Shown here in pieces: positions 1-64,000 of a stretch of DNA of 64,000 nt. The DNA is taken from assembly GCA_002070105.1 (NCBI GenBank), contig MWCQ01000008.1:1-64000 (forward strand), written 5' to 3'. This DNA is from Firmicutes bacterium ADurb.Bin193. Its GTDB lineage: Bacteria > Bacillota > Clostridia > Monoglobales > Firm-18. The position numbers and the translations under genes are program-made. Below the pieces are notes generated by a model. It made no database searches and was not told the DNA's origin. It saw only the letters and a program-made list of their open reading frames with translations. Positions within the stretch are counted from its first letter, which is position 1. Every line of letters begins with the position of its first letter.

Positions 1-2
1 AC

Positions 3-122
3 AAATTCTATTCGCTGGAGGATTTCAAGGCTCAGCTTGCGGTGCACAACCGCAATTACAATAACTTCCCTATGCATCCGCTAAAATGGCAATCGCCAAA
101 AACTGTCTTGCAAAATTTTTGA
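3..122 (+). pseudogene. C-terminal end of an integrase-core (DDE) transposase, cut by the window edge
   Basis: An open frame enters from the left edge and stops with TGA at 120-122, giving about 39 residues. The pattern of an aromatic-rich helix, then Y-N-N-F-P-M-x-P-L, then a W-x-S-P-x-x-V-L-x-x-F tail is typical of the C-terminus of IS3/IS481-type integrase-core transposases. The rest of the gene lies outside the window, so whether the element is intact cannot be judged. The sequence just after it (about 129-157) could hold the IS terminal repeat, but the partner end is not visible. Confidence 0.6.
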
Positions 123-186
123 CCGATGGTGTAACATATCATTGACAAACCTACAATATTCACGATTTTAGTGGTATTATGACAAA

Positions 187-217
187 AGGAGCCTTTCCCG
201 CAAAGGAAAAGCTCCTA
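187..217 (-). terminator. Rho-independent terminator of the polyamine operon
   Basis: Inverted repeat AGGAGC-CTTTCC / GGAAA-A-GCTCCT with a short CGCA loop. Read on the minus strand it is followed by TTTTG. It lies just downstream of the last gene of the leftward polyamine operon. Confidence 0.65.
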
Positions 218-224
218 ATAATCT

Positions 225-1364
225 TTATGACAGCCTGTTTTTGAAGTCGTCATACCCGAAGGTTCGTATTACCTCTGTTTCACCGTTCTTTTTGACAACC
301 GCAATGTCGGGTAGCCTTATGCCGTTAAATGTATTGTTCTTTACCATTGAGTATATCGCCATGTCGCAAAAAACCAGCTTGTCCCCCGCCTTAAGCTCAT
401 AATCGAACGAGTAATCGCCGATTATATCGCCCGCAAGGCAGGTCGGGCCTCCCAAACGATAGGTATAACGCTTTTCGCCCGATTTTCCCGCGCCGATAAC
501 CTCGGGACGATAGGGCATCTCAAGCACATCGGGCATGTGGCAGGCGGCGGACGCGTCCAAAACCGCCGTTTTAATCTCGTTTTCCACAATGTCAATCACG
601 GTCGAAACCAAGAATCCGCAGTTTAGCGCAACAGCCTCGCCGGGCTCCAGATACACGGCAAGACCGTATTTTTCCCTTATTCCTTTTACGCACGACACAA
701 GCGTTTCTATGTCGTAATCATTGCGAGTTATATGATGTCCGCCTCCGAGGTTTATCCATTTAATTTTGTTAAAAAAACCCCCGAAACGACGCTCGACTTC
801 ATTATAAGTAGAAACAAGGGCATCGGAGTTTTGCTCGCAAAGGGTGTGAAAATGAAGTCCGCTAACCCCTTCAAAAAGCTCCTCATTAAAGGCATCCGAT
901 GTTATTCCGAGGCGTGAGCCCTGTGCGCAAGGGTCATAAATCCCTCCGCCCTGTGTGGAGTGCTGCGGGTTTATTCTTACTCCGCATTCCTTTCCCGCCG
1001 ACAAAACCATATCCTTAAATTCAAGGTATTGCGCCGCGGAATTAAATATCACATGGTCGCAAATCGATACAATCTCGTCCATTTCGTACCTCTTGTAAGC
1101 GGGGGAGAAAATATGGTTTTCGCCCTTCATATACTCATGTGCAAGCTTTGCCTCAAAAAGCCCGCTCGATGAGGCTCCGTCAAGGTATTTACCGATTAAG
1201 GGATAAAACCGGAACATAGAAAACGCCTTTTGCGCAAGCAGAATTTTGCACCCCGCACTGTGCGCAACAGATTTAAGTATTTCGAGATTTTTGGTCAGAA
1301 GCGCCTCATCAACTAAATAGCAGGGCGTTTTAAGCGTATTCGGATTAAATGACAGTCTTTCCAT
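225..1364 (-). CDS. nspC: Carboxynorspermidine/carboxyspermidine decarboxylase
   Basis: A 379-residue PLP-dependent alanine-racemase-fold decarboxylase that removes CO2 from carboxyspermidine (or carboxynorspermidine) to give spermidine (or norspermidine). The N-terminal L-A-Q-K-A motif supplies the PLP lysine (K46). The H-x-H stretch, the G-G-G-H-H motif and the C-terminal F-C-D-M-A-x-Y-S-M segment are typical of NspC. Length matches the family. It is the last gene of a six-gene leftward operon and lies 1 bp from the dehydrogenase gene that makes its substrate, so the pair works as one module. Which of the two substrates is used cannot be read from sequence; in bacteria that also make putrescine the spermidine route is usual. 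Confidence 0.93.
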   Translation of the reverse strand: MERLSFNPNTLKTPCYLVDEALLTKNLEILKSVAHSAGCKILLAQKAFSMFRFYPLIGKYLDGASSSGLFEAKLAHEYMKGENHIFSPAYKRYEMDEIVSICDHVIFNSAAQYLEFKDMVLSAGKECGVRINPQHSTQGGGIYDPCAQGSRLGITSDAFNEELFEGVSGLHFHTLCEQNSDALVSTYNEVERRFGGFFNKIKWINLGGGHHITRNDYDIETLVSCVKGIREKYGLAVYLEPGEAVALNCGFLVSTVIDIVENEIKTAVLDASAACHMPDVLEMPYRPEVIGAGKSGEKRYTYRLGGPTCLAGDIIGDYSFDYELKAGDKLVFCDMAIYSMVKNNTFNGIRLPDIAVVKKNGETEVIRTFGYDDFKNRLS

Positions 1365-1365
1365 A

Positions 1366-2565
1366 TCAGTCCACCAAATCGGGGTTAAAGCTTTCGTTCC
1401 ACGGAAGTCCCCATTTCGGAAGTTCCTTCATAAACGGGTCGGGGTCAAACTCCTCGATATTATAGACGCCCGCCTTGTTCCACTTCCCCGTCATAAGCAT
1501 CATTGCGCCGATCATCGCAGGAACGCCCGTCGTGTAGGATATCGCCTGGGAGCCCACCTCACGGTAGCACTCCTGATGGTCGCACACATTATACAGATAA
1601 TAGGTTTTTTCCTTTCCGTCCTTAACACCCCTGAAAATACAGCCGATATTGGTCTTTCCTACGGTGCGCGGACCAAGCGTGGCAGGGTCGGGCAGTACCG
1701 CCTTCAAAAACTGTAGCGGTACGATCGGCCTTCCCTCGAACATAATCGGCTCGATAGAGGTCATTCCCACATTTTCAAGGCATTTAAGGTGGGTAAGATA
1801 GCTTTGCCCGAAGGTCATGAAAAAGCGTATGCGCTTAATCCCCTTAATGTTAAGCGCAAGGGATTCAAGCTCCTCATGGTGCAAAAGATACATGTCCCTT
1901 TCCCCTATCTGAGGAAAGTTATATACCTTTTTAATCTCCATAGGCTCGGTTTCGATCCATTTTCCGTCCTCCCACCAGCTTCCCTTTGCGGTAACCTCGC
2001 GTATATTGATTTCGGGATTAAAATTCGTGGCGAAAGGATAACCGTGGTCGCCCGCGTTGGCATCCAAAATATCGATATAGTGAATTTCGTCAAAATGATG
2101 CTTCATCGCATAGGCGGAAAAAACGCCGGTAACGCCTGGGTCAAACCCGCTTCCCAAAAGGGCGGTTATGCCCGCCTTCTCGTAGCGTTCTTTGTATGCC
2201 CACTGCCATTTATACTCAAACTTAGCCGTGTCGGGCGGCTCGTAGTTAGCCGTGTCAACATAGTTCTTTCCCGTTTTAAGACATGCCTCCATAATAGACA
2301 AATCCTGATACGGAAGCGCAAGATTTATAACAACATCAGGGTTAAAGCTTTCGATAAGCGACACCACGCTGTCAACATCATCCGCATCAAGCTGTGCCGT
2401 TTGAACTTTCGTTTTTTTGCCGTCCAGTTTTTGTTTGAGCGCGTCACACTTGCTTTTTGTACGGCTTGCGATACAAATCTCCTCAAACACATCACTGTTT
2501 TGACAGCATTTGTGCGCCGTAACGCTTGCCACACCGCCGCACCCTATAATAAGCGCTTTTCCCAT
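1366..2565 (-). CDS. Carboxynorspermidine/carboxyspermidine dehydrogenase (saccharopine dehydrogenase family)
   Basis: A 399-residue NAD(P)H-dependent reductase that condenses a diamine (putrescine or diaminopropane) with aspartate semialdehyde to form carboxyspermidine or carboxynorspermidine. The N-terminus carries the Rossmann motif G-C-G-G-V-A (residues 8-13), followed by the conserved N-x-A-L-P-Y-Q and G-x-G-F-D-P-G-V-T segments of the Lys1/saccharopine dehydrogenase family. It sits between agmatinase, which makes putrescine, and the matching decarboxylase. With these two enzymes the operon has an SAM-independent aminopropylation route beside the SpeD/SpeE route. Confidence 0.9.
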   Translation of the reverse strand: MGKALIIGCGGVASVTAHKCCQNSDVFEEICIASRTKSKCDALKQKLDGKKTKVQTAQLDADDVDSVVSLIESFNPDVVINLALPYQDLSIMEACLKTGKNYVDTANYEPPDTAKFEYKWQWAYKERYEKAGITALLGSGFDPGVTGVFSAYAMKHHFDEIHYIDILDANAGDHGYPFATNFNPEINIREVTAKGSWWEDGKWIETEPMEIKKVYNFPQIGERDMYLLHHEELESLALNIKGIKRIRFFMTFGQSYLTHLKCLENVGMTSIEPIMFEGRPIVPLQFLKAVLPDPATLGPRTVGKTNIGCIFRGVKDGKEKTYYLYNVCDHQECYREVGSQAISYTTGVPAMIGAMMLMTGKWNKAGVYNIEEFDPDPFMKELPKWGLPWNESFNPDLVD

Positions 2566-2577
2566 ATATAAACCTCC

Positions 2578-3435
2578 TTAGAATCCATTTTTCAAAGCCA
2601 GCAAAAGCTCACGAAGGATTTTGCAGGCAACCATTGTAGATGCTCCGCTTTGGTCGTATACCGGCGACAGCTCGGTAATATCACAACCGACTATATTCAG
2701 CCTGCATACGCATAAAATTGCCTCCAAAAGCTCCGCAAAAAAGACACCGCCCGCCTCCGGAGTACCCGTGCCGGGGAATATCGAGGGGTCTAAAATATCC
2801 AGATCAATGCTGAAATATACATTTTCACCCTTTAGCTTTTCTATTGTATCGGCAAGGCCAGAAAAACCGAATTTATTTGTTATTATACGCCCTTTTCCCC
2901 ACAAAAACTCTTCTTTATCACCAGAGCGTATGCCGAACTGATAAATCCTGTTGTCCCCAACAAGCTCTTGTATTCGTCGCATTACGGTTGCATGGGACAA
3001 TTTTTCGCCCAAATAGTCGTCCCTCAAATCACAATGCGCATCAAAATGTATGATATGAAGGTTTTTATAACGCTCCGCCGCCGCACGCACCGCGCCGAGG
3101 GTTACAAGATGCTCACCGCCTATCATAACGGGAAGCTTGTTTTCCGACATAAGCGTTTTTGTATATTCCTCAATCATTCTTAACGCCTCGGCGGGATTGC
3201 CGAAGGGAAGCTCTAAATCGCCGCCGTCAAACACCGAAAGGTCGGTTAAATCCGAATCCTGATACGGGCTGTAGGTTTCAATACCGAAAGACTCCGCCCT
3301 TATCGCCCTTGATGCGAACCTTGTGCCCGGGCGAAAAGATGTGGTCGTGTCGAGCGGCGCGCCGAAAATAACGGTATTGGCCTCATCATACCGCTTATCG
3401 CACCCTATAAAGGTTTCAATGTTCCTTTTCGGCAT
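2578..3435 (-). CDS. speB: Agmatinase
   Basis: A 285-residue ureohydrolase that hydrolyses agmatine to putrescine and urea using a Mn(II) pair. The arginase-family metal motifs are present in order: G-G-E-H near residue 107, H-F-D-A-H-C-D near 130 and S-I-D-L-D-I-L-D-P near 210. Length fits bacterial SpeB. Downstream of speE and upstream of the carboxyspermidine genes, it links arginine decarboxylase to both aminopropylation routes. Confidence 0.93.
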   Translation of the reverse strand: MPKRNIETFIGCDKRYDEANTVIFGAPLDTTTSFRPGTRFASRAIRAESFGIETYSPYQDSDLTDLSVFDGGDLELPFGNPAEALRMIEEYTKTLMSENKLPVMIGGEHLVTLGAVRAAAERYKNLHIIHFDAHCDLRDDYLGEKLSHATVMRRIQELVGDNRIYQFGIRSGDKEEFLWGKGRIITNKFGFSGLADTIEKLKGENVYFSIDLDILDPSIFPGTGTPEAGGVFFAELLEAILCVCRLNIVGCDITELSPVYDQSGASTMVACKILRELLLALKNGF

Positions 3436-3450
3436 AGCGTAAAACTCCTT

Positions 3451-4302
3451 TTACTCTACTTCTTCTAAAAGCTGCTGAACATAGTTCGGTAGGGTAAACG
3501 CCCCTAAATGAATTCCTGTGTTGTAATACCTTGTTTTAATCCCCAAAGCTCTCCATTTCGCACTGTCAAAATCATTTATGGGGTGATATCCTCTCGATGC
3601 AAATCCGAAAAGCCAGTGCCCCGAAGGATAGGTCGGGATATGCGCCTGATAAACGCGGCTAATGGGAAACGATTCGACTATACGCTTGTGCGCGCGCTGC
3701 ATAGCCGCCGCATCGTCCTTGTAAAACGGGCTTTCGTGCTGATTTACCATAATTCCGTCCTCTTTAAGCGCCTTAAAGCAGTTTCCGTAAAACTCCTTCG
3801 TAAAAAGTCCCTCGCCCGGCCCGAAGGGGTCGGTCGAATCGACTATAATAAGGTCATAGATGTTTTCGCACTTGCGGACATATTTAAGCCCGTCCTGAAT
3901 ATGAATCTTAACCCTCGGGTCGTCCATACGGCAAGCCGTTTTGGGGAGATACTTTTTGCATACCTCGATTACCTCGCCGTCGATTTCAACCAAATCAATT
4001 TCGGAAACCGAGTTATAGCGTGTAAGCTCCCTTACCACGCCTCCGTCGCCCGCGCCGATTACAAGTACCTTTTTCGGGTCGGGATGAACAGCCATCGGAA
4101 CATGAACAATCATCTCATGATATATAAACTCGTCCTTTTCGGTAAGCATCATAATTCCGTCAAGCGTCAAAAACCGCCCGAAAACCTCGGACTCGAAAAC
4201 ATCAATCCGCTGAAAATCGCTTTTTCCGCTGTAAATCTGTTTATTTACCTGTATGGACAGCTTTACGCCTTTTGTGTGTTTTTCCGAAAACCAAAGCTCC
4301 AT
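3451..4302 (-). CDS. speE: Polyamine aminopropyltransferase (spermidine synthase)
   Basis: A 283-residue enzyme that transfers the aminopropyl group of decarboxylated SAM to putrescine. The class I methyltransferase-like fold shows G-A-G-D-G-G-V-V-R-E, the acidic V-E-I-D-G-E strand end that holds the ribose, and D-S-T-D-P-F-G-P, which carries the catalytic Asp of spermidine synthases. Gap to the arginine decarboxylase gene is 26 bp and to speB 15 bp, so it is co-transcribed. SpeD in the same operon supplies its aminopropyl donor. Confidence 0.94.
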   Translation of the reverse strand: MELWFSEKHTKGVKLSIQVNKQIYSGKSDFQRIDVFESEVFGRFLTLDGIMMLTEKDEFIYHEMIVHVPMAVHPDPKKVLVIGAGDGGVVRELTRYNSVSEIDLVEIDGEVIEVCKKYLPKTACRMDDPRVKIHIQDGLKYVRKCENIYDLIIVDSTDPFGPGEGLFTKEFYGNCFKALKEDGIMVNQHESPFYKDDAAAMQRAHKRIVESFPISRVYQAHIPTYPSGHWLFGFASRGYHPINDFDSAKWRALGIKTRYYNTGIHLGAFTLPNYVQQLLEEVE

Positions 4303-4328
4303 TCATTTCGCTCCATTCCAAAAGAATC

Positions 4329-5780
4329 TTACTCCTTCAGGACATTTATTCTTTCCACTGCCAAATCCTCGGTACCCGTGAGTAAACAGCCCTTTTCCTT
4401 CGCATATTCGATATACCTGATTGTTTCGTATGTGATTTCCTCGCCGGGGGCCAAAACGGGAATACCGGGGGGATAGCACATAATAAATTCGCCGCATATC
4501 CTGCCCGCCCCTTCCTTTATGGGTACGGACTCCTTTCGGGTATAAAACGCCTGTTGGGGCGGCAGTATGACCTTCGGGTTTATATACTCATACGAGAACA
4601 TTCCCGCCCTGTCCCTTTTAAGCCTGCGCCTTATCTCCGAAAGCGCGCCCACAAGCCGTTCCAGATCCTTATAGCTGTCGCCCATCGAAAGATAGGCAAG
4701 AATATTCCCAAGGTCGCCAAACTCAATCTGAATGTCATATTCGTCACGAAGAACATCATAAACCTCAATACCCGCAAGCCCCGTATCAAGGGTGTTTACG
4801 GCAAGCTTTGTGGTATCGAAGTCAAAAACCTCGTCACCGTTTGCAAGGTCTTTCCCATAGGCGTAATAATCTCCGATTTCGTTTATCTCGCGCCTTGCAT
4901 ATTCCGCCATTTTAGAAACCGAATTAAAAATTTCACGCCCCGAAAGCGCAAGCCGCCTTCGCGATATGTCAAGGCTTGAAAGCAATAGGTAGGAAGCGCT
5001 TGTCGTCTGGGTGAGGTTTATAATCTGGCGTATATGCCCCTCATTCATTTCACTCCCCGCCAAAAGCAGAGAGCTTTGCGTAAGCGAGCCGCCCGACTTG
5101 TGCATGCTGACCGACGACATATCCGCCCCCGCCCGCATAGCCGCAACGGGCAAGCCTTCACCGAAGTAAAAATGTGTTCCGTGCGCCTCGTCGGCAAGCA
5201 CCTTCATATTGTGCTTATGCGCAAGCCTGATAATCGCGGGAAGATTCGAGCAAACCCCGTAATATGTAGGGTTGTTTACAAAAACCGCCTTCGCATCGGG
5301 GTTTTCCAAAACCACTCTTTCGACATCCGAAAGCATCATTCCGAGCGAAATCCCAAGCCTTTCGCTTTGCCTTGGATTTATATAAACCGGAATTGCGCCG
5401 CAAAGTATAACGGCGTTTATAACGCATTTGTGAACATTTCGGGGAAGGATAATCTTGTCGCCTCTTTGGCATACCGACATAATCATCGCCTGAACGGCGC
5501 TTGTCGTTCCGCTAACCATAAAAAACGCGTGAGCCGCGCCGAATGCGTCCGCCGCAAGCCTTTCCGCCTCGGCAATAACCGATGTAGGGTGACAAAGGTT
5601 GTCAAGCGGTTTCATGGAATTAACATCAAACCTCATACACTGGCTACCCAAAAAAGCGGTAAGTTCAGGGTTCCCCCTGCCCCGCTTGTGACCGGGTACA
5701 TCAAACGGAACCACTCTCATACTGTCGAAATTCAAAAGCGCTTCCATAATCGGCGCTTTGTCCTGATTAAGCTTGGACAA
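4329..5780 (-). CDS. speA: Arginine decarboxylase (Orn/Lys/Arg decarboxylase class III, PLP)
   Basis: A 483-residue aspartate-aminotransferase-fold decarboxylase. The PLP Schiff-base motif S-x-H-K is at residue 228, preceded by D-E-A-H-G (198-201), which contacts the cofactor. Length fits the short Gram-positive SpeA/Cad type rather than the 700-residue wing-containing enzymes. Family members act on arginine, lysine or ornithine; arginine is inferred because agmatinase is encoded two genes downstream, so agmatine to putrescine is the coherent pathway. Second gene of the operon, 25 bp after speD. Confidence 0.88.
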   Translation of the reverse strand: MSKLNQDKAPIMEALLNFDSMRVVPFDVPGHKRGRGNPELTAFLGSQCMRFDVNSMKPLDNLCHPTSVIAEAERLAADAFGAAHAFFMVSGTTSAVQAMIMSVCQRGDKIILPRNVHKCVINAVILCGAIPVYINPRQSERLGISLGMMLSDVERVVLENPDAKAVFVNNPTYYGVCSNLPAIIRLAHKHNMKVLADEAHGTHFYFGEGLPVAAMRAGADMSSVSMHKSGGSLTQSSLLLAGSEMNEGHIRQIINLTQTTSASYLLLSSLDISRRRLALSGREIFNSVSKMAEYARREINEIGDYYAYGKDLANGDEVFDFDTTKLAVNTLDTGLAGIEVYDVLRDEYDIQIEFGDLGNILAYLSMGDSYKDLERLVGALSEIRRRLKRDRAGMFSYEYINPKVILPPQQAFYTRKESVPIKEGAGRICGEFIMCYPPGIPVLAPGEEITYETIRYIEYAKEKGCLLTGTEDLAVERINVLKE

Positions 5781-5805
5781 ATATAATTCCGCCTTTCATT
5801 AGGGT

Positions 5806-6600
5806 TTAATATACATTGCTTCCGCTGAATATTTCAATCATCTCGCGCCGCAGGTTGTTGGTTATTGAAAGACGCGTTTTGGGAGGAAGCTCGTACATAT
5901 CGGTATTAAACAAATAGTTCTGAAGCTCTACCTCCTTAATCAGCATTTTGGTATGAAAAAGATTCGCCTGATACATATTTATGTCAATAGCATCGTATTT
6001 CTCAAGCGTCTTTGGGTTTATATAATCCTGTATCGAGGTTATTTTGTGGTCGGTAAAAAGTTTTTTGCCGTTAATGTCACGGGTAAAGCCGCGGACACGG
6101 TAATCCATTGTTATAATATCCGAATCAAAGCTTCCGATAAGATAGTCAAGAGTACGCAGGGGCGTAATCTGTCCGCATGTCGCAACATCAATATCCACAC
6201 GGAAGGTGGCTATGCTTGTGTCGGGGTGATACTCCGGATAGGTGTGGACGGTCACATGGCTTTTGTCAAGGTGGGCAACAATTGTTTCGGAGTCTTTAAG
6301 CCGCTTTGAATAAGCCCCGTCCTCCGAAGGCGAAACCATGCTCTCCTCGGCGATTAAAAAGGTTACGCTTGCCCCCTGAGGGTCGTAATCCTGCTTTGAA
6401 ATGTTAAGTACAACCGCACCGATCATCTTTGTAAGCGTTTCGAGTATATTGGTAAGCCGCTCGGAATTGTACTGCTTATCGATATATTCGATATAGTCAC
6501 GCTGTTCACGCTCCGTTTTCGCATAGCAGACATCGTAAATATTGAAGCTGAGCGATTTGGTAAGATTGTTAAACCCATAAAGTGTCAGTTTGTTATCCAT
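5806..6600 (-). CDS. speD: S-adenosylmethionine decarboxylase proenzyme, long E. coli type
   Basis: A 264-residue pyruvoyl enzyme that decarboxylates SAM to give the aminopropyl donor for SpeE. The self-cleavage site D-K-S-H is at K113-S114 (Ser becomes the pyruvoyl group), followed by V-H-T-Y-P-E and a conserved T-C-G motif (C142). Length and these positions match the E. coli-type SpeD (264 residues) rather than the 120-residue SpeH type of Bacillus. First gene of the operon, with AGGAGG 10 bp upstream of the ATG and a long untranslated leader. Confidence 0.93.
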   Translation of the reverse strand: MDNKLTLYGFNNLTKSLSFNIYDVCYAKTEREQRDYIEYIDKQYNSERLTNILETLTKMIGAVVLNISKQDYDPQGASVTFLIAEESMVSPSEDGAYSKRLKDSETIVAHLDKSHVTVHTYPEYHPDTSIATFRVDIDVATCGQITPLRTLDYLIGSFDSDIITMDYRVRGFTRDINGKKLFTDHKITSIQDYINPKTLEKYDAIDINMYQANLFHTKMLIKEVELQNYLFNTDMYELPPKTRLSITNNLRREMIEIFSGSNVY

Positions 6601-7050
6601 CCTTCGCGCGTCCTCCTTTTAATACCTTTCACTGCCCCACTTAGCAAACGGTTTTTTTATTATTAGACACAAAAAAACCCAGGCAATCGTGGCGCGCATA
6701 CCATAATTACATAGGCTTGTCAGTCAAATATTTGTGTTTTATTTATTATTATGAAAGCTCGTTCATATTTTATTTATTCACCAGAGTCTATATAGCAAGA
6801 ATTACTTTTACTACTCTTATTGACCGTTTCACAAGTTTTATGTGTATGGTACACACGGTTTTAAGTAACCAACTTATAAAATTTGAGAGCATACTCTCAA
6901 TCAATAAGGCAACAAAGTTGCCAATCGGCATTTGACCCGGCTGTCCGTATGGCCATAATTTCCTGAAATAAGTATGAAAACTAAAATTCAAGAAATGGTC
7001 AAAAATTCTTTGCACTATTTTATTAAGGCTCTAAGTGAATCCCTAATACG
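6601..7050 (-). other. Long 5' leader of the speD operon, no confirmed gene
   Basis: About 450 nt separate the predicted transcription start from the speD ATG. The stretch holds a perfect 7-bp stem (TTGAGAG/CTCTCAA, 6881-6899), a G-G-C-A-A-C/G-T-T-G-C-C hairpin (6908-6922) and, nearer speD, a GC-rich patch followed by a run of seven T on the minus strand (about 6672-6678). A 75-codon frame opened by GTG (7015 to 6788) runs through it without a recognisable ribosome binding site. I could not match the leader to a known riboswitch class. Confidence 0.45.
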
Positions 7051-7056
7051 ATACGG

Positions 7057-7085
7057 AGTATAACATATTTTTTTACAGGTGTCAA
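7057..7085 (-). promoter_or_regulatory. Sigma-A-type promoter of the polyamine operon
   Basis: On the minus strand TTGACA (7080-7085) and TATACT (7057-7062) are separated by exactly 17 nt. It lies between the obgE stop and speD, so it drives speD and the five genes behind it. Confidence 0.75.
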
Positions 7086-7145
7086 CATTTTTTTTATAAG
7101 TTTAGGGCAAACTTTTTTGAATGTTATCTCATATTTTGCGCATTA

Positions 7146-8402
7146 TTATTTATTATATTCAAATTCAACATCAAAAAGCCTTACCGTGTCGCCCTCGGCT
7201 ATCCCCGCTTTTTCAAGCTCGTCTATAACGCCAAGCCGCCGCAGGGTGCGCTGGAAATACGAAAGCGATTCATTATCATCAAAATTCGTTGAGTTTACAA
7301 GGTTGTATATAACATCGCCGCTTACAACATATACACCGTCCGTAAACTCTACCGTAAAGCTTTCGTCCTTTGCATCATCTTCGTCAATCTCGACAACATC
7401 AAATTCGGGTACGGGAATAGTCTTAAGAGTGTTGTAACAATAATTCATAAGCTCATTAAGCCCCTTGCCCGCGGCTGCGGATATGGCAAAAACCTTAAAG
7501 CCCCTTTTTTCCATTTCCTCGGTAAACTCAGCTAAAAGCTCGGTCGAAACATCGGTTTTATTAGCCGCTATAACCTGGTTTTTCTCCGCAAGGACGGCGC
7601 TGTAACGCGAAAGCTCCGAATTTATTATGTCAAAGTCCTCTATCGGATTTCTTCCCTCGCTCCCCGAAACATCAACCACATGCACAAGAAGCCTTGTTCT
7701 TTCGATATGGCGCAAAAACTCATGCCCGAGCCCCGCCCCCTTGTGAGCGCCCTCGATAATCCCCGGAATGTCCGCAACAACCATCGACCCGTCGCCGATT
7801 CTGACAACGCCGAGGTTAGGCACAAGAGTTGTGAAATGATAGTCGGCTATTTTGGGGCGGGCATGGCTTACAACCGACAGAATCGTAGACTTTCCCACAT
7901 TGGGGAAGCCGATAAGACCCACATCCGCAATAAGCTTAAGCTCAAGCGTTATCTCCCTTGTTTTACCCATACGGCCGCTTTTCGCAAAGTTGGGCGCCTG
8001 ACGGGTCGGCGTGGCAAATCTGGCATTACCCCAGCCGCCGCTTCCGCCCTTTGCCGCAACAAAGGTATCGCCTTCTTTTGAAAGATCAGCAATAATTGCG
8101 CCCGTTGCGGTATCCTTGACAAGCGTTCCCTTCGGTACACGGATTATTAAATCCTCGCCCCTTTTGCCGCTCATTTTTCCGCCCCTTCCGTCGGCACCGT
8201 TCTGGGCGCAAAATTTTTTCCTGTACCGAAAATCCATAAGAGTGGAAAGGCTTGAATCGGCACAAAGTATAACGCTTCCGCCGTCGCCCCCGTCCCCACC
8301 GTCGGGTCCGCCGGCGGCAACATATTTTTCGCGGTGAAACGACACACAGCCGTTTCCGCCGTTCCCCGCCTTAACGGTTATTTGAGCAATATCAACGAAC
8401 AT
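7146..8402 (-). CDS. obgE: Obg-family GTPase
   Basis: A 418-residue essential GTPase of late 50S ribosome assembly. Domain order: glycine-rich Obg fold (1-158, with repeated G-G-x-G-G-x-G), G domain with G-F-P-N-V-G-K-S-T (G1), D-I-P-G-I-I-E-G-A (G3) and N-K-T-D (G4), then the C-terminal OCT domain found in Firmicutes ObgE (about 340-418). It follows rplU and rpmA in the same orientation, the usual neighbourhood. Confidence 0.96.
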   Translation of the reverse strand: MFVDIAQITVKAGNGGNGCVSFHREKYVAAGGPDGGDGGDGGSVILCADSSLSTLMDFRYRKKFCAQNGADGRGGKMSGKRGEDLIIRVPKGTLVKDTATGAIIADLSKEGDTFVAAKGGSGGWGNARFATPTRQAPNFAKSGRMGKTREITLELKLIADVGLIGFPNVGKSTILSVVSHARPKIADYHFTTLVPNLGVVRIGDGSMVVADIPGIIEGAHKGAGLGHEFLRHIERTRLLVHVVDVSGSEGRNPIEDFDIINSELSRYSAVLAEKNQVIAANKTDVSTELLAEFTEEMEKRGFKVFAISAAAGKGLNELMNYCYNTLKTIPVPEFDVVEIDEDDAKDESFTVEFTDGVYVVSGDVIYNLVNSTNFDDNESLSYFQRTLRRLGVIDELEKAGIAEGDTVRLFDVEFEYNK

Positions 8403-8439
8403 AATTTACCCCAACTTTCAAATCCTCTTATGATTTGTT

Positions 8440-8486
8440 ATAACCCCAGCGTCTGTAAAGGCGAAACGCTTTACATTGTTGGTTAT
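8440..8486 (-). other. Stem-loop in the rpmA-obgE spacer
   Basis: Nested inverted repeats ATAACC/GGTTAT and TGTAAAG/CTTTACA enclose the 159-bp spacer between rpmA and obgE. No T-run follows, so it is unlikely to be a simple terminator. It could be an mRNA processing or stability element that sets obgE expression apart from the ribosomal genes. Confidence 0.35.
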
Positions 8487-8561
8487 AGCATTGGTTTTCA
8501 GTCAATTCCCTGAAAAATTAAAGGAGGCAAGCATTTCGCCCACCCCCCTAAACACTCAATA

Positions 8562-8822
8562 CTATTGAACAAGCTCGTAAACGCTGACCTTCTTTTTGTC
8601 CTTGCCCAATCTTTCGAACTTTACCTTGCCGTCAACCAAAGCAAACAGAGTATCGTCGCTTCCCCTTGAAACGCCTGTACCGGGATGAATCTTTGTTCCT
8701 CTCTGGCGTACAAGAATATTCCCCGCAAGTACGAACTCACCGTCGGCTCTTTTGACACCAAGGCGCTTGGACTCGGAATCTCTGCCGTTTTTGGTGCTTC
8801 CCACACCTTTTTTATGAGCCAT
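8562..8822 (-). CDS. rpmA: 50S ribosomal protein L27
   Basis: An 86-residue protein of the large subunit whose N-terminus reaches the peptidyl transferase centre. It starts [16 protein letters not shown] with no N-terminal extension. An in-frame TAG sits directly before the ATG, so the extension that Firmicutes L27 normally carries, cleaved by the protease Prp, cannot be present. The spacer to rplU is only 61 bp and contains no prp gene. Confidence 0.96.
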
Positions 8823-8883
8823 CTATCTCACTCCCAACATAATTATCGGTTTTAATTGCATTTTGGGGGATAACCCCGCGAAG

Positions 8884-9195
8884 TTAAGCTTTAATGCTTT
8901 CGATCTGCACTTTTGTATAGGGCTGTCTGTGGCCCTGCTTTTTGCGATAGCCTTTTTTCGGCTTCATCTTAAAGACGATAATCTTCTTTTGCTTACCGCT
9001 TTTCAAAACCTTGCCGCTTACAACGGCACCGCTTACGACGGGAGAGCCGAAGGTTATTGAATCGCCCTCGCCAACCGCCAACACTTTGTCAAACGAAACA
9101 TCAGCACCGTCTTCAAGAGCAAGCTTTTCGACATAGATAACATCGCCCTCGCTGACCTTGTACTGCTTTCCGCCTGTTTCAATTACTGCGTACAC
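8884..9195 (-). CDS. rplU: 50S ribosomal protein L21
   Basis: A 103-residue 23S rRNA-binding protein beginning [12 protein letters not shown] and ending in the basic [11 protein letters not shown] segment, diagnostic of L21. First gene of the rplU-rpmA-obgE unit. GAGAGAGGTG precedes the start. Confidence 0.96.
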
Positions 9196-9230
9196 TTAAT
9201 GCACCTCTCTCAATTAAAAACTCGCCGATT

Positions 9231-9260
9231 AGGGTAGCGCAAAGCGCATTTGTAAACCCT
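9231..9260 (-). promoter_or_regulatory. Leader hairpin upstream of rplU (candidate L21 leader)
   Basis: On the minus strand GGGT-7nt-GCGC-TTT-GCGC-T-ACCC folds into a two-step hairpin between the promoter and rplU. Its position fits the autoregulatory L21 leader seen in Firmicutes, but I cannot confirm the family match by eye. Confidence 0.4.
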
Positions 9261-9277
9261 TTTCGTGCGGATACTGA

Positions 9278-9309
9278 ATTATATTATCATAAACACAAAA
9301 ACTTGTCAA
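9278..9309 (-). promoter_or_regulatory. Promoter of the rplU-rpmA-obgE unit
   Basis: TTGACA (9304-9309) with an AT-rich -10 (TAATAT at 9281-9286, 17 nt away, or the overlapping TATAAT at 9278-9283, 20 nt away) on the minus strand, about 85 bp before rplU. Confidence 0.55.
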
Positions 9310-9503
9310 CATCTTTTTTGTGATTAGAGGCGATTTTTTAGGTTATGCGTTGACGCAATAATCGCAAATTATTTTTTTTTGAATGAAAAGAGGGGTAACA
9401 ATTATCGGTTGAATTTTCCTTGAAGGTGATAAGATAATTTCGGGTAATTTAAAGCAAGATAATAAAGTGAAAAAAGTCTTGGAGCGGTAAGGGAAATTAA
9501 CCA
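9310..9503. other. AT-rich intergenic stretch without a gene
   Basis: About 190 bp between the rplU promoter and the first REP-like repeat. No reading frame with a ribosome binding site and no convincing hairpin was seen. Confidence 0.4.
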
Positions 9504-9554
9504 ACACAAAAGAACCGTCCCCTTGTGTTCTGAAAGAACCGTCCCCTTGTGTTC
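9504..9554 (-). repeat. REP-like repeat cluster B, left arm (two copies)
   Basis: Two direct copies of a unit with core AGAACCGTCCCCTTGTGTTC (9511-9530 and 9535-9554). The unit starts CACAA and ends TTGTG, so each copy can form a small hairpin. The same unit occurs in inverted orientation at 10735-10813 on the other side of the TIM-barrel gene. Such GGGGACGGTTCTTTTGTG-type repeats are common in clostridial intergenic DNA. Confidence 0.75.
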
Positions 9555-9564
9555 TGTATCTCCT

Positions 9565-10428
9565 TTATACAAATTTAACGCCAGCATTTTGCAAGTCACT
9601 AATTATAGATATCAGGTCCTTATTCCCGCTGTTCACTTCAAGCACCATTTTACATACGATACCATCATCAAAACAGTTTGTAAAAGCTTCAAGGAAAGCC
9701 TTTTTAGTTGAGACATCTCTAAAATAGGTGTTTAAGTCTCCACAGTGCGATACTTTTCTCCCTGTATTAGAAAGCTTCTTGCCCCACAAATGAACTCCTC
9801 CGATGAACGATCTAATTTCTTTCATTTGCTCTAATAAGCTTATGTAAGTCATTTCATCTTCTGCGCGATGGGCTGTATATATTTGTGGTATATCATATGC
9901 CACCTTTAATGATAGGTTTTTCTTTTCAGTGTAATCACAAAATTCGATAATATCTTGTATCCTGGAAATAATAAACTTGCCTCCACGGTATATTGAACCA
10001 CATCTGTTTTCTATAAGAATATTGACTTCTGGAAAATACTCCCTTATCTTACTTTCAAATACAGAATAGCATTTAATATATGATTTCATATCTGTATAGT
10101 CATTGAAAGGGGGATGAATCTCTATCACTTCCGGTCGTTTTTTATTCCCCATAAGTGCTAAAATGAACTCTGCAAATTGTAAGGCCCACAATTCACTCTT
10201 CCAAAGCTGGGGAACACCGTCCTTTTGTGATGCACGAATTTCTGGAAAGGCAGAGATTAGTGAGCTGTCGAAATTCCTTTTTCCATAACAATATTCTGTA
10301 TGAAGAGAATATTGCAATTGACCATTAATTTTTTGCACATCAAAATGGGCTGCAATCTCTTCTATGCAAAGCGGGATATCATCTGGATATGCTTGGTTAT
10401 GATATTTTATCATTTCAAAAGTCGCCAC
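9565..10428 (-). CDS. Xylose-isomerase-like TIM-barrel protein of unknown function
   Basis: A 287-residue protein, start GTG 10428 with GGGGG nine bases upstream. The middle and C-terminal parts show the AP-endonuclease-2/xylose-isomerase TIM-barrel pattern, with candidate metal ligands on successive strands: E in I-L-I-E-N, D in A-Y-D-I-P-Q, H in G-V-H-L-W-G-K and E in L-E-V-N. The specific substrate is not recognisable. The gene is alone, flanked by divergent clusters of REP-like repeats and ending 10 bp from the left cluster, which suggests it arrived or moves as a small cassette. It could be a sugar isomerase, an epimerase or a nucleic-acid endonuclease. Confidence 0.75.
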   Translation of the reverse strand: MATFEMIKYHNQAYPDDIPLCIEEIAAHFDVQKINGQLQYSLHTEYCYGKRNFDSSLISAFPEIRASQKDGVPQLWKSELWALQFAEFILALMGNKKRPEVIEIHPPFNDYTDMKSYIKCYSVFESKIREYFPEVNILIENRCGSIYRGGKFIISRIQDIIEFCDYTEKKNLSLKVAYDIPQIYTAHRAEDEMTYISLLEQMKEIRSFIGGVHLWGKKLSNTGRKVSHCGDLNTYFRDVSTKKAFLEAFTNCFDDGIVCKMVLEVNSGNKDLISIISDLQNAGVKFV

Positions 10429-10734
10429 ATCTATTTACCCCCTTTTTTATATATTCAACCCGACCACACAACCTTGCCAAAAGTTGAAAGTACATCTAAC
10501 CCAATTACTTAACTGTCAAAATCGGACTTTATGTATTTGTTTCTTCGGAGCAATAAAATCTCATTTTCGCCTATGGTCTTTATCCTCATATGTGATGAAA
10601 GCATTTATATGCAAGGCTTTTTCACATATTCACTTTTGCATTATTGGCACCAATCTGTTAATCCCCATCATGCTCCAACCTGTTTAAAACGTCTTTTTCA
10701 GTTACAATTATTCTTCTTTTTAGTTCTTTACTAA
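10429..10734. other. Intergenic region without a supported gene
   Basis: Upstream of the TIM-barrel gene. The short frames here lack ribosome binding sites. Nothing structured stands out before the repeat cluster. Confidence 0.35.
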
Positions 10735-10813
10735 AGACACAGGGGGACGTGAAACACAGGGGGACGGTTCTTTTGTGCTGGCATGAAACACAAGGGGACG
10801 GTGCTTTTGTGTT
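10735..10813 (+). repeat. REP-like repeat cluster B, right arm (three copies)
   Basis: One truncated copy (ACACAGGGGGAC, about 10737-10748) and two fuller copies, with cores ACACAGGGGGACGGTTCTTT (10754-10773) and ACACAAGGGGACGGTGCTTT (10788-10807). They run opposite to the 9504-9554 copies, so the two clusters form a large inverted arrangement around the gene at 9565-10428. Confidence 0.75.
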
Positions 10814-10964
10814 GGCATATTCTGCCTGCCATTTCAAAGCTTTTCCCCCCATTATCTCGTTAAAATTGCCCAAAAGTATTTTATCACACCTTTGAGGAAA
10901 ATTCAACCAACGGATATTTTTCGAAAACGCTTCGTTTCCTAACGCTTTATTTATATATTTGTTA

Positions 10965-10990
10965 AGATTCTTCGCTGCGCTCAGAATGAC
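10965..10990 (+). repeat. Dispersed palindromic repeat (TTCGCTGCGCTCAGAA type)
   Basis: GATTCTTCGCTGCGCTCAGA followed by ATGAC is a familiar short intergenic repeat in many bacterial genomes. Only one copy is seen in this window. Confidence 0.4.
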
Positions 10991-11058
10991 AACCTACTGC
11001 TTAACGGCTCGGTTTTTTGATATGTGAATATAGTATATGATATTCGCTAACAAAAAAA

Positions 11059-11097
11059 GCAGTAAGGGTGTAATGTATCACAAAACACCCTTACTGC
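11059..11097 (-). terminator. Terminator of the Thr-rich protein gene
   Basis: Perfect 13-bp stem GCAGTAAGGGTGT/ACACCCTTACTGC with a 13-nt loop. On the minus strand it is followed by seven T. It lies 22 bp after the stop of the leftward gene. Confidence 0.85.
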
Positions 11098-11118
11098 CGT
11101 ATTTATTAAGAAAAGTTA

Positions 11119-11490
11119 TTATACTGTATATTGCGTTGTAGTCGTGGTTGATGAGGTTGTGCTTGTAGTCGTTGATGTTGTTGTGGTTGTCGTAATATCA
11201 AGTATATTTTCCAGTTTGAATTGAAGTAGCATCTGGTTTTTGATTACTGACTTTAATGTTTCTTCAACACTGCGGTTAATTCTTAACAAATCTTCAAATG
11301 TCGGCGGCGGGTCAAGCGGAGTCTGACCTTCTATCGTCCCAAGTATAAATTGGATTTTTTCCGCTTCGGCATTAATTATATGAGCCAAACCCAATTCTTC
11401 GAATGCAATTGATGCCAATAAAAGATTTATTACCTGATCTGTTTTTATATCTATTGCCGGTAATACATCCGGAATATTCGGAAATGACAT
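11119..11490 (-). CDS. Thr-rich small protein, probable spore surface protein
   Basis: A 123-residue protein. Residues 1-95 form a helical domain beginning M-S-F-P-N-I-P-D and containing [20 protein letters not shown] and an [11 protein letters not shown] segment, a pattern I associate with small clostridial and paenibacillar proteins thought to be spore-related. The last 28 residues are almost only Thr and Ser, suited to O-glycosylation. No signal peptide, consistent with assembly from the mother-cell cytoplasm. A longer homologue is encoded divergently at 11898. The spore role is inferred from family pattern and a sporulating host, not shown. Confidence 0.75.
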
Positions 11491-11510
11491 AATTTTCCCT
11501 CCTTGCTGTT

Positions 11511-11766
11511 CTGATAAAATAATCGAAAGCGATTATATGATCCGCGCGGGATTTATTGCACCGCCGAAATTTTCCTCGCAAAAACCGCTCAGAAACGGCG
11601 ATATGCAATTATATCATAAATGCTTCGCATTTCTGATATAATAATCGCAAGCGATTATTATATGCTCCGCGCAGAATTTATTGCACCGCCGAAATTTTCC
11701 TCGCAAAAACCGCTCGGAAACGGCGATGTGCAATTATATCATAAATGCTTCGCATTTCTGATATAA
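11511..11766. repeat. Tandem direct repeat, about 122 bp x 2
   Basis: Two long units in direct orientation. The hallmark AATCG-A/C-AAGCGATT appears at 11521 and 11643, and the unit end TGCTTCGCATTTCTGATATA at 11621-11640 and near 11746. A third start (CTGATATAATAT) follows. Units differ at a few bases. Each contains the palindromic AATCGNAAGCGATT and a GCACCGCCGAAATTTTCCTC segment. The repeat fills most of the spacer between the two divergent Thr-rich genes. Confidence 0.85.
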
Positions 11767-11897
11767 TATCTTATTCCGATACGGATTATTTTGTGAAAAC
11801 CGAAATTTCGTTTTATGTAACATTTTTACAATAAATAAGTATAATACTTATAGGATTAACTGTAATAATCATCCAAGTAAAATGAGGAGAATTAACA

Positions 11898-12758
11898 ATG
11901 TCATTTCCGAAAATTCCAAATATAACGCCAAAAATCGACATTACGCTGGAAGATGCGATTAACCTTTTGCTGATATCTATTGCGCTTGAAGAGATAAGTG
12001 TATCCGAATTACTGGATGCAGAAACAAAAAAAATTCTATATACATTAAATGAATGTAAACATAAGGACACCGCAGTAAGGGATGCAATAGACATAAACAA
12101 GAGCGTTGATCAGACAATAAAAAACTTAATTAAACTACAAATGCTTTTGCAGTTTAAGCTGGAAAATGTCACGGAGCTGTTGCCGACCACTACCACTACC
12201 ACCACTACTACCACTACGACAACAACATCGACTACGACAACCACTAAAACACATACGACCACCTCCGCCACTACGACAGTCACAACCACAACAAAATGCA
12301 AATGTATATGCAAATGCGGGTGCAGTCTGACAGGTAAAGGAACAGGATGTGTTTCAAACAACACGGATGAATTCTTCGGACAGCGCGCTACCGTTAAAGC
12401 ATTCATATTCAGCAGCGACTTAAACAACAGGTCTGTCAGATACTCGATAGACAATAATGGTCAATCCGAGTTACCTTCATTATCAATGGTCGCTATTCCT
12501 TCAAGCATAACGATAGACTGTCCTAAGAATATGTCAACGGATTCCCTTGTAATAACCGGAAAAGGTCGTATTGAAGTTAAATCAAAATGTAATCCCCCTG
12601 TTGTCGGGACAGTCAGCTTTGTATTAAATGTATGGGATAGAATAATCGGTAAAAGAGGGTTTGAAATGATAATAATATCAAAGAATAAACCCGGTCTTAA
12701 TCACAACAGCGGTTTCATACATACGAAAAATCCGAATTCCGGTTTAAGAGTTGAATAA
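11898..12758 (+). CDS. Thr-rich protein with Cys cluster and C-terminal domain, probable spore surface protein
   Basis: A 286-residue protein, GAGGAG 9 bp before the ATG. Residues 1-95 are homologous to the divergent neighbour (M-S-F-P-K-I-P-N, then I-N-L-L-L-I-S-I-A-L-E-E and [11 protein letters not shown]). Next comes a Thr tract of about 40 residues (96-136), a cysteine cluster K-C-K-C-I-C-K-C-G-C, and a C-terminal domain of about 120 residues that looks beta-rich and ends near a W-D-R-I-I-G motif. No signal peptide. The layout of helical anchor, glycosylatable stalk and globular head resembles exosporium filament proteins in general design, but there is no collagen-like repeat. Function inferred only. 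Confidence 0.75.
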   Translation: MSFPKIPNITPKIDITLEDAINLLLISIALEEISVSELLDAETKKILYTLNECKHKDTAVRDAIDINKSVDQTIKNLIKLQMLLQFKLENVTELLPTTTTTTTTTTTTTTSTTTTTKTHTTTSATTTVTTTTKCKCICKCGCSLTGKGTGCVSNNTDEFFGQRATVKAFIFSSDLNNRSVRYSIDNNGQSELPSLSMVAIPSSITIDCPKNMSTDSLVITGKGRIEVKSKCNPPVVGTVSFVLNVWDRIIGKRGFEMIIISKNKPGLNHNSGFIHTKNPNSGLRVE

Positions 12759-12781
12759 AGTTTATGCACATAAAGCATTTT

Positions 12782-12838
12782 GCAGGGTGACGGGGAGTGT
12801 AGAAAAGATTATACCTCCCTGTTTTCCCCCTGCTTTTT
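12782..12838 (+). terminator. Terminator of the longer Thr-rich gene
   Basis: Inverted repeat GCAGGG..CGGGGAG / CTCCCTG..CCCCCTGC followed by TTTTT, starting 24 bp after the stop. Confidence 0.7.
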
Positions 12839-12969
12839 ACTTGTTTATAATAAGACAGTATACCTGTGCCAAATAAACATTGCAAATTCTGATGTAATAT
12901 GATAAAATATTATGTAAATAAAGAATTTATACTACATATTTGAGACAAACCGGAGGTGCAGAATTTTTT

Positions 12970-15615
12970 ATGAAAAAGGTTAAAAGTGTTTTATCTGTTG
13001 TACTTATGCTTTCCCTTATGGTTTTTAATGTGGGCGTATGGGACATGCCCACCGTGTCGGCGGCACCGAACTACGATTGGGATGCCCAGAGGAATCTGCC
13101 GGATGGTAGTTCAAAAAAGGTGGGCTTTACCAGTCTTGAGATTAATGAGTTGGAAAGCCGATACAACACCCTTCTAAGCGGAAAACTGGATCTTTTAACC
13201 TTGAATGACGGAACAAAAGTCACCAGCACCCAACAGTGGGAGGCATTGCGCCGCCCCGAACTTCTTTATATCATGCGGCAAAATGAACATGGGTTTGCGC
13301 CCGAAAGCGCGCGTGGCGTCGAGTACGGGCCCGAATACGCCGACAATCTGGACATAACCTTTGATGTTGTAAGTCAGGAGACAATCACTGTCAACAGTAA
13401 ACCAGTCATCAGAAAGAAAGTAAATATTATTATTCAAGGACCTTACGATGCGTACATTGACGGGTCGGACAGGGACAAAACAGATCATGACCCCGTTACC
13501 ATCCGACTGACGCTATGTATTCCCGCATCAAATCCCAACCCGCCTGTGATACTGTATATTAACAACGGTTCAGCGGGTCGTGCCAATGAAACCAGCGCAT
13601 CCAGTTGGCCGGTAGACGATATGACAAGCCGCGGCTACGCCGGGGCAATATTCCATTATGACGATGTGGCATACGACACATCCCACGGCGACAGCCTCAG
13701 CCCCTGGCGTTACAGGAACGGCGTATTCGCCGCTTTTGAAAACTATACATATTCAACTCCGCTCGGTCAGCCTGCCAAAGTTCAGGAACGCCCGCCCAAC
13801 GCATGGGGTGAGGTTGCCGCTTGGGCATGGGGCGCCAGCCGATGTATGGACTATTTCGAACAGCTCGATTCGGGTGTAAACTCCAAGCAGGCGGCAGTTG
13901 TCGGGGTTTCCCGCGGTGGCAAAACCGCTCTTTGGGCGGGTGCCTCGGATGACCGATTCGCAATGACTATCGGCGACAGTTCGGGCTGCAACGGTGCGGC
14001 TATTTATCACGGCAAGGCTGTCGTCAGCGGAGCTCTTATTAACGGTAAGCAGGAAGGAAATTGTCATATTGTAAAGGTCAAAAACAATCAGTCTATGTGG
14101 TTTTCCTACAACCTTATAAAAGACCCTGCAATCGGTACGACGGCGCAATCTGCCCGCGCGTATCAGGACACTATGGAGTTTGACCAGCATATGATGCTGT
14201 CTTTAGTCGCACCCCGTCTTTTATACATTCAAAGCTCCGCGAATGACAACGATGGCGGTAATCCGCCGTCGGAGTTTTTGGGCGCCGCTTCGGTAACGCC
14301 GGTATATGATTTGTATAATCTGTCCTCGCTGGGGGTTCCCGCCACCAAGGAGAGCTTTAATGCCAATGTCGGTAGTTACTTTATGGGCGACGGCGGCCCC
14401 GATGCCCTCAAGACCGGACGGGTGGGCTATCATATGCGCGAAGGCCTGCATTCGATAAACAGGGTCGATTACAACCATTTTATGAATTTTGCGGATCTTC
14501 ATATAGCCGAAGTGTTTGCCGAGCCGATTGCAAAGAGTAAGAGTGTTGCCATGGATGAAATAGCACCGGTTGATATTACTCTTGACTATACCGAAGGCAA
14601 CCGCCCCGGTCCCTACACGGTGTCTATTGTTGACCAGCCCTCGCACGGCACTCTTACCGGAAGCTACCCGCACTTTACCTATACGCCCGGACCAACTTTT
14701 ACAAAGACCGATAGCTTTACCTGGAAGGTCAATGACGGAAGCGCGGATTCGAACACGGCAATGGTTGCTATTACTTATTATGACGGCAGTAACTCGGCGG
14801 AATTCGATTCGTTCAACATATCCGCGGGCAAAGTCAAAGGCGTTAGTATCAAAAACACTGCGCCCGTAGATGTAACAGGCAACCTGTTTGTTGCTTTGTA
14901 TAACGATGATGGCGCCCTTGTATCCGTAAATGTTGCTCAAAAAACGCTTGAGAGATATTTTGACTGGGTCCTGCCGCTTGATATCGATATCGGGGATGCT
15001 AAAACAATCAGAGCATACTTCTGGAACGACCTTTTAAGTCCCCTTGCTTCGGATACGCTCGTCTATAATGTGCCGAGCGCGACGGAGGGTTTAATAGATA
15101 AACAAAGTCTGTGGATGAACACGGGCAAAGGCATCAGCAATGTAACAATAGCTAATGAGGCTTTTGATGTGGGAGTTCCTTTATATAATGCAGGAGCCAC
15201 AGTAAGTTCGACAGCCCTTGCGGAAGCTGTTCCAGATATTCTTAAGGGCGGCGTGCTGATAAGAACCGACAACCTTGATAACCCTACGAAAGCGAAATAC
15301 TACCCCGCTAATCTGGGGACAGAGACCGCTATAAAATTCACCGTTACACAGGCCGTAACAGTATATTTAGCGGTTCCGTACTCTAATACTCAAGGACCTA
15401 ATGTCGATCATAGCACTCTTCCCGCATGGATGTCGAGCGGCGGCTGGGCCGCTGTAAATGCCGGCGACGATACAATGCAAGGCAATGGCGCTTCGTACAA
15501 GCTATATTTTAAGACATATAATGCAGGTGCTGAAGTCAGCCTGGGGTGCACATTCCCGCCGATTGGAAGTAAAACCCCCAGCACCTATGTAGTAATAATC
15601 AAGCCGCAAAATTAA
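12970..15615 (+). CDS. Secreted CE15-like glucuronoyl esterase with Ig-like and C-terminal modules (copy 1)
   Basis: An 881-residue exported protein. ATG 12970 is preferred over an upstream TTG because CGGAGGTG lies 11 bp before it and the signal peptide (M-K-K-V-K, hydrophobic core, V-S-A-A cleavage region) then starts properly. The catalytic domain (about 40-530) carries W-A-W-G-A-S-R and nucleophile motif G-V-S-R-G-G-K (Ser314), the signature of carbohydrate esterase family 15, which cuts esters between glucuronoxylan and lignin. An Ig-like domain follows (G-T-L-T-G, then F-T-Y-T-P-G), then a beta module also seen in the LRR protein at 34753, then a C-terminal domain of about 190 residues. 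A second copy follows 320 bp downstream. Substrate is inferred from the family. Confidence 0.82.
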   Translation: MKKVKSVLSVVLMLSLMVFNVGVWDMPTVSAAPNYDWDAQRNLPDGSSKKVGFTSLEINELESRYNTLLSGKLDLLTLNDGTKVTSTQQWEALRRPELLYIMRQNEHGFAPESARGVEYGPEYADNLDITFDVVSQETITVNSKPVIRKKVNIIIQGPYDAYIDGSDRDKTDHDPVTIRLTLCIPASNPNPPVILYINNGSAGRANETSASSWPVDDMTSRGYAGAIFHYDDVAYDTSHGDSLSPWRYRNGVFAAFENYTYSTPLGQPAKVQERPPNAWGEVAAWAWGASRCMDYFEQLDSGVNSKQAAVVGVSRGGKTALWAGASDDRFAMTIGDSSGCNGAAIYHGKAVVSGALINGKQEGNCHIVKVKNNQSMWFSYNLIKDPAIGTTAQSARAYQDTMEFDQHMMLSLVAPRLLYIQSSANDNDGGNPPSEFLGAASVTPVYDLYNLSSLGVPATKESFNANVGSYFMGDGGPDALKTGRVGYHMREGLHSINRVDYNHFMNFADLHIAEVFAEPIAKSKSVAMDEIAPVDITLDYTEGNRPGPYTVSIVDQPSHGTLTGSYPHFTYTPGPTFTKTDSFTWKVNDGSADSNTAMVAITYYDGSNSAEFDSFNISAGKVKGVSIKNTAPVDVTGNLFVALYNDDGALVSVNVAQKTLERYFDWVLPLDIDIGDAKTIRAYFWNDLLSPLASDTLVYNVPSATEGLIDKQSLWMNTGKGISNVTIANEAFDVGVPLYNAGATVSSTALAEAVPDILKGGVLIRTDNLDNPTKAKYYPANLGTETAIKFTVTQAVTVYLAVPYSNTQGPNVDHSTLPAWMSSGGWAAVNAGDDTMQGNGASYKLYFKTYNAGAEVSLGCTFPPIGSKTPSTYVVIIKPQN

Positions 15616-15676
15616 CATTTATTCGCCTAAACGCGGAAATTAATCAAGTTTTGCGCAACTCTCTGTAAGCTTATAA

Positions 15677-15710
15677 AACCCCCTGTATTTATAAACAAAT
15701 ACAGAGGGTT
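15677..15710 (+). terminator. Probable terminator between the two esterase genes
   Basis: Stem AACCCCCTGTATTT/AAATACAGAGGGTT with a 6-nt loop. No long T-run follows, so strength is uncertain. Confidence 0.5.
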
Positions 15711-15883
15711 ATGTCTTGCCCCTGCTTGGCAGAAGGGAACATCACCTTGTAAAATCTTTGATTACAAATTTGATAATAGTATTGTCGCTTTATTAAACCG
15801 GAAATAACTGTCGCAAAATTAAACCGAAAATTCGCAGAAAAATATAAAAGGCATTGTAAACATTTATGAGATATGATAGAATA

Positions 15884-15900
15884 ATAATGATTATCATTAT
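15884..15900 (+). promoter_or_regulatory. Fur-box-like perfect palindrome upstream of esterase copy 2
   Basis: ATAATGAT-T-ATCATTAT is a perfect 8-1-8 inverted repeat that matches the core of the classic Fur box GATAATGATAATCATTATC except for the centre and outermost bases. It lies 36 bp before the ATG of the second esterase and is absent before the first. Could also be an accidental AT-rich palindrome. Confidence 0.5.
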
Positions 15901-15935
15901 AATAAATCTTATAAAATCGGAGGTATGGTATTTTT

Positions 15936-18557
15936 ATGAAAAAGGTCAAAATTGTTTTATCCGTTTTACTAATGCTTTCCCTTATGGTTTTTAATGTGGG
16001 CGTATGGGACATGCCCGTCTTGTCGGCGGCGCCGGACTACGATTGGAACACAATAAGGACCGTAGACAACAGGGTGTGCTTTGAGCAGTCCGAGATAGAC
16101 AATCTGGAAAGCCGATACAACACCCTTTTAAGCGGCAAGCTGAATCTTTTAACCTTGAATGACGGAACATCGGTCACCACCACCCAGCAATGGGAGGCGT
16201 TGCGCCGCCCCGAACTTCTTTATATCATGCGGCAAAATGTATACGGGTTTGCGCCCGAAAGCGCATGGGGCGCCGAGTACGGGCCCGAATACGCCGACAA
16301 TCTGGACACAACTTTTGAGGTTGTAAGTCAGGAAATAATTATCCTTAACAGTAAATCAGTCATCAAAAAGAAAGTAAATATTATTGTTCAAGGACCTTAC
16401 GATGCTTACATTGACGATACATCCAGGAACAAAACCGATCACGACCCCGTTACAATCGGCCTTACGCTATATATTCCCGTGTCAAATCCCAACCCGACCG
16501 TAATTCTGCTTATAAACAACCGCTCAGAAAGCATTGCGGATGGGACGGATGAGTATTTTCCCGCGGCAGATCTGACAAGCCGCGGCTACGCCGGTGCAAT
16601 ATTCCATTATGACGATGTGGCATACGACACATCCCACGGCGATGATCTCGCCCCCTGGCGTTACAGGAACGGCGTATTCGCCGCCTTTGAAAACCACACA
16701 TATTCCACTACGCCTGCCAAAATTGAGGAACGCCCGCCCAACGCATGGGGTGAGGTTGCCGCATGGGCTTGGGGCGCCAGTCGGTGTATGGACTATTTCG
16801 AACAACCCGATTCGGGTGTAAACTCTAAGATGGCGGCTGTTGTCGGGAATTCCCGCGGTGCCAAGGCATCCCTTTGGGCGGGCGCTTCGGATGACAGATT
16901 CGCCATGGTTATAGGCAACAGCTCCGGCTGTACCGGAGGAGCTCCCTATCACGGCAAGGCTGTCAGCAGCGGAGCTATTATTGACGGCAAGGTTAAGGGC
17001 GGCTGTCACATCTTAAAGGTCAAAAACAATCAGTCTATGTGGTTTGCCTACAACCTTACAAAAGACCCTGCAATCGGTACGACGGCTACATCGGCCGGCG
17101 CGTATCAGAACTCTTTGGATTATGACCAGCACATGATGCTGTCTTTGATTACGCCCCGTCTTTTATACCTACAAAGCTCCGCGAACGACAACCAGGGCGG
17201 CAATCCGCCGTCGGAGTTTTTGGGAGCCGCTTCGGTAACGCCGGTATATGATTTGTATAATCTGCCCTCGCTGGGGGTTCCCGCCACCAAGGAAAGCTTT
17301 AATGCCAATGTCGGAAGCTACTTTATGGGTGACGGCGGTCTCGATGCACTTAAGACCGGACGGGTGGGCTATCACATGCGCGAAGGCATCCATACAATGA
17401 ACAGGGTCGATTACAACCATTTTATGAATTTTGCGGATCTTCATATTGATGATGTGTTTTCAGAGCCGATTGCAAAGAGTAAGAGTGTTGCAATTGACAA
17501 AATAGCGCCCGTTGAAATAACTCTTGACTATACCGAAGGCAATAACCCCGGTTCCTACACGGTGTCTATTGTTGACCAACCCTCACACGGTACTCTTACC
17601 GGCAGTTTCCCTCACTATACCTACACACCCGGACCGACCTTTACAAAGACCGACAGCTTTACCTGGAAGGTTAATGACGGAAGTGCGGATTCAAACACAG
17701 CAATGGTTGCGATCACTTATTATGACGGAAGTAACTTGGCGGAATTAGATTCGTTCAATATATACGCGGGCAAAGTCACCGGCGTTAGTATCAAGAACAC
17801 TGCGCCCGTAGATGTAACAGGCAACCTGCTGATTGCTTTGTATAACGATGACGGTGTCCTTACATCGGTAAGTGTTGCTAAAAAAACGCTTGAGAGATAT
17901 TTTGACTGGGTCCTGCCGCTTGATGTGAATATCGGGGATGCTAAAACAATCAGAGCATACTTCTGGAACAACCTTTTAAGTCCCCTTGCTTCGGATTCGC
18001 TCGTCTATAATGTGCCGAGTGCACCGGAGGGTTTAGTAACTGATCTGTGGATGAACACGGCCAAAAACATCACCAATGTAACAATAGCGGATGAGGCTTT
18101 TGATGTGGGAGTTCCTTTATATAATACAGGAGCCGTAGTAAGTCCGACAGCCCTTGCAGAAGCTGTTCCCGATATTCTTAAGGGTGGTCTGCTTATAAGA
18201 ACCGACAACATATCCAATGCTGTGAAAGCGACATACTACCCTGCTAATCTGGGTTCTGAGACTGCAATAAAATTCACCGTTACACAGGCGGCAACAGTAT
18301 ATTTAGCGGTTCCTTACAAAAACAGCGCCGGTGTTATTAATGTCAACCACAGCAGTATGCCTGCATGGATGTCGAGCAACGGCTGGGCTGCTGTAAATGC
18401 CGGCGACGATACTATGAGGGGGAACAGCGGAACTTATTTCAAATTGTATTACAAGACATTTGATGCAAATGCCGAAGTCAGCCTGGGGTGCACATTCCCG
18501 CCAGATGGAAATAAAACCCCCAGCACCTATGTAGTCATAGTCAAGCCGCAAAATTAA
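15936..18557 (+). CDS. Secreted CE15-like glucuronoyl esterase with Ig-like and C-terminal modules (copy 2)
   Basis: An 873-residue paralogue of the preceding gene with the same order of parts: signal peptide, CE15-like domain with W-A-W-G-A-S-R and G-N-S-R-G-A-K (Ser306), Ig-like domain, beta module and C-terminal domain. Identity looks very high over most of the length by eye. Differences cluster around the nucleophile (V-S-R-G-G-K against N-S-R-G-A-K), in the region just after it, and in a short insertion near the C-terminus, suggesting divergence in substrate or kinetics after tandem duplication. RBS is CGGAGGTAT. A Fur-like palindrome lies upstream. Confidence 0.82.
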   Translation: MKKVKIVLSVLLMLSLMVFNVGVWDMPVLSAAPDYDWNTIRTVDNRVCFEQSEIDNLESRYNTLLSGKLNLLTLNDGTSVTTTQQWEALRRPELLYIMRQNVYGFAPESAWGAEYGPEYADNLDTTFEVVSQEIIILNSKSVIKKKVNIIVQGPYDAYIDDTSRNKTDHDPVTIGLTLYIPVSNPNPTVILLINNRSESIADGTDEYFPAADLTSRGYAGAIFHYDDVAYDTSHGDDLAPWRYRNGVFAAFENHTYSTTPAKIEERPPNAWGEVAAWAWGASRCMDYFEQPDSGVNSKMAAVVGNSRGAKASLWAGASDDRFAMVIGNSSGCTGGAPYHGKAVSSGAIIDGKVKGGCHILKVKNNQSMWFAYNLTKDPAIGTTATSAGAYQNSLDYDQHMMLSLITPRLLYLQSSANDNQGGNPPSEFLGAASVTPVYDLYNLPSLGVPATKESFNANVGSYFMGDGGLDALKTGRVGYHMREGIHTMNRVDYNHFMNFADLHIDDVFSEPIAKSKSVAIDKIAPVEITLDYTEGNNPGSYTVSIVDQPSHGTLTGSFPHYTYTPGPTFTKTDSFTWKVNDGSADSNTAMVAITYYDGSNLAELDSFNIYAGKVTGVSIKNTAPVDVTGNLLIALYNDDGVLTSVSVAKKTLERYFDWVLPLDVNIGDAKTIRAYFWNNLLSPLASDSLVYNVPSAPEGLVTDLWMNTAKNITNVTIADEAFDVGVPLYNTGAVVSPTALAEAVPDILKGGLLIRTDNISNAVKATYYPANLGSETAIKFTVTQAATVYLAVPYKNSAGVINVNHSSMPAWMSSNGWAAVNAGDDTMRGNSGTYFKLYYKTFDANAEVSLGCTFPPDGNKTPSTYVVIVKPQN

Positions 18558-18620
18558 TATTATAAATATTGCCCTGCAAATTCAGTATATGATAGGCTGA
18601 AAGAGCGGCATAGATAAATA

Positions 18621-18656
18621 AATCCCCTTAAAACCGATTAAGGCTTTAAGGGGATT
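18621..18656. terminator. Bidirectional terminator between esterase copy 2 and gap
   Basis: 12-bp stem AATCCCCTTAAA/TTTAAGGGGATT. The plus strand continues TTTTG, and the minus strand has AT-rich sequence after the stem. The flanking genes converge here. Confidence 0.75.
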
Positions 18657-18671
18657 TTGTTATTGCTTTAA

Positions 18672-19700
<1,029 letters not shown>

Positions 19701-19794
19701 TTAAATATTGTTGTTGCTGTCTGTCGACAATAAAACTGACTTCGCGGTATATTTTATATTAATTTCATTATAATTACAAGTACTTTTTTTATTT

Positions 19795-21828
19795 TCATAT
19801 ATTTTTCCCATACAGGAACAGCAAAGCCTCGACTTTTTGGCTAATTTCATCATTTGCGCCGAAGGTTTGATGCCATGCGCCGAGTGCGGCTATTACATCT
19901 TCGGGAATAACCGCGCTTTCGCTTCTTTCTATTGTATCAAGAATATATGATACGGACTTTCGTAGGTGCCATACAAATAAATCCGCTTTTTCACATTCTG
20001 TGCAAATACTGTGTAAAATATGTGCGGTATGCAAAAAAGGGCTGATTTTCGGCTTTGTAAAGCTTCCGTCCGCATGCTGGGTCATTATCGTTTTGAATAC
20101 GCCGTCTTGCTTTGTCTTTTTACTCTTTCCTTCGCTATGTATCTGCGTATTTTTATTGTAATGAGCCGAGGCAGACAATAGGACCGCCGCATCGACAACC
20201 CTTTGCTTGTCCTTGCCGCCTCGGAATGTTACAAGCGCTGTTTCTTCCGTCAAAAGCCCTCCCGATTCCGAAATTGAGGCTATTTGCTTTTTTATAAGCG
20301 AATCGCGTATTTCGTTGCCCGTAAGAAGGTTCCTAAGCTCGTCAATCCTTGCTTTTGTAAAATGGTATAAAAGCTCCTCCCCTGCCTGACACGGAGATTC
20401 GAAGACCGCTTTCATCACGCATTTTTCACCCATAAACTCGCCCTTTACCGCAAGCTCTCTCGGCGGCGTGTCGGTAAATTTTGCGGTAACGAAAAACCGC
20501 TCGCCCGCATGAATCCGTTTTATAAATTTCGGTATTATGTTAAGCGAAGGCACATCGAATGTCACGGCGGCATTTTTCACGGCGGGCACGATAATTCTGT
20601 TAAATACTTTTATTATTTCCCGTTCTGTATTTTCGTCTTCAAAAATAAGCGTCGCCCTTCCTCCGCTTGCGAATGCAAGCCTTTCAAGACACTCACCGTC
20701 CGCTCCGCTTCCCAGACAAAAGGTATGGAACACAATGCCTCCGTGGTTTTGAACATGTAAGAGTATATCCGTATTGCTTTTAGCCATGCCGTCGGTGAAC
20801 AGCAAAACGGTACCCCTGCTTCGCTCGCAGGCGGATATAACCGGTCTTAAAAGCTCGCTTCTTCCCTCTGCGGCGCTGACGGTAAGGGAATCCAGCCAGC
20901 TTTTTGCTTCACTTAGCGATTCGTCTGTCATCGGCATCGGGATTTTGGAAAACAATTTGTGCGTGTCGGCAAAGGCTATAATATTAAATAAATCTCCCTT
21001 TTTAAGCGTGCAAATACATATTAAAACCGCATTTTTAACGCGATTTAGCCTTTCCTCTCCCATTGAGCGCGAGGTATCAATTAAGAAAATGTACTCACCT
21101 TGCTCATGGTTATAGATATTTATTTTAGGCGTAAAAGAGTAGCAGGCTATTGTGTCGGTATAATACATTGCCGGTGAGTTCTTTCCCCTGATTGCGATAT
21201 CTATAACAATGTCCCTATCTGTAATAGAATCTTCGGCAAGGCTTACTCTTGCTCCATAGGAATCTACCTCGGCATTGATTTCGTGAGAAGGGGAATTAAC
21301 CCCGATTATTCCGTTGCCCCTGTAAACAACATTAAGCGATGCTCTGTAATTTTTACGGTCAAAAACGCTTTCAATCGCCATCTGACTGCCGTGCGAGGCG
21401 TAGCGGGGCGCAATAACCACGGGTATAACTATCCTAAACCCTTGATCGGTTGAATCAGTCGGGCAAAAATACTTAACGCTTACCGTAATTTCGGCATCGG
21501 GAGCAACAACCCCGATATGTGTTTCTATTATGCTTCCGCGGTGTGAAAGTAAAAGATTGTCGGCTTTGGTATTAAGCATATTATGAGCATGCTTTTTTTG
21601 TATAATTTCGGAGGCAATGACATCCTCGCCGGATTTTGCAGAAATGCTTATAACAGAGCCTCCGACAGGTATGGGGAATATATAGCGGACATCTATGGGC
21701 GCACCGCTTTCATTGCGGTATTTTTGCACAAGGGTATAGATGCCGAAATCTCCCGACACCTCGGCGGTACATTCAATATTCTCAAGCGGCACCGCTACTG
21801 CGTCACCCCTGATAAGACCGCAAATCAT
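19795..21828 (-). CDS. VIT and von Willebrand factor A domain protein
   Basis: A 677-residue protein. The N-terminal 130 residues form a VIT domain (T-A-E-V-S-G-D-F-G-I-Y, R-Y-I-F-P-I-P-V-G-G-S-V). A VWA domain follows (about 240-400) with the metal-site motif D-T-S-R-S near residue 250 and L-L-F-T-D-G-M-A-K. The C-terminal part is helical and unassigned. No signal peptide or membrane segment, so it is likely cytosolic. VIT/VWA proteins are poorly characterised in bacteria, and no partner gene such as a MoxR ATPase is adjacent. Gene is divergent from the histidine kinase at 22009. Confidence 0.85.
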   Translation of the reverse strand: MICGLIRGDAVAVPLENIECTAEVSGDFGIYTLVQKYRNESGAPIDVRYIFPIPVGGSVISISAKSGEDVIASEIIQKKHAHNMLNTKADNLLLSHRGSIIETHIGVVAPDAEITVSVKYFCPTDSTDQGFRIVIPVVIAPRYASHGSQMAIESVFDRKNYRASLNVVYRGNGIIGVNSPSHEINAEVDSYGARVSLAEDSITDRDIVIDIAIRGKNSPAMYYTDTIACYSFTPKINIYNHEQGEYIFLIDTSRSMGEERLNRVKNAVLICICTLKKGDLFNIIAFADTHKLFSKIPMPMTDESLSEAKSWLDSLTVSAAEGRSELLRPVISACERSRGTVLLFTDGMAKSNTDILLHVQNHGGIVFHTFCLGSGADGECLERLAFASGGRATLIFEDENTEREIIKVFNRIIVPAVKNAAVTFDVPSLNIIPKFIKRIHAGERFFVTAKFTDTPPRELAVKGEFMGEKCVMKAVFESPCQAGEELLYHFTKARIDELRNLLTGNEIRDSLIKKQIASISESGGLLTEETALVTFRGGKDKQRVVDAAVLLSASAHYNKNTQIHSEGKSKKTKQDGVFKTIMTQHADGSFTKPKISPFLHTAHILHSICTECEKADLFVWHLRKSVSYILDTIERSESAVIPEDVIAALGAWHQTFGANDEISQKVEALLFLYGKNI

Positions 21829-22008
21829 ACAGCACCTCCGCTATAATAATATACGATAACCCTGATACCATTATAATTTCTTTTAATGGTTTTTTCAACA
21901 TAAATATAGCTATTCATTCCCAAAATTACATTTTCTTTCCTTTTTATTACATTTTAATTGATTAATTTATCCGATAATGTTAAAATACTCCCGAAAGAGG
22001 TGACTTTT

Positions 22009-22812
22009 ATGTCAAAAGAAAAAAACGGTGCGGAGTTAACCCTGATTATTGCAATGATTGCCCACGAATTCAGATTACCGATTGAAACCATCAGCAAAAG
22101 CGCAGAACTTGTAAACAGGGCTAATGCCACAAACACCCTTGAGAAGGATAAACTTTTTGAAATAATGGACGGTGTAATAAACAGCTGTCACCGTATGAAC
22201 CATCTTATATCGCAAATTATGGATATTGCCAAAGCGGAAAACAGCTCACACAAGATTGTTGTCCAAAAATACAGTGTTATAGCTTTTATGGAAAGTCTTA
22301 AAGAATACATTTCGCTCTATGAGGAAAAGAGCAATATCAAATTTGACTTTATCATAAAGGTTAAAGACCCCTATATGATATGCGATTTCAGAAAGTTTGA
22401 CAAGGTTTTGTTAAACCTTATTTCAAACGCCGTAAAGTACAGCAAAAGCACCAACAGAAAAGTTACAATAACGGTATCCGACAACCCCGATTATCTTACC
22501 TTCTCCGTTAAAGACAACGGTATAGGAATAGACTATGTTTATTTAGATAAAATTTTTGAAAAGTTTTACAGGATAGAAAACTTTAACACAAGACAGACTG
22601 AGGGCTGCGGTCTTGGGCTTTCGATCGTTAAGGCATTTACCGAACTTTTGGGGGGAGAAGTCACCGTAAAAAGCAAATTGGGTAAGGGAAGCGAATTTAT
22701 CGTTAAAATTCCGAGAACTCAGAATAATCAAAATCCGTCGATGGTTTTGGAGTCTCCCCATATATATAGTCTTTACAAAACAGTTGTCGATGAGGCCTTT
22801 TCGGATGTATAG
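22009..22812 (+). CDS. Soluble orphan sensor histidine kinase
   Basis: 267 residues from ATG 22009, chosen over an upstream TTG because AAAGAGGTGA lies directly before it. HisKA domain with H-box A-H-E-F-R-L-P-I-E (His19), then HATPase with N-box L-N-L-I-S-N-A-V-K-Y-S-K, G1 D-N-G-I-G-I, F-box F-E-K-F-Y-R and G2 G-C-G-L-G-L-S. No transmembrane segment, PAS or HAMP domain precedes the H-box, so input must come through another protein. The 40-residue tail after G2 is unassigned. No response regulator is adjacent. In a spore-former, orphan kinases often feed Spo0A; that link is inference. Confidence 0.88.
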   Translation: MSKEKNGAELTLIIAMIAHEFRLPIETISKSAELVNRANATNTLEKDKLFEIMDGVINSCHRMNHLISQIMDIAKAENSSHKIVVQKYSVIAFMESLKEYISLYEEKSNIKFDFIIKVKDPYMICDFRKFDKVLLNLISNAVKYSKSTNRKVTITVSDNPDYLTFSVKDNGIGIDYVYLDKIFEKFYRIENFNTRQTEGCGLGLSIVKAFTELLGGEVTVKSKLGKGSEFIVKIPRTQNNQNPSMVLESPHIYSLYKTVVDEAFSDV

Positions 22813-22846
22813 TTTGAAAAGCACACCAATAATGCAATTTCGGTAT

Positions 22847-22877
22847 CCCGCCGATTTTCATCGGCGGGGTTAATTTT
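22847..22877 (+). terminator. Terminator after the histidine kinase gene
   Basis: CCCGCCGAT-TTTC-ATCGGCGGGG followed by TTAATTTTT. Confidence 0.8.
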
Positions 22878-22968
22878 TGCAAATCGGTAGTCTTTTGTTA
22901 AATTCTTTGACAAAAGGAATTTTTTAATTTATAATAATACAAAAACTATGCTTTCGGGGGGCACGGAT

Positions 22969-23475
22969 ATGACCAATATAAAAAAGCTGACCTTTGCGGC
23001 AGTTTTCACCGCACTTGCGGTTGTTATGAAAGTATTTCTGACTTTTTTGTTTTTTCGTACAACAAAGTTCGGCTTTACCTTCGTCCCGATGATGGTAGGC
23101 TCCGCAATGCTCGGTCCGCTGTGGGGCGGGGTAATCGGTGCGCTCTCGGATATTCTCGGCTGGGCGATAAAGCCTGACGGGTCATACTTCTATGGTTTTA
23201 CGCTGAGCGCTGTATTAAAGGGGTTTTTTTATGGAGCGTTCTTATACAGGCGTCCGAAGAATCTTATCAATATTTTATTGGCGGTTACTTTATCCATAAT
23301 AGTCGTTGATTTATGTATAAATTCTATTTGGATAAATATATACTACGGTACTCCCCTTCAGGCGGTTTTCGTTTCAAAGCTTACGACCCTTCCCGTTTTT
23401 GCGGCTCTGCAGTATGTAATCATGCTTATTCTTTTTAAGATTCTAAACAGAGAAATTTCAAGGTTTTCAGAATAG
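22969..23475 (+). CDS. folT: ECF transporter S component, folate family (FolT-like)
   Basis: A 168-residue membrane protein from ATG 22969, after a CGGGGGGC ribosome binding site. About six hydrophobic segments. The F-G-F-T-F-V-P-M-M stretch, G-P-L-W-G-G-V-I-G-A-L-S-D and the Y-F-Y-G-F-T-L-S-A segment are typical of FolT-type S components, which bind folates and use a shared EcfAAT energising module encoded elsewhere. No THF riboswitch was recognised in the 156-bp upstream spacer. Substrate from family resemblance only. Confidence 0.75.
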   Translation: MTNIKKLTFAAVFTALAVVMKVFLTFLFFRTTKFGFTFVPMMVGSAMLGPLWGGVIGALSDILGWAIKPDGSYFYGFTLSAVLKGFFYGAFLYRRPKNLINILLAVTLSIIVVDLCINSIWINIYYGTPLQAVFVSKLTTLPVFAALQYVIMLILFKILNREISRFSE

Positions 23476-23520
23476 ATAAATCACTGCCTCTCATATAGTA
23501 TTATGAGGAGCGTGGTTATA

Positions 23521-23772
23521 ATGGATAGGTTCCAGAGCCTTCGAAACAAAGAAGTTATAGATATCTGCGAAGGTGAGAGGCTTGGCTTTGTCTGCGATGT
23601 TGAGATTGATATATGTAACGGGCGTATTGTCGCCATTGTTGTTCCCGGTCGCAGGGGCTTCGGCTTTTTCGGCAAGCATGAGGAAGTCGTTATTCCCTGG
23701 CGCAATATTTGCAAAATCGGCGACGATATTATAATCGTCAACCTAAGACCGAAACATTTGGAATGCGACTGA
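23521..23772 (+). CDS. YlmC/YmxH-family PRC-barrel sporulation protein
   Basis: An 83-residue PRC-barrel protein. ATG 23521 is preferred because GAGGAG lies 9-14 bp before it; an ATG 18 bp upstream has no site. The sequence R-N-K-E-V-I-D-I-C-E-G-E-R-L-G-F near the start and V-V-I-P-W-R-N-I-C-K-I-G-D-D are typical of the family, which occurs almost only in endospore formers. Exact function is unknown. Confidence 0.85.
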   Translation: MDRFQSLRNKEVIDICEGERLGFVCDVEIDICNGRIVAIVVPGRRGFGFFGKHEEVVIPWRNICKIGDDIIIVNLRPKHLECD

Positions 23773-23886
23773 TGCCTGGTATAATCTTATAATTGAATAA
23801 AGCGTTCGGGTGCGTAGCACTTTCCCGAACGCAACCGCTCGCCGCGCGAGCGTAAACTTAATTCAAAATGATTGGGGATTTTACTA

Positions 23887-24342
23887 ATGAAGTGTATATT
23901 CTGCGGTCACCTTGAAAGCAAGGTAATAGACTCCCGCTCTGCAGACGACGGGGCTACGATTAGACGCAGAAGGGAGTGCCTTGAATGCGGAGGGCGTTTT
24001 ACAAGCTATGAAAAGGTCGAGAACCTTCCCCTTATCGTTATAAAAAAGGATATGACACGACAGCCGTTTAACCGCGACAAGCTTTTGAACGGTCTTTTGC
24101 GAGCCTGCGAAAAGCGCCCTGTTTCCATTGACCAGCTTGAAAAAATTGTCGACGAGGTTGAAACGGGGATCCGAAACTCTCTCGCCAGGGAGGTTTCAAG
24201 CGTACAAATCGGTGAGCTTGTTATGGACAGGCTCAAAAAAACGGACGAGGTTGCCTATGTCCGTTTTGCCTCCGTTTACAGGGAGTTTAAGGATGTAAAC
24301 TCGTTTATGGAGGAGCTTAAAAAACTGTTAAAGGAAAAATAA
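23887..24342 (+). CDS. nrdR: Transcriptional repressor NrdR
   Basis: A 151-residue regulator of ribonucleotide reductase genes. Zinc ribbon with C-x-x-C at 3-6 (M-K-C-I-F-C-G-H) and a second pair in [12 protein letters not shown]-cone domain (about 49-139) starting V-I-K-K-D. ATG 23887 is the conserved NrdR start; a TTG 15 bp upstream would add five non-conserved residues. Convergent with murC with no spacer. Confidence 0.95.
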
Positions 24343-25698
24343 TCACACCAAAAGCCCCGAAAGGTCTGTAATCGTGCCTGCGCCGAGGGTTAAAACTATA
24401 TCTCCCTTAGATACATTCGCCTTTAAATATTCAGCTATCTCGCCGAAAGTGCTTATATATTCGGCGTTTTTTATTTTATCCGCAAGAAGCTTCGCATGGG
24501 TTTTTCCGTCATTTTTTTCGCGTGCCGCGTATATATCGGTTATTATTACCCTGTCCGCCCTTGAAAGCTCCTTGGCAAAATCGTCTAAAAGCGCCTTTGT
24601 TCTTGAATAGGTATGGGGCTGGAAAACGCACCACAGCTTGCTGTGAGGAATCACCCCCGCCGCCGAAATCGTTGCCGCAACCTCGGTCGGGTGGTGGGCG
24701 TAATCGTCATATACCGCCGCTCCGTTAACCTCTCCTTTGTACTCAAACCTTCGTTTGGTGCCAGTAAAGCTTTCAATTCCGCTTACGATTTTTTCGGAAT
24801 CTATCCCTAAAGTATGCGCCGCGGCAAACACAGCCAAAGCGTTTGACACATTGTGTATTCCCTTTATGCCAAGGCGTATCGTCCGCCTTTTTTTTCGGCC
24901 TTCATCTTCATACAAAACCGTAAACCTTGCGGCGCCGTCATTCGAAAACTCTATATCCTCCGCCCTGTAATCGCCGTTTGTGCCGTATGTTACCTTAGTG
25001 CAGTCTATCCCTTCCGCCGCCCGCACTACATTCTTATCGTCCGAGTTTAAGACGACAAAACCGTTTTGGGGAATTTTTCGCATAAACTTATTAAAGGATT
25101 TTTTAATCTGTTCGATACCGCTGAAATAATCGAGATGGTCCTCCTCTATATTCAGAATTATCGCCGCAAACGGATTGAATTTCAAAAAGCTGTCCACATA
25201 CTCGCACGCCTCGAAAACAAGATGCTTTCCGCTTCCGATCCGATAGTTTCCGTTTATCTGTGCAAACTCGCCTCCTACAAGAACGGTAGGGTCCAAGCCC
25301 GCATGCAAAAGCACACAGGACAGCATTGAGGTAGTGGTGGTTTTCCCGTGAGTTCCGCTTATCGCAATCGGCAACTCAAAATCCTTCATAATTTCGCCGA
25401 GGAAATCAGCACGCTCCATTATTTCAATACCCATATTTTTTGCCTGTAAAAGTTCGGGATTGTCCTTTGAAACCGCGGCGGTATAAACCACAAGGTCGGG
25501 ATTTTCAATATTATCGGCGCTATGTCCTATATTTATTTTCGCCCCCGCAGTGCGAAGGCGTGACACAATCGGCGAATCCGCGATGTCCGAGCCGCTTACC
25601 TTTGCCCCTCCGTTTATCATAATATGGGCAAGGGCGCTCATGCTAATGCCCCCTATGCCTATAAAATGCACATTTTTATGTATTCTGTTAACAGTCAA
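24343..25698 (-). CDS. murC: UDP-N-acetylmuramate--L-alanine ligase
   Basis: A 451-residue cytosolic ligase that adds L-Ala to UDP-MurNAc. N-terminal G-I-G-G-I-S-M-S-A-L-A-H, ATP-binding G-T-H-G-K-T-T-T-T-S, and H-P-T-E motif of the Mur C-terminal domain. TTG start with GGGAG nine bases upstream. It stands apart from other mur genes. Confidence 0.95.
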   Translation of the reverse strand: MTVNRIHKNVHFIGIGGISMSALAHIMINGGAKVSGSDIADSPIVSRLRTAGAKINIGHSADNIENPDLVVYTAAVSKDNPELLQAKNMGIEIMERADFLGEIMKDFELPIAISGTHGKTTTTSMLSCVLLHAGLDPTVLVGGEFAQINGNYRIGSGKHLVFEACEYVDSFLKFNPFAAIILNIEEDHLDYFSGIEQIKKSFNKFMRKIPQNGFVVLNSDDKNVVRAAEGIDCTKVTYGTNGDYRAEDIEFSNDGAARFTVLYEDEGRKKRRTIRLGIKGIHNVSNALAVFAAAHTLGIDSEKIVSGIESFTGTKRRFEYKGEVNGAAVYDDYAHHPTEVAATISAAGVIPHSKLWCVFQPHTYSRTKALLDDFAKELSRADRVIITDIYAAREKNDGKTHAKLLADKIKNAEYISTFGEIAEYLKANVSKGDIVLTLGAGTITDLSGLLV

Positions 25699-25945
25699 CT
25701 ATAGCATCTCCCATCTGATTTTTCGAAAAGCAGTTTAATGTTTTTTGCTGTTGCGTTGGAAAAAGCGCTTTCAGCCCCAATGCTTTTTCATGTTTAAAGC
25801 CTAAACTTTGCCATTTTTAATAATAGTTCGTTTATATTATATGATATTTTTAATAAAAAATCAAAAAAAATTTGATTTTTTTTTTAATATGTAGTAAAAT
25901 ATATCCATAACATAAAATCTATTTGGCGAAAGGTGGACAAAGAGC

Positions 25946-26242
25946 ATGGAAATCACGGATATCAGAGTCAGAAAAATCAACTTCGAGGGTCGGATGAAGG
26001 CTGTTGTTTCGGTTACTTTTGATGCATCGTTTGTTGTGCACGACATTAAAGTAATCGAAGGACAAGAAAAGCTGTTTGTTGCAATGCCAAGCAGAAAAAC
26101 CCCCGACGGCGAGTTTAAGGACATCGCGCATCCGATAAATGCCGAAATGCGTGAGATTCTTCAAAACGCCATTATATCAAAGTATGAAGAGGTAAAGGAC
26201 CTCGAGGCAGCCGAGGCTCCCGCTTTGGAGCAGCAATCTTAA
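25946..26242 (+). CDS. spoVG: Septation/sporulation regulator SpoVG
   Basis: A 98-residue nucleic-acid-binding protein. [11 protein letters not shown] at the start, V-H-D-I-K-V-I-E-G and [21 protein letters not shown] are diagnostic. AAAGGTGG precedes the start. The upstream 246 bp contain an A/T-only hairpin (about 25855-25883). No clear sigma-H promoter could be assigned by eye. Confidence 0.96.
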
Positions 26243-26412
26243 CTTTTGGGATTTTTTCGGCTTGTCCCGTACTTAATCGGGAAGGTTTGATCCCGATGCT
26301 TTTCCCGACAATACACAGCATACGCCACCGAGTAAGGCAGACGGCATATGCTTTGGAAAATTCGTCTTTAACAAGATAATAATTTCATTTTTTGACACCG
26401 GTGGTTTTCCGA

Positions 26413-26440
26413 CACAGTACAGGGGGATGGTTTTTTGTCA
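26413..26440 (+). repeat. Degenerate REP-like repeat overlapping the addB translation start
   Basis: ACAGTACAGGGGGATGGTTT followed by TTTGTCA resembles the cluster B unit (ACACAGGGGGACGGTTCTTT, then TTGTG). Its GGGGG run is placed to serve as the Shine-Dalgarno sequence for the TTG start at 26435. Confidence 0.4.
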
Positions 26441-29400
26441 TTTCGCATAGTTTACGGCAGGGCGGGTAGCGGTAAAACCTCGCTTTGTTTTAATATTATT
26501 GCCAATTTTTTGAGCAAAGATACCTCGGACATTTTATATATTGTGCCCGAGCAGATTTCACTTCAGACGGAGCGCAGCGTTTTAAAAGCGTTCGGAACAC
26601 AGACAAGCCGTATCGATGTTTTAAGTTTTGAGCGTCTTTGCGGGCGTGTGTTTTCCCGTGTCGGTCCAGTGTATGCCGACTACATAGACAACACAGGAAA
26701 GCAAATGCTTATGCAGCGCGTTCTATTAAATATGAAAAGCAAACTTACCGTTCTTTCGGGCGCCGCCGAAACGGACAGTTTTTCAAAGATTGCGGTAAAA
26801 ACCGTAAGCGAGTTCAAGCGCCATAATATAACTCCCGAAATGCTTCTTTCGGCCGCCGACCGTGTCGACGGCCCTTTTAAGCTAAAGCTGATTGATATGG
26901 CGCTTATCTACTCCGAATATGTTAAGCAGTTTACGCCGCCGTACTCTGACGAGGACGACAGCCTTTTTGTGTTGCTCGAAAAAATAATAAAACACGATTT
27001 GTACAGGGACTGCCATGTTGTTATAGACTCGTTTACGAGCTTTTCGGCAAAACAGCTTGCGGTTGTTGCGGAGCTTATGAGGCGTTGCGGGTCGGTTACC
27101 GTTTCTCTTACCAGTGATTCTTTAAACCCTCCGCAAAGCATTGCCGATATTTTTTATGCCTCCAAGAAAACCGCTACAAAACTTTTTGACCTTGCCCGCG
27201 AAAACGGCGTTGAGGTTCTTCCCAACATCTATGCGGGCGAGTGTAAGAAATATTCGGATAATCCCGAACTTTTGCACCTTGAGGAAAACTATTTCAGATA
27301 TCCCGCAAAAATATACGATGCCCCCACAAAAAATATTAAGATTTTTTCAGCAAACAATTACTACGGTGAGGTTTCTTCCCTTGCGGAGCATATAATCCGC
27401 CTTTGCAGGGAGGAGGGCTGTCGCTTCCGCGATATTGCGGTTATCACAAAGGCATTTGATACTTATGCGCCGATAATCCGTCATGTTTTTGAAGAGTACG
27501 GTATTTTATTTTATCTTGACGAAAATTACAGCGCTCTGTCGCGACCCTTTACAAGTGCGGTGCTTTCGGTTTTAGAGGCGGTCATTCGCAATTTTGCGTT
27601 TGACGCCGTTTTCACATGGCTTAAATCCGATTATTGCGACGCTGACAAGGAGGATATTTTCCTGCTTGAAAACTATGTTATCGCATGCGGGAATACCGCT
27701 AAAATGTGGACAAGCCCCGATGATTGGAGCTTTGTGCCAAAGGGCTTTGACAGTGACAGCCTTACTAAAGTAAACGAGATTAAAAATCGCGTTCGACTTC
27801 CTCTTATCTCCTTCGCCTCAAAGTTTTCGGGGCGCAAGACGGTTAAAGAAATTTCACTGGCATTTATGGAGTTTTTATACGAGTCGGGGGCGGCAAGGAT
27901 ATTAAATAAAAAGGCGGAGGATTTTCGCGCCCGGGGATTGATTGACAAAAGCGATTCACTGCTTGCCGTATGGAACGCCGTTACGGGCGCAATCGACAGC
28001 ATGGTACTTGCTATGGGTGACAGTTATATTTCCTTTGAAAAATACTACTCAATATTAAAATCGGGGCTTTCGGAGGCGCAGATCGGACAGATTCCCCCGA
28101 CAGTCGATCAGGTCATTGTATGCCCTATTGACCGTTTTATCAATAAAGAGGCGAAGTATGTCTTTATTATTGGCACAACAAACGGCGTATTCCCTTCCGG
28201 CTACACAAGCGAAGGTCTTATATCGGACAGCGAAAGGGTATCTCTTTCGGACCTCGGTATTGAGCTTGCCGACGACACGCTTACCATGCAGGCGGGCGAA
28301 AACTATGTTATATACTCCGCGCTTACCAGCGCCCTATCAAAGCTCTTCCTCTTCTATCCCATTGCCGACAACGACGGCAAGGCTCTTTATCCGTCCCTTG
28401 TCATCGACCGTATAAAAAGCATATTCCCCAATGTTTCAAAGGGGGATAATATTTTTGAAAAGGACGATGTGACCGACGGACTTGAGGGGCTTACTCCGTC
28501 GTTTAACAAAATGCTTGCAAACAGGGAAAAATACAGCTCCGTTATGGAGTGGTTCCGCGAAAACTACCCCGAAAGGCTTGACAGGGCGCTTGCCGCGCTT
28601 TCATACACAAATCTTCCCCAAAAGCTTTCGACAAAGGCTGTATCCCTTCTTTACGGCGAAACGCCGCGGGGGAGCATATCCCGCGCGGAGCTTTACAACA
28701 AGTGCGGATTTGCATACTTTTTAAGGTACGGACTTCGGGCGGAGGAACGCCCCACCCACAGCATTGAACCAATGGACGCGGGAACTTTTATGCACGCAAT
28801 AATCGAGGAGTATTCAAACTTTTGCGATGGTGAAGGCTGGGACAGCATTACAAAGGAAATTTGCGACCAAAAAGCAGGCGAGATAACAGAGAGGATTCTT
28901 TGTGAAAATCTCGGCGAGTTTTATACCTGTTCACCGAGCTTTCCGTACCTTCTCAAAAAGATAAAAAAGATTATGTCAACCACCGCATGGAGCGTTACGG
29001 ATTTTTACAGAAGGTCTCCGTTTGTGCCCTTGGGGTATGAGATTTCCTTCAAGCCCGGAGGCTCCTTCCCTCCGATTGAGATTGATGCCGGCGGGACAAA
29101 GGTTGTGCTTACCGGCGTGGTGGACAGGGCGGATGTGTGGAGGACGGAAAACGGCAACTTTGTAAGCATTGTCGACTATAAATCAAGCTCAAAAACAATT
29201 GATTTTTCACAAATACTCTGCGGCATACAAATTCAGCTTCCGATATATATAAAGGCGGTATGCGAGGCTCTGTCGAAAAAAGAGGGGGTCAAAGTCATGC
29301 CCGCCGCAATGCTTTATTATAAAATAGATTCGCCCATCGTATCGGCGGACCGCAATATGTCCGACGAGGAGATTTGGGAAAAGGTTGAGGAAAGCCTTAA

Positions 29401-29743
29401 AATGCAGGGGCTTACCCTTGAAAGCGAAAAAATTGCAGAGGGGATAACCTCTGTTTTCGCCGTCAGGTCAAGGGCTACAAGCGAGCAGATTGACCTGGTG
29501 TGCAAAACGGCTTACAACCGCCTTAAAGGCGCATTTTCGGGCATTATATCCGGCAGAATAGACATTAATCCCGTAAGGGTGTCGGGGCAAACCGCGTGCG
29601 AGTGGTGTGCGTATAAAAGCGTATGCGCTTTTGACCCGTCGCTCCCGGGAAATGAGTACAAAAACATAAGGAAAATCGACAGGGAGGAGTTTTTCGATCA
29701 TGCCGCTAAATTGGACAGAGCAGCAGAAGCTGGCGATAACTGA
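26435..29743 (+). CDS. addB: ATP-dependent helicase/deoxyribonuclease subunit B
   Basis: An 1102-residue subunit of AddAB, the RecBCD counterpart that resects double-strand breaks and recognises Chi. Walker A G-R-A-G-S-G-K-T at 8-15. C-terminal nuclease with D-Y-K-S and four cysteines for an Fe-S cluster: C near 757 (N-K-C-G-F) and C-E-W-C-A-Y-K-S-V-C near 1055-1064. TTG start, because the nearby ATG at 26427 is out of frame and stops at once. Overlaps addA by 44 bp, so translation is coupled. Confidence 0.94.
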   Translation: MSFRIVYGRAGSGKTSLCFNIIANFLSKDTSDILYIVPEQISLQTERSVLKAFGTQTSRIDVLSFERLCGRVFSRVGPVYADYIDNTGKQMLMQRVLLNMKSKLTVLSGAAETDSFSKIAVKTVSEFKRHNITPEMLLSAADRVDGPFKLKLIDMALIYSEYVKQFTPPYSDEDDSLFVLLEKIIKHDLYRDCHVVIDSFTSFSAKQLAVVAELMRRCGSVTVSLTSDSLNPPQSIADIFYASKKTATKLFDLARENGVEVLPNIYAGECKKYSDNPELLHLEENYFRYPAKIYDAPTKNIKIFSANNYYGEVSSLAEHIIRLCREEGCRFRDIAVITKAFDTYAPIIRHVFEEYGILFYLDENYSALSRPFTSAVLSVLEAVIRNFAFDAVFTWLKSDYCDADKEDIFLLENYVIACGNTAKMWTSPDDWSFVPKGFDSDSLTKVNEIKNRVRLPLISFASKFSGRKTVKEISLAFMEFLYESGAARILNKKAEDFRARGLIDKSDSLLAVWNAVTGAIDSMVLAMGDSYISFEKYYSILKSGLSEAQIGQIPPTVDQVIVCPIDRFINKEAKYVFIIGTTNGVFPSGYTSEGLISDSERVSLSDLGIELADDTLTMQAGENYVIYSALTSALSKLFLFYPIADNDGKALYPSLVIDRIKSIFPNVSKGDNIFEKDDVTDGLEGLTPSFNKMLANREKYSSVMEWFRENYPERLDRALAALSYTNLPQKLSTKAVSLLYGETPRGSISRAELYNKCGFAYFLRYGLRAEERPTHSIEPMDAGTFMHAIIEEYSNFCDGEGWDSITKEICDQKAGEITERILCENLGEFYTCSPSFPYLLKKIKKIMSTTAWSVTDFYRRSPFVPLGYEISFKPGGSFPPIEIDAGGTKVVLTGVVDRADVWRTENGNFVSIVDYKSSSKTIDFSQILCGIQIQLPIYIKAVCEALSKKEGVKVMPAAMLYYKIDSPIVSADRNMSDEEIWEKVEESLKMQGLTLESEKIAEGITSVFAVRSRATSEQIDLVCKTAYNRLKGAFSGIISGRIDINPVRVSGQTACEWCAYKSVCAFDPSLPGNEYKNIRKIDREEFFDHAAKLDRAAEAGDN

Positions 29744-32700
29744 AAAGGGTAAAAATGTTCTTGTTTCGGCGGCGGCAGGGTCGGGAAAAACCGCCGTTTT
29801 GGTCGAGCGCGTGATAGGTCTGGTGACTGACCCTTCCTCCCCCGTTCCGATTGATCGCCTTCTTATCGTAACCTTTACAAATGCGGCCGCCAACGGTATG
29901 CAGGTCAAAATCCGCGAGGCGCTTAAAACAATGCTTGATCAAAACCCCGATAGCGAATACCTTGCAAAACAGCTTACTCTCTTTCCGCGGGCGATGATTA
30001 CCACGGTGCACTCCTTTTGTCAGACCCTTATACGCAACAACTTTCACAGGCTCGGCATAGCCGCCGACTTTGAAATCGGTGACGAAACCTCTTTGTCGCT
30101 GCTTAGGCAGAAGGCGTTTGACACCGTTATAGAAAATAGATACGAAAACCCGACCCATGCCTTTGATTCCCTTGTAGGAGGGTTTGGAGGAAAGCGTGAC
30201 GACAGCGCACTTTTCGGAATCGTTCTCTCATTGTTTTTCTTTACTCAAAGCACCGAAAACCCGAAGGCCTGGCTTAAAAGCGCCCGCGACGATTATTTTT
30301 CGGGCAGCGGGATAAAAAAATGGGCGGGGTATATTCTTTCCTGCGCCGAAGTTGAGGCAATGAGTATGGCAGGGGAGTATGAAAAAGCCTTAACGGTAAT
30401 CGAGAGTGCCATAGGGCTTGATAATTACCGCGACACCTTTATTTATGAGCGTGATATGCTTTTATCCCTTGCCGACAGCTTCAAAACCGACTGGGACAGG
30501 GCAAGAGAGGCACTTTCTTGTGTTGAATTTGACAAATTACCGAGAAAGAAAAAGGATTCTGACGACAGCGCCGCCGCCTATGTCCAAAAAATCAGAAACG
30601 GCGTTAAAAAGCATATTTCAAAGCTTTCCGATACTTTTTTCGCACCTTTATCCGACATAGAGCGGGACAACGGCTTTTTGGGGGCTGTTGTTGGCGAGCT
30701 TTGTGATATAGTATCGGACTTCTCCGATGAGTACGCCCTCGAAAAGAGGAACAAAAACCTTTTGGACTTTAACGATTTGGAGCATTTGGCGCTTTTGCTC
30801 CTTCAGGATACCGATGCCGCAGACGAGATTAAAAATCGGTTTGACTATGTTTTGGTAGACGAGTATCAGGATACAAACGGTGTTCAGGATGCAATATTCC
30901 GCGCGGTTTCAAGGGGCGATAACCTTTTTATGGTGGGGGATGTAAAACAGAGCATTTACGGCTTTAGAAACGCCCGACCCGATATTTTTACAAACAGGGC
31001 GGACGATTTTTCGGACAGTCCCGAAAAGGGAAAACTGATATTTCTTCCGCATAACTATCGAAGCGCAAATCCGATTATTGATTTTGTCAACGGAATATTC
31101 GAGCGGCTTATGAGCACAGCTTACGGCGGAGTTGACTATACAAAGGGTCATGCCCTTGTCTGCGGTCGCGCGGAAAAAGTCGAATTCAGTCGGGTTGAGT
31201 TACATATTATCGACAAAAGGCTTGAGGAAAGCGAGGAACTTACCGAGGACGAACAGCTTACCGCCGAAATCGTGCGTGAGGCTATGTTTACTGCGGGCAG
31301 AATTAAAAGGCTTGTGGAGGTTGAAAAGCCCGAAATAACCGACCCGACAACGGGAGAGACCCGTCCGATAAGGTACAGCGACATTGCGATACTTGCACGA
31401 AAGAATAAAAATGTTGTAAGTATTTTTTCCGAACAGTTAAAAAGCCTTGGCGTGCCCTTTTACTGCGAGGACGATACGGGGAACTTTTTAATTTCCGGGG
31501 AAATATCCCCTGTTATGTCCCTGCTTAAAATTATAGACAATCCGCTTTCGGATATACCCCTTCTTGCAACTATGCGAAGCCCGCTGTTTATGTTTTCGGA
31601 CGAGGAGCTTGCGCTTATACGCTCCGAAGCGGAGGGCCCGTTTTACTACGCCGTGCAAAAGAGCAGCAATCCTAAGTGCAAAGCCTTTCTCGATACGCTT
31701 GCGCGTTACCGCAAAATGTCCTTTGATGAAAGCATTGAGTTTCTTATACAAACGATTTTAAGCGAAACGGGGTATCTTTCCTTTTCCTCCTCCATGCCCG
31801 GCGGAAAGACAAGGGCGGCCAATCTTCGCCTTCTGTGCGAAAGGGCGGGGCGTTTTGAGGCGGGCGGCTATAAAGGTATCTCCGATTTTATAAGCTATAC
31901 CGAGGCTATGGAGGAATTTTCGCAAGGCTATTCCGTTGCGAAAATCGCGGGGCAGAACGACAACGCGGTGAGCATTATGAGTATTCACAAAAGCAAGGGG
32001 CTTGAATTCCCCGTTGTATTTTTCGTGCGGTGCGGTGAGCGCTTTAACAAGACGGATTTGTCGGCGGGAATACAGTATGATGTTGAGCTTGGTCTAGGCT
32101 GTAACTTTGTCGATACGGACAGGATGATTAAATATCCTTCGCTTGCAAAGCTTGCGATTGCAAGAAAAAAACTGTACTCCCTTCTTTCGGAAGAAATGAG
32201 GATTATGTATGTCGCCCTTACAAGAGCAAGGGATATGCTTTATGTTGTCGGAAGCTGTGTTAAGGTTAATGACAAGCTTGAAGCATGGGAGGGCGCGGAC
32301 TGCACACCCTTCTCGATCGCGGCGCAAAATACCTTTCTTGAATGGTTAGGTATGGCATTGGGCAAGAAGGTGCGCTCGTTTGCCGAGGTCCATTCGGCAA
32401 GCGATATTGTCATTCAAAGTAGGGTGACAGCCTCGGCTCAGGATATAAAGCCGCAAGGCGCAGAGAGCGCTGAGTATTCCGAGGAGGTTGCAAAGCGCCT
32501 GTCATACACCTATCCTTACTTAAACTCAAAATATATTCCCGCAAAGCTTCCCGTAAGCCGCGCCGTCGGGTACACGCCCCGCAGTCTGAACCTTAAAAAG
32601 CCCGATTTTATGCAAAAGACGGACAGAATAACCGCCGCACTTAGAGGTACAGTTATTCACTTTGTGCTTCAGAATATTGATATTCAAAAAACAGGCAATC

Positions 32701-33107
32701 AAGAGGATATTCAAAAACAAATCGAAGATATGGTTATGAAGGGTATGTTGGAGGCAGAGCTTGCGAAGGTTGTAAATGCGGGCGATATCGAAAACTTTTT
32801 CAAAAGTAATGCCGGAATAAGAATGAAGCGGTCACCGAGGGTTGAGCGTGAAGTTAAGTTTTTCGTCGATGTTCCCGCGCGCGAGATTATGGATATTTCC
32901 GACGAAGCGGTCGCTGACGAAACGGTGCTTTTGCAGGGGGTTGTGGACTGTTGGTTTGAAGAGGACGGAGAGATTGTCATTATAGACTACAAAACGGGTG
33001 ATTCCGACAAGCCGGAGTATAAAAAACAGCTTGACTTTTACGCAAAGGGGCTTTCAAAAACCTTGGGTAAAAAGGTGCGGGAAACGGTTTTGTATCCGCT
33101 TATATAA
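29700..33107 (+). CDS. addA: ATP-dependent helicase/nuclease subunit A
   Basis: A 1135-residue UvrD-type 3'-5' helicase with a C-terminal RecB nuclease. Walker A A-A-A-G-S-G-K-T near 22, motif II L-V-D-E-Y-Q-D-T-N near 386, motif III-IV G-D-V-K-Q-S-I-Y-G-F-R, motif V-VI S-I-H-K-S-K-G-L-E-F-P and V-A-L-T-R-A-R. Nuclease motif G-V-V-D then I-I-D-Y-K-T-G near 1094. Shorter than B. subtilis AddA (1232) but all motifs are visible. AGGGAGGAG within the end of addB supplies the RBS. Confidence 0.95.
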   Translation: MPLNWTEQQKLAITEKGKNVLVSAAAGSGKTAVLVERVIGLVTDPSSPVPIDRLLIVTFTNAAANGMQVKIREALKTMLDQNPDSEYLAKQLTLFPRAMITTVHSFCQTLIRNNFHRLGIAADFEIGDETSLSLLRQKAFDTVIENRYENPTHAFDSLVGGFGGKRDDSALFGIVLSLFFFTQSTENPKAWLKSARDDYFSGSGIKKWAGYILSCAEVEAMSMAGEYEKALTVIESAIGLDNYRDTFIYERDMLLSLADSFKTDWDRAREALSCVEFDKLPRKKKDSDDSAAAYVQKIRNGVKKHISKLSDTFFAPLSDIERDNGFLGAVVGELCDIVSDFSDEYALEKRNKNLLDFNDLEHLALLLLQDTDAADEIKNRFDYVLVDEYQDTNGVQDAIFRAVSRGDNLFMVGDVKQSIYGFRNARPDIFTNRADDFSDSPEKGKLIFLPHNYRSANPIIDFVNGIFERLMSTAYGGVDYTKGHALVCGRAEKVEFSRVELHIIDKRLEESEELTEDEQLTAEIVREAMFTAGRIKRLVEVEKPEITDPTTGETRPIRYSDIAILARKNKNVVSIFSEQLKSLGVPFYCEDDTGNFLISGEISPVMSLLKIIDNPLSDIPLLATMRSPLFMFSDEELALIRSEAEGPFYYAVQKSSNPKCKAFLDTLARYRKMSFDESIEFLIQTILSETGYLSFSSSMPGGKTRAANLRLLCERAGRFEAGGYKGISDFISYTEAMEEFSQGYSVAKIAGQNDNAVSIMSIHKSKGLEFPVVFFVRCGERFNKTDLSAGIQYDVELGLGCNFVDTDRMIKYPSLAKLAIARKKLYSLLSEEMRIMYVALTRARDMLYVVGSCVKVNDKLEAWEGADCTPFSIAAQNTFLEWLGMALGKKVRSFAEVHSASDIVIQSRVTASAQDIKPQGAESAEYSEEVAKRLSYTYPYLNSKYIPAKLPVSRAVGYTPRSLNLKKPDFMQKTDRITAALRGTVIHFVLQNIDIQKTGNQEDIQKQIEDMVMKGMLEAELAKVVNAGDIENFFKSNAGIRMKRSPRVEREVKFFVDVPAREIMDISDEAVADETVLLQGVVDCWFEEDGEIVIIDYKTGDSDKPEYKKQLDFYAKGLSKTLGKKVRETVLYPLI

Positions 33108-33141
33108 AGTTGTGTTTTGTTAGGAGGGGTAAAGCAAATTA

Positions 33142-33168
33142 CGGATGGGTCAATACCCATCCCTACGA
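33142..33168. repeat. Palindromic repeat family A, copy 1
   Basis: CGGATGGGTCAATACCCATC followed by CCTACGA. Shares the frame GGAnGnGTCAAnACnCnTCCCTAC with the copy at 58759-58784. Inverted halves flank a CAATA/CAAGA centre. Confidence 0.6.
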
Positions 33169-33190
33169 TTTGTTCTGCGTTTAATTCAAA

Positions 33191-33223
33191 ACAATACGGA
33201 ACGGCTTTGCCGTTCCGTATTGT
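33191..33223. terminator. Bidirectional terminator between addA and the metY-like gene
   Basis: 15-bp stem ACAATACGGAACGGC/GCCGTTCCGTATTGT with a TTT loop. The flanking genes converge. Confidence 0.75.
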
Positions 33224-33233
33224 AATATAACGC

Positions 33234-34532
33234 TTAATATTTATTAGTTTTATCAGACCTTCGAAATGCGTTTTCGATATCCTCCATAATATCGTCTATA
33301 TGCTCTGTTCCCACCGAAAGCCTTATCATACTCGGAGTAATTCCGGCGCTTAGCTTTTCTTCGGACGAAAGCTGTTGGTGAGTGGTCGACCACGGGTGTA
33401 TCACAAGGCTCTTCAGATCCGCAACATTCGCAAGATGCGAGAAAACCCTAAGACTGTCAATAAACTTTTTGGCATCCTGCTCCGTCCCCTTTATGTCAAA
33501 GGTGAATATGGATCCTGCGCCCTTGGGAAAATACTTCTTTGCAAGGCTAAAATATTTATTGCCTTCAAGCGATGGATAATGTACTTTATCAACCTTTTTA
33601 TGTTCCGCAAGATACGCCGCAACCTTCTTGGCGTTTTCGACATGGCGTTCCACCCTTAAGCTAAGTGTTTCCACGCCCTGCAAAAGCAAAAATGCGTTAA
33701 AAGGACTTATTGCCGCGCCTGTATCGCGCAGAAGCTGAACCCTTGCCTTTGTGATATAAGCCGCCGCACCGACATCTATTGCATAGCGAATACCATGGTA
33801 GGTTTTGTCGGGCTGTGTAAAGTCTTTGAACTTTACAGGGTTGTTCCAGTCGAATTTTCCGCCATCAACGATTATTCCGCCGATTGATGTCCCGTGTCCT
33901 CCGATAAATTTCGTTGCGGAATGAACCACAATGTCCGCGCCGAATTCAATCGGCCTTATAAGATAGGGCGTTCCGAAGGTGTTGTCGACTATAAGCGGAA
34001 TCCCGAAGCTGTGCGCCGTTTTTGCCACCTCTTCAATATCAATAATATTGGTTTGAGGGTTACCTATCGACTCGATATAAACCGCTTTTGTGCGTTCGTT
34101 TATCGCCTCTGTAAAATTTTCGACCTTGTCAGGATTTACAAAGGTTGTTTTAATCCCAAGCTTCGGGAGAGTGACCGCAAACAGATTATATGTGCCGCCG
34201 TACAGAGTGTTTGCCGCAACAATTTCATCACCGCAGCTCGCAAGGTTCAAAATCGCATAGGTAATAGCCGCAGAGCCTGACGCCGTCGCAAGCGCTCCTA
34301 TTCCTCCCTCAAGCACCGCAATCCGCTTTTCAAAAACATCGGTTGTGGGGTTCATAATCCTTGTGTAGATGTTCCCCGTCTCGCGTAGCGCAAAAAGGTT
34401 TTCGGCATTTTCGGTGCTGTCAAAAACATACGAGGTTGTCTGGTAAATCGGAACAGCCCTTGATTTTGTGGCAGGGTCGGCACTCTGACCGGCGTGAAGC
34501 TGGTTTGTTTCAAATCTGAAATTATTGCTCAT
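33234..34532 (-). CDS. metY: O-acetylhomoserine sulfhydrylase (Cys/Met metabolism PLP enzyme)
   Basis: 432 residues from ATG 34532, which has GGGAGTG eight bases upstream; a GTG at 34541 is the alternative. PLP lysine in [12 protein letters not shown]-terminal [10 protein letters not shown]. The length and G-G-H-G-T-S-I-G-G match the sulfhydrylase type that makes homocysteine from O-acetylhomoserine and sulfide, rather than the 380-residue MetB/MetC types. Own promoter; no SAM riboswitch fits in the short leader. Confidence 0.9.
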
Positions 34533-34572
34533 TTCATTCACTCCCTTTAGGTAAATCCTATTATTTCAGCAT

Positions 34573-34601
34573 AGTATAACAGGCAATCATTACTTTGTCA
34601 A
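34573..34601 (-). promoter_or_regulatory. Promoter of the metY-like gene
   Basis: Minus-strand TTGACA (34596-34601), 17-nt spacer, TATACT (34573-34578), about 40 bp before the start codon. Confidence 0.75.
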
Positions 34602-34752
34602 TGATTTTTTATATCCAAAATACCACTTTTTTATATTGATTATAGTTTTGTATTGAAATATTGCCATTATTATGCTATAATGGAAAACAATGTGAGGTTT
34701 TAGCAGAAAACGACACCGTTAACCACCATAAGTAATCAGAGGGGGTTTTAAG

Positions 34753-37167
34753 ATGATGAAAAAAATTATATCCATTGCATTGGCGGCGGTTATTCTTGTA
34801 GGAATTTCGGGTTTTGTTCCCGCATTTGAAGAAAAAGCGTATGCAGATACTGAAGGTGATTATACCTATACCGTTTGGGCCGATAAGGCGACCATTACAA
34901 ATTTCGATTCTTCCGTAAGCGGCGAAATCACAATTCCGTCTACATTAGGGGGGTATCCCGTTATCGCTATCGGAAAGAATGCATTCAGACTCTGCTCCAA
35001 CCTTACAAGCATTGTTATACCCCATGGCGTAGAATCCATCGGAGAAAACGCATTTGAAAGATGCACAAAACTTGCAAGCATAATTATACCCGATAGCGTA
35101 ACAGCTATAAACCGAAATGCGTTTTTATATTGCAAAAGCCTTACAAACATCAATATACCCTACAGTGTGATAAGTATCGGAACTTATGTGTTTGATTATT
35201 GTGATAGTCTTACCGCCATAAATGTAGAGTCGGACAATCCGCTATACTGCAGTGAAGACGGTATTCTGTTTGATAAAAACAAGACCATTCTTATCCGATG
35301 CCCCGAAATGAAAACGGGCGATTACACCGTTCCCGACTCTGTTACAAAAATTGAACCTCATGCTTTTTCAACATGTAACAGCCTTGAAAACATATCAATA
35401 CCCAAAAGTGTATCGAATATCGGAACCAGTACATTTTATCATTGCAACGGGTTGCTTGCAATCAATGTGAGTGAGCAGAATCCGGCATATAGCAGTGAAG
35501 GCGAAGTTCTATTCAATAAAAACAAAAGCACTCTTATACAGTGTCCGGGAGGAAAAGCAGGGGCATACACCATTCCCCCAAGCGTAACAACCATTACCGA
35601 CCATGCGTTCAGTTATTGCTCCGCACTCACAAGCATAACAATACCCGATGGCGTAACAAGCATTGCCGACTATGCGTTCAGTTATTGCTCCGCGCTCACA
35701 GGCATAACAATACCCGAAGGCGTCACAAGTATCGAAGATCGTGTGTTTTTAGCCTGCACAAGCCTTAATAGTATTGTCATACCTAAAGGAATTACAAATA
35801 TTCAATTCAGCGCGTTTGACGATTGTGAAAATTTAACCGCATTTGTTGTAGACGAACAAAATACTTTATACAGCAGTGAAGACGGGGTTTTGTTTGATAA
35901 AACCAAGAGCATCCTAAAACTATGCCCGATAGGTAAATCGGGAGAATACGCCGTTCCCGACTTTGTAGCAACCATAGGACTGAATGCATTCAAAGGATGC
36001 TTCAAACTTGAAAGCATCTATATAAACGACAATGTTGCAACCATCGGCATGAGTGCGTTTGCAAGCTGCACCGGCCTTAAAAGTGTTAGAATATCGAGTA
36101 ATGTCGAAATTATTCCAAATAATGCGTTTGTAGATTGCACCGGCCTTATAAGTATAGTCATACCTGAGGGAGTCACACAGATATCTTACAAAGCGTTTTT
36201 AGGATGCACAGGCCTCACAAGCGTGACATTACCCTCCACCCTAACATTTATCGACAACAATGTGTTTGAAGATTGTATAAGTCTTACAAGCATAACAATA
36301 CCCAATGGAGTTACAATTCTTGATGAAAGTTTGTTTTTGAATTGTAAAAGCCTTACAAGCGTAACGATACCAAATAGTGTTACAACTATTGAAATGAGTG
36401 CGTTTGAAGGCTGTGAAAGCCTTACAAGCATAACGATACCAGAAAGCGTTACATTTATAAATAGCTTAGCATTTCGTGGTTGCAGTAGCCTTGAAAGCAT
36501 AATTATACCAGATAGCGTGAAAGGTTTCGGCAGCTATGCATTCTCAAATTGCACCGGTCTAAAAAGCGTAACGCTGCCCTCCGGCTTGAAGAGTATCAAT
36601 AATGGTTTGTTTCTTTCTTGCACAAGTCTTGAAAGAATAGTTTTACCTGACAGCGTTACAACCATTAAACCATCTGGATTTTCCAAATGCAGCGGTCTTA
36701 AAAGCATAGTTATACCGGACAGTGTAACAAGCATTTCAGACACTGCGTTTTCCAGTTGCCCCGCTGATTTAACCATTTACGGAAATGCAGGTTCATTTGC
36801 GCAGACATTTGCGACTGACAACGGAATTTTATTTGTGTCACCCGCTTCGCCCTATGATTTCGGGGTTTATATAACCTCCGCCGTATACAATGAGGAAAAA
36901 GGGCGGGCGGATGTATCCGTTTTGATACACAATGCAGAGGTTCAGGCGGCGGACCTTAAACTTAATCTTGCAATATTTGATTCCGACGGCAGGCTTGTAA
37001 AGGTTGCAGTATATGATGTCCCGCTTTCGGAAACACCGGGTGGCATACTGGATAAATCAATATCATTCTCATATTCCGCCGACACGGAATACTGTATAAA
37101 AGCGTTTTTATGGGATGGCTTTAATACGCTTACGCCTGTTTCAGCATCGGATTATTATGATATTTAA
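34753..37167 (+). CDS. BspA-like leucine-rich-repeat surface protein
   Basis: An 804-residue exported protein with a signal peptide (M-M-K-K-I-I-S-I-A, A-Y-A-D cleavage region). Residues about 35-690 are LRR_5 repeats of about 23 residues with the phrase L-T-S-I-T-I-P-x-x-V-T-x-I-x-x-x-A-F, interrupted three times by units containing Y-S-S-E-D-G-V-L-F-D-K. The last 100 residues form a beta module that resembles one in the two CE15-like esterases (L-x-V-A-L-Y-x-D-D-G-x-L-V, then K-A-F-L-W-D). No sortase signal or transmembrane anchor. Likely adhesion or surface binding. GGGGGTTTTAAG precedes the start. Confidence 0.87.
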   Translation: MMKKIISIALAAVILVGISGFVPAFEEKAYADTEGDYTYTVWADKATITNFDSSVSGEITIPSTLGGYPVIAIGKNAFRLCSNLTSIVIPHGVESIGENAFERCTKLASIIIPDSVTAINRNAFLYCKSLTNINIPYSVISIGTYVFDYCDSLTAINVESDNPLYCSEDGILFDKNKTILIRCPEMKTGDYTVPDSVTKIEPHAFSTCNSLENISIPKSVSNIGTSTFYHCNGLLAINVSEQNPAYSSEGEVLFNKNKSTLIQCPGGKAGAYTIPPSVTTITDHAFSYCSALTSITIPDGVTSIADYAFSYCSALTGITIPEGVTSIEDRVFLACTSLNSIVIPKGITNIQFSAFDDCENLTAFVVDEQNTLYSSEDGVLFDKTKSILKLCPIGKSGEYAVPDFVATIGLNAFKGCFKLESIYINDNVATIGMSAFASCTGLKSVRISSNVEIIPNNAFVDCTGLISIVIPEGVTQISYKAFLGCTGLTSVTLPSTLTFIDNNVFEDCISLTSITIPNGVTILDESLFLNCKSLTSVTIPNSVTTIEMSAFEGCESLTSITIPESVTFINSLAFRGCSSLESIIIPDSVKGFGSYAFSNCTGLKSVTLPSGLKSINNGLFLSCTSLERIVLPDSVTTIKPSGFSKCSGLKSIVIPDSVTSISDTAFSSCPADLTIYGNAGSFAQTFATDNGILFVSPASPYDFGVYITSAVYNEEKGRADVSVLIHNAEVQAADLKLNLAIFDSDGRLVKVAVYDVPLSETPGGILDKSISFSYSADTEYCIKAFLWDGFNTLTPVSASDYYDI

Positions 37168-37184
37168 TAGACGGTAAACTCCGC

Positions 37185-37212
37185 CTCCCGCCCGAAAGGG
37201 CGGGAGTTTTTT
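37185..37212 (+). terminator. Terminator of the LRR gene
   Basis: CTCCCGCCC-GAAA-GGGCGGGAG followed by six T; a textbook intrinsic terminator with a GNRA loop. Confidence 0.93.
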
Positions 37213-37251
37213 GTTTTCGGAAAAAAATTCTATAAATTTTCAAAAAAAGTA

Positions 37252-37301
37252 TTGACAAACAAAAAATGTTATAGTATTATTGTATTAAGCCACTAATACA
37301 A
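37252..37301 (+). promoter_or_regulatory. Promoter and probable operator of the GntR-ABC operon
   Basis: TTGACA (37252-37257), 17 nt, TATTAT (37275-37280), followed at once by the perfect inverted repeat TTGTATTA-AGCCAC-TAATACAA (37280-37301) covering the likely transcription start. This is the expected position for autorepression by the GntR-family product. AAGGAGGTG follows. Confidence 0.75.
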
Positions 37302-37316
37302 TAAGGAGGTGCTACA

Positions 37317-37694
37317 ATGGCTTGGGTATTTGACAACAGCATACCCATATATCTTCAGCTTGTGGAGCGGATTAAGATTCTTATTGTCTCCGGCGCATTA
37401 AGGCCCGGCGAAAAGATTGACTCTGTCAGGGATCTTGCGCAGGAGGCGGGGGTTAATCCCAACACGATGCAGCGCGCACTCGGAGAGCTTGAGCGTGAGG
37501 GGCTTATTTATCCGGTAAGAACAAGCGGAAGGTTTGTGACGGAAGATGAGGAGCACTTAAAAGCGTTGCGGGAGGAGATCGCAACTGAAAAAATCGATTC
37601 GCTTTTCGAGTCGCTTTTAAGCCTTGGGTACAGTCGAAAGGAAGCAATTAAAGAGGTAATTAAAAGAACGCAATATTACGGAGAGGGTGAGTGA
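37317..37694 (+). CDS. GntR-family regulator, YtrA subfamily
   Basis: A 125-residue repressor with an N-terminal winged helix (S-V-R-D-L-A-Q-E-A-G-V-N-P-N-T-M-Q-R-A) and a short dimerisation tail, the compact form typical of YtrA regulators that control ABC transporters responding to cell-envelope stress. It is the first gene of an operon with an ABC ATPase and a permease. YtrA type inferred from length and context. Confidence 0.9.
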   Translation: MAWVFDNSIPIYLQLVERIKILIVSGALRPGEKIDSVRDLAQEAGVNPNTMQRALGELEREGLIYPVRTSGRFVTEDEEHLKALREEIATEKIDSLFESLLSLGYSRKEAIKEVIKRTQYYGEGE

Positions 37695-37698
37695 GGAA

Positions 37699-38397
37699 AT
37701 GGCGGAACTTATGAAATTTATAAATGTGACCAAAAGCTATGGCGCAAAGCCCGCTTTAAAGGGAATTAATCTTACCGTCGAAAGCGGAAAGATTATCGGG
37801 CTTCTCGGCCCTAACGGAAGCGGGAAAACAACAATGCTTAAACTTGCAAACGGGCTATTAAATCCGTCGTCGGGCGAGGTTTTAATCGAGGGGCAAATGC
37901 CGGGGATAGCCTCAAAGAGCATTGTTTCGTACCTTCCCGAAAAAACTTATTTGAATGACTGGATGAGGGTCGGCGAAGTTCTGGATTTCTTTTGCGATTT
38001 TTACCCCGATTTCAGCCCCGAAAAATCAAAGGAAATGTTAAAGTCGCTCGGAATAGAACAGACGGATAAACTTAAAACGATGTCAAAGGGCACCAAGGAA
38101 AAACTTCAGCTTATTCTTGTAATGTCAAGAAAAGCAAGGCTCTATCTTCTCGATGAGCCGATTGGAGGCGTTGACCCTGCGGCGAGGGACTATATTTTGA
38201 ATACGATTATTTCGAATTATAACGAGGACGGAACGGTAATAATCTCGACCCATTTAATTCAGGATGTCGAAAGGATTTTCGACGATGTTGTGTTTTTATC
38301 AAACGGAGAAATAATAATTTGCGACAGTGTCGACAGTGTCCGCGAAAAACACAATAAATCCGTCGATGAGCTTTTCAGGGAGGTGTTCAAATGTTAA
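37699..38397 (+). CDS. ABC transporter ATP-binding protein
   Basis: 232 residues from ATG 37699, with GAGAGGGTGAG upstream; a GTG at 37687 overlapping the regulator's stop is possible. Walker A G-P-N-G-S-G-K-T, Walker B L-Y-L-L-D-E-P-I-G-G-V-D-P, and H-loop I-S-T-H-L. The ABC signature is degenerate: M-S-K-G-T-K-E-K-L rather than L-S-G-G-Q. Resembles YtrB/YhcG-type exporter ATPases. Overlaps the permease gene by 7 bp. Confidence 0.88.
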   Translation: MAELMKFINVTKSYGAKPALKGINLTVESGKIIGLLGPNGSGKTTMLKLANGLLNPSSGEVLIEGQMPGIASKSIVSYLPEKTYLNDWMRVGEVLDFFCDFYPDFSPEKSKEMLKSLGIEQTDKLKTMSKGTKEKLQLILVMSRKARLYLLDEPIGGVDPAARDYILNTIISNYNEDGTVIISTHLIQDVERIFDDVVFLSNGEIIICDSVDSVREKHNKSVDELFREVFKC

Positions 38398-39188
38398 GAA
38401 AGTTATTAAAATATGAAATGAAGGCGACACGCCGAGTATTCTTCGCGCTTTACGGCGCAATGTTCGCCGCCGCTGTTTTGATGAATATATCGATGTACTT
38501 CCCTTATATAAATGCGTTTAAGGTAACTACCTTCTTTGTTATGTTTGCGCTGTTTGTTGCCCTCGCTGTTTTAACTCTTATGACGATTGTAAAAAGGTTT
38601 AAGGATAATCTTTTTTCGGATGAGGGATATTTAATGTTCACCATTCCGGTATCGACCGAAAAGCTTATATTGTCAAAGCTGATTTCTGCGCTTATCTGGA
38701 CGGCGCTAAGCTGTATCGTGACCTTGCTTGTTATATTTACTGCGTTTGTAAACAAAGAGGTAATATCGGGTATAAGGGATTTCTTTGCGTATTTCAACGA
38801 AATGTACGCGCAAATCCTGCTTTATATCGGGGAAATAAAAGGTGAGCATATATTAGCGGTAGTGTTGTTTCTTTTAAGTATATTTTCACAGTATATATAC
38901 TCTGTTTTGCTTATATATACCTCACTTTCCATAGGGCAGACGGCAATATTCAGCAAAAGAAGGGGTATGGCATCATTCGGTGCATTTATTGGTATTTCGA
39001 TTGTTGCAAGTTTACTGACGCGGTCTGTTTTCGGTAATCTGTTCGGTTCTATTACAACATTTTCGCTTGCTGATATTATTGCTTTTAACTCGATATTCGG
39101 AACAGCGGTCCTTGTAAACCTTTCTCTCTCCGCAATTTTATTTTACGCCACAAACTATATTCTTAAATACAGGCTTAATATCGAATAA
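38391..39188 (+). CDS. ABC transporter permease
   Basis: A 265-residue integral membrane protein with about six hydrophobic segments (near 20-40, 48-68, 95-118, 150-180, 195-215, 230-255). It begins M-L-R-K-L-L-K-Y-E-M-K-A-T, a common start for ABC-2 type permeases. Translationally coupled to the ATPase gene. Substrate unknown. Confidence 0.8.
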   Translation: MLRKLLKYEMKATRRVFFALYGAMFAAAVLMNISMYFPYINAFKVTTFFVMFALFVALAVLTLMTIVKRFKDNLFSDEGYLMFTIPVSTEKLILSKLISALIWTALSCIVTLLVIFTAFVNKEVISGIRDFFAYFNEMYAQILLYIGEIKGEHILAVVLFLLSIFSQYIYSVLLIYTSLSIGQTAIFSKRRGMASFGAFIGISIVASLLTRSVFGNLFGSITTFSLADIIAFNSIFGTAVLVNLSLSAILFYATNYILKYRLNIE

Positions 39189-39210
39189 AATAAATCCTAT
39201 CCAAATCTTA

Positions 39211-39248
39211 AAAGGTCTTGCGGTTATATATCCGCAGGGCCTTTTTTT
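39211..39248 (+). terminator. Terminator of the GntR-ABC operon
   Basis: AAAGG-C-TGCGG / CCGCA-G-CCTTT stem with an AT loop, then seven T. It separates the ABC operon from spoIIIA. Confidence 0.85.
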
Positions 39249-39324
39249 AACTTGCGGAAAATTGCGCAGATTTTGATAACATAAAAACGGACAAACCTGT
39301 ATAAATATAATTGAGGTGATAAAT

Positions 39325-40224
39325 TTGTCCGCAAAAGAGATTATATTAAAAAACCTGCCCGAAAAAATAAGAGAACTCACCAAAAACGAAAACTTTGAAG
39401 AGCTTGAGGAGATCCGCCTTCGTTCAAACAGGCCTGTTATTCTGTCATATCACAGAGGAATAAAAAGGCTTGCGCACACGGCATCGCAAAGCGAAATCGA
39501 ACAGACGCTTCAGATTATAAGCGGGGCATCGGTTTATGCGTATATCGAAGAAATCAAAAACTGTTTTATCACCCTTGAGGGCGGTCACAGGGTAGGGCTT
39601 TGCGGCACAACAGTTGTAAATGAGGGGCAAATTCAAAACCTTATCCGGATTAGCGGAATAAACTTTCGCATAGCAAGGCAGGTTAAAGGCGCGGCGGACG
39701 AAATTATGCCCTTTGTATTTAATAATACCGTTCAAAACACGCTTATTATCTCGCCTCCGCAGTGCGGCAAGACAACAATAATCCGCGACCTTGCGAGAAG
39801 GCTCGGACAGAATTTTAAGGTTTCGATTATGGACGAGCGCGGCGAAATTGCCGCCATGTACCGTGGTGCGCCTTCGCACGATATCGGCGAGATGACCGAT
39901 GTTTTGGATTTGTGTCCTAAATCCATAGGTATTCCTCTTGTACTTAGGAGTATGTCGCCAGATCTTATAATAACCGATGAAATCGCCCACTGCGACATTG
40001 AGGCAATTAAACAGGCACTGTCGTGCGGGGTTAAAATAATCGCAACCGCGCACGGTGACAGCATTGAGCAGGTCGTAAAGCGCATAGGGCTTGAGCCGCT
40101 TATGGACGAGCTTGGCTGTATCATAACACTAAGCCGCCGAAACGGTCCGGGAACGGTTGAGCAGATAAGGCAAAGCCCAAAATTTGTCGGACAAAGCACT
40201 TCGTTTTTACACAAAATTAAATGA
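39325..40224 (+). CDS. spoIIIAA: Stage III sporulation protein AA (secretion-type ATPase)
   Basis: 299 residues from TTG 39325, placed eight bases after GAGGTGAT; the upstream GTG lies inside that ribosome binding site. AAA ATPase with Walker A P-P-Q-C-G-K-T-T and Walker B L-I-I-T-D-E-I; related to type II/IV secretion ATPases. It powers the SpoIIIA-SpoIIQ channel from the mother-cell side. First gene of the complete spoIIIAA-AH operon. A sigma-E promoter is expected but I could not place one with confidence. Confidence 0.95.
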   Translation: MSAKEIILKNLPEKIRELTKNENFEELEEIRLRSNRPVILSYHRGIKRLAHTASQSEIEQTLQIISGASVYAYIEEIKNCFITLEGGHRVGLCGTTVVNEGQIQNLIRISGINFRIARQVKGAADEIMPFVFNNTVQNTLIISPPQCGKTTIIRDLARRLGQNFKVSIMDERGEIAAMYRGAPSHDIGEMTDVLDLCPKSIGIPLVLRSMSPDLIITDEIAHCDIEAIKQALSCGVKIIATAHGDSIEQVVKRIGLEPLMDELGCIITLSRRNGPGTVEQIRQSPKFVGQSTSFLHKIK

Positions 40225-40299
40225 TAATTTATGTTCTAAATGTGGACAAAGTATAATAATATATCACAAGAGGACAAACCACAAAGGAGAGAAAGATAT

Positions 40300-40818
40300 A
40301 TGCTAATAAAACTTATAGGTTGTGCGATTATTATTGCTTGCACCGCTAAAATCGGCTTTGACGAGGCGGGAAAATTCACCAAACGGGTAAGAGAAATCCG
40401 GGAGCTTCAAGGCGCGCTTATCGCTTTAAAGGGCGAAATCAGCTTTTGCAGGACGCCTCTTGCACAGGCGCTTATAAAAACAGGGCAAAGGCTTTCTTAT
40501 CCCGTTTCGGAGCTTTTCAAAAAAGCGGGTACTGCTCTTAATTCGGGGGGAATAACCGCAAAGGATGCATGGGACGATGCGCTTTTTTCCATTGATAAAA
40601 AGCTGTCGTTAAAAAGTGAGGAGATTTATATTTTAAGCTCCTTCGGAAGCCTCCTGGGAACCGGTGATGCGGCAGGGCAGATTGAAAATATCGAGCTTGC
40701 GGCATCCAAGCTTATTATGTGCGAGCGCAATGCGACGGAGGACGAAAGAAAGTTTGTGCGGCTTTACCGGGGCCTCGGCGTAGCCTGCGGGGTTTTTATA
40801 TCGATACTTTTTTTATAA
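40300..40818 (+). CDS. spoIIIAB: Stage III sporulation protein AB
   Basis: 172 residues from ATG 40300 with AAAGGAGAG upstream; an in-frame ATG 60 bp earlier lacks a site. N-terminal membrane segment, then a helical domain with L-K-G-E-I-S-F-C-R-T-P-L, and a second hydrophobic segment at the C-terminus. Resembles GspF-like components of secretion systems. Length matches B. subtilis SpoIIIAB (171). Confidence 0.93.
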   Translation: MLIKLIGCAIIIACTAKIGFDEAGKFTKRVREIRELQGALIALKGEISFCRTPLAQALIKTGQRLSYPVSELFKKAGTALNSGGITAKDAWDDALFSIDKKLSLKSEEIYILSSFGSLLGTGDAAGQIENIELAASKLIMCERNATEDERKFVRLYRGLGVACGVFISILFL

Positions 40819-40842
40819 CTTATATAGCGGAGGAAAAATGAT

Positions 40843-41043
40843 ATGGGAACGGGTGTTGACCTTATCTTCAAAATTGCGGGAATCGGAATAATAACCATTA
40901 TTCTTTTTCAGCTTCTCAAAAACTCCAAGCATGAGGAGCTTGCCCTTATGATTTCGATTACGGGACTTGTGGTGGTTTTACTTATTCTTATTCCCGAGAT
41001 TAACCTTCTTTTTACGACGGTTAAAACCCTTTTCGGATTATGA
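40843..41043 (+). CDS. spoIIIAC: Stage III sporulation protein AC
   Basis: A 66-residue protein with two membrane helices (about 5-25 and 35-58), starting M-G-T-G-V-D-L-I-F-K-I-A-G-I-G. Overlaps spoIIIAD by 4 bp (ATGA). Confidence 0.93.
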   Translation: MGTGVDLIFKIAGIGIITIILFQLLKNSKHEELALMISITGLVVVLLILIPEINLLFTTVKTLFGL

Positions 41044-41423
41044 TTATCAAAATTATTGCTTTGGGGCTTGCCGGCGCAATTATCTCCGTTTTGCTTCGGC
41101 AATACAAAAACGAATACTCCTCCGCTATCGCAATCGCCTTTTGTGTCATTATATTTGTGCTTTTGAAGGACGATATTGCCGCGGTTTTTGATACACTGCG
41201 ATCATATATACAAAGGCTGGGCATTGATACGGAGTACATAATCATTCTTATAAAAATAATCGGCATTGCCTACCTTACCCAGCTTGCAGCCTCAATATGC
41301 GAGGACGCGGGTGAAAAGGCGATTGCCATGAAAATAGAGTTTGCGGGACGGCTTACCATAATTCTGATGTCCGCTCCGCTAATGTTCGCAATACTTAATC
41401 TGATTACGGGGATACTGCCATGA
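41040..41423 (+). CDS. spoIIIAD: Stage III sporulation protein AD
   Basis: A 127-residue polytopic membrane protein (M-I-I-K-I-I-A-L-G-L-A-G; A-Y-L-T-Q-L-A-A-S-I-C-E-D-A-G near 85). The gene overlaps both neighbours by 4 bp. Confidence 0.93.
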   Translation: MIIKIIALGLAGAIISVLLRQYKNEYSSAIAIAFCVIIFVLLKDDIAAVFDTLRSYIQRLGIDTEYIIILIKIIGIAYLTQLAASICEDAGEKAIAMKIEFAGRLTIILMSAPLMFAILNLITGILP

Positions 41424-42583
41424 AAAAATTTGCGGTGATTATGCTTCTTTTGCTTTTTGTTCCGCTTGCTGCTTATGCTTTCGGGGCGGAGGAAATTATC
41501 GGCAGTCAGATGGAAAGCCGGGAAATTTCCGACCTTTCGATTGCTCTTGACAAGGTAAAAAGAAATGACTTCGGCGAGATAATACCGGATTTTAATTTAA
41601 AAAGCGCAGCACGGTCTGTTGCGGGCGGAGGTTGGGAATGGGATATTCCCTCTATTATGAAAAGGGCGACAAATTTCTTTTTCAAAGAGCTTTTTGCCAG
41701 CATGAGGATTATGGCAAGCCTTGTCCTTCTCGCCCTCTTTAGCGCGCTTTCGGAAAACCTAAGGCAAAGCTTCGGCAAGGACGGTATTGGAAACGCATCG
41801 TTTTTCGCCTGCTTCTTCCTTATCGCAAGCTTTGCCGTCAGAGCGTTTTTGGGTTCGCTTTCCGCCGCGCAGGCGGTAATTGACGATATAACCGTTTTTA
41901 TAACGGCGCTTATACCCACAACCCTGACCCTTCTCGCAACAAGCGGAGCGGTCATAAGCGCGGGGATATTTCATCCCGTTTTAACGCTTTGCGTGGAGGT
42001 TGTATCGCTTTCGGTACGGAATGTTATAATTCCGCTTATCCTTATATCCACAGCCCTGTCCCTTGCAAACGGTATAAGCGAAAAGGCCGGTGTGGGAAGG
42101 CTTGCAAAAATTTTTAAAACAGCCGTAAAATGGATTCTCGGTATAATGCTTACCGTATTCGCAGGGGTTGTCGCAATTCAAAGCCTTGCCGCACCCGCAC
42201 TTGACGGAATATCCGTAAAAACGGCAAGGTTTGCGGTGGGGAATTTCGTCCCCGTTGTGGGGAATGTCCTTGCGGAATCGGTTGACCTTGCCTTCGGCTG
42301 CGGCGCAATCATCAAAAACGCCGTCGGCGTATCGGGGCTTATCGCCATACTTTCGATATGCGCCGCCCCGCTTTTAAGGCTTTTGTCGCAGGCATTTATG
42401 CTTTCGCTTACCGCCGCGGTGATTGAGCCTGTTTCAGATGAGCGCATTGCGGGAATTATCTCGGAAACGGGTGAGGCGGTTATGACGCTTTTTGTGACGG
42501 TACTTATTATAACCTTTATGTTTATCATCAATATTGCGATTATAGTAGGCGCGGGCAACACCGCAACGGTGTTCGGGAGGTGA
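41420..42583 (+). CDS. spoIIIAE: Stage III sporulation protein AE
   Basis: A 387-residue membrane protein with a signal-like N-terminus, an extracytoplasmic stretch (about 22-85) and about eight transmembrane helices. It shows the conserved L-T-L-L-A-T-S-G-A and A-A-P-A-L-D-G-I-S-V-K-T segments. Likely core permease-like part of the channel. Confidence 0.94.
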   Translation: MKKFAVIMLLLLFVPLAAYAFGAEEIIGSQMESREISDLSIALDKVKRNDFGEIIPDFNLKSAARSVAGGGWEWDIPSIMKRATNFFFKELFASMRIMASLVLLALFSALSENLRQSFGKDGIGNASFFACFFLIASFAVRAFLGSLSAAQAVIDDITVFITALIPTTLTLLATSGAVISAGIFHPVLTLCVEVVSLSVRNVIIPLILISTALSLANGISEKAGVGRLAKIFKTAVKWILGIMLTVFAGVVAIQSLAAPALDGISVKTARFAVGNFVPVVGNVLAESVDLAFGCGAIIKNAVGVSGLIAILSICAAPLLRLLSQAFMLSLTAAVIEPVSDERIAGIISETGEAVMTLFVTVLIITFMFIINIAIIVGAGNTATVFGR

Positions 42584-42590
42584 TAAAGGC

Positions 42591-42989
42591 TTGGAATATA
42601 TCTCATCCTGGGCGGGCGCACTTATTACGGTAGTCGTTCTGGCAAGTTTTATAGAGCTTTTTCTCCCATCAGGGAGCATTAAAAAATATGTTTCCTTCGC
42701 CTCCGGGCTTATAATAATCATTTTGATTATAAAACCGATTACCGACTTTAAGGGCATTAGCCTTCCCAATATAAAAGCACAGACCTACACGGAGTACAGC
42801 GCGGCGTCGGTCCATGAGATTTATGTCAAAAGGCTTGAGGATAATGTAGAAAATGCGCTTGGGATTTCAAATGTTGAAATATCCGTTAACCCAGAGAATT
42901 TAACGGAGATAATATATGTAAAATCCGCGGTAAAAAGAAAAGAAATAGCCGAGTATTTGGGAATACCGCAAAGCAGGGTAGGTGATTGA
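42591..42989 (+). CDS. spoIIIAF: Stage III sporulation protein AF, short form
   Basis: 132 residues, TTG start after GGGAGGTGA. Two N-terminal membrane helices (about 8-27 and 33-50), then an extracellular ring-building-motif-like domain (about 75-132, R-L-E-D-N-V-E-N-A-L-G). B. subtilis SpoIIIAF has 206 residues. Here the linker is short and the C-terminus stops before the last expected strand of the domain. Overlaps the spoIIIAG region by a few bases at most. Confidence 0.88.
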   Translation: MEYISSWAGALITVVVLASFIELFLPSGSIKKYVSFASGLIIIILIIKPITDFKGISLPNIKAQTYTEYSAASVHEIYVKRLEDNVENALGISNVEISVNPENLTEIIYVKSAVKRKEIAEYLGIPQSRVGD

Positions 42990-42993
42990 TATT

Positions 42994-43347
42994 TTGGGAC
43001 TGAAAGAGCTTTCGGAAAAGTATTTAAGCGGGAAAAGCACAAAGCTTATTGCCGCTATTCTGGCGGCATGTGTTCTACTTGTCGCCTCCTCCTCTTTTTC
43101 GGGCGCAAACAAAACAGACAATACCGCGCTTGAAAAACGCCTTTCTCATATCCTAAGCGAGATAGACGGCGTTGAGAGCGTAACCGTTATGATAAACGGA
43201 AAAAATAATCAAGCGGAGGGAGTGATAATCGTTGCACAGGGGGCTGAAAATCCCGCCGTAAGAAAAAAAATAAGCGATGCGGCTATTGCGGCGCTTGGGG
43301 TCAGTTCGCACAAGGTTGAAGTATTTTCAAAAAAAGGAGGAAAATAA
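42994..43347 (+). CDS. spoIIIAG: Stage III sporulation protein AG, minimal form without the beta-insertion
   Basis: 117 residues from TTG 42994, with GGTAGGTGAT upstream; a GTG at 42982 that overlaps spoIIIAF is the alternative (121 residues). One transmembrane helix (about 20-38), a linker of about 10 residues, then a ring-building-motif domain: L-E-K-R-L-S-H-I-L-S-E-I-D-G-V, V-T-V-M-I-N-G, G-V-I-I-V-A-Q-G-A, S-S-H-K-V-E-V-F. B. subtilis SpoIIIAG is 229 residues and has some 60 residues between the second and third of these elements, forming the beta-triangle of the ring. Here only about six residues (K-N-N-Q-A-E) connect them. The frame is open and the flanking genes are intact, so this is not a frameshift remnant. 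Confidence 0.9.
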   Translation: MGLKELSEKYLSGKSTKLIAAILAACVLLVASSSFSGANKTDNTALEKRLSHILSEIDGVESVTVMINGKNNQAEGVIIVAQGAENPAVRKKISDAAIAALGVSSHKVEVFSKKGGK

Positions 43348-43350
43348 ATA

Positions 43351-43866
43351 ATGAAAAAATTAAATCTTAAGGTATTCGGTCACTTCGGAAGACGGCAGGC
43401 AACACTTGTGTCACTTGTCATACTTATAGCCATCGCAGGGTACATAAACATTTCGAACAAGCAAGATGAATACATTCCAACATCGGGCGAGGTGTTAATC
43501 GAGGAGCCTGCGGCGGCGGACGATTACTTCACGCTTTCCCGCCTTGAAAAGGAAAAGAGCAGAAGCGCGGCTATGGATGTATACAGAGAGATTACCGAGA
43601 GACCCGACAGCAGCGCACAGGCAAAGAGCGAAGCACAGGCAAGCCTTGTTGCGGCGGCAAAGGCAATCGAAACCGAGGCATCGCTTGAGGGGCTTATAAA
43701 GGCAAAGGGCTTTGAGGATTCGGTTGTCTACATTAACGGGCAGAGCGCAAATATTGTGATAAAAACCATTGGCTTGACACCAGCGCAGGCGGCACAGATC
43801 AAGGACCTTGTTATCGAAAATGCGGGGATTGCTCCCGACAAAATTAAAATTGTTGAAATAAAATAG
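43351..43866 (+). CDS. spoIIIAH: Stage III sporulation protein AH
   Basis: A 171-residue protein with one N-terminal membrane helix (R-R-Q-A-T-L-V-S-L-V-I-L-I-A-I-A-G-Y), an acidic/Ala-rich linker and a C-terminal YscJ/FliF-like ring-building domain (about 100-171). It pairs with SpoIIQ across the intermembrane space. B. subtilis SpoIIIAH has 218 residues, so the linker is shorter here. AAAGGAGGAAA precedes the ATG. Confidence 0.93.
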   Translation: MKKLNLKVFGHFGRRQATLVSLVILIAIAGYINISNKQDEYIPTSGEVLIEEPAAADDYFTLSRLEKEKSRSAAMDVYREITERPDSSAQAKSEAQASLVAAAKAIETEASLEGLIKAKGFEDSVVYINGQSANIVIKTIGLTPAQAAQIKDLVIENAGIAPDKIKIVEIK

Positions 43867-43956
43867 CAAAAAGGTATTTTATTTTCCGGGGCTTTGTGAT
43901 AAAATACTATCGGAGCTTGTATCTATACTTCTCCAACGAGAAAGGAGTGTTTGTCA

Positions 43957-44343
43957 TTGAGCCACAACAACATTAACGAAGCGATGGGCAGTATAAAGAT
44001 TTCGGAGGAAGTCATTGCCATTGTGTCGGGCATTGCAGCGGGCGAGGTCAAGGGCGTTGCCGGAATGAGCGGAACCTTCGCCGGAGGAATTGCAGAGCTT
44101 TTGGGCAAGAAAAACCTTTCAAAGGGTGTAAGGGTTGAGCTTAACGAAACAACCACGACAATCGAGATTTCGCTTGTGGTTGAGTACGGCTGCAGAATCC
44201 CCGATGTCGCATGGGAGGTTCAGGAGCGTGTAAAAAAAGCGGTCGAGAGTATGACCGGGCTTGAGGTTTTGGCGGTTAATATTTTTGTTGACGGCCTTAC
44301 CCCCGCAAAGGAAGAAAAGCCTGAAGAAACCGAAAAGAAATAG
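43957..44343 (+). CDS. Asp23/Gls24 family protein (YqhY-like)
   Basis: 128 residues from TTG 43957, nine bases after AAAGGAG; a TTG two codons upstream is too close to the site. Contains G-V-A-G-M-S-G-T and V-E-Y-G-C-R-I-P-D-V-A-W-E-V-Q-E-R-V typical of the family. In B. subtilis the homologue yqhY follows accB-accC after the spoIIIA operon; here accB and accC are missing from the interval. Role linked to fatty-acid or envelope homeostasis, by family. Confidence 0.88.
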   Translation: MSHNNINEAMGSIKISEEVIAIVSGIAAGEVKGVAGMSGTFAGGIAELLGKKNLSKGVRVELNETTTTIEISLVVEYGCRIPDVAWEVQERVKKAVESMTGLEVLAVNIFVDGLTPAKEEKPEETEKK

Positions 44344-44378
44344 CATAAATTTATTTCGCATATATCCCAATACATTTA

Positions 44379-44411
44379 AAGACGGCCTGCGTTTTATGCG
44401 CAAGCCGTCTT
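44379..44411. terminator. Bidirectional terminator between yqhY-like and glmS
   Basis: AAGACGGC/GCCGTCTT stem with a 17-nt loop that can pair partly (TGCG/CGCA). The flanking genes converge. Confidence 0.75.
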
Positions 44412-44425
44412 GTGTTTTCTATCCT

Positions 44426-46252
44426 CTACTCCACCGTAACGGATTTTGCAAGATTTCTGGGCTTATCTACATCGCATGCCCTTATAACCGAAATATAGTA
44501 GGCGAAAAGCTGAAGCGGCAATACCGCAAGCGACGGAGCGATTAAATCCTCACACTTCGGCAGATAAATAACCGAATCGGCAACCTGCTCTATCGCGGTG
44601 TTGCCCTCAACGGCAAGCGCAAGCACAACCGCGCCCCTTGCCTTAACCTCTTTTATATTGCTTATCATCTTGTCAAACAGAGCCTCCTGCGTCGCAAGCG
44701 CAACAACAAGCGTACCCTCCTCGATAAGCGAAATTGTACCGTGCTTAAGCTCACCCGCCGCATACGCCTCGGAGTGAATATAGGATATTTCCTTTAGCTT
44801 CAGAGAGCCTTCAAGTGAAACGGCATAGTCAACGCCACGCCCTATGAAGAACACATCCTTTGAGTTGTAGTGCAAAGATGCGAAATACTGAATATCTTCT
44901 TTGTTCTCCAATACCTTTTCGGCAAGTGAGGGGAGCTTTTGCAAAATCCTTATATATTCCGCCGTCTGCTCGCCTGAAACAAGCCCCTTTTCCTGCGCAA
45001 AATATCCGGCAAGAAGGTACATAACGGAAAGCTGTGTCGAGTATGCCTTTGTCGTCGCAACCGCTATTTCGGGACCCGCCCATGTATAAATAAGGTCGTC
45101 CGACTCACGGGCAATGGTGCTTCCCACAACATTAACGACGGAAAGCACGCGCGCACCCCTTCTCTTCCCCTCGCGAAGCGCGGCAATCGTATCCGCGGTT
45201 TCGCCCGACTGGCTTATTACTATCAACAGGGTTTTGTCGGTAATAAGCGGGGTTCTGTATCTGAACTCGCTTGCCAAATCGACCTCGACATGAATCCTCG
45301 AAAGTTTTTCGATTATGTACTTGCCCACAACGCCGACATGATACGCCGAGCCGCAGGCGACTATGTATATGTTGTCGATGTTTTCTACATCCTTACCTTT
45401 AATCGAAATGCCGTCCAACACTATTTTGCCGTCCCTTATGCGGGGGTTTACGGTGTCGCGAAGCGCCCTGGGCTGTTCCATAATCTCCTTAAACATAAAA
45501 TGCTCATACCCGCCCTTTTCGGCGGCATCAACATTCCAATCAACCTCAAAAACCTCTTTTTGGACGACCTCTCTGTCGGTGTTGCAGACAACAACCTCGT
45601 CACGCCTAACACGGACAATCTCCTTATCCTCCAAAAGATATATCCTTCGGGTATAGGGCAAAACGGCGGGAATGTCCGATGCGGCAAAGTTCCCGTCCTC
45701 GGAAAGCCCGATAATAAGAGGGCTGTCTTTTCTGACAGCGATAAATTCATCGGGATTGTCCTTGCATATAATTCCGAGAGCGTATGAGCCCTCAAGCTTG
45801 TTTATTACCTTTATCACGGTATCCAAAATATCGCCGCTGTAATAGTAATCGGCAAGATGCGCGATAACCTCCGTATCGGTTTCGGAAACAAAAACATAGC
45901 CTTTTTGGATAAGATACTCCTTTATTTTAAGGTAGTTCTCAATAATACCGTTATGAACAACAGCAATCCTACCCTTGTCGCTCATGTGCGGGTGCGAATT
46001 TATGTCGGAAGGCTCGCCGTGTGTCGCCCACCTTGTATGACCTATACCGAGAGTTCCTTTTAACGAATTGCCGTCGTCAAGCTTGTCACAGAGGGTTTTA
46101 AGCCTTCCCTTGCACTTTTCGACAACTATTCCGTCCCCGTCAAAAACGGCAACGCCCGCCGAATCGTAGCCCCTGTATTCAAGCTTTGAAAGCCCCTGAA
46201 GCAGTATCGGTGCGGCCTGCTGTTTTCCGACATAGCCAACTATACCACACAT
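44426..46252 (-). CDS. glmS: Glutamine--fructose-6-phosphate aminotransferase (isomerizing)
   Basis: A 608-residue enzyme that makes glucosamine-6-phosphate for peptidoglycan. N-terminal glutaminase with nucleophile Cys2 (M-C-G-I-V-G-Y-V-G), then two SIS domains (S-Q-S-G-E-T-A-D-T and the G-R-G-V-D-Y region), ending in K-S-V-T-V-E. It lies 16 bp after glmM, so no glmS ribozyme can sit in front of it. Confidence 0.97.
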   Translation of the reverse strand: MCGIVGYVGKQQAAPILLQGLSKLEYRGYDSAGVAVFDGDGIVVEKCKGRLKTLCDKLDDGNSLKGTLGIGHTRWATHGEPSDINSHPHMSDKGRIAVVHNGIIENYLKIKEYLIQKGYVFVSETDTEVIAHLADYYYSGDILDTVIKVINKLEGSYALGIICKDNPDEFIAVRKDSPLIIGLSEDGNFAASDIPAVLPYTRRIYLLEDKEIVRVRRDEVVVCNTDREVVQKEVFEVDWNVDAAEKGGYEHFMFKEIMEQPRALRDTVNPRIRDGKIVLDGISIKGKDVENIDNIYIVACGSAYHVGVVGKYIIEKLSRIHVEVDLASEFRYRTPLITDKTLLIVISQSGETADTIAALREGKRRGARVLSVVNVVGSTIARESDDLIYTWAGPEIAVATTKAYSTQLSVMYLLAGYFAQEKGLVSGEQTAEYIRILQKLPSLAEKVLENKEDIQYFASLHYNSKDVFFIGRGVDYAVSLEGSLKLKEISYIHSEAYAAGELKHGTISLIEEGTLVVALATQEALFDKMISNIKEVKARGAVVLALAVEGNTAIEQVADSVIYLPKCEDLIAPSLAVLPLQLFAYYISVIRACDVDKPRNLAKSVTVE

Positions 46253-46268
46253 ATAGAATAACCCCCAA

Positions 46269-47618
46269 CTAATTAAGTTTGTTTTCGATAAGCTGTGCCA
46301 GGAATTTTGCCTTAACCGTTATATCGTCTATATCAGGCCCTTCAATCATAACCCTGACAAGCGGCTCCGTCCCCGAAGGGCGTATAAGCACTCTTCCTCT
46401 TTGTGCAAACATCTTTTCTATTTTTTCGATTTCGTCCGTTATTTCCGATACCTCGGTATAGGCGTTTTTGTTTTCGGCTTTAACCCTTGCGTTTACAAGA
46501 ACCTGGGGCATAACCTCCATAACCGTTGCCAGTTCGGAAAGTTTTTTACCGCTTTTTTTAATTACGGAAAGAAGCTGAAGCCCTGTAACAAGCCCGTCGC
46601 CCGTGGTGTTATGCTCAAGGAAAATAATATGCCCCGACTGCTCTCCGCCGAGCGCATATCCGCCTTTTAACATTTCTTCGAGGACATACCTGTCGCCCAC
46701 ACAAGTTTGTACGGTATTTATTCCGTTTTGCCTCGCCATTATGAAAAACCCGAGATTGCTCATAACAGTCGCCACAACGGTATTTTGGGGGAGTGCACCC
46801 CTTGATTTCATATCAAGCCCGCATATCGCCATAATTTTGTCGCCGTCGACAAGCACGCCGTTTTCATCAACTGCAAGAACCCTGTCGGCATCGCCGTCAA
46901 ACGCAAGCCCGACATCCGCCCCGCACTTTACGGTAAATTCGGAAAGTCCTTCGATATGCGTAGATCCGCAATTTGCGTTGATATTTGTTCCGTCGGGGGT
47001 GTCGTTAATCGAAAAAACCTTTGCGCCAAGCCCCTCCAAGACCTTTTTTGATGTGACGCTTGCCGCGCCGTTCGCACAGTCAATCGCAATCTTTAATCCG
47101 TCAAGGCGCTCTTTAATAGTTGATCTTGTAAATTTTATGTATTCATCAGCGGCATCATGCCTGTATGTAATTCTTCCGAGCCCCGCGCCCGTCGGGATTT
47201 CGGAATGGTCAATCCCGTTATGTAAAACCTCTTCGATTTTATCCTCTGTTTCATCGCTCAGCTTAAAACCCTCGGAGTTAAAAAACTTTATTCCGTTGTA
47301 CTCCATGGAATTGTGAGAGGCGGATATAACAACCCCGGCATCCGCGCCGAAAAGCCTTGTAAGATATGCAACGGCAGGCGTCGGAACAACGCCCGCTAAA
47401 ACAGCCTCTGCTCCGACGGAGCAAATCCCCGCCGCCAAAGCCGCCTCAAGCATATCGGAAGAAATCCTTGTATCCTTGCCTACAAGTATTTTAGCCTTAT
47501 GCTTTGTTTCGCGGGTAAGCACATACGCGCCCGCTCTGCCAAGCCCGAAGGCAAGCTCCGCCGTAAGCTCGGAATTTGCAACGCCCCGTACCCCGTCGGT
47601 CCCAAAAAGTCTTCCCAT
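46269..47618 (-). CDS. glmM: Phosphoglucosamine mutase
   Basis: A 449-residue enzyme that converts glucosamine-6-phosphate to the 1-phosphate. Phosphoserine loop S-A-S-H-N-S (Ser near 100), metal loop D-G-D-A-D-R, C-terminal R-P-S-G-T-E-P. It lies upstream of glmS, so the operon order is the reverse of the pathway order. Confidence 0.96.
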
Positions 47619-47829
47619 ATTATGCCCCCTAAAAAATGCTTAAAACACGCAACAAGCCGTCGGTTTTAATAAAAAACCAATCGGGCCCGCGGCATTATTT
47701 GTTATTATAATCACTTGCGTTTATTATAGCACTTTTGTTTAAAAAATACAAGACTGTATTTAATCAGTCCAACGGAGAATATAAAAATTATATTTATAAA
47801 TAATAATATACTTATCTCTACACAAAAAC

Positions 47830-47857
47830 AGCCCGACCGCTTTTTATGCGATTGGGC
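47830..47857. terminator. Terminator after the nucleotidyltransferase/PMM fusion gene
   Basis: AGCCCGACCGC/GCGATTGGGCT stem. On the minus strand GTTTTTGTG follows; on the plus strand CTTTTTAA. Confidence 0.75.
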
Positions 47858-47877
47858 TTTTTAAGCCGATAAAACCT

Positions 47878-50220
47878 TTATTCCGAAAGCTTTTCCACTT
47901 CTTTTATATAGATGTCGCAAAGCTCGTTTGCAAACTCCTCGTTTTTCCCCTCCGAAATCACCCTGCAAATCGGTTTTTCTCCATGCGGTATAACCAAAAC
48001 CCAGCCCTTGTCGTTAATTATCTTAACGCCCTCCTCAAGCTCTATTTTTTCACCGTTTTTACCGTATTTCGTGGCAATCGATCGAATAACGCTTCCCTTC
48101 TTGCCCGTTTCGCACAAAACCTCTTTTTCGACTATGTGTATTTCGGGGATTTCGCTCGTAAGGTCCGAAAGCATAACACCCTCCGCGCTTAAAACCGAAC
48201 AAATTTTTGCAAGCGCATAAACGGCATCATACATAAGCCTGAACTGGACGGGGTTATGCTCCTGCATACAGGACATCATACACGCCTTACCCGTTTTACA
48301 CCGCACAACCGAGGCTCCGAGCTTGTTCGCGATTGCATCAATCGCCGCCGAACCCGAAAGAGGCGCGGCAACCGTTTTGCTTCCCGATTTTATTGCAATA
48401 TATGAGGCAAGGGCGGAGTATTTTTCTCCCGATATTGTCCGTCCAAGCTCATCCACCAGCACAAGCCGCTCGGCGTGGTCGTCGATAATCGCGGTTATTG
48501 TTCCCTTCCCGCCCGTGGGGGAAACGGTTGCGCCAAGCTCGGAAATAAGCTCCGCCGCCTTGTTGTTACCTTCTATACATATATTCATCTTTAACTTTGC
48601 ATTTATTTCGTTTAGGATTTCCCGCATATAATAAAGGTTATAGTCATAAAGCGTTGTAACCTTTTGTATTTCGGAGGGCTCGCACCGCATAAAATCCTCA
48701 CGCATAAAAAGTCCCTCTATCTTCCGTTCCGCATCGCGCGAAATGTCGATTCCCTTTTTGTCCAAAAAGGTTATGGAAAGCCGTGTTTCGTTCCCGCCTT
48801 CATACAAAGATATGTGGATTCCACCGTCAAGACCGTAAAACGGAATTGCGCGCCTTGATACGGGGAGCGTCACCGTACCCAAGTCAAAAACCCTTACGCC
48901 CGACGACAGCATACCCGATATAAGCGCACTTCTTATCATATCGAGCGCACCGCCGCCTCCGCTTATCGAAAGCTTTGAGTTTTTATTGGACGCGCCGAAG
49001 GACGCACCCATTCGAGTTGCGAATTCGGGTGTTACATCAACATTAATCTCGCCCGTAACGCCGTTGTCGCCGAACAGCCTTCTGGAAAAATTGTCGCCCC
49101 AGATCAGATTTGCGCTGACCGTTGTTTCGTTTTCGATGTTTTTCTCCGGCCATATCTTGATGTTGTTTCTTATCTCGCACATCTCGCCTATGTGAGTCTT
49201 TTCGCCGACCACGGAGTTTTCGAGAACCGTTGAATGTGCGCCCAAATATGCTCCGTCGGCGAGTATGCTTCCTCTTACCTGTGCGGATTTGCCTATATAT
49301 ATGTTCCTTTGCATGACCGACTTCTTTACCGATGCCCCCTCGGAAATCCTGCAATTTTCACCGATTACGCTGTACGGCAGAATTTTTGCGCCGCTTCTTA
49401 TTACCGCTCCGCTTCCGATATAACAGGGCGGGGTAATCAGGGTGTTCGGCTCGATAACGGTGTTTTCTCCGGTCATAATTCTGTCCTTTGACACGGCGTT
49501 TGTATTAACATTCACCTTTTGGTCGAGTATGTCGAAATGGCAACGGCGGTATGCGGCAATATCCCCGATATCGCACCAATAGCCCTTTGCGACATATCCG
49601 TAAAGCGCCGCGTCGTCCGAAAGCATTTTAGGATAGAGATCCTTGCTGAAATCATACTGCTCATGGGGCGGAATCCTGTCAAGCACAGAGGGATTCAGTA
49701 CATATATGCCCGTGTTGGCGGTGTCGGAGAAAACCTCGCTCCAGCTCGGCTTTTCCAAAAACCGCACAATCCTGCCCGAATCGTCTGTCACAACAATACC
49801 GTACTCCAAAGGGTTTCTGACGGAGGTGAGGACGAGCGTCGCCTCCGCATTTTTATTCTTGTGAAAATCCATTGCGGCGTTTAAATCAATGTCCGTAAGG
49901 CAGTCGCCGCTTACGATTATAAAGGGCTCATCCAAAAACGCTTCGGCATTTTTAACGCTTCCGGCTGTACCCAGAGGCGTCTGTTCCACAAAGTAGGTAA
50001 GATTAACCCCAAACCTTTTTCCGTCGCCGAAATATTCGGTTATGATATGGGGCATATACATCAGTGTTACGGCTATGTCGCTGATTCCCGCATTTTTCAT
50101 CAGCTCTATTATATACTCCATAACGGGCTTGCCCATCACATCTATCATGGGCTTAGGCTTTCCGCAGGTCAACGGACGAAGTCGCGTCCCCTCGCCGCCG
50201 GCCATAATTAAACCCTTCAT
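47878..50220 (-). CDS. Nucleotidyltransferase / phosphomannomutase-like fusion protein
   Basis: A 780-residue, three-part protein. Residues 1-235 form a sugar-nucleotide transferase domain (G-L-I-M-A-G-G-E-G-T-R-L-R-P-L, K-P-M). Residues about 250-370 are left-handed beta-helix hexapeptide repeats. Residues 380-780 follow the phosphohexomutase fold, but the phosphoserine loop (T-A-S-H-N) is replaced by H-I-S-L-Y-E-G-G-N and the metal loop D-G-D-A-D-R by D-D-H-A-E-R. The mutase part is therefore probably inactive or altered. Annotated relatives are called mannose-1-phosphate guanylyltransferase/phosphomannomutase. A role in surface polysaccharide or glycogen-related metabolism is inferred. Confidence 0.87.
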   Translation of the reverse strand: MKGLIMAGGEGTRLRPLTCGKPKPMIDVMGKPVMEYIIELMKNAGISDIAVTLMYMPHIITEYFGDGKRFGVNLTYFVEQTPLGTAGSVKNAEAFLDEPFIIVSGDCLTDIDLNAAMDFHKNKNAEATLVLTSVRNPLEYGIVVTDDSGRIVRFLEKPSWSEVFSDTANTGIYVLNPSVLDRIPPHEQYDFSKDLYPKMLSDDAALYGYVAKGYWCDIGDIAAYRRCHFDILDQKVNVNTNAVSKDRIMTGENTVIEPNTLITPPCYIGSGAVIRSGAKILPYSVIGENCRISEGASVKKSVMQRNIYIGKSAQVRGSILADGAYLGAHSTVLENSVVGEKTHIGEMCEIRNNIKIWPEKNIENETTVSANLIWGDNFSRRLFGDNGVTGEINVDVTPEFATRMGASFGASNKNSKLSISGGGGALDMIRSALISGMLSSGVRVFDLGTVTLPVSRRAIPFYGLDGGIHISLYEGGNETRLSITFLDKKGIDISRDAERKIEGLFMREDFMRCEPSEIQKVTTLYDYNLYYMREILNEINAKLKMNICIEGNNKAAELISELGATVSPTGGKGTITAIIDDHAERLVLVDELGRTISGEKYSALASYIAIKSGSKTVAAPLSGSAAIDAIANKLGASVVRCKTGKACMMSCMQEHNPVQFRLMYDAVYALAKICSVLSAEGVMLSDLTSEIPEIHIVEKEVLCETGKKGSVIRSIATKYGKNGEKIELEEGVKIINDKGWVLVIPHGEKPICRVISEGKNEEFANELCDIYIKEVEKLSE

Positions 50221-50327
50221 TAAAAAAATCCCCCTTGATAGTTGATAATGTTATTATCGACATAACAAAGGGGACTTATTCATTTATAAAAATCCTGCAG
50301 TGTTCGGGTTGTTTTGAAAAACAGCGC

Positions 50328-51350
50328 TTATCCTCTTCTCGACTTGCTCTCCTGAAGAATTCCTATACTGTCAAGCGTTCTTCCCGTACCTATCGCAACG
50401 CACGAAACGGCATCTTCGGCAACACGGGCTTCTATTCCCGTCTCCTGCGATATAAGCCTGTCAAGCCCGCGCACAAGCGCACCGCCGCCCGTCATAAGAA
50501 TTCCGTTGTTGCTGATATCGCCCACAAGCTCGGGCGGAGTACTTTCCAAAACGGACTTTACCGCCTCTATTATAGATGCGGCGGTTTCTTCAAACGCCTC
50601 ATACATCTCATCGGAGGTAACCGTTATGGTCTTGGGAAGTCCTGATACAAGGCTCCTTCCCCTGATATCCATTTCCAGCGTATCAAAAAGATTTGCATCG
50701 CCCTTATAGACGCAGCCTATTTGGATTTTCATATCCTCTGCGGTTCTTTCACCGATAAGTATATTGTGCTTTTTGCGGATATATTTTATTATTGCTTCGT
50801 CAAACCTGTCGCCCGCAATCTTAATTGACTCGCTTACAACAATCCCGCCGAGCGAGATAACGGCTATGTCGGTAGTGCCGCCGCCGATGTCGACTATCAT
50901 ATTTCCGCAGGGCTTGGATATGTCAATACCCGCACCGATTGCGGCGGCAATAGGCTCCTCAATCAAAAATGTCTTACCTGCGCCCGCCTGTTGTGCGGCA
51001 TCTATTACGGCACGCTCCTCAACCTCCGTCACGCCGCTTGGCACGCATATAACAACCCTCGGCTTGAAAATCCTTCGCCGACAGATTTTATCAAGAAAAT
51101 AACGGAGCATTTTTTCGGTGCTGTTATAGTCGGAAATTACTCCGTCGCGAAGGGGTCTTATCGCAACAATATTGCCCGGTGTACGACCGAGCATGCGCTG
51201 TGCCTCCTCCCCTACCGCAAGAAGAGTCTTTGTATTTGCATCCATAGCAACAACAGAAGGCTCATTAAGAACAATTCCCTTGCCCTTTACATATACAAGA
51301 ACAGAAGCTGTGCCAAGGTCAATGCCAACATCTTCACCCAAACCAAACAT
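50328..51350 (-). CDS. mreB: MreB/Mbl-family rod-shape actin homologue
   Basis: A 340-residue bacterial actin. Phosphate-1 motif D-L-G-T-A-S-V-L-V-Y, then I-E-E-P-I-A-A-A-I-G and D-I-G-G-G-T-T-D-I-A-V-I, and M-T-G-G-G-A-L-V-R-G. No mreC/mreD follow, which fits an Mbl-type solitary paralogue better than the main mreBCD operon, but the two cannot be told apart here. It forms filaments under the membrane that guide side-wall synthesis. Confidence 0.93.
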   Translation of the reverse strand: MFGLGEDVGIDLGTASVLVYVKGKGIVLNEPSVVAMDANTKTLLAVGEEAQRMLGRTPGNIVAIRPLRDGVISDYNSTEKMLRYFLDKICRRRIFKPRVVICVPSGVTEVEERAVIDAAQQAGAGKTFLIEEPIAAAIGAGIDISKPCGNMIVDIGGGTTDIAVISLGGIVVSESIKIAGDRFDEAIIKYIRKKHNILIGERTAEDMKIQIGCVYKGDANLFDTLEMDIRGRSLVSGLPKTITVTSDEMYEAFEETAASIIEAVKSVLESTPPELVGDISNNGILMTGGGALVRGLDRLISQETGIEARVAEDAVSCVAIGTGRTLDSIGILQESKSRRG

Positions 51351-51410
51351 TTAATACACCCTTTCGTGTCAAGTGATTATTATGCCATAAAACAAAAAAG
51401 CGAAATAAAT

Positions 51411-51464
51411 ATGGTATAATAACCGCATGGGGTTATTATACCATAATTCGCCTAAAAATAGCAA
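51411..51464 (-). promoter_or_regulatory. mreB promoter with an overlapping palindrome
   Basis: Minus strand: TTGCTA (51459-51464), 18 nt, TATAAT (51435-51440). The -10 box lies in one arm of a 14-bp inverted repeat ATGGTATAATAACC/GGTTATTATACCAT (51411-51444). No T-run follows, so it is more likely an operator than a terminator. Confidence 0.5.
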
Positions 51465-51549
51465 TACCGAATTTTGAAATAGTCGAAAAAGGTGTTAATT
51501 AAAAATAAATCGGTCGGACGCATAATTTTCTATAAATCAAAAAATGGAA

Positions 51550-52524
51550 TCAGCAGTACTTGGCAATTCCCTGTTTTATAATCCCGCTTATCTCGTCCCT
51601 AAGCTCTGCGGGCGCTGCGACCTCACAGAACTGAAGATACTGAAGCGCCCAAAACCTGACCCCTCCGGGCGAGGCAAAAATACGCGCTTTAAACCTGTTT
51701 TCGCCGAACGGCTTTATGTCAATGTCCTTGCCGAAGCGGTCTATTACATCGTCCAAAATGCACATATCGCAAAGAAGCTCAATCCTTTGCGCCCCGCTTC
51801 CGTACATATAAATCGCAGTTTTTGCATACTCATAGGGTGAAAAGTCCTTGTCCTGAGGTTTTGCCTTTTCAGAAAGGATTTGTATATTTTTAATCTTGTC
51901 AATCCGAAAATGGCTTATACCGGAATACTTTTCGTAATAGCCGATAAGGTAGTATTTTTCATTTGTCCATACGATTGCATAGGGCGATACGACATACTCC
52001 GTATCTCTGCGCAAAACAAGCTTTTTATCAAGGTCATAGCGCAGATAGTTAAAGCTGACCTGCGCGCCCTTTGAAATCGCATCGTCCAAAACCTCAATGT
52101 TGTAAAAAATCTCCTTGTTCGCGGTTTTTGCATCGGGCCTTACAAAGGTCATGCTTTTTATACGGCGGGCAAAATAGTCGCTCTGGGTTTTTTGAAGCTT
52201 TTTGATAAGGTCGTATGTGGCGCGTTCGGGAATAAAGCTTGAGGAGTACACAGCGTCCGCAAGAAGGTGTATTTCGGAAGGCTCAAACTCCCTCTCCCGA
52301 AGGAAATAGCCCTTTTTATTGTCCGCATACATTGATATGTCATAGCCGAAGTCGCACAAAACAGCAAGATTTGAGTATACCGCACGACGGTCGATACTCA
52401 TGCCGTATTCGGAGAGCATCCGCTTTTGGATATCCTCCATCGAAAGAATATGCGCCTCGTCGGAAAACCGCCGCAGTATTTCAAGAAGGCACAGTATGTT
52501 CGCCTTGGGGCTCATCATATTCAT
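51550..52524 (-). CDS. WYL-domain transcriptional regulator
   Basis: A 324-residue regulator: N-terminal winged helix (about 1-75, R-R-A-V-Y-S-N-L-A-V-L), central WYL domain with Y-Y-L-I-G-Y-Y-E-K-Y-S-G-I-S-H-F-R-I-D-K-I (about 195-215), and a WCX-like C-terminal domain. WYL domains bind nucleotides or nucleic acids and often control stress or defence genes. Its start overlaps the clpE-like stop by 4 bp (ATGA), so the two are translated together. Confidence 0.88.
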   Translation of the reverse strand: MNMMSPKANILCLLEILRRFSDEAHILSMEDIQKRMLSEYGMSIDRRAVYSNLAVLCDFGYDISMYADNKKGYFLREREFEPSEIHLLADAVYSSSFIPERATYDLIKKLQKTQSDYFARRIKSMTFVRPDAKTANKEIFYNIEVLDDAISKGAQVSFNYLRYDLDKKLVLRRDTEYVVSPYAIVWTNEKYYLIGYYEKYSGISHFRIDKIKNIQILSEKAKPQDKDFSPYEYAKTAIYMYGSGAQRIELLCDMCILDDVIDRFGKDIDIKPFGENRFKARIFASPGGVRFWALQYLQFCEVAAPAELRDEISGIIKQGIAKYC

Positions 52525-54782
52525 TCACCCTCTTTTGCATTTCGCGTTATCGATACGGTATCATTTTTTACGGTTACCGTTATTTTGTCCCCCGCTTTAA
52601 TATCGGAGGTTATAAACATTCCCGCAACTGCGGCCTCCACTTCCTTTGAAATAATCCTTCGCATCGGACGGGCGCCGTATTTTTCGCTGTATCCCTTTTT
52701 AACGATATAGTTTTTAAGCTCATACGTAAACTCAATCTCTATACCCTTTTCCCTTATACCTTCGGCAAGGTCGGAAAGCATAATCGTACATATCGAAAAA
52801 AGCTCTTCCCTCGTAAGCTCGCGGAAAATTACGATTTCGTCTATGCGGTTTAGAAATTCGGGGCGGAAAATCTGTTTAAGCGCGGTGTCCACCTTATTTT
52901 TTATATTCGTATTTCTTGTGGTGTTAAAGCCGAGAGTATCCGAGCTTGTGTCCGTCCCCGCATTGGAGGTCATTATAATAACACAGTTTTCAAAGCTTAC
53001 GGTTTTGCCTCTGCTGTCTGTCAGACGGCCGTCGTCCAGAATCTGAAGGAGAAGATTGAAAATGTCGGCGTGCGCCTTTTCAATCTCGTCAAGCAGTATG
53101 ACGGAGTACGGGCGGCGCCGTATTTTTTCGGTAAGCTGACCCGCATCGTCATAGCCGATATAGCCGGGAGGCGAGCCGATAATTTTTGAAACGGAGTGTT
53201 TTTCGGTATACTCGCTCATGTCAAGGCGTATCAGCGCATTTTCGTCGTCAAAAAGCTCTCTGGCAAGGCAGCGCACAAGCTCCGTCTTTCCGACACCCGT
53301 CGGACCGACGAATATAAACGAGGCGGGGCGTCTTTTTGCCGAAAGCCCTGCACGGCTTATCCTTATGGAGCGCGCAACCGCACTTACAGCCTCGTCCTGA
53401 CCGACAAGGCGTTTGTGAAGACGGTTTTCAAGGTTCATAAGTTTGCTTGACTCAAACTCGCTTATCCTCTTAACGGGGATTTTAGTCCACATTTCTATAA
53501 CCGCCGCAACATCCTCAACCGTAAGGTAAACGGGCTTACATTCCTTTTCGAGCGCCTTGATTTCGTCCAACAGCCGACATTCGTTTATTTTAAGGTCGGC
53601 GGCTTTTTGGTAATCCTCAATCGAATCGGCAAGGGCGGCGCTTTCCTTTTCCTCCTGAACCTTGGAAAGCTCTATTTTAAGCTTTTCAAGCTGGGCAAGC
53701 TTTGTGTTGCCGAGGTTCGCCCTTGAGCCCGCCTCGTCGATTACATCAATCGCTTTGTCGGGCATATACCTTCCCGTTATATAGCGGTCGGCAAGAACAG
53801 CCGCGGTTTTTATAACCTCATCCGTTATGATAACCGAATGGTGCTTTTCATAGTAATCCTTAATCCCCTTAATAATCTCTATCGTTTCCGCAACCGAAGG
53901 CTCTTCGATCATAACGGGCTGAAAACGCCTTTCGAGCGCACTGTCCTTTTCCACATGCTTGCGGTACTCCTCAAGCGTTGTTGCGCCGATTACCTGAATG
54001 TCGCCCTTAGCAAGCGCAGGCTTTAATATGTTTGCCGCACCCATTGCGCCCTCCGCATCGCCCGCGGCAACTATGTTGTGAAGCTCATCTATTACAAAAA
54101 TGATATTTCCGATTTCCTTTGCCTCGTTAATTATTGCTTTAAGGCGCGACTCAAACTGACCGCGAAACTGCGTACCCGCAACTATCGCCGCAAAATCAAG
54201 AAGGTAAATTTCCTTTGTCAAAAGCTTGTTGGGAACGCGCCCCTCGGAAATTCTCACCGCAAGCCCTTCCGCAACAGCGGTTTTACCCACACCGGGGTCG
54301 CCTATTAAAACAGGGTTGTTTTTTGAGCGCCTGTTTAGAATCTGGACAACGCGCTCGATTTCCGTATCTCTTCCTATAACCCTGTCGATTTCGCCCGCCC
54401 TTGCCATCTCGGTAAGATTTGAGCCGTATTGGTCGATAATTCTCTTTTTTGAAGGCTTTTCCTTTGTTTTGGTTTTTGTCTTACTCTGCTTATCACTATT
54501 TTTTGCGGATTCGTCAAAGCTATTGGTAAAAAAGTTTTTGACAACGGGCATCATTTCCTGAAGCATATCGCGGTTTGCCTCATGAGAATCGCCCATAAAC
54601 TCTCTGTTCATCTCGTCAAACTCTTCCTCCGACACGCCCATCTTCTGCATTATATCGTTAATGGGGCCTATTCCGAGCCCTTTTGCACAGGTCATACAAT
54701 AGCCCTCGTTCTTTTGAACGCTGCCCTCGATTTTTGTGACGAACACCACGGCAATATTTTTGTTGCACTTAACACACAGCAT
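52521..54782 (-). CDS. clpE: ClpE-like AAA+ chaperone with N-terminal zinc finger
   Basis: 753 residues from ATG 54782 (TTGGGAGGAA upstream). Residues 1-35 form a zinc ribbon with C3-x2-C6 and C29-x2-C32, as in ClpE, in place of the double Clp_N repeat of ClpC. A poorly conserved linker follows, then AAA-1 with G-D-P-G-V-G-K-T (161-168), a short M-domain, and AAA-2 with G-P-T-G-V-G-K-T near 490, ending in a typical C-terminal small domain. It unfolds proteins for ClpP. Regulated with, and perhaps by, the downstream WYL regulator instead of the usual CtsR. Confidence 0.9.
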
Positions 54783-54917
54783 AATAATTCCTCCCAATGC
54801 GGCAAAGCAATCAACTTAATACAATATATCCAGTTTTTATATATATTATATCATGAATAATGATTTATCGCAATATCGGCACATAAAAAAGGCATTAACT
54901 CAGATTTACAAAAACAG

Positions 54918-54946
54918 TTGAATGTCGAGAAAAAATTGGTTATAAT
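54918..54946 (+). promoter_or_regulatory. polA promoter
   Basis: TTGAAT, 17-nt spacer, TATAAT, 20 bp before the polA start; divergent from clpE. Confidence 0.7.
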
Positions 54947-54965
54947 AAGAAAAAGGGGTTGAATT

Positions 54966-57488
54966 ATGGAAAAGCTTATGATTTTGGACGGCAACAGCAT
55001 AGTAAACCGCGCCTTTTACGGTATACGCCTTCTTACCAACAGTGAGGGGCTTTATACCAATGCGGTTTACGGCTTTTTGAACATACTGTTTAAGTATCTT
55101 GACGAGGAAAAGCCCGACTATTTATGCGTCGCCTTTGACCTTCCCGCCCCCACCTTCCGACATCAGCAGTACGAGCAGTATAAAGCCCACAGAAAAGGTA
55201 TGCCCGACGAGCTTGCGGTTCAGATACCCGTACTTAAAGAGGTTTTGTCCGCAATGAATATCGCGATGTTTTCGCTTGAGGGTTTTGAGGCGGACGATAT
55301 AATAGGAACCGCGTCCGCACACTGCGAAAAAAGCGATAAGGAATGTGTTGTTCTGACGGGTGACCGGGACGGGCTTCAGCTTGCAACCGACAAAACGAGA
55401 ATCAAGCTTGTGACGACAAGGCTCGGAAGCTCCGAAACTACCGACTATACGGCAAAAACCGTCTTTGAGAAATACGGCGTCACTCCATCCGAATATATTG
55501 AAGTAAAAGGTCTTATGGGCGATTCGTCCGACAACATACCCGGCGTTGCGGGAATAGGCGAGAAAACAGCGTTTGAGCTTATAAAAGCGTTTCACAGCAT
55601 TGAAAATATATACGAAAACCTTTCCTCGCCCGAAATAAAGGACGGGGTAAGAAAAAAGCTTCAAGAGGGCAGGGACAGCGCTTTTATGAGCAGAAGTCTT
55701 GCTATGATCAACAAAAATGTTCCGATTGACATTGATTTTAAGCAATGCACGCTTAAGGACTATGACAACGATCGTCTTATTCCTCTTTTCAAAAGACTGA
55801 ATTTCAACAGCTTTATCACAAGGCTTAAACTCGAAGAAGCGCCGGTTGCGAAACAGGAGGCGATTGTAACCTCGGATATCGCGGGCGTTAAGTCAAGACT
55901 TAAAAGCGCGGGGATGATGTTTTACCGTATTTATGACGGCAAAATCGCCGTTTCTACGGGTAAGGACGATATTGTTACCGTTCCCTGCGTGCCTGAGGAT
56001 TTTTCCGATGTTTTTTCCGACCCCGATATTAAAAAAATAGGGCATGATATAAAATCCGACCTTACCGCCGGAATTGACATTAAGAATATTTATTTCGACA
56101 CCGCCATTGCGGCATATATCGTGTCGCCCTCAAAAACCGTATACGACATTGCCGCTCTTACGCTTGACTACCTCGGCTATGACACGCCCAATGAGCCTTC
56201 CGCCGCTCTTTCCTCCATTGTTGCGCTGTATGAGTATCTTAAAGGCGAGATAGAAAAATGCGGTCAGAACAAGCTTTTTTATGAAGTTGAAATGCCGCTT
56301 GTCGAAGTTCTCGCGGATATGCAAAAAATCGGGGTTGCGGTTGATACCCAAAAGCTCGGCGAGTTTTCTGATATGCTCGGAAAACGGATTAACGAACTTA
56401 CGGCTGAAATTTTTGCCTATGCGGATGGTGAGTTTAACATAAATTCCCCCAAACAGCTCGGAGAGGTTTTGTTCGAAAAGCTTCGCCTTCCCGTAATCAA
56501 AAAGACAAAAACAGGTTTTTCGACCGATGTCGAGGTTTTGGAAAGCCTTAAAGGGAGCCATGAAATAATTGATCTGATTATGGAATACCGCCATATTGTC
56601 AAGCTTAAGGGTACATACGCCGACGGGCTTATGGCGGTTATAAACCCCCAAACGGGTAGGATTCACTCAAGCTTTAACCAGACGGTTACGGTTACGGGGC
56701 GCATAAGCTCGACCGAGCCAAACCTTCAAAATATTCCGGTAAGAACCGCTTTGGGAAAGGAGATTCGCCGTGTATTCCGCGCGGGGAGCGATGATTTTGT
56801 TCTTGTCGATGCGGATTATTCACAGATTGAGCTTAGGGTTTTGGCACATATTGCGGCCGACGAAAATATGATAGACGCCTTCAAAGATGATGAGGACATT
56901 CATACCAGAACGGCCTCACAGGTTTTCGGAGTTCCGAGGGCTGAGGTTACGGAGCGAATGAGAACCCGCGCAAAGGCGGTAAACTTCGGTATTGTCTATG
57001 GGATAGGTGCGTTCAGTCTTTCGCAGGACCTTGGGATTTCGGTTTCCGAAGCGAAAAAATATATCGAAAACTATCTTAATACCTTCAGCGGCGTTAAAAG
57101 GTATATGGAGAGCATTATAGAAAAGGGAAAAGCCGACGGCTATGTAACCACCGTTTTGAACAGGCGGCGCTATCTTCCGGAGCTTAAAACAAACAATTTC
57201 GTTACGCGCTCATACGGTGAGAGGATTGCGCTTAACACACCCATACAGGGGAGCGCGGCGGACATTATAAAAATCGCAATGGTCAGGGTTTATAAAAGGC
57301 TTAAAAGCGAAGGGCTTGCCTCACGCCTTATTTTGCAGGTGCACGATGAACTTATTGTCGAGGCGAAAAAGGACGAGGCGGAGAGGGTTAAGGTCATACT
57401 TAAGGACGAGATGGAAAACGCTTTCACTCTTTCGGTACCGCTTAAGGTTGATATAGGCGTCGGCAAAACATGGTATGACACGAAGTAA
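54966..57488 (+). CDS. polA: DNA polymerase I
   Basis: An 840-residue polymerase for repair and Okazaki fragment processing. N-terminal 5'-3' exonuclease (F-D-L-P-A-P-T-F-R-H, G-D-S-S-D-N-I-P-G-V-A-G-I-G). The central 3'-5' exonuclease fold lacks the D-x-E metal ligands (R-I-Y-D-G-K occupies the first motif), so proofreading is probably absent, as in other Firmicutes Pol I. Family A polymerase motifs: D-Y-S-Q-I-E-L-R, R-x-x-A-K-A-V-N-F-G-I-V-Y-G and V-H-D-E. Confidence 0.96.
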   Translation: MEKLMILDGNSIVNRAFYGIRLLTNSEGLYTNAVYGFLNILFKYLDEEKPDYLCVAFDLPAPTFRHQQYEQYKAHRKGMPDELAVQIPVLKEVLSAMNIAMFSLEGFEADDIIGTASAHCEKSDKECVVLTGDRDGLQLATDKTRIKLVTTRLGSSETTDYTAKTVFEKYGVTPSEYIEVKGLMGDSSDNIPGVAGIGEKTAFELIKAFHSIENIYENLSSPEIKDGVRKKLQEGRDSAFMSRSLAMINKNVPIDIDFKQCTLKDYDNDRLIPLFKRLNFNSFITRLKLEEAPVAKQEAIVTSDIAGVKSRLKSAGMMFYRIYDGKIAVSTGKDDIVTVPCVPEDFSDVFSDPDIKKIGHDIKSDLTAGIDIKNIYFDTAIAAYIVSPSKTVYDIAALTLDYLGYDTPNEPSAALSSIVALYEYLKGEIEKCGQNKLFYEVEMPLVEVLADMQKIGVAVDTQKLGEFSDMLGKRINELTAEIFAYADGEFNINSPKQLGEVLFEKLRLPVIKKTKTGFSTDVEVLESLKGSHEIIDLIMEYRHIVKLKGTYADGLMAVINPQTGRIHSSFNQTVTVTGRISSTEPNLQNIPVRTALGKEIRRVFRAGSDDFVLVDADYSQIELRVLAHIAADENMIDAFKDDEDIHTRTASQVFGVPRAEVTERMRTRAKAVNFGIVYGIGAFSLSQDLGISVSEAKKYIENYLNTFSGVKRYMESIIEKGKADGYVTTVLNRRRYLPELKTNNFVTRSYGERIALNTPIQGSAADIIKIAMVRVYKRLKSEGLASRLILQVHDELIVEAKKDEAERVKVILKDEMENAFTLSVPLKVDIGVGKTWYDTK

Positions 57489-57584
57489 AGCCAACCGACG
57501 ACGACAACAAAGAAAGACGCAAAATTAACGCGGCGGGGGCTGTGTGTGTTCAACTCCCCAATGCTTTAGCAAGGAGAATTTAAG

Positions 57585-58172
57585 ATGATTATCGGATTGA
57601 CGGGCGGAAGCGGAAGCGGAAAAACAACCCTTTGCAGGGCCGCTCTTGATTTGGGCTACTATGTCATAAACGCGGATAAGGTCGGGCATGGTATTCTTTT
57701 AAAGGGCGGCGCCGCATACAATGAAATAGCGGAAAGTTTCGGAAGCGAAATTCTTGCGCCCGACGGGGAGATTGACAGGAAAAAGCTCGGCTCCGTCGTG
57801 TTTTCGGACGGTGAAAAGCTTTTGCTGTTAAACAGAATTACTCACCCTAAAATTACAGCGGAAATTAAAAATATGATAAAAGACCGAAAGGGCGTTGTTG
57901 TAATTGAGGCGGCTGCACTTTTCGAAAGCGGATTTAACAAACTTTGTGACATCGTTATAGCCGTACTTGCGCCGGAGGCAGAGCGCATAAGGCGTATATC
58001 CGAAAGGGACGGACTTTCTATTGAGGACGCAGCAAAGCGGATTAAAAGCCAGAAAAGCGATGAGTTTTACATTGAAAATGCCGACATCATAATAGAAAAC
58101 GACGGCGATACATATTCCCTTTATAAAAAAGGTCTTGTGGTTTTTGAGGAGGCGACGAATGGGAAAGTTTGA
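57585..58172 (+). CDS. coaE: Dephospho-CoA kinase
   Basis: A 195-residue P-loop kinase for the last step of CoA synthesis. Walker A G-L-T-G-G-S-G-S-G-K-T-T at the N-terminus, then D-K-V-G-H and the lid region R-R-I-S-E-R-D-G. AAGGAGAA precedes the ATG. Its 3' end overlaps the transglycosylase gene by 14 bp. Confidence 0.95.
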   Translation: MIIGLTGGSGSGKTTLCRAALDLGYYVINADKVGHGILLKGGAAYNEIAESFGSEILAPDGEIDRKKLGSVVFSDGEKLLLLNRITHPKITAEIKNMIKDRKGVVVIEAAALFESGFNKLCDIVIAVLAPEAERIRRISERDGLSIEDAAKRIKSQKSDEFYIENADIIIENDGDTYSLYKKGLVVFEEATNGKV

Positions 58173-58701
58173 AAAAGCAATTGTTTTTATACTTGCCCTG
58201 TGCCTTGCTCTTTTGGTCGGGAATCTGGTACTTCAAAAGATTTATCCGCTTTATTATTACGATATAATAACGGTTAATGCGGAAAAGTACGGTATAGACC
58301 CGCTTTTCGTCGCAAGCGTAATCCACGCCGAAAGTCGTTTTCCGGCCGAGGCAACCTCACACAGGCAGGCGAAAGGGCTTATGCAGATGAAGGAGGACAC
58401 CGCCCTGTGGAGCGCAAAACAGATGGGACTTTCGGATTTTACAGTAAGCTCGCTTTATGTACCCGAAACAAATATAATGCTCGGAGTCTGGTATCTTGAC
58501 TACCTTTCGGAGTATTTTGAGTATGACCGCACCCTTGCCCTCGCGGCGTACAATGCGGGCATGGGGAATGTAAGAAAATGGCTTGAGAATCCGGAGTACT
58601 CAAAGGACGGAAAAACCCTTTCCCGCATACCCTACCCCGAAACACGAAGGTATATAAGGAAGGTTAAAAATAATTACGCTGTGTATAAGTTGCTTTATTA
58701 A
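58159..58701 (+). CDS. Membrane-anchored soluble lytic transglycosylase (SLT family)
   Basis: 180 residues from ATG 58159 (GAGGAGGCG upstream, within coaE). One N-terminal transmembrane helix (about 7-27), then an SLT domain with catalytic Glu in H-A-E-S-R-F, Q-A-K-G-L-M-Q-M and A-A-Y-N-A-G-M-G-N-V. It cleaves peptidoglycan glycan strands on the outer face of the membrane. The polA-coaE-SLT order is a frequent clostridial neighbourhood. Confidence 0.92.
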   Translation: MGKFEKAIVFILALCLALLVGNLVLQKIYPLYYYDIITVNAEKYGIDPLFVASVIHAESRFPAEATSHRQAKGLMQMKEDTALWSAKQMGLSDFTVSSLYVPETNIMLGVWYLDYLSEYFEYDRTLALAAYNAGMGNVRKWLENPEYSKDGKTLSRIPYPETRRYIRKVKNNYAVYKLLY

Positions 58702-58758
58702 ATCCCCGATTTAGCGGGCGGAAATTCAAAATACCTATTGACAATCAAGAATTTTTTT

Positions 58759-58784
58759 CGGAAGAGTCAAGACTCTTCCCTACA
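58759..58784. repeat. Palindromic repeat family A, copy 2
   Basis: CGGAAGAGTCAAGACTCTTC followed by CCTACA, sharing the frame of the copy at 33142-33168. Confidence 0.6.
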
Positions 58785-58823
58785 CTTTAGCCACAATATA
58801 AATATTCAAAGGAGAAATGAAAT

Positions 58824-60212
58824 ATGGAAATTAAGTATAAGGTCAAAAACTGCTGGGAGGCGGCAGGCGACAGCGATAAAAGCGAGGTTACTCCCTTTTG
58901 TGAGGGGTACAAGAACTTTATGGACAATGCCAAAACAGAGAGAGAGGCGGCGTCTTTGGCTGTAATGCTTGCCGAGCAAAAGGGCTTTCGTGACATTGAT
59001 TCGGTAACCGCCCTTAAAAAGGGGGATAAAATCTATATCAAAAATCGCGGGAAAAGCGTTATGCTTGCCGTTATGGGCGAGGATTCGCTAAAAGGCTTTA
59101 ATATCGTTGCCGCACATATAGATGCGCCGAGAATAGACCTTAAGCAAAATCCTCTATATGAGGATTTGGAGCTTGCGTTTTTCAAGACCCATTATTACGG
59201 CGGAATTAAAAAGTACCAATGGCTTGCCATTCCGCTTTCCATTCACGGTGTTATTGTTTTGGGCGACGGCACGAAGGTTAATGTCATTGTCGGCGAGGAC
59301 GACAGCGACCCCGTGTTTTGCATAACCGACCTTCTTCCTCATCTTGCGCAGGAGCAGATGGGCAAAAAAATGTCCGAGGCCGTTACAGGCGAGGGGCTTA
59401 ATCTTCTTGTGGGAAGCATCCCCGGAAAGGATGAAAAGGACAAGGTTAAGGGAGCAGTATTAGAGCTTCTGCATGATAAATACGGTATTTGCGAGGAGGA
59501 TTTTATAAGTGCGGAGCTTGAAATAGTCCCCTCGTCAAAGGCGCGTGATCTGGGCTTTGACCGAAGCATGATTGCCGCATACGGACAGGACGACAGAGTT
59601 TGCGCCTACACCGCGCTTGCGGGGATTTTGGAAACCGAAAACCCCTCAAAAACCGCAATTTGCATGCTTGCCGACAAGGAGGAAATCGGAAGCATGGGAA
59701 ATACGGGTATGAAATCCCGCTTTTTTGAGGATTCGGTTGCAAAAATCATATCCCTCGAAAAGGCCGCAAAAGGCGAAGCGTACAACGATTTGATGATAAG
59801 ACAGGCATTTGCCTCATCATTCTGCCTTTCGGCTGATGTAGGGGCGGCGGTCGACCCTAATTATAAGGATGTTTCCGAGCTTTCGAATGCGCCGAGGATA
59901 AACGGCGGGGTAATGATAACAAAGTACACGGGCTCAAAGGGCAAGGCAAACTCGTCCGACGCAAGCGCCGAGCTTGTGGGAAGAATAAGAAAGCTTTTCA
60001 ACGATAATAAAATAATATGGCAGATAGGAGAGCTTGGGAAGGTCGATCAGGGCGGCGGCGGAACCGTTGCGCAGGATTTGGCAAACCTTAACATAGAAAC
60101 GGTGGATTGCGGCGTGCCTCTTTTATCAATGCATTCGCCGATGGAAATCTCGGGGAAAATGGATGTGTATATGGCTTATAAGGCCTATAAAGCATTTTAC
60201 TCCTCGATATAA
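58824..60212 (+). CDS. M18-family aminopeptidase
   Basis: A 462-residue zinc aminopeptidase. Metal ligands in A-A-H-I-D-A-P-R (near 98), D-D-R-V-C-A-Y (near 256), A-D-K-E-E-I-G-S-M-G (near 290) and a C-terminal H-S-P-M-E. Length and the opening Y-K-V-K-N-C-W-E match the clostridial LAP4-like group. CAAAGGAG precedes the start. Role in peptide turnover. Confidence 0.92.
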   Translation: MEIKYKVKNCWEAAGDSDKSEVTPFCEGYKNFMDNAKTEREAASLAVMLAEQKGFRDIDSVTALKKGDKIYIKNRGKSVMLAVMGEDSLKGFNIVAAHIDAPRIDLKQNPLYEDLELAFFKTHYYGGIKKYQWLAIPLSIHGVIVLGDGTKVNVIVGEDDSDPVFCITDLLPHLAQEQMGKKMSEAVTGEGLNLLVGSIPGKDEKDKVKGAVLELLHDKYGICEEDFISAELEIVPSSKARDLGFDRSMIAAYGQDDRVCAYTALAGILETENPSKTAICMLADKEEIGSMGNTGMKSRFFEDSVAKIISLEKAAKGEAYNDLMIRQAFASSFCLSADVGAAVDPNYKDVSELSNAPRINGGVMITKYTGSKGKANSSDASAELVGRIRKLFNDNKIIWQIGELGKVDQGGGGTVAQDLANLNIETVDCGVPLLSMHSPMEISGKMDVYMAYKAYKAFYSSI

Positions 60213-60229
60213 AACAGTCTACAAGCGAC

Positions 60230-60263
60230 AAAAAGCGTATATTCTACGGGATATGCGCTTTTT
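60230..60263 (+). terminator. Terminator after the aminopeptidase gene
   Basis: AAAAAGCG-ATAT / ATAT-CGCTTTTT stem-loop 18 bp after the stop. Confidence 0.75.
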
Positions 60264-60365
60264 CGACACCTTATGCGCTGATTATGAATAAAATAATAGT
60301 GTGCAAAACTATTCCTTAATTTTGCGCTGTACAAATAATATCAAAATGAAAGGATTACGGTAATT

Positions 60366-60560
60366 ATGAGTAGAAATTGTAACAATCGAAACGATGTATT
60401 GGGTGTCGGAACCTGCGCTCCTCCCGGGTTTGCCTGCAGGCTTAATGTAGAAGATGTCGAATGCAGATTCATTGATCCGGACGCATGCTGCAAATGCTTC
60501 TGCTGCAAAATTCCGAGAAATTTCAGTGTTGAGGCAGCAAACGAATTCCGTCGCGACTGA
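60366..60560 (+). CDS. Small cysteine-rich protein, unknown function
   Basis: A 64-residue protein with eight cysteines, including A-C-C-K-C-F-C-C-K near the C-terminus. ATGAAAGGATTACGG upstream gives an AAAGGA ribosome binding site. No signal peptide. In a spore-former such proteins are sometimes coat or metal-binding proteins, but I do not recognise the family. Confidence 0.7.
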   Translation: MSRNCNNRNDVLGVGTCAPPGFACRLNVEDVECRFIDPDACCKCFCCKIPRNFSVEAANEFRRD

Positions 60561-60586
60561 TAAAAAGCATCCCATCCAAGGTAAAC

Positions 60587-60616
60587 AAAGGACTGCCCTA
60601 AAGGGGCAGCCCTTTT
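60587..60616 (+). terminator. Terminator of the Cys-rich gene
   Basis: AAAGG-CTGCCC-TAAA-GGGGCAG-CCTTTT, 26 bp after the stop. Confidence 0.85.
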
Positions 60617-60631
60617 CTATCCCGAAAAAAT

Positions 60632-60659
60632 AGCTGTAAAGTGTATGTGCTTTACAGCT
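60632..60659 (-). terminator. Terminator of the small membrane protein gene
   Basis: AGCTGTAAAG/CTTTACAGCT stem; on the minus strand followed by ATTTTTT. Confidence 0.8.
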
Positions 60660-60676
60660 TATTCATTTTCTGTTGA

Positions 60677-60937
60677 TTAGTCCTCACTATACTTTTTGGA
60701 AAAGTAGTCAAACATAAGTCCGCCTATTATGATTTCAGCGGCTATTGTTACCGCCGCCTCGACAATATGCTTTGACAAAGCCGACTGATAAATACTGTAA
60801 TCGGTTGAGTATATGTTCATAAGATACAGAATAAGACCTGCAAGGACAAGAAGGCAGGCAAGCTGCATACCATACTTTAATATGTGCGTCGAGACCTTGT
60901 CAAGCTTGTCAAAACGGGATTTGATTTTCTCTATCAC
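60677..60937 (-). CDS. Small two-helix membrane protein, unknown function
   Basis: An 86-residue protein with membrane segments at about 24-44 and 60-78, separated by an extracellular loop. GTG start. Directly upstream on the minus strand is a run of ten G (60946-60955), which sits where the Shine-Dalgarno sequence should be. A clear terminator follows. I do not recognise the family. Confidence 0.65.
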   Translation of the reverse strand: MIEKIKSRFDKLDKVSTHILKYGMQLACLLVLAGLILYLMNIYSTDYSIYQSALSKHIVEAAVTIAAEIIIGGLMFDYFSKKYSED

Positions 60938-60945
60938 CTATGCCA

Positions 60946-60955
60946 CCCCCCCCCC
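60946..60955 (-). promoter_or_regulatory. Poly-G(10) tract at the ribosome binding site position
   Basis: Ten consecutive G on the minus strand, eight bases before the GTG of the small membrane protein. Length changes by slippage could alter translation. Confidence 0.45.
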
Positions 60956-61193
60956 GGTATAACGCTCCTACTATAATGGTATCACACCGTGTCAGTCGGT
61001 GCAAGCCGTAATAATTGCCTCCTCAGGAAGTATAATACAGTATAAGGCGCAAAAGAAAACAGTATTTTGCGTTCGGAGTTAAAATGGATATTGACTTGAA
61101 GGCGCAAATATGTTATCCTATTACAGCGGTTTGATTTTTTGCACCGTATTCTACCGCTAAAAATAACCCCTTTATTGTTTGGAGGGAAAAGCG

Positions 61194-61646
61194 ATGTCCG
61201 CCACAGATAATATGGCGCTTGCGCTTTCGCAGGCAGAAATGGCTATGGATAAGGGCGAGATTCCTGTCGGTGCCGTTATTGTAAAGGATGGCGCGGTTAT
61301 CGCTAAGGCGCACAATCTTCGGGAGAAAAGCGGGAGCGTTTTCGCCCATGCCGAGGCTATAGCGATTGAAATGGCGTGTAAGGCCGTCGGAGGCTGGCGT
61401 CTGGACGGCTGCGACATTTATGTAACGCTTGAGCCATGCCCCATGTGCGCGGGCGCAATCATCCAGGCAAGAATCGCAAATGTCTATTTCGGCAGTTATG
61501 ACAGGAAAAACGGCGCTTTCGGAACGGTTGCGGACCTTTCAAGCTTTAAATGGACGCATAAGCCCGTTGTTTACGGCGGTATTATGGAGGATGAGTGCGG
61601 AGCTCTATTAAAAACCTTTTTTTCAAATCTTCGGGCCGAAGGCTGA
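61194..61646 (+). CDS. tadA: tRNA-specific adenosine deaminase
   Basis: A 150-residue enzyme that converts A34 to inosine in tRNA-Arg(ACG). ATG 61194 with GGAGGG upstream; a TTG 15 bp earlier overlaps that site. Zinc motif H-A-E-A-I-A-I-E and P-C-P-M-C-A-G-A-I. It precedes the tRNA cluster. Confidence 0.95.
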   Translation: MSATDNMALALSQAEMAMDKGEIPVGAVIVKDGAVIAKAHNLREKSGSVFAHAEAIAIEMACKAVGGWRLDGCDIYVTLEPCPMCAGAIIQARIANVYFGSYDRKNGAFGTVADLSSFKWTHKPVVYGGIMEDECGALLKTFFSNLRAEG

Positions 61647-61705
61647 ATATACTTGGAATTAAATCGCAGGACAAGCTGATGATTGCTTTAGCATGTTTTC
61701 TGTAC

Positions 61706-61794
61706 GGAGAGGTATCGAAGTGGTCATAACGGGCCTGACTCGAAATCAGGTGACGGGCAACCGTCCGTGGGTTCGAATCCCACCCTCTCCGCCA
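61706..61794 (+). tRNA. tRNA-Ser (CGA)
   Basis: 89 nt with encoded CCA. Acceptor GGAGAGG/CCTCTCC, anticodon loop CTCGAAA (61739-61745), long variable arm typical of class II tRNA-Ser, T arm GGG-TTCGAAT-CCC. Confidence 0.95.
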
Positions 61795-61832
61795 TATCAA
61801 AAATTCCATACGAAGTATGGGGTTTTTGATAT
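61795..61832 (+). terminator. Terminator after tRNA-Ser
   Basis: ATATCAAAAA-TCCATAC / GTATGG-TTTTTGATAT, a long near-perfect hairpin directly after the CCA end. Confidence 0.75.
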
Positions 61833-61844
61833 GGAATTAAGTTA

Positions 61845-61921
61845 GGCGGGATTCGAAGGAGCGCGGCCGCCGCCGGTGGCGGATGAAGGTCGTGCGACCG
61901 GCCCGTGAGGGGAATCCCACC
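61845..61921. other. GC-rich structured element between tRNA genes
   Basis: About 77 bp, far more GC-rich than its surroundings. The ends pair (GGCGGGATTC/GAATCCCACC), and inside are CCGCC/GGCGG and GGTCG-TG-CGACC hairpins. The left end carries GATTCGAA, which looks like a T-loop in reverse orientation. It may be a tRNA-derived mobile or integration scar, or a small RNA; not identified. Confidence 0.5.
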
Positions 61922-62051
61922 AAAAGCGACATCTTATGATGTCTTAAATAAGAAATAAAAGTGAATAGATAATAAATATTCGTCGTGTGAATATATTTGT
62001 CGCTTTTGTATTATTCTCTATTATTTATTATCTTTATCTCTTCTTTCACAT

Positions 62052-62127
62052 GGGGCATTAGCGCAGCTGGGAGCGCACCACACTGGCAGTGTGGGGGTCA
62101 GGGGTTCGAATCCCCTATGCTCCACCA
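62052..62127 (+). tRNA. tRNA-Ala (GGC)
   Basis: 76 nt with encoded CCA. Acceptor GGGGCAT/ATGCTCC includes the G3-U70 alanine identity pair. Anticodon loop CTGGCAG (62083-62089). Confidence 0.95.
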
Positions 62128-62132
62128 ACGAA

Positions 62133-62195
62133 GTTGCTAGTTGCTAGTTGCTAGTTGCTAGTTGCTAGTTATCAGTTATCAGTTGCCAGGAGTAA
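62133..62195. repeat. 7-bp microsatellite-like tandem repeat
   Basis: About five direct copies of TTGCTAG, then two degenerate ATCAGTT units, between the two tRNA-Ala genes. Confidence 0.8.
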
Positions 62196-62227
62196 AACCT
62201 CTTATTATTGATAACTGCAATATTTGT

Positions 62228-62303
62228 AGGGGTGTGGCTCAGTTGGGAGAGCGCTTGCTTCGCATGTAAGAGGTCAGGGGTTCGAATCCCCTCATCTCCA
62301 CCA
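62228..62303 (+). tRNA. tRNA-Ala (CGC) with an A1-C72 mismatch
   Basis: 76 nt with encoded CCA. T8, D arm, anticodon loop TTCGCAT (62259-62265) and T arm AGGGG-TTCGAAT-CCCCT are normal. The acceptor AGGGGTG/CATCTCC keeps G3-U70, but the first pair is A-C. Probably functional. Confidence 0.9.
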
Positions 62304-63079
62304 AAAATAAAGGGAACCCGTAGGGTTTCTTTTTATTTTTGTATTAAAGGGGATTCGAACCCTGAGAGGACCTTTTATGCAAGCATGAGGTATACGAACC
62401 CGCATAGGTTTTGAGCGGCGGATTTCCGCCCATACGGCGCAAAATCTCTTGTCAATATATCAAGTATTACCCGCAAGCAGACAAAGGGGATGATTCTGTT
62501 GTTTTCACTAATTCTTTCAACAATCCCCTTGCTAATTCTACATAGCACAAAGTGATGGTTATTTTGTGTTTTTTAATTCTCCTTACCATTCTAAAACTTA
62601 GCCTTGTAAGCCGACTGATTTGCCTTATTATAATAAAGAATTATACCACTTATTATTTTGTGTCAATTATTGCCGAACGGAATAAAACAGAAGGGCGGTT
62701 TATTTGTTTAATCAATAAAGAGAGAAAACTGTTCCTCTTGCTTTTTTTGCTAATTTGCAAAAACATAGAAACCATCCCCCCTTCCTCTCCCCTTGTTGTG
62801 CTGAAAGCCTGTTCGCCTTGTAGTCGTACTTGATTCGGTTGCCGTTGCGGTGCTTGTTATATTCGGCATACCGTAAAAATGTTACAAAAAAGATACTTAT
62901 ATAGAATCGTTCCCTGCCACATTTTTACCCATAAATTTTGTGAATTTAATTTTTTTCAATATGCCATACTTTTGCCATATTTAAGTGTTAGACTATATCC
63001 ATAGCACAGGTTATTATCCTAATGTTTAATAATTTATTGATTAAGAAATTAAGCATATTACCTAAAGGAGATGCTTTAA
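62304..63079. other. 776-bp region without a supported gene
   Basis: Contains a GGGGATTCGAACCCTGAGAG segment (62349-62368) that looks like a reversed T-arm fragment, and a perfect GGCGGA-TT-TCCGCC hairpin (62417-62430). The remainder is AT-rich. A 93-codon frame at 62552-62833 lacks a ribosome binding site and has a low-complexity sequence, so it is not called. Confidence 0.4.
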
Positions 63080-63196
63080 ATGAAATGGTTTAAGAAATTT
63101 ATTAATTGGCTTATAAAAGCAAACCAGAATAGTTTTAACGGGCAGAGGCTTGATTGTTGTCAATTAAATAAAAACAATCAACATAACGGCAGATAA
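63080..63196 (+). CDS. LDCC-motif micropeptide, putative metal-binding
   Basis: A 38-residue peptide starting M-K-W-F-K-K-F-I-N-W-L and containing R-L-D-C-C-Q-L-N. AAAGGAG stands 10 bp before the ATG, so translation is well supported. I recall a small-protein family described by its LDCC motif and putative metal binding; the match rests on that motif and on the metal-related gene 36 bp downstream. The amphipathic N-terminus suggests membrane association. Confidence 0.7.
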   Translation: MKWFKKFINWLIKANQNSFNGQRLDCCQLNKNNQHNGR

Positions 63197-63232
63197 AAAG
63201 TAAAAGGCGAATTTAAAGGGAGAAGTGATTGT

Positions 63233-64000
63233 ATGGCCGAAAAAAAAGTTTCTTTTAAAATAGGAAATATGACTTGCGTTTCTTGCGAAATGAGAATAGA
63301 AAACACAGTCTGCGCATTAAACGGAGTTCGCTCGGTAAAAGCGAGCTATAATACCGGTATCGTAAAAGTTAAATATGACAGCGACATCATAAAAACAAAA
63401 TCCATCAGAGAAGTTATTGAAAAACTGCACTATAAGATTATAGATAATGCAATCGGCACCCCAAAAAGCCTAAATGCAAATCCGCCCAAGAAAAAGGTTG
63501 ACAGCCCGATCGGAATGGTACTGATAATTGTTGCCTTATACTTAATTTTAAACAGGTTCGGGTTTCTTAACATTATACCGGAAGTTGATGCCTCAATGGG
63601 CTACTTTGCCTTGTTTGTTGTAGGTCTTATAACATCTCTTCACTGCACCGCAATGTGCGGCGGTATAAACATATCGCAGTGTATGACATATAAGCAAAAA
63701 AACGGCAAGGAAAACGCCCTCTTACCGAGTTTTCTGTATAATGCGGGTAGGGTAACATCCTATACCGTGGTTGGCGGTATAGTGGGGGCGGTGGGCTCCG
63801 TTATAAGTTTTTCGGGTTATGCCAAGGGGTTAATCGCACTGATTGCCGGCATTTTTATGGTTATAATGGGTCTTAATATGCTGAATATATTCCCGTGGCT
63901 TAAAAAGCTGACACCACGAATGCCTAAAATATTCGGTAATAAAATTCACAGTAAAAACAGCTATGGCCCTTATGTCGTCGGTCTTTTAAACGGTCTTATG
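63233..64000 (+). CDS. HMA domain plus UreH/TauE-like membrane protein, 3' end beyond the window
   Basis: 256 codons are open to the window edge. ATG 63233 with AAGGGAGAAG upstream. Residues 1-75 form a heavy-metal-associated domain with M-T-C-V-S-C. A linker follows, then a membrane domain of the UreH/SafE type (G-L-I-T-S-L-H-C-T-A-M-C-G-G), whose H-C and C-G-G motif is shared with copper- and cytochrome-related transporters. Likely moves or delivers Cu(I) or a similar metal across the membrane. Partial gene. Confidence 0.85.
   Translation, partial: MAEKKVSFKIGNMTCVSCEMRIENTVCALNGVRSVKASYNTGIVKVKYDSDIIKTKSIREVIEKLHYKIIDNAIGTPKSLNANPPKKKVDSPIGMVLIIVALYLILNRFGFLNIIPEVDASMGYFALFVVGLITSLHCTAMCGGINISQCMTYKQKNGKENALLPSFLYNAGRVTSYTVVGGIVGAVGSVISFSGYAKGLIALIAGIFMVIMGLNMLNIFPWLKKLTPRMPKIFGNKIHSKNSYGPYVVGLLNGLM

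Follow-up and report, generated by a model that had tools for sequence, protein, structure and literature searches.

The role of the A-Q ("feeding tube") complex is debated, and the SpoIIIAG barrel is a main structural argument for a conduit. In the published descriptions, SpoIIIAG is a split ring-building motif (RBM) with an insert between strands 1 and 2 (PMC4768692), the insert forms most of the SpoIIIAG cup (PMC6934232), and the protein forms a 30-subunit assembly that includes a cylindrical barrel (PMC8092281). The window (the whole 64,000-nucleotide stretch analysed) carries a spoIIIA operon in which SpoIIIAG lacks this insert. The preliminary description proposed that the channel of this lineage is either built differently or does not need the barrel.

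Gene context and identity

The eight-gene spoIIIA operon is intact at 39316-43866, and profile searches recover its genes in the order AA, AB, AC, AD, AE, AF, AG, AH:

39316..40224, + strand: spoIIIAA, ATPase (TIGR02858, 282 bits, over the cut-off)
40240..40818, + strand: spoIIIAB (TIGR02833, 141.5 bits)
40843..41043, + strand: spoIIIAC (TIGR02848, 67.4 bits, over the cut-off)
41040..41423, + strand: spoIIIAD (TIGR02849, 83.1 bits)
41420..42583, + strand: spoIIIAE (TIGR02829, 288 bits, over the cut-off)
42591..42989, + strand: spoIIIAF, shortened, 132 aa (TIGR02896, 1.2e-14; PF09581, over the cut-off; lengths compared)
42982..43347, + strand: spoIIIAG, minimal form, 121 aa (TIGR02830, E 1.6e-16, profile positions 87-144 absent; AlphaFold model)
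43195..43218, + strand: turn NGKNNQAE, 8 residues (72-79 of 121), in place of the barrel-forming insertion (alignment of 100+ SpoIIIAG homologues)
43351..43866, + strand: spoIIIAH, ordinary length, 171 aa (PF12685, 129.6 bits)

Two other genes of the window are recorded here in passing. An 804-aa BspA-type leucine-rich repeat protein with a signal peptide-like start (34753-37167) directly precedes a GntR/ABC transporter set and the spoIIIA operon, and a fusion of mannose-1-phosphate guanylyltransferase-like and phosphoglucosamine mutase-like domains (47878-50220) lies near glmM and glmS.

The spoIIIAG gene occupies its usual place, with spoIIIAF on one side and spoIIIAH on the other. The preliminary description located the reading frame correctly and began it at TTG 42994 (117 aa). 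That start is possible, but GTG 42982 (121 aa) is preferred because the V-I-S/D-I start upstream of the TTG is common to relatives; the choice does not affect the insertion site. The start of spoIIIAG overlaps spoIIIAF by 8 nt and spoIIIAH starts 3 nt past its stop, which excludes a missed piece of the insertion nearby. As the preliminary description recognised, a longer second SpoIIIAG, or a missed start with the insertion elsewhere, would undo its case. A profile search of the host genome (2.63 Mb, 99.8% complete; E<=10) finds no second SpoIIIAG, the flanking genes leave no room for a missing piece, and six more genomes of the family (five other genera) are alike.

The TIGR02830 profile (186 positions) matches the protein in two halves, 55-86 and 145-186, and the 58 positions between them are missing, in agreement with the loss of about 60 residues first described. 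Because these positions are absent, the score (60.3 bits) falls below the curated cut-off (147.7), which most full-length SpoIIIAG homologues in the class do not reach either. VTVMI and GVIIVAQG are spaced by NGKNNQAE, so that the linker between RBM strands 1 and 2 has 8 residues, compared with 36-76 in most relatives. The short turn of the preliminary description is thus real, whereas its length of six residues holds only if counted after N-G.

Among solved structures, the top phmmer match is B. subtilis SpoIIIAG (5wc3, E 5e-6). Profile searches give no SctJ/FliF match, and the likeness to that family lies in the fold only. A SpoIIIAH paralogue is rejected as an identity, PF12685 matching the next gene and not the spoIIIAG reading frame. 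The protein shares with B. subtilis SpoIIIAG its operon place between AF and AH, the N-terminal anchor, the RBM and the motif G-V-[IL]-[IV]-V-A-x-G-A; it differs in lacking the strand 1-2 insertion (most of the cup/barrel), in a shorter linker from anchor to RBM and in its score below the curated cut-off. Since homologue linkers span 3-76 residues, the insertion, known from the B. subtilis protein whose structure is solved, is not taken as defining orthology. The gene is a genuine spoIIIAG whose product has no strand 1-strand 2 insertion, leaving an N-terminal membrane anchor and one plain ring-building motif.

Predicted structure

The window protein was modelled with AlphaFold2 as a single chain, from an alignment with nine homologues (10 sequences). 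The model of the window protein (H44-59, E65-74, E77-86, H91-105, E112-116) is a canonical alpha-beta-beta-alpha-beta RBM (residues 44-116) closed by a short hairpin, with pLDDT of about 88 in the core and 72 over the whole protein. The ring-building helices and strands are thus kept, as first described, and the RBM is continuous in sequence. The RBM is preceded by a hydrophobic helix at about residues 20-37, which probably serves as the membrane anchor. A full-length Formimonas SpoIIIAG, modelled as a control from the same sequences, has the same core plus four strands in the insertion (110-113, 115-127, 133-145, 156-160).

In the Foldseek search with the minimal model, PrgK domain 2 ranks first and the matches also include FliF, EscJ, 5wc3 and SpoIIIAF; every E-value is weak (1e-3 to 1e-2). 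For the full-length model the nearest structure is 5wc3 (1.6e-10), followed by FliF S-ring/collar structures. This shift in nearest neighbour implies that loss of the insertion turns a split RBM of the FliF RBM3 type into a plain one. The split-RBM plan is described as common to full-length SpoIIIAG and to FliF RBM3 of the S-ring with collar (PMC4768692, PMC8092281). FliF RBM3 bears a collar-building insertion, and the window protein has none. In this it resembles domain 2 of PrgK/EscJ and RBM2 of FliF (SctJ family), which rank high as structural matches and are likewise bare alpha-beta-beta-alpha-beta RBMs without a collar. In contrast to those proteins, which belong to another family and to type III secretion, the window protein has a single RBM, not two, and belongs to sporulation. 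The evidence supports the conclusion that a B. subtilis-type barrel is impossible to build from this SpoIIIAG.

Conservation in the family and recurrence across the class

The order was sampled with 51 genomes; the organisms are probably uncultured and nearly all the genomes probably metagenome-assembled. In the window's family, each of the seven genomes with SpoIIIAG (six genera) has a linker of 8-9 residues, in a reading frame of 111-130 aa within the same operon; one more genome of the family (84% complete) has no spoIIIAG match. One relative, 51% identical, is the "Clostridiales bacterium" metagenome-assembled genome Ct408_bin46. The linker has 18 residues in the sister family f2 and 54-76 in four other families of the order. 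Between genera of the window's family, SpoIIIAG has a mean protein identity of 51%, with differences of 0.32 at codon positions 1+2 and 0.60 at position 3, similar to SpoIIIAE of the same family (52%, 0.30 and 0.65). These values fit purifying selection on minimal SpoIIIAG, in that constraint is visible while its strength is not readable from third positions near saturation.

The class survey covered 392 genomes, 295 of them with a TIGR02830 match, and weak matches were inspected. SpoIIIAG was found through this profile, which makes the count of minimal lineages a minimum. Alignment across the class, which the preliminary description had called for, yields a graded series of linkers: 3 residues in family f7; 8-9 in f1, f81 and f68; 18-26 in f2, f14, parts of f16 and f52, and f61; 36-54 in many families; and 56-76 in Bacillus, Paenibacillus, Halanaerobiaceae, Formimonas and many others. 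Three families besides the window's (f7, f68 and f81) therefore have the minimal form, and their eight-gene operon is kept, within the detection limits of profile searches. Two further cases are set apart. A SpoIIIAG fragment of 99 aa in one genome (G042, locus L054, 3824-4100) stops at a contig end and is not the minimal form; families f56 and f45 (loci L103, L109), which are without GerM, have linkers of 40-54 residues and a strongly diverged RBM.

On a SpoIIIAA-AE tree (57 rows), no fewer than 4 changes are required for the minimal state and no fewer than 10 for the reduced state (30 residues or less). The direction is loss, because outgroup linkers are long. When all minimal rows are constrained to group together, the cost is 237 log units and the grouping is rejected (p-AU 5e-6; 25-row set, LG+G4). 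Multiple origins of minimal SpoIIIAG are secure; the figure of 4 changes is approximate, given some long deep branches. Insertion loss is recurrent and graded and is not confined to one lineage. The choice drawn in the preliminary description, a channel built differently or a barrel not needed, was a fair one, but its restriction to this lineage does not hold, since four families are minimal and several are partly reduced. The surveyed part of the literature naming SpoIIIAG holds no description of such a loss, and an earlier mention is possible.

Other components of the A-Q complex

The host genome encodes SigG (479 bits, over the cut-off) and SpoIVA (773 bits), both also present in most relatives, and SigG is over the cut-off in most genomes of the window's family. 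SpoIIID is found in the host genome and has no match in several of the genomes searched. A second SpoIIID-like match lies on host contig 17 at about 13987-14211 (L150) amid phage-type genes (primase-like protein, DNA polymerase I, helicase). The lineages with minimal SpoIIIAG are presumed spore formers.

The likely SpoIIQ is a 235-aa M23 protein on contig 3 at about 41120-41827 (L219, 3121-3828), which has a membrane helix and the motif TMQDWRVHKGIDI and whose zinc-ligand motifs are intact; its match to SpoIIQ (6e-15) is no better than that to generic M23 peptidases. In some Clostridia spoIIQ adjoins spoIIID; the SpoIIQ-like gene of the host genome does not, and its neighbours are genes resembling citrate synthase and rsmG.

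None of the 18 genomes examined in the order has GerM (PF10646), whether the insertion is present or not; in a second sample, drawn mostly from across the class, 62 of 80 genomes have it. C. difficile and many Clostridia are described as lacking it (PMC6934232, PMC7924749). Co-loss of GerM with the insertion is rejected: GerM is absent in 3/4 minimal families and in 10/21 others (Fisher p 0.59).

SpoIIIAF is shortened as well: counted from the L-P motif to the C-terminus, it has 107 residues in the window's family, compared with 145 in f4 and 182 in Bacillus. The soluble part of the window's SpoIIIAF (42591-42989) seems to stop after the second RBM helix, apparently without strand 3. Family medians for SpoIIIAF and SpoIIIAG correlate over 27 lineages (rho 0.57, p 0.002), and phylogenetically independent pairs, which have little power, show no effect; coupled shortening is therefore only suggested. 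SpoIIIAH is of ordinary length in the family (170-177 aa). Transfer of the barrel to SpoIIIAH or SpoIIQ is rejected, neither being longer, and none of the A-Q parts checked for compensation has an added domain.

Trimming of the A-Q complex is described elsewhere: C. difficile lacks GerM, and Lysinibacillus/Planococcaceae lack some spoIIIA genes (PMC6934232, PMC3533761, PMC7924749). Those cases, like the present one, show a complex whose parts are not constant across spore formers. They differ in that whole genes are lost there, whereas here one structural module is lost inside a retained gene.

Explanations for the missing barrel

The minimal protein is probably a SpoIIIAG reduced to a ring subunit of the PrgK/FliF RBM2 type that acts in the A-Q complex without a barrel; its reduction is read from sequence and model, and ring formation, function and dispensability of the barrel follow by inference. 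Like PrgK domain 2 or FliF RBM2, it would use its conserved RBM faces to assemble a flat ring, here in the membrane of the mother cell. This ring would dock with SpoIIIAH, the SpoIIQ-like M23 protein and the SpoIIIAB-AE membrane part. Together with SpoIIIAA-AF, SpoIIIAH and the SpoIIQ-like protein, minimal SpoIIIAG may serve as a platform or gasket, and the complex would work without a vertical barrel like that of B. subtilis. The wider proposition, that the barrel is an optional elaboration and that at least four spore-former lineages have a working A-Q complex on a bare RBM ring, is a tentative one, held with somewhat less than even confidence.

The channel might instead be rebuilt, with a barrel or gate supplied by a different protein, either encoded outside the operon or acquired by the lineage. 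B. subtilis SpoIIIAG is reported to be essential, and its ring is regarded as belonging to a conduit (PMC6934232, PMC12720343), and the platform is already different here, since the whole order lacks GerM (18 genomes examined). However, the absence of GerM is older than the insertion loss in the order and shows no association with it across families. The shorter SpoIIIAF, ordinary SpoIIIAH and ordinary 235-aa M23 protein also speak against replacement, and the A-Q parts checked, in a search for new sporulation proteins that was not exhaustive, contain no candidate barrel protein. Rebuilding is therefore unlikely; with no added domain in these parts, SpoIIIAF short and GerM missing, a dispensable barrel is favoured over a replaced one. 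Less probable still for these lineages is relaxed selection, in which sporulation is being lost or curtailed and the insertion decayed as transport came to matter less. Genomes of f7, f68 and f81 are small (1.5-1.8 Mb), SigG scores are weak in f68 and f81 (312-352 bits), and SpoIIID goes unmatched in several genomes. The window's family, by contrast, keeps SigG over the cut-off in most genomes, an intact SpoIVA and all eight spoIIIA genes, and its SpoIIIAG is as conserved as the operon neighbours; decay is more plausible in f68 and f81, with their weak SigG and small genomes. An annotation or assembly artefact (a missed piece, a wrong start, a frameshift or a full-length second copy elsewhere) has almost no probability, the gene being single-copy, without intergenic space around it and of the same form in seven independent assemblies from six genera.

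Implications

Given the linker variation, the curated TIGR02830 cut-off misses SpoIIIAG genes of this kind. The repeated natural loss of the barrel module alone, with the rest of the machine kept and intermediates of 18-54 residues, amounts to a ready experiment. According to a 2025 study, SpoIIQ and SpoIIIAH can do without direct contact and an H-Q channel is judged infeasible, while a channel of other SpoIIIA proteins is left possible (PMC12720343). Minimal SpoIIIAG fits views in which the A-Q complex is no less a platform or ratchet than a tube, and the barrel may not be needed for making a spore. If the barrel is indeed optional, a barrel conduit would be unnecessary for the essential function of the complex, and that function may lie in scaffolding, adhesion or gating and not in movement through a tube.
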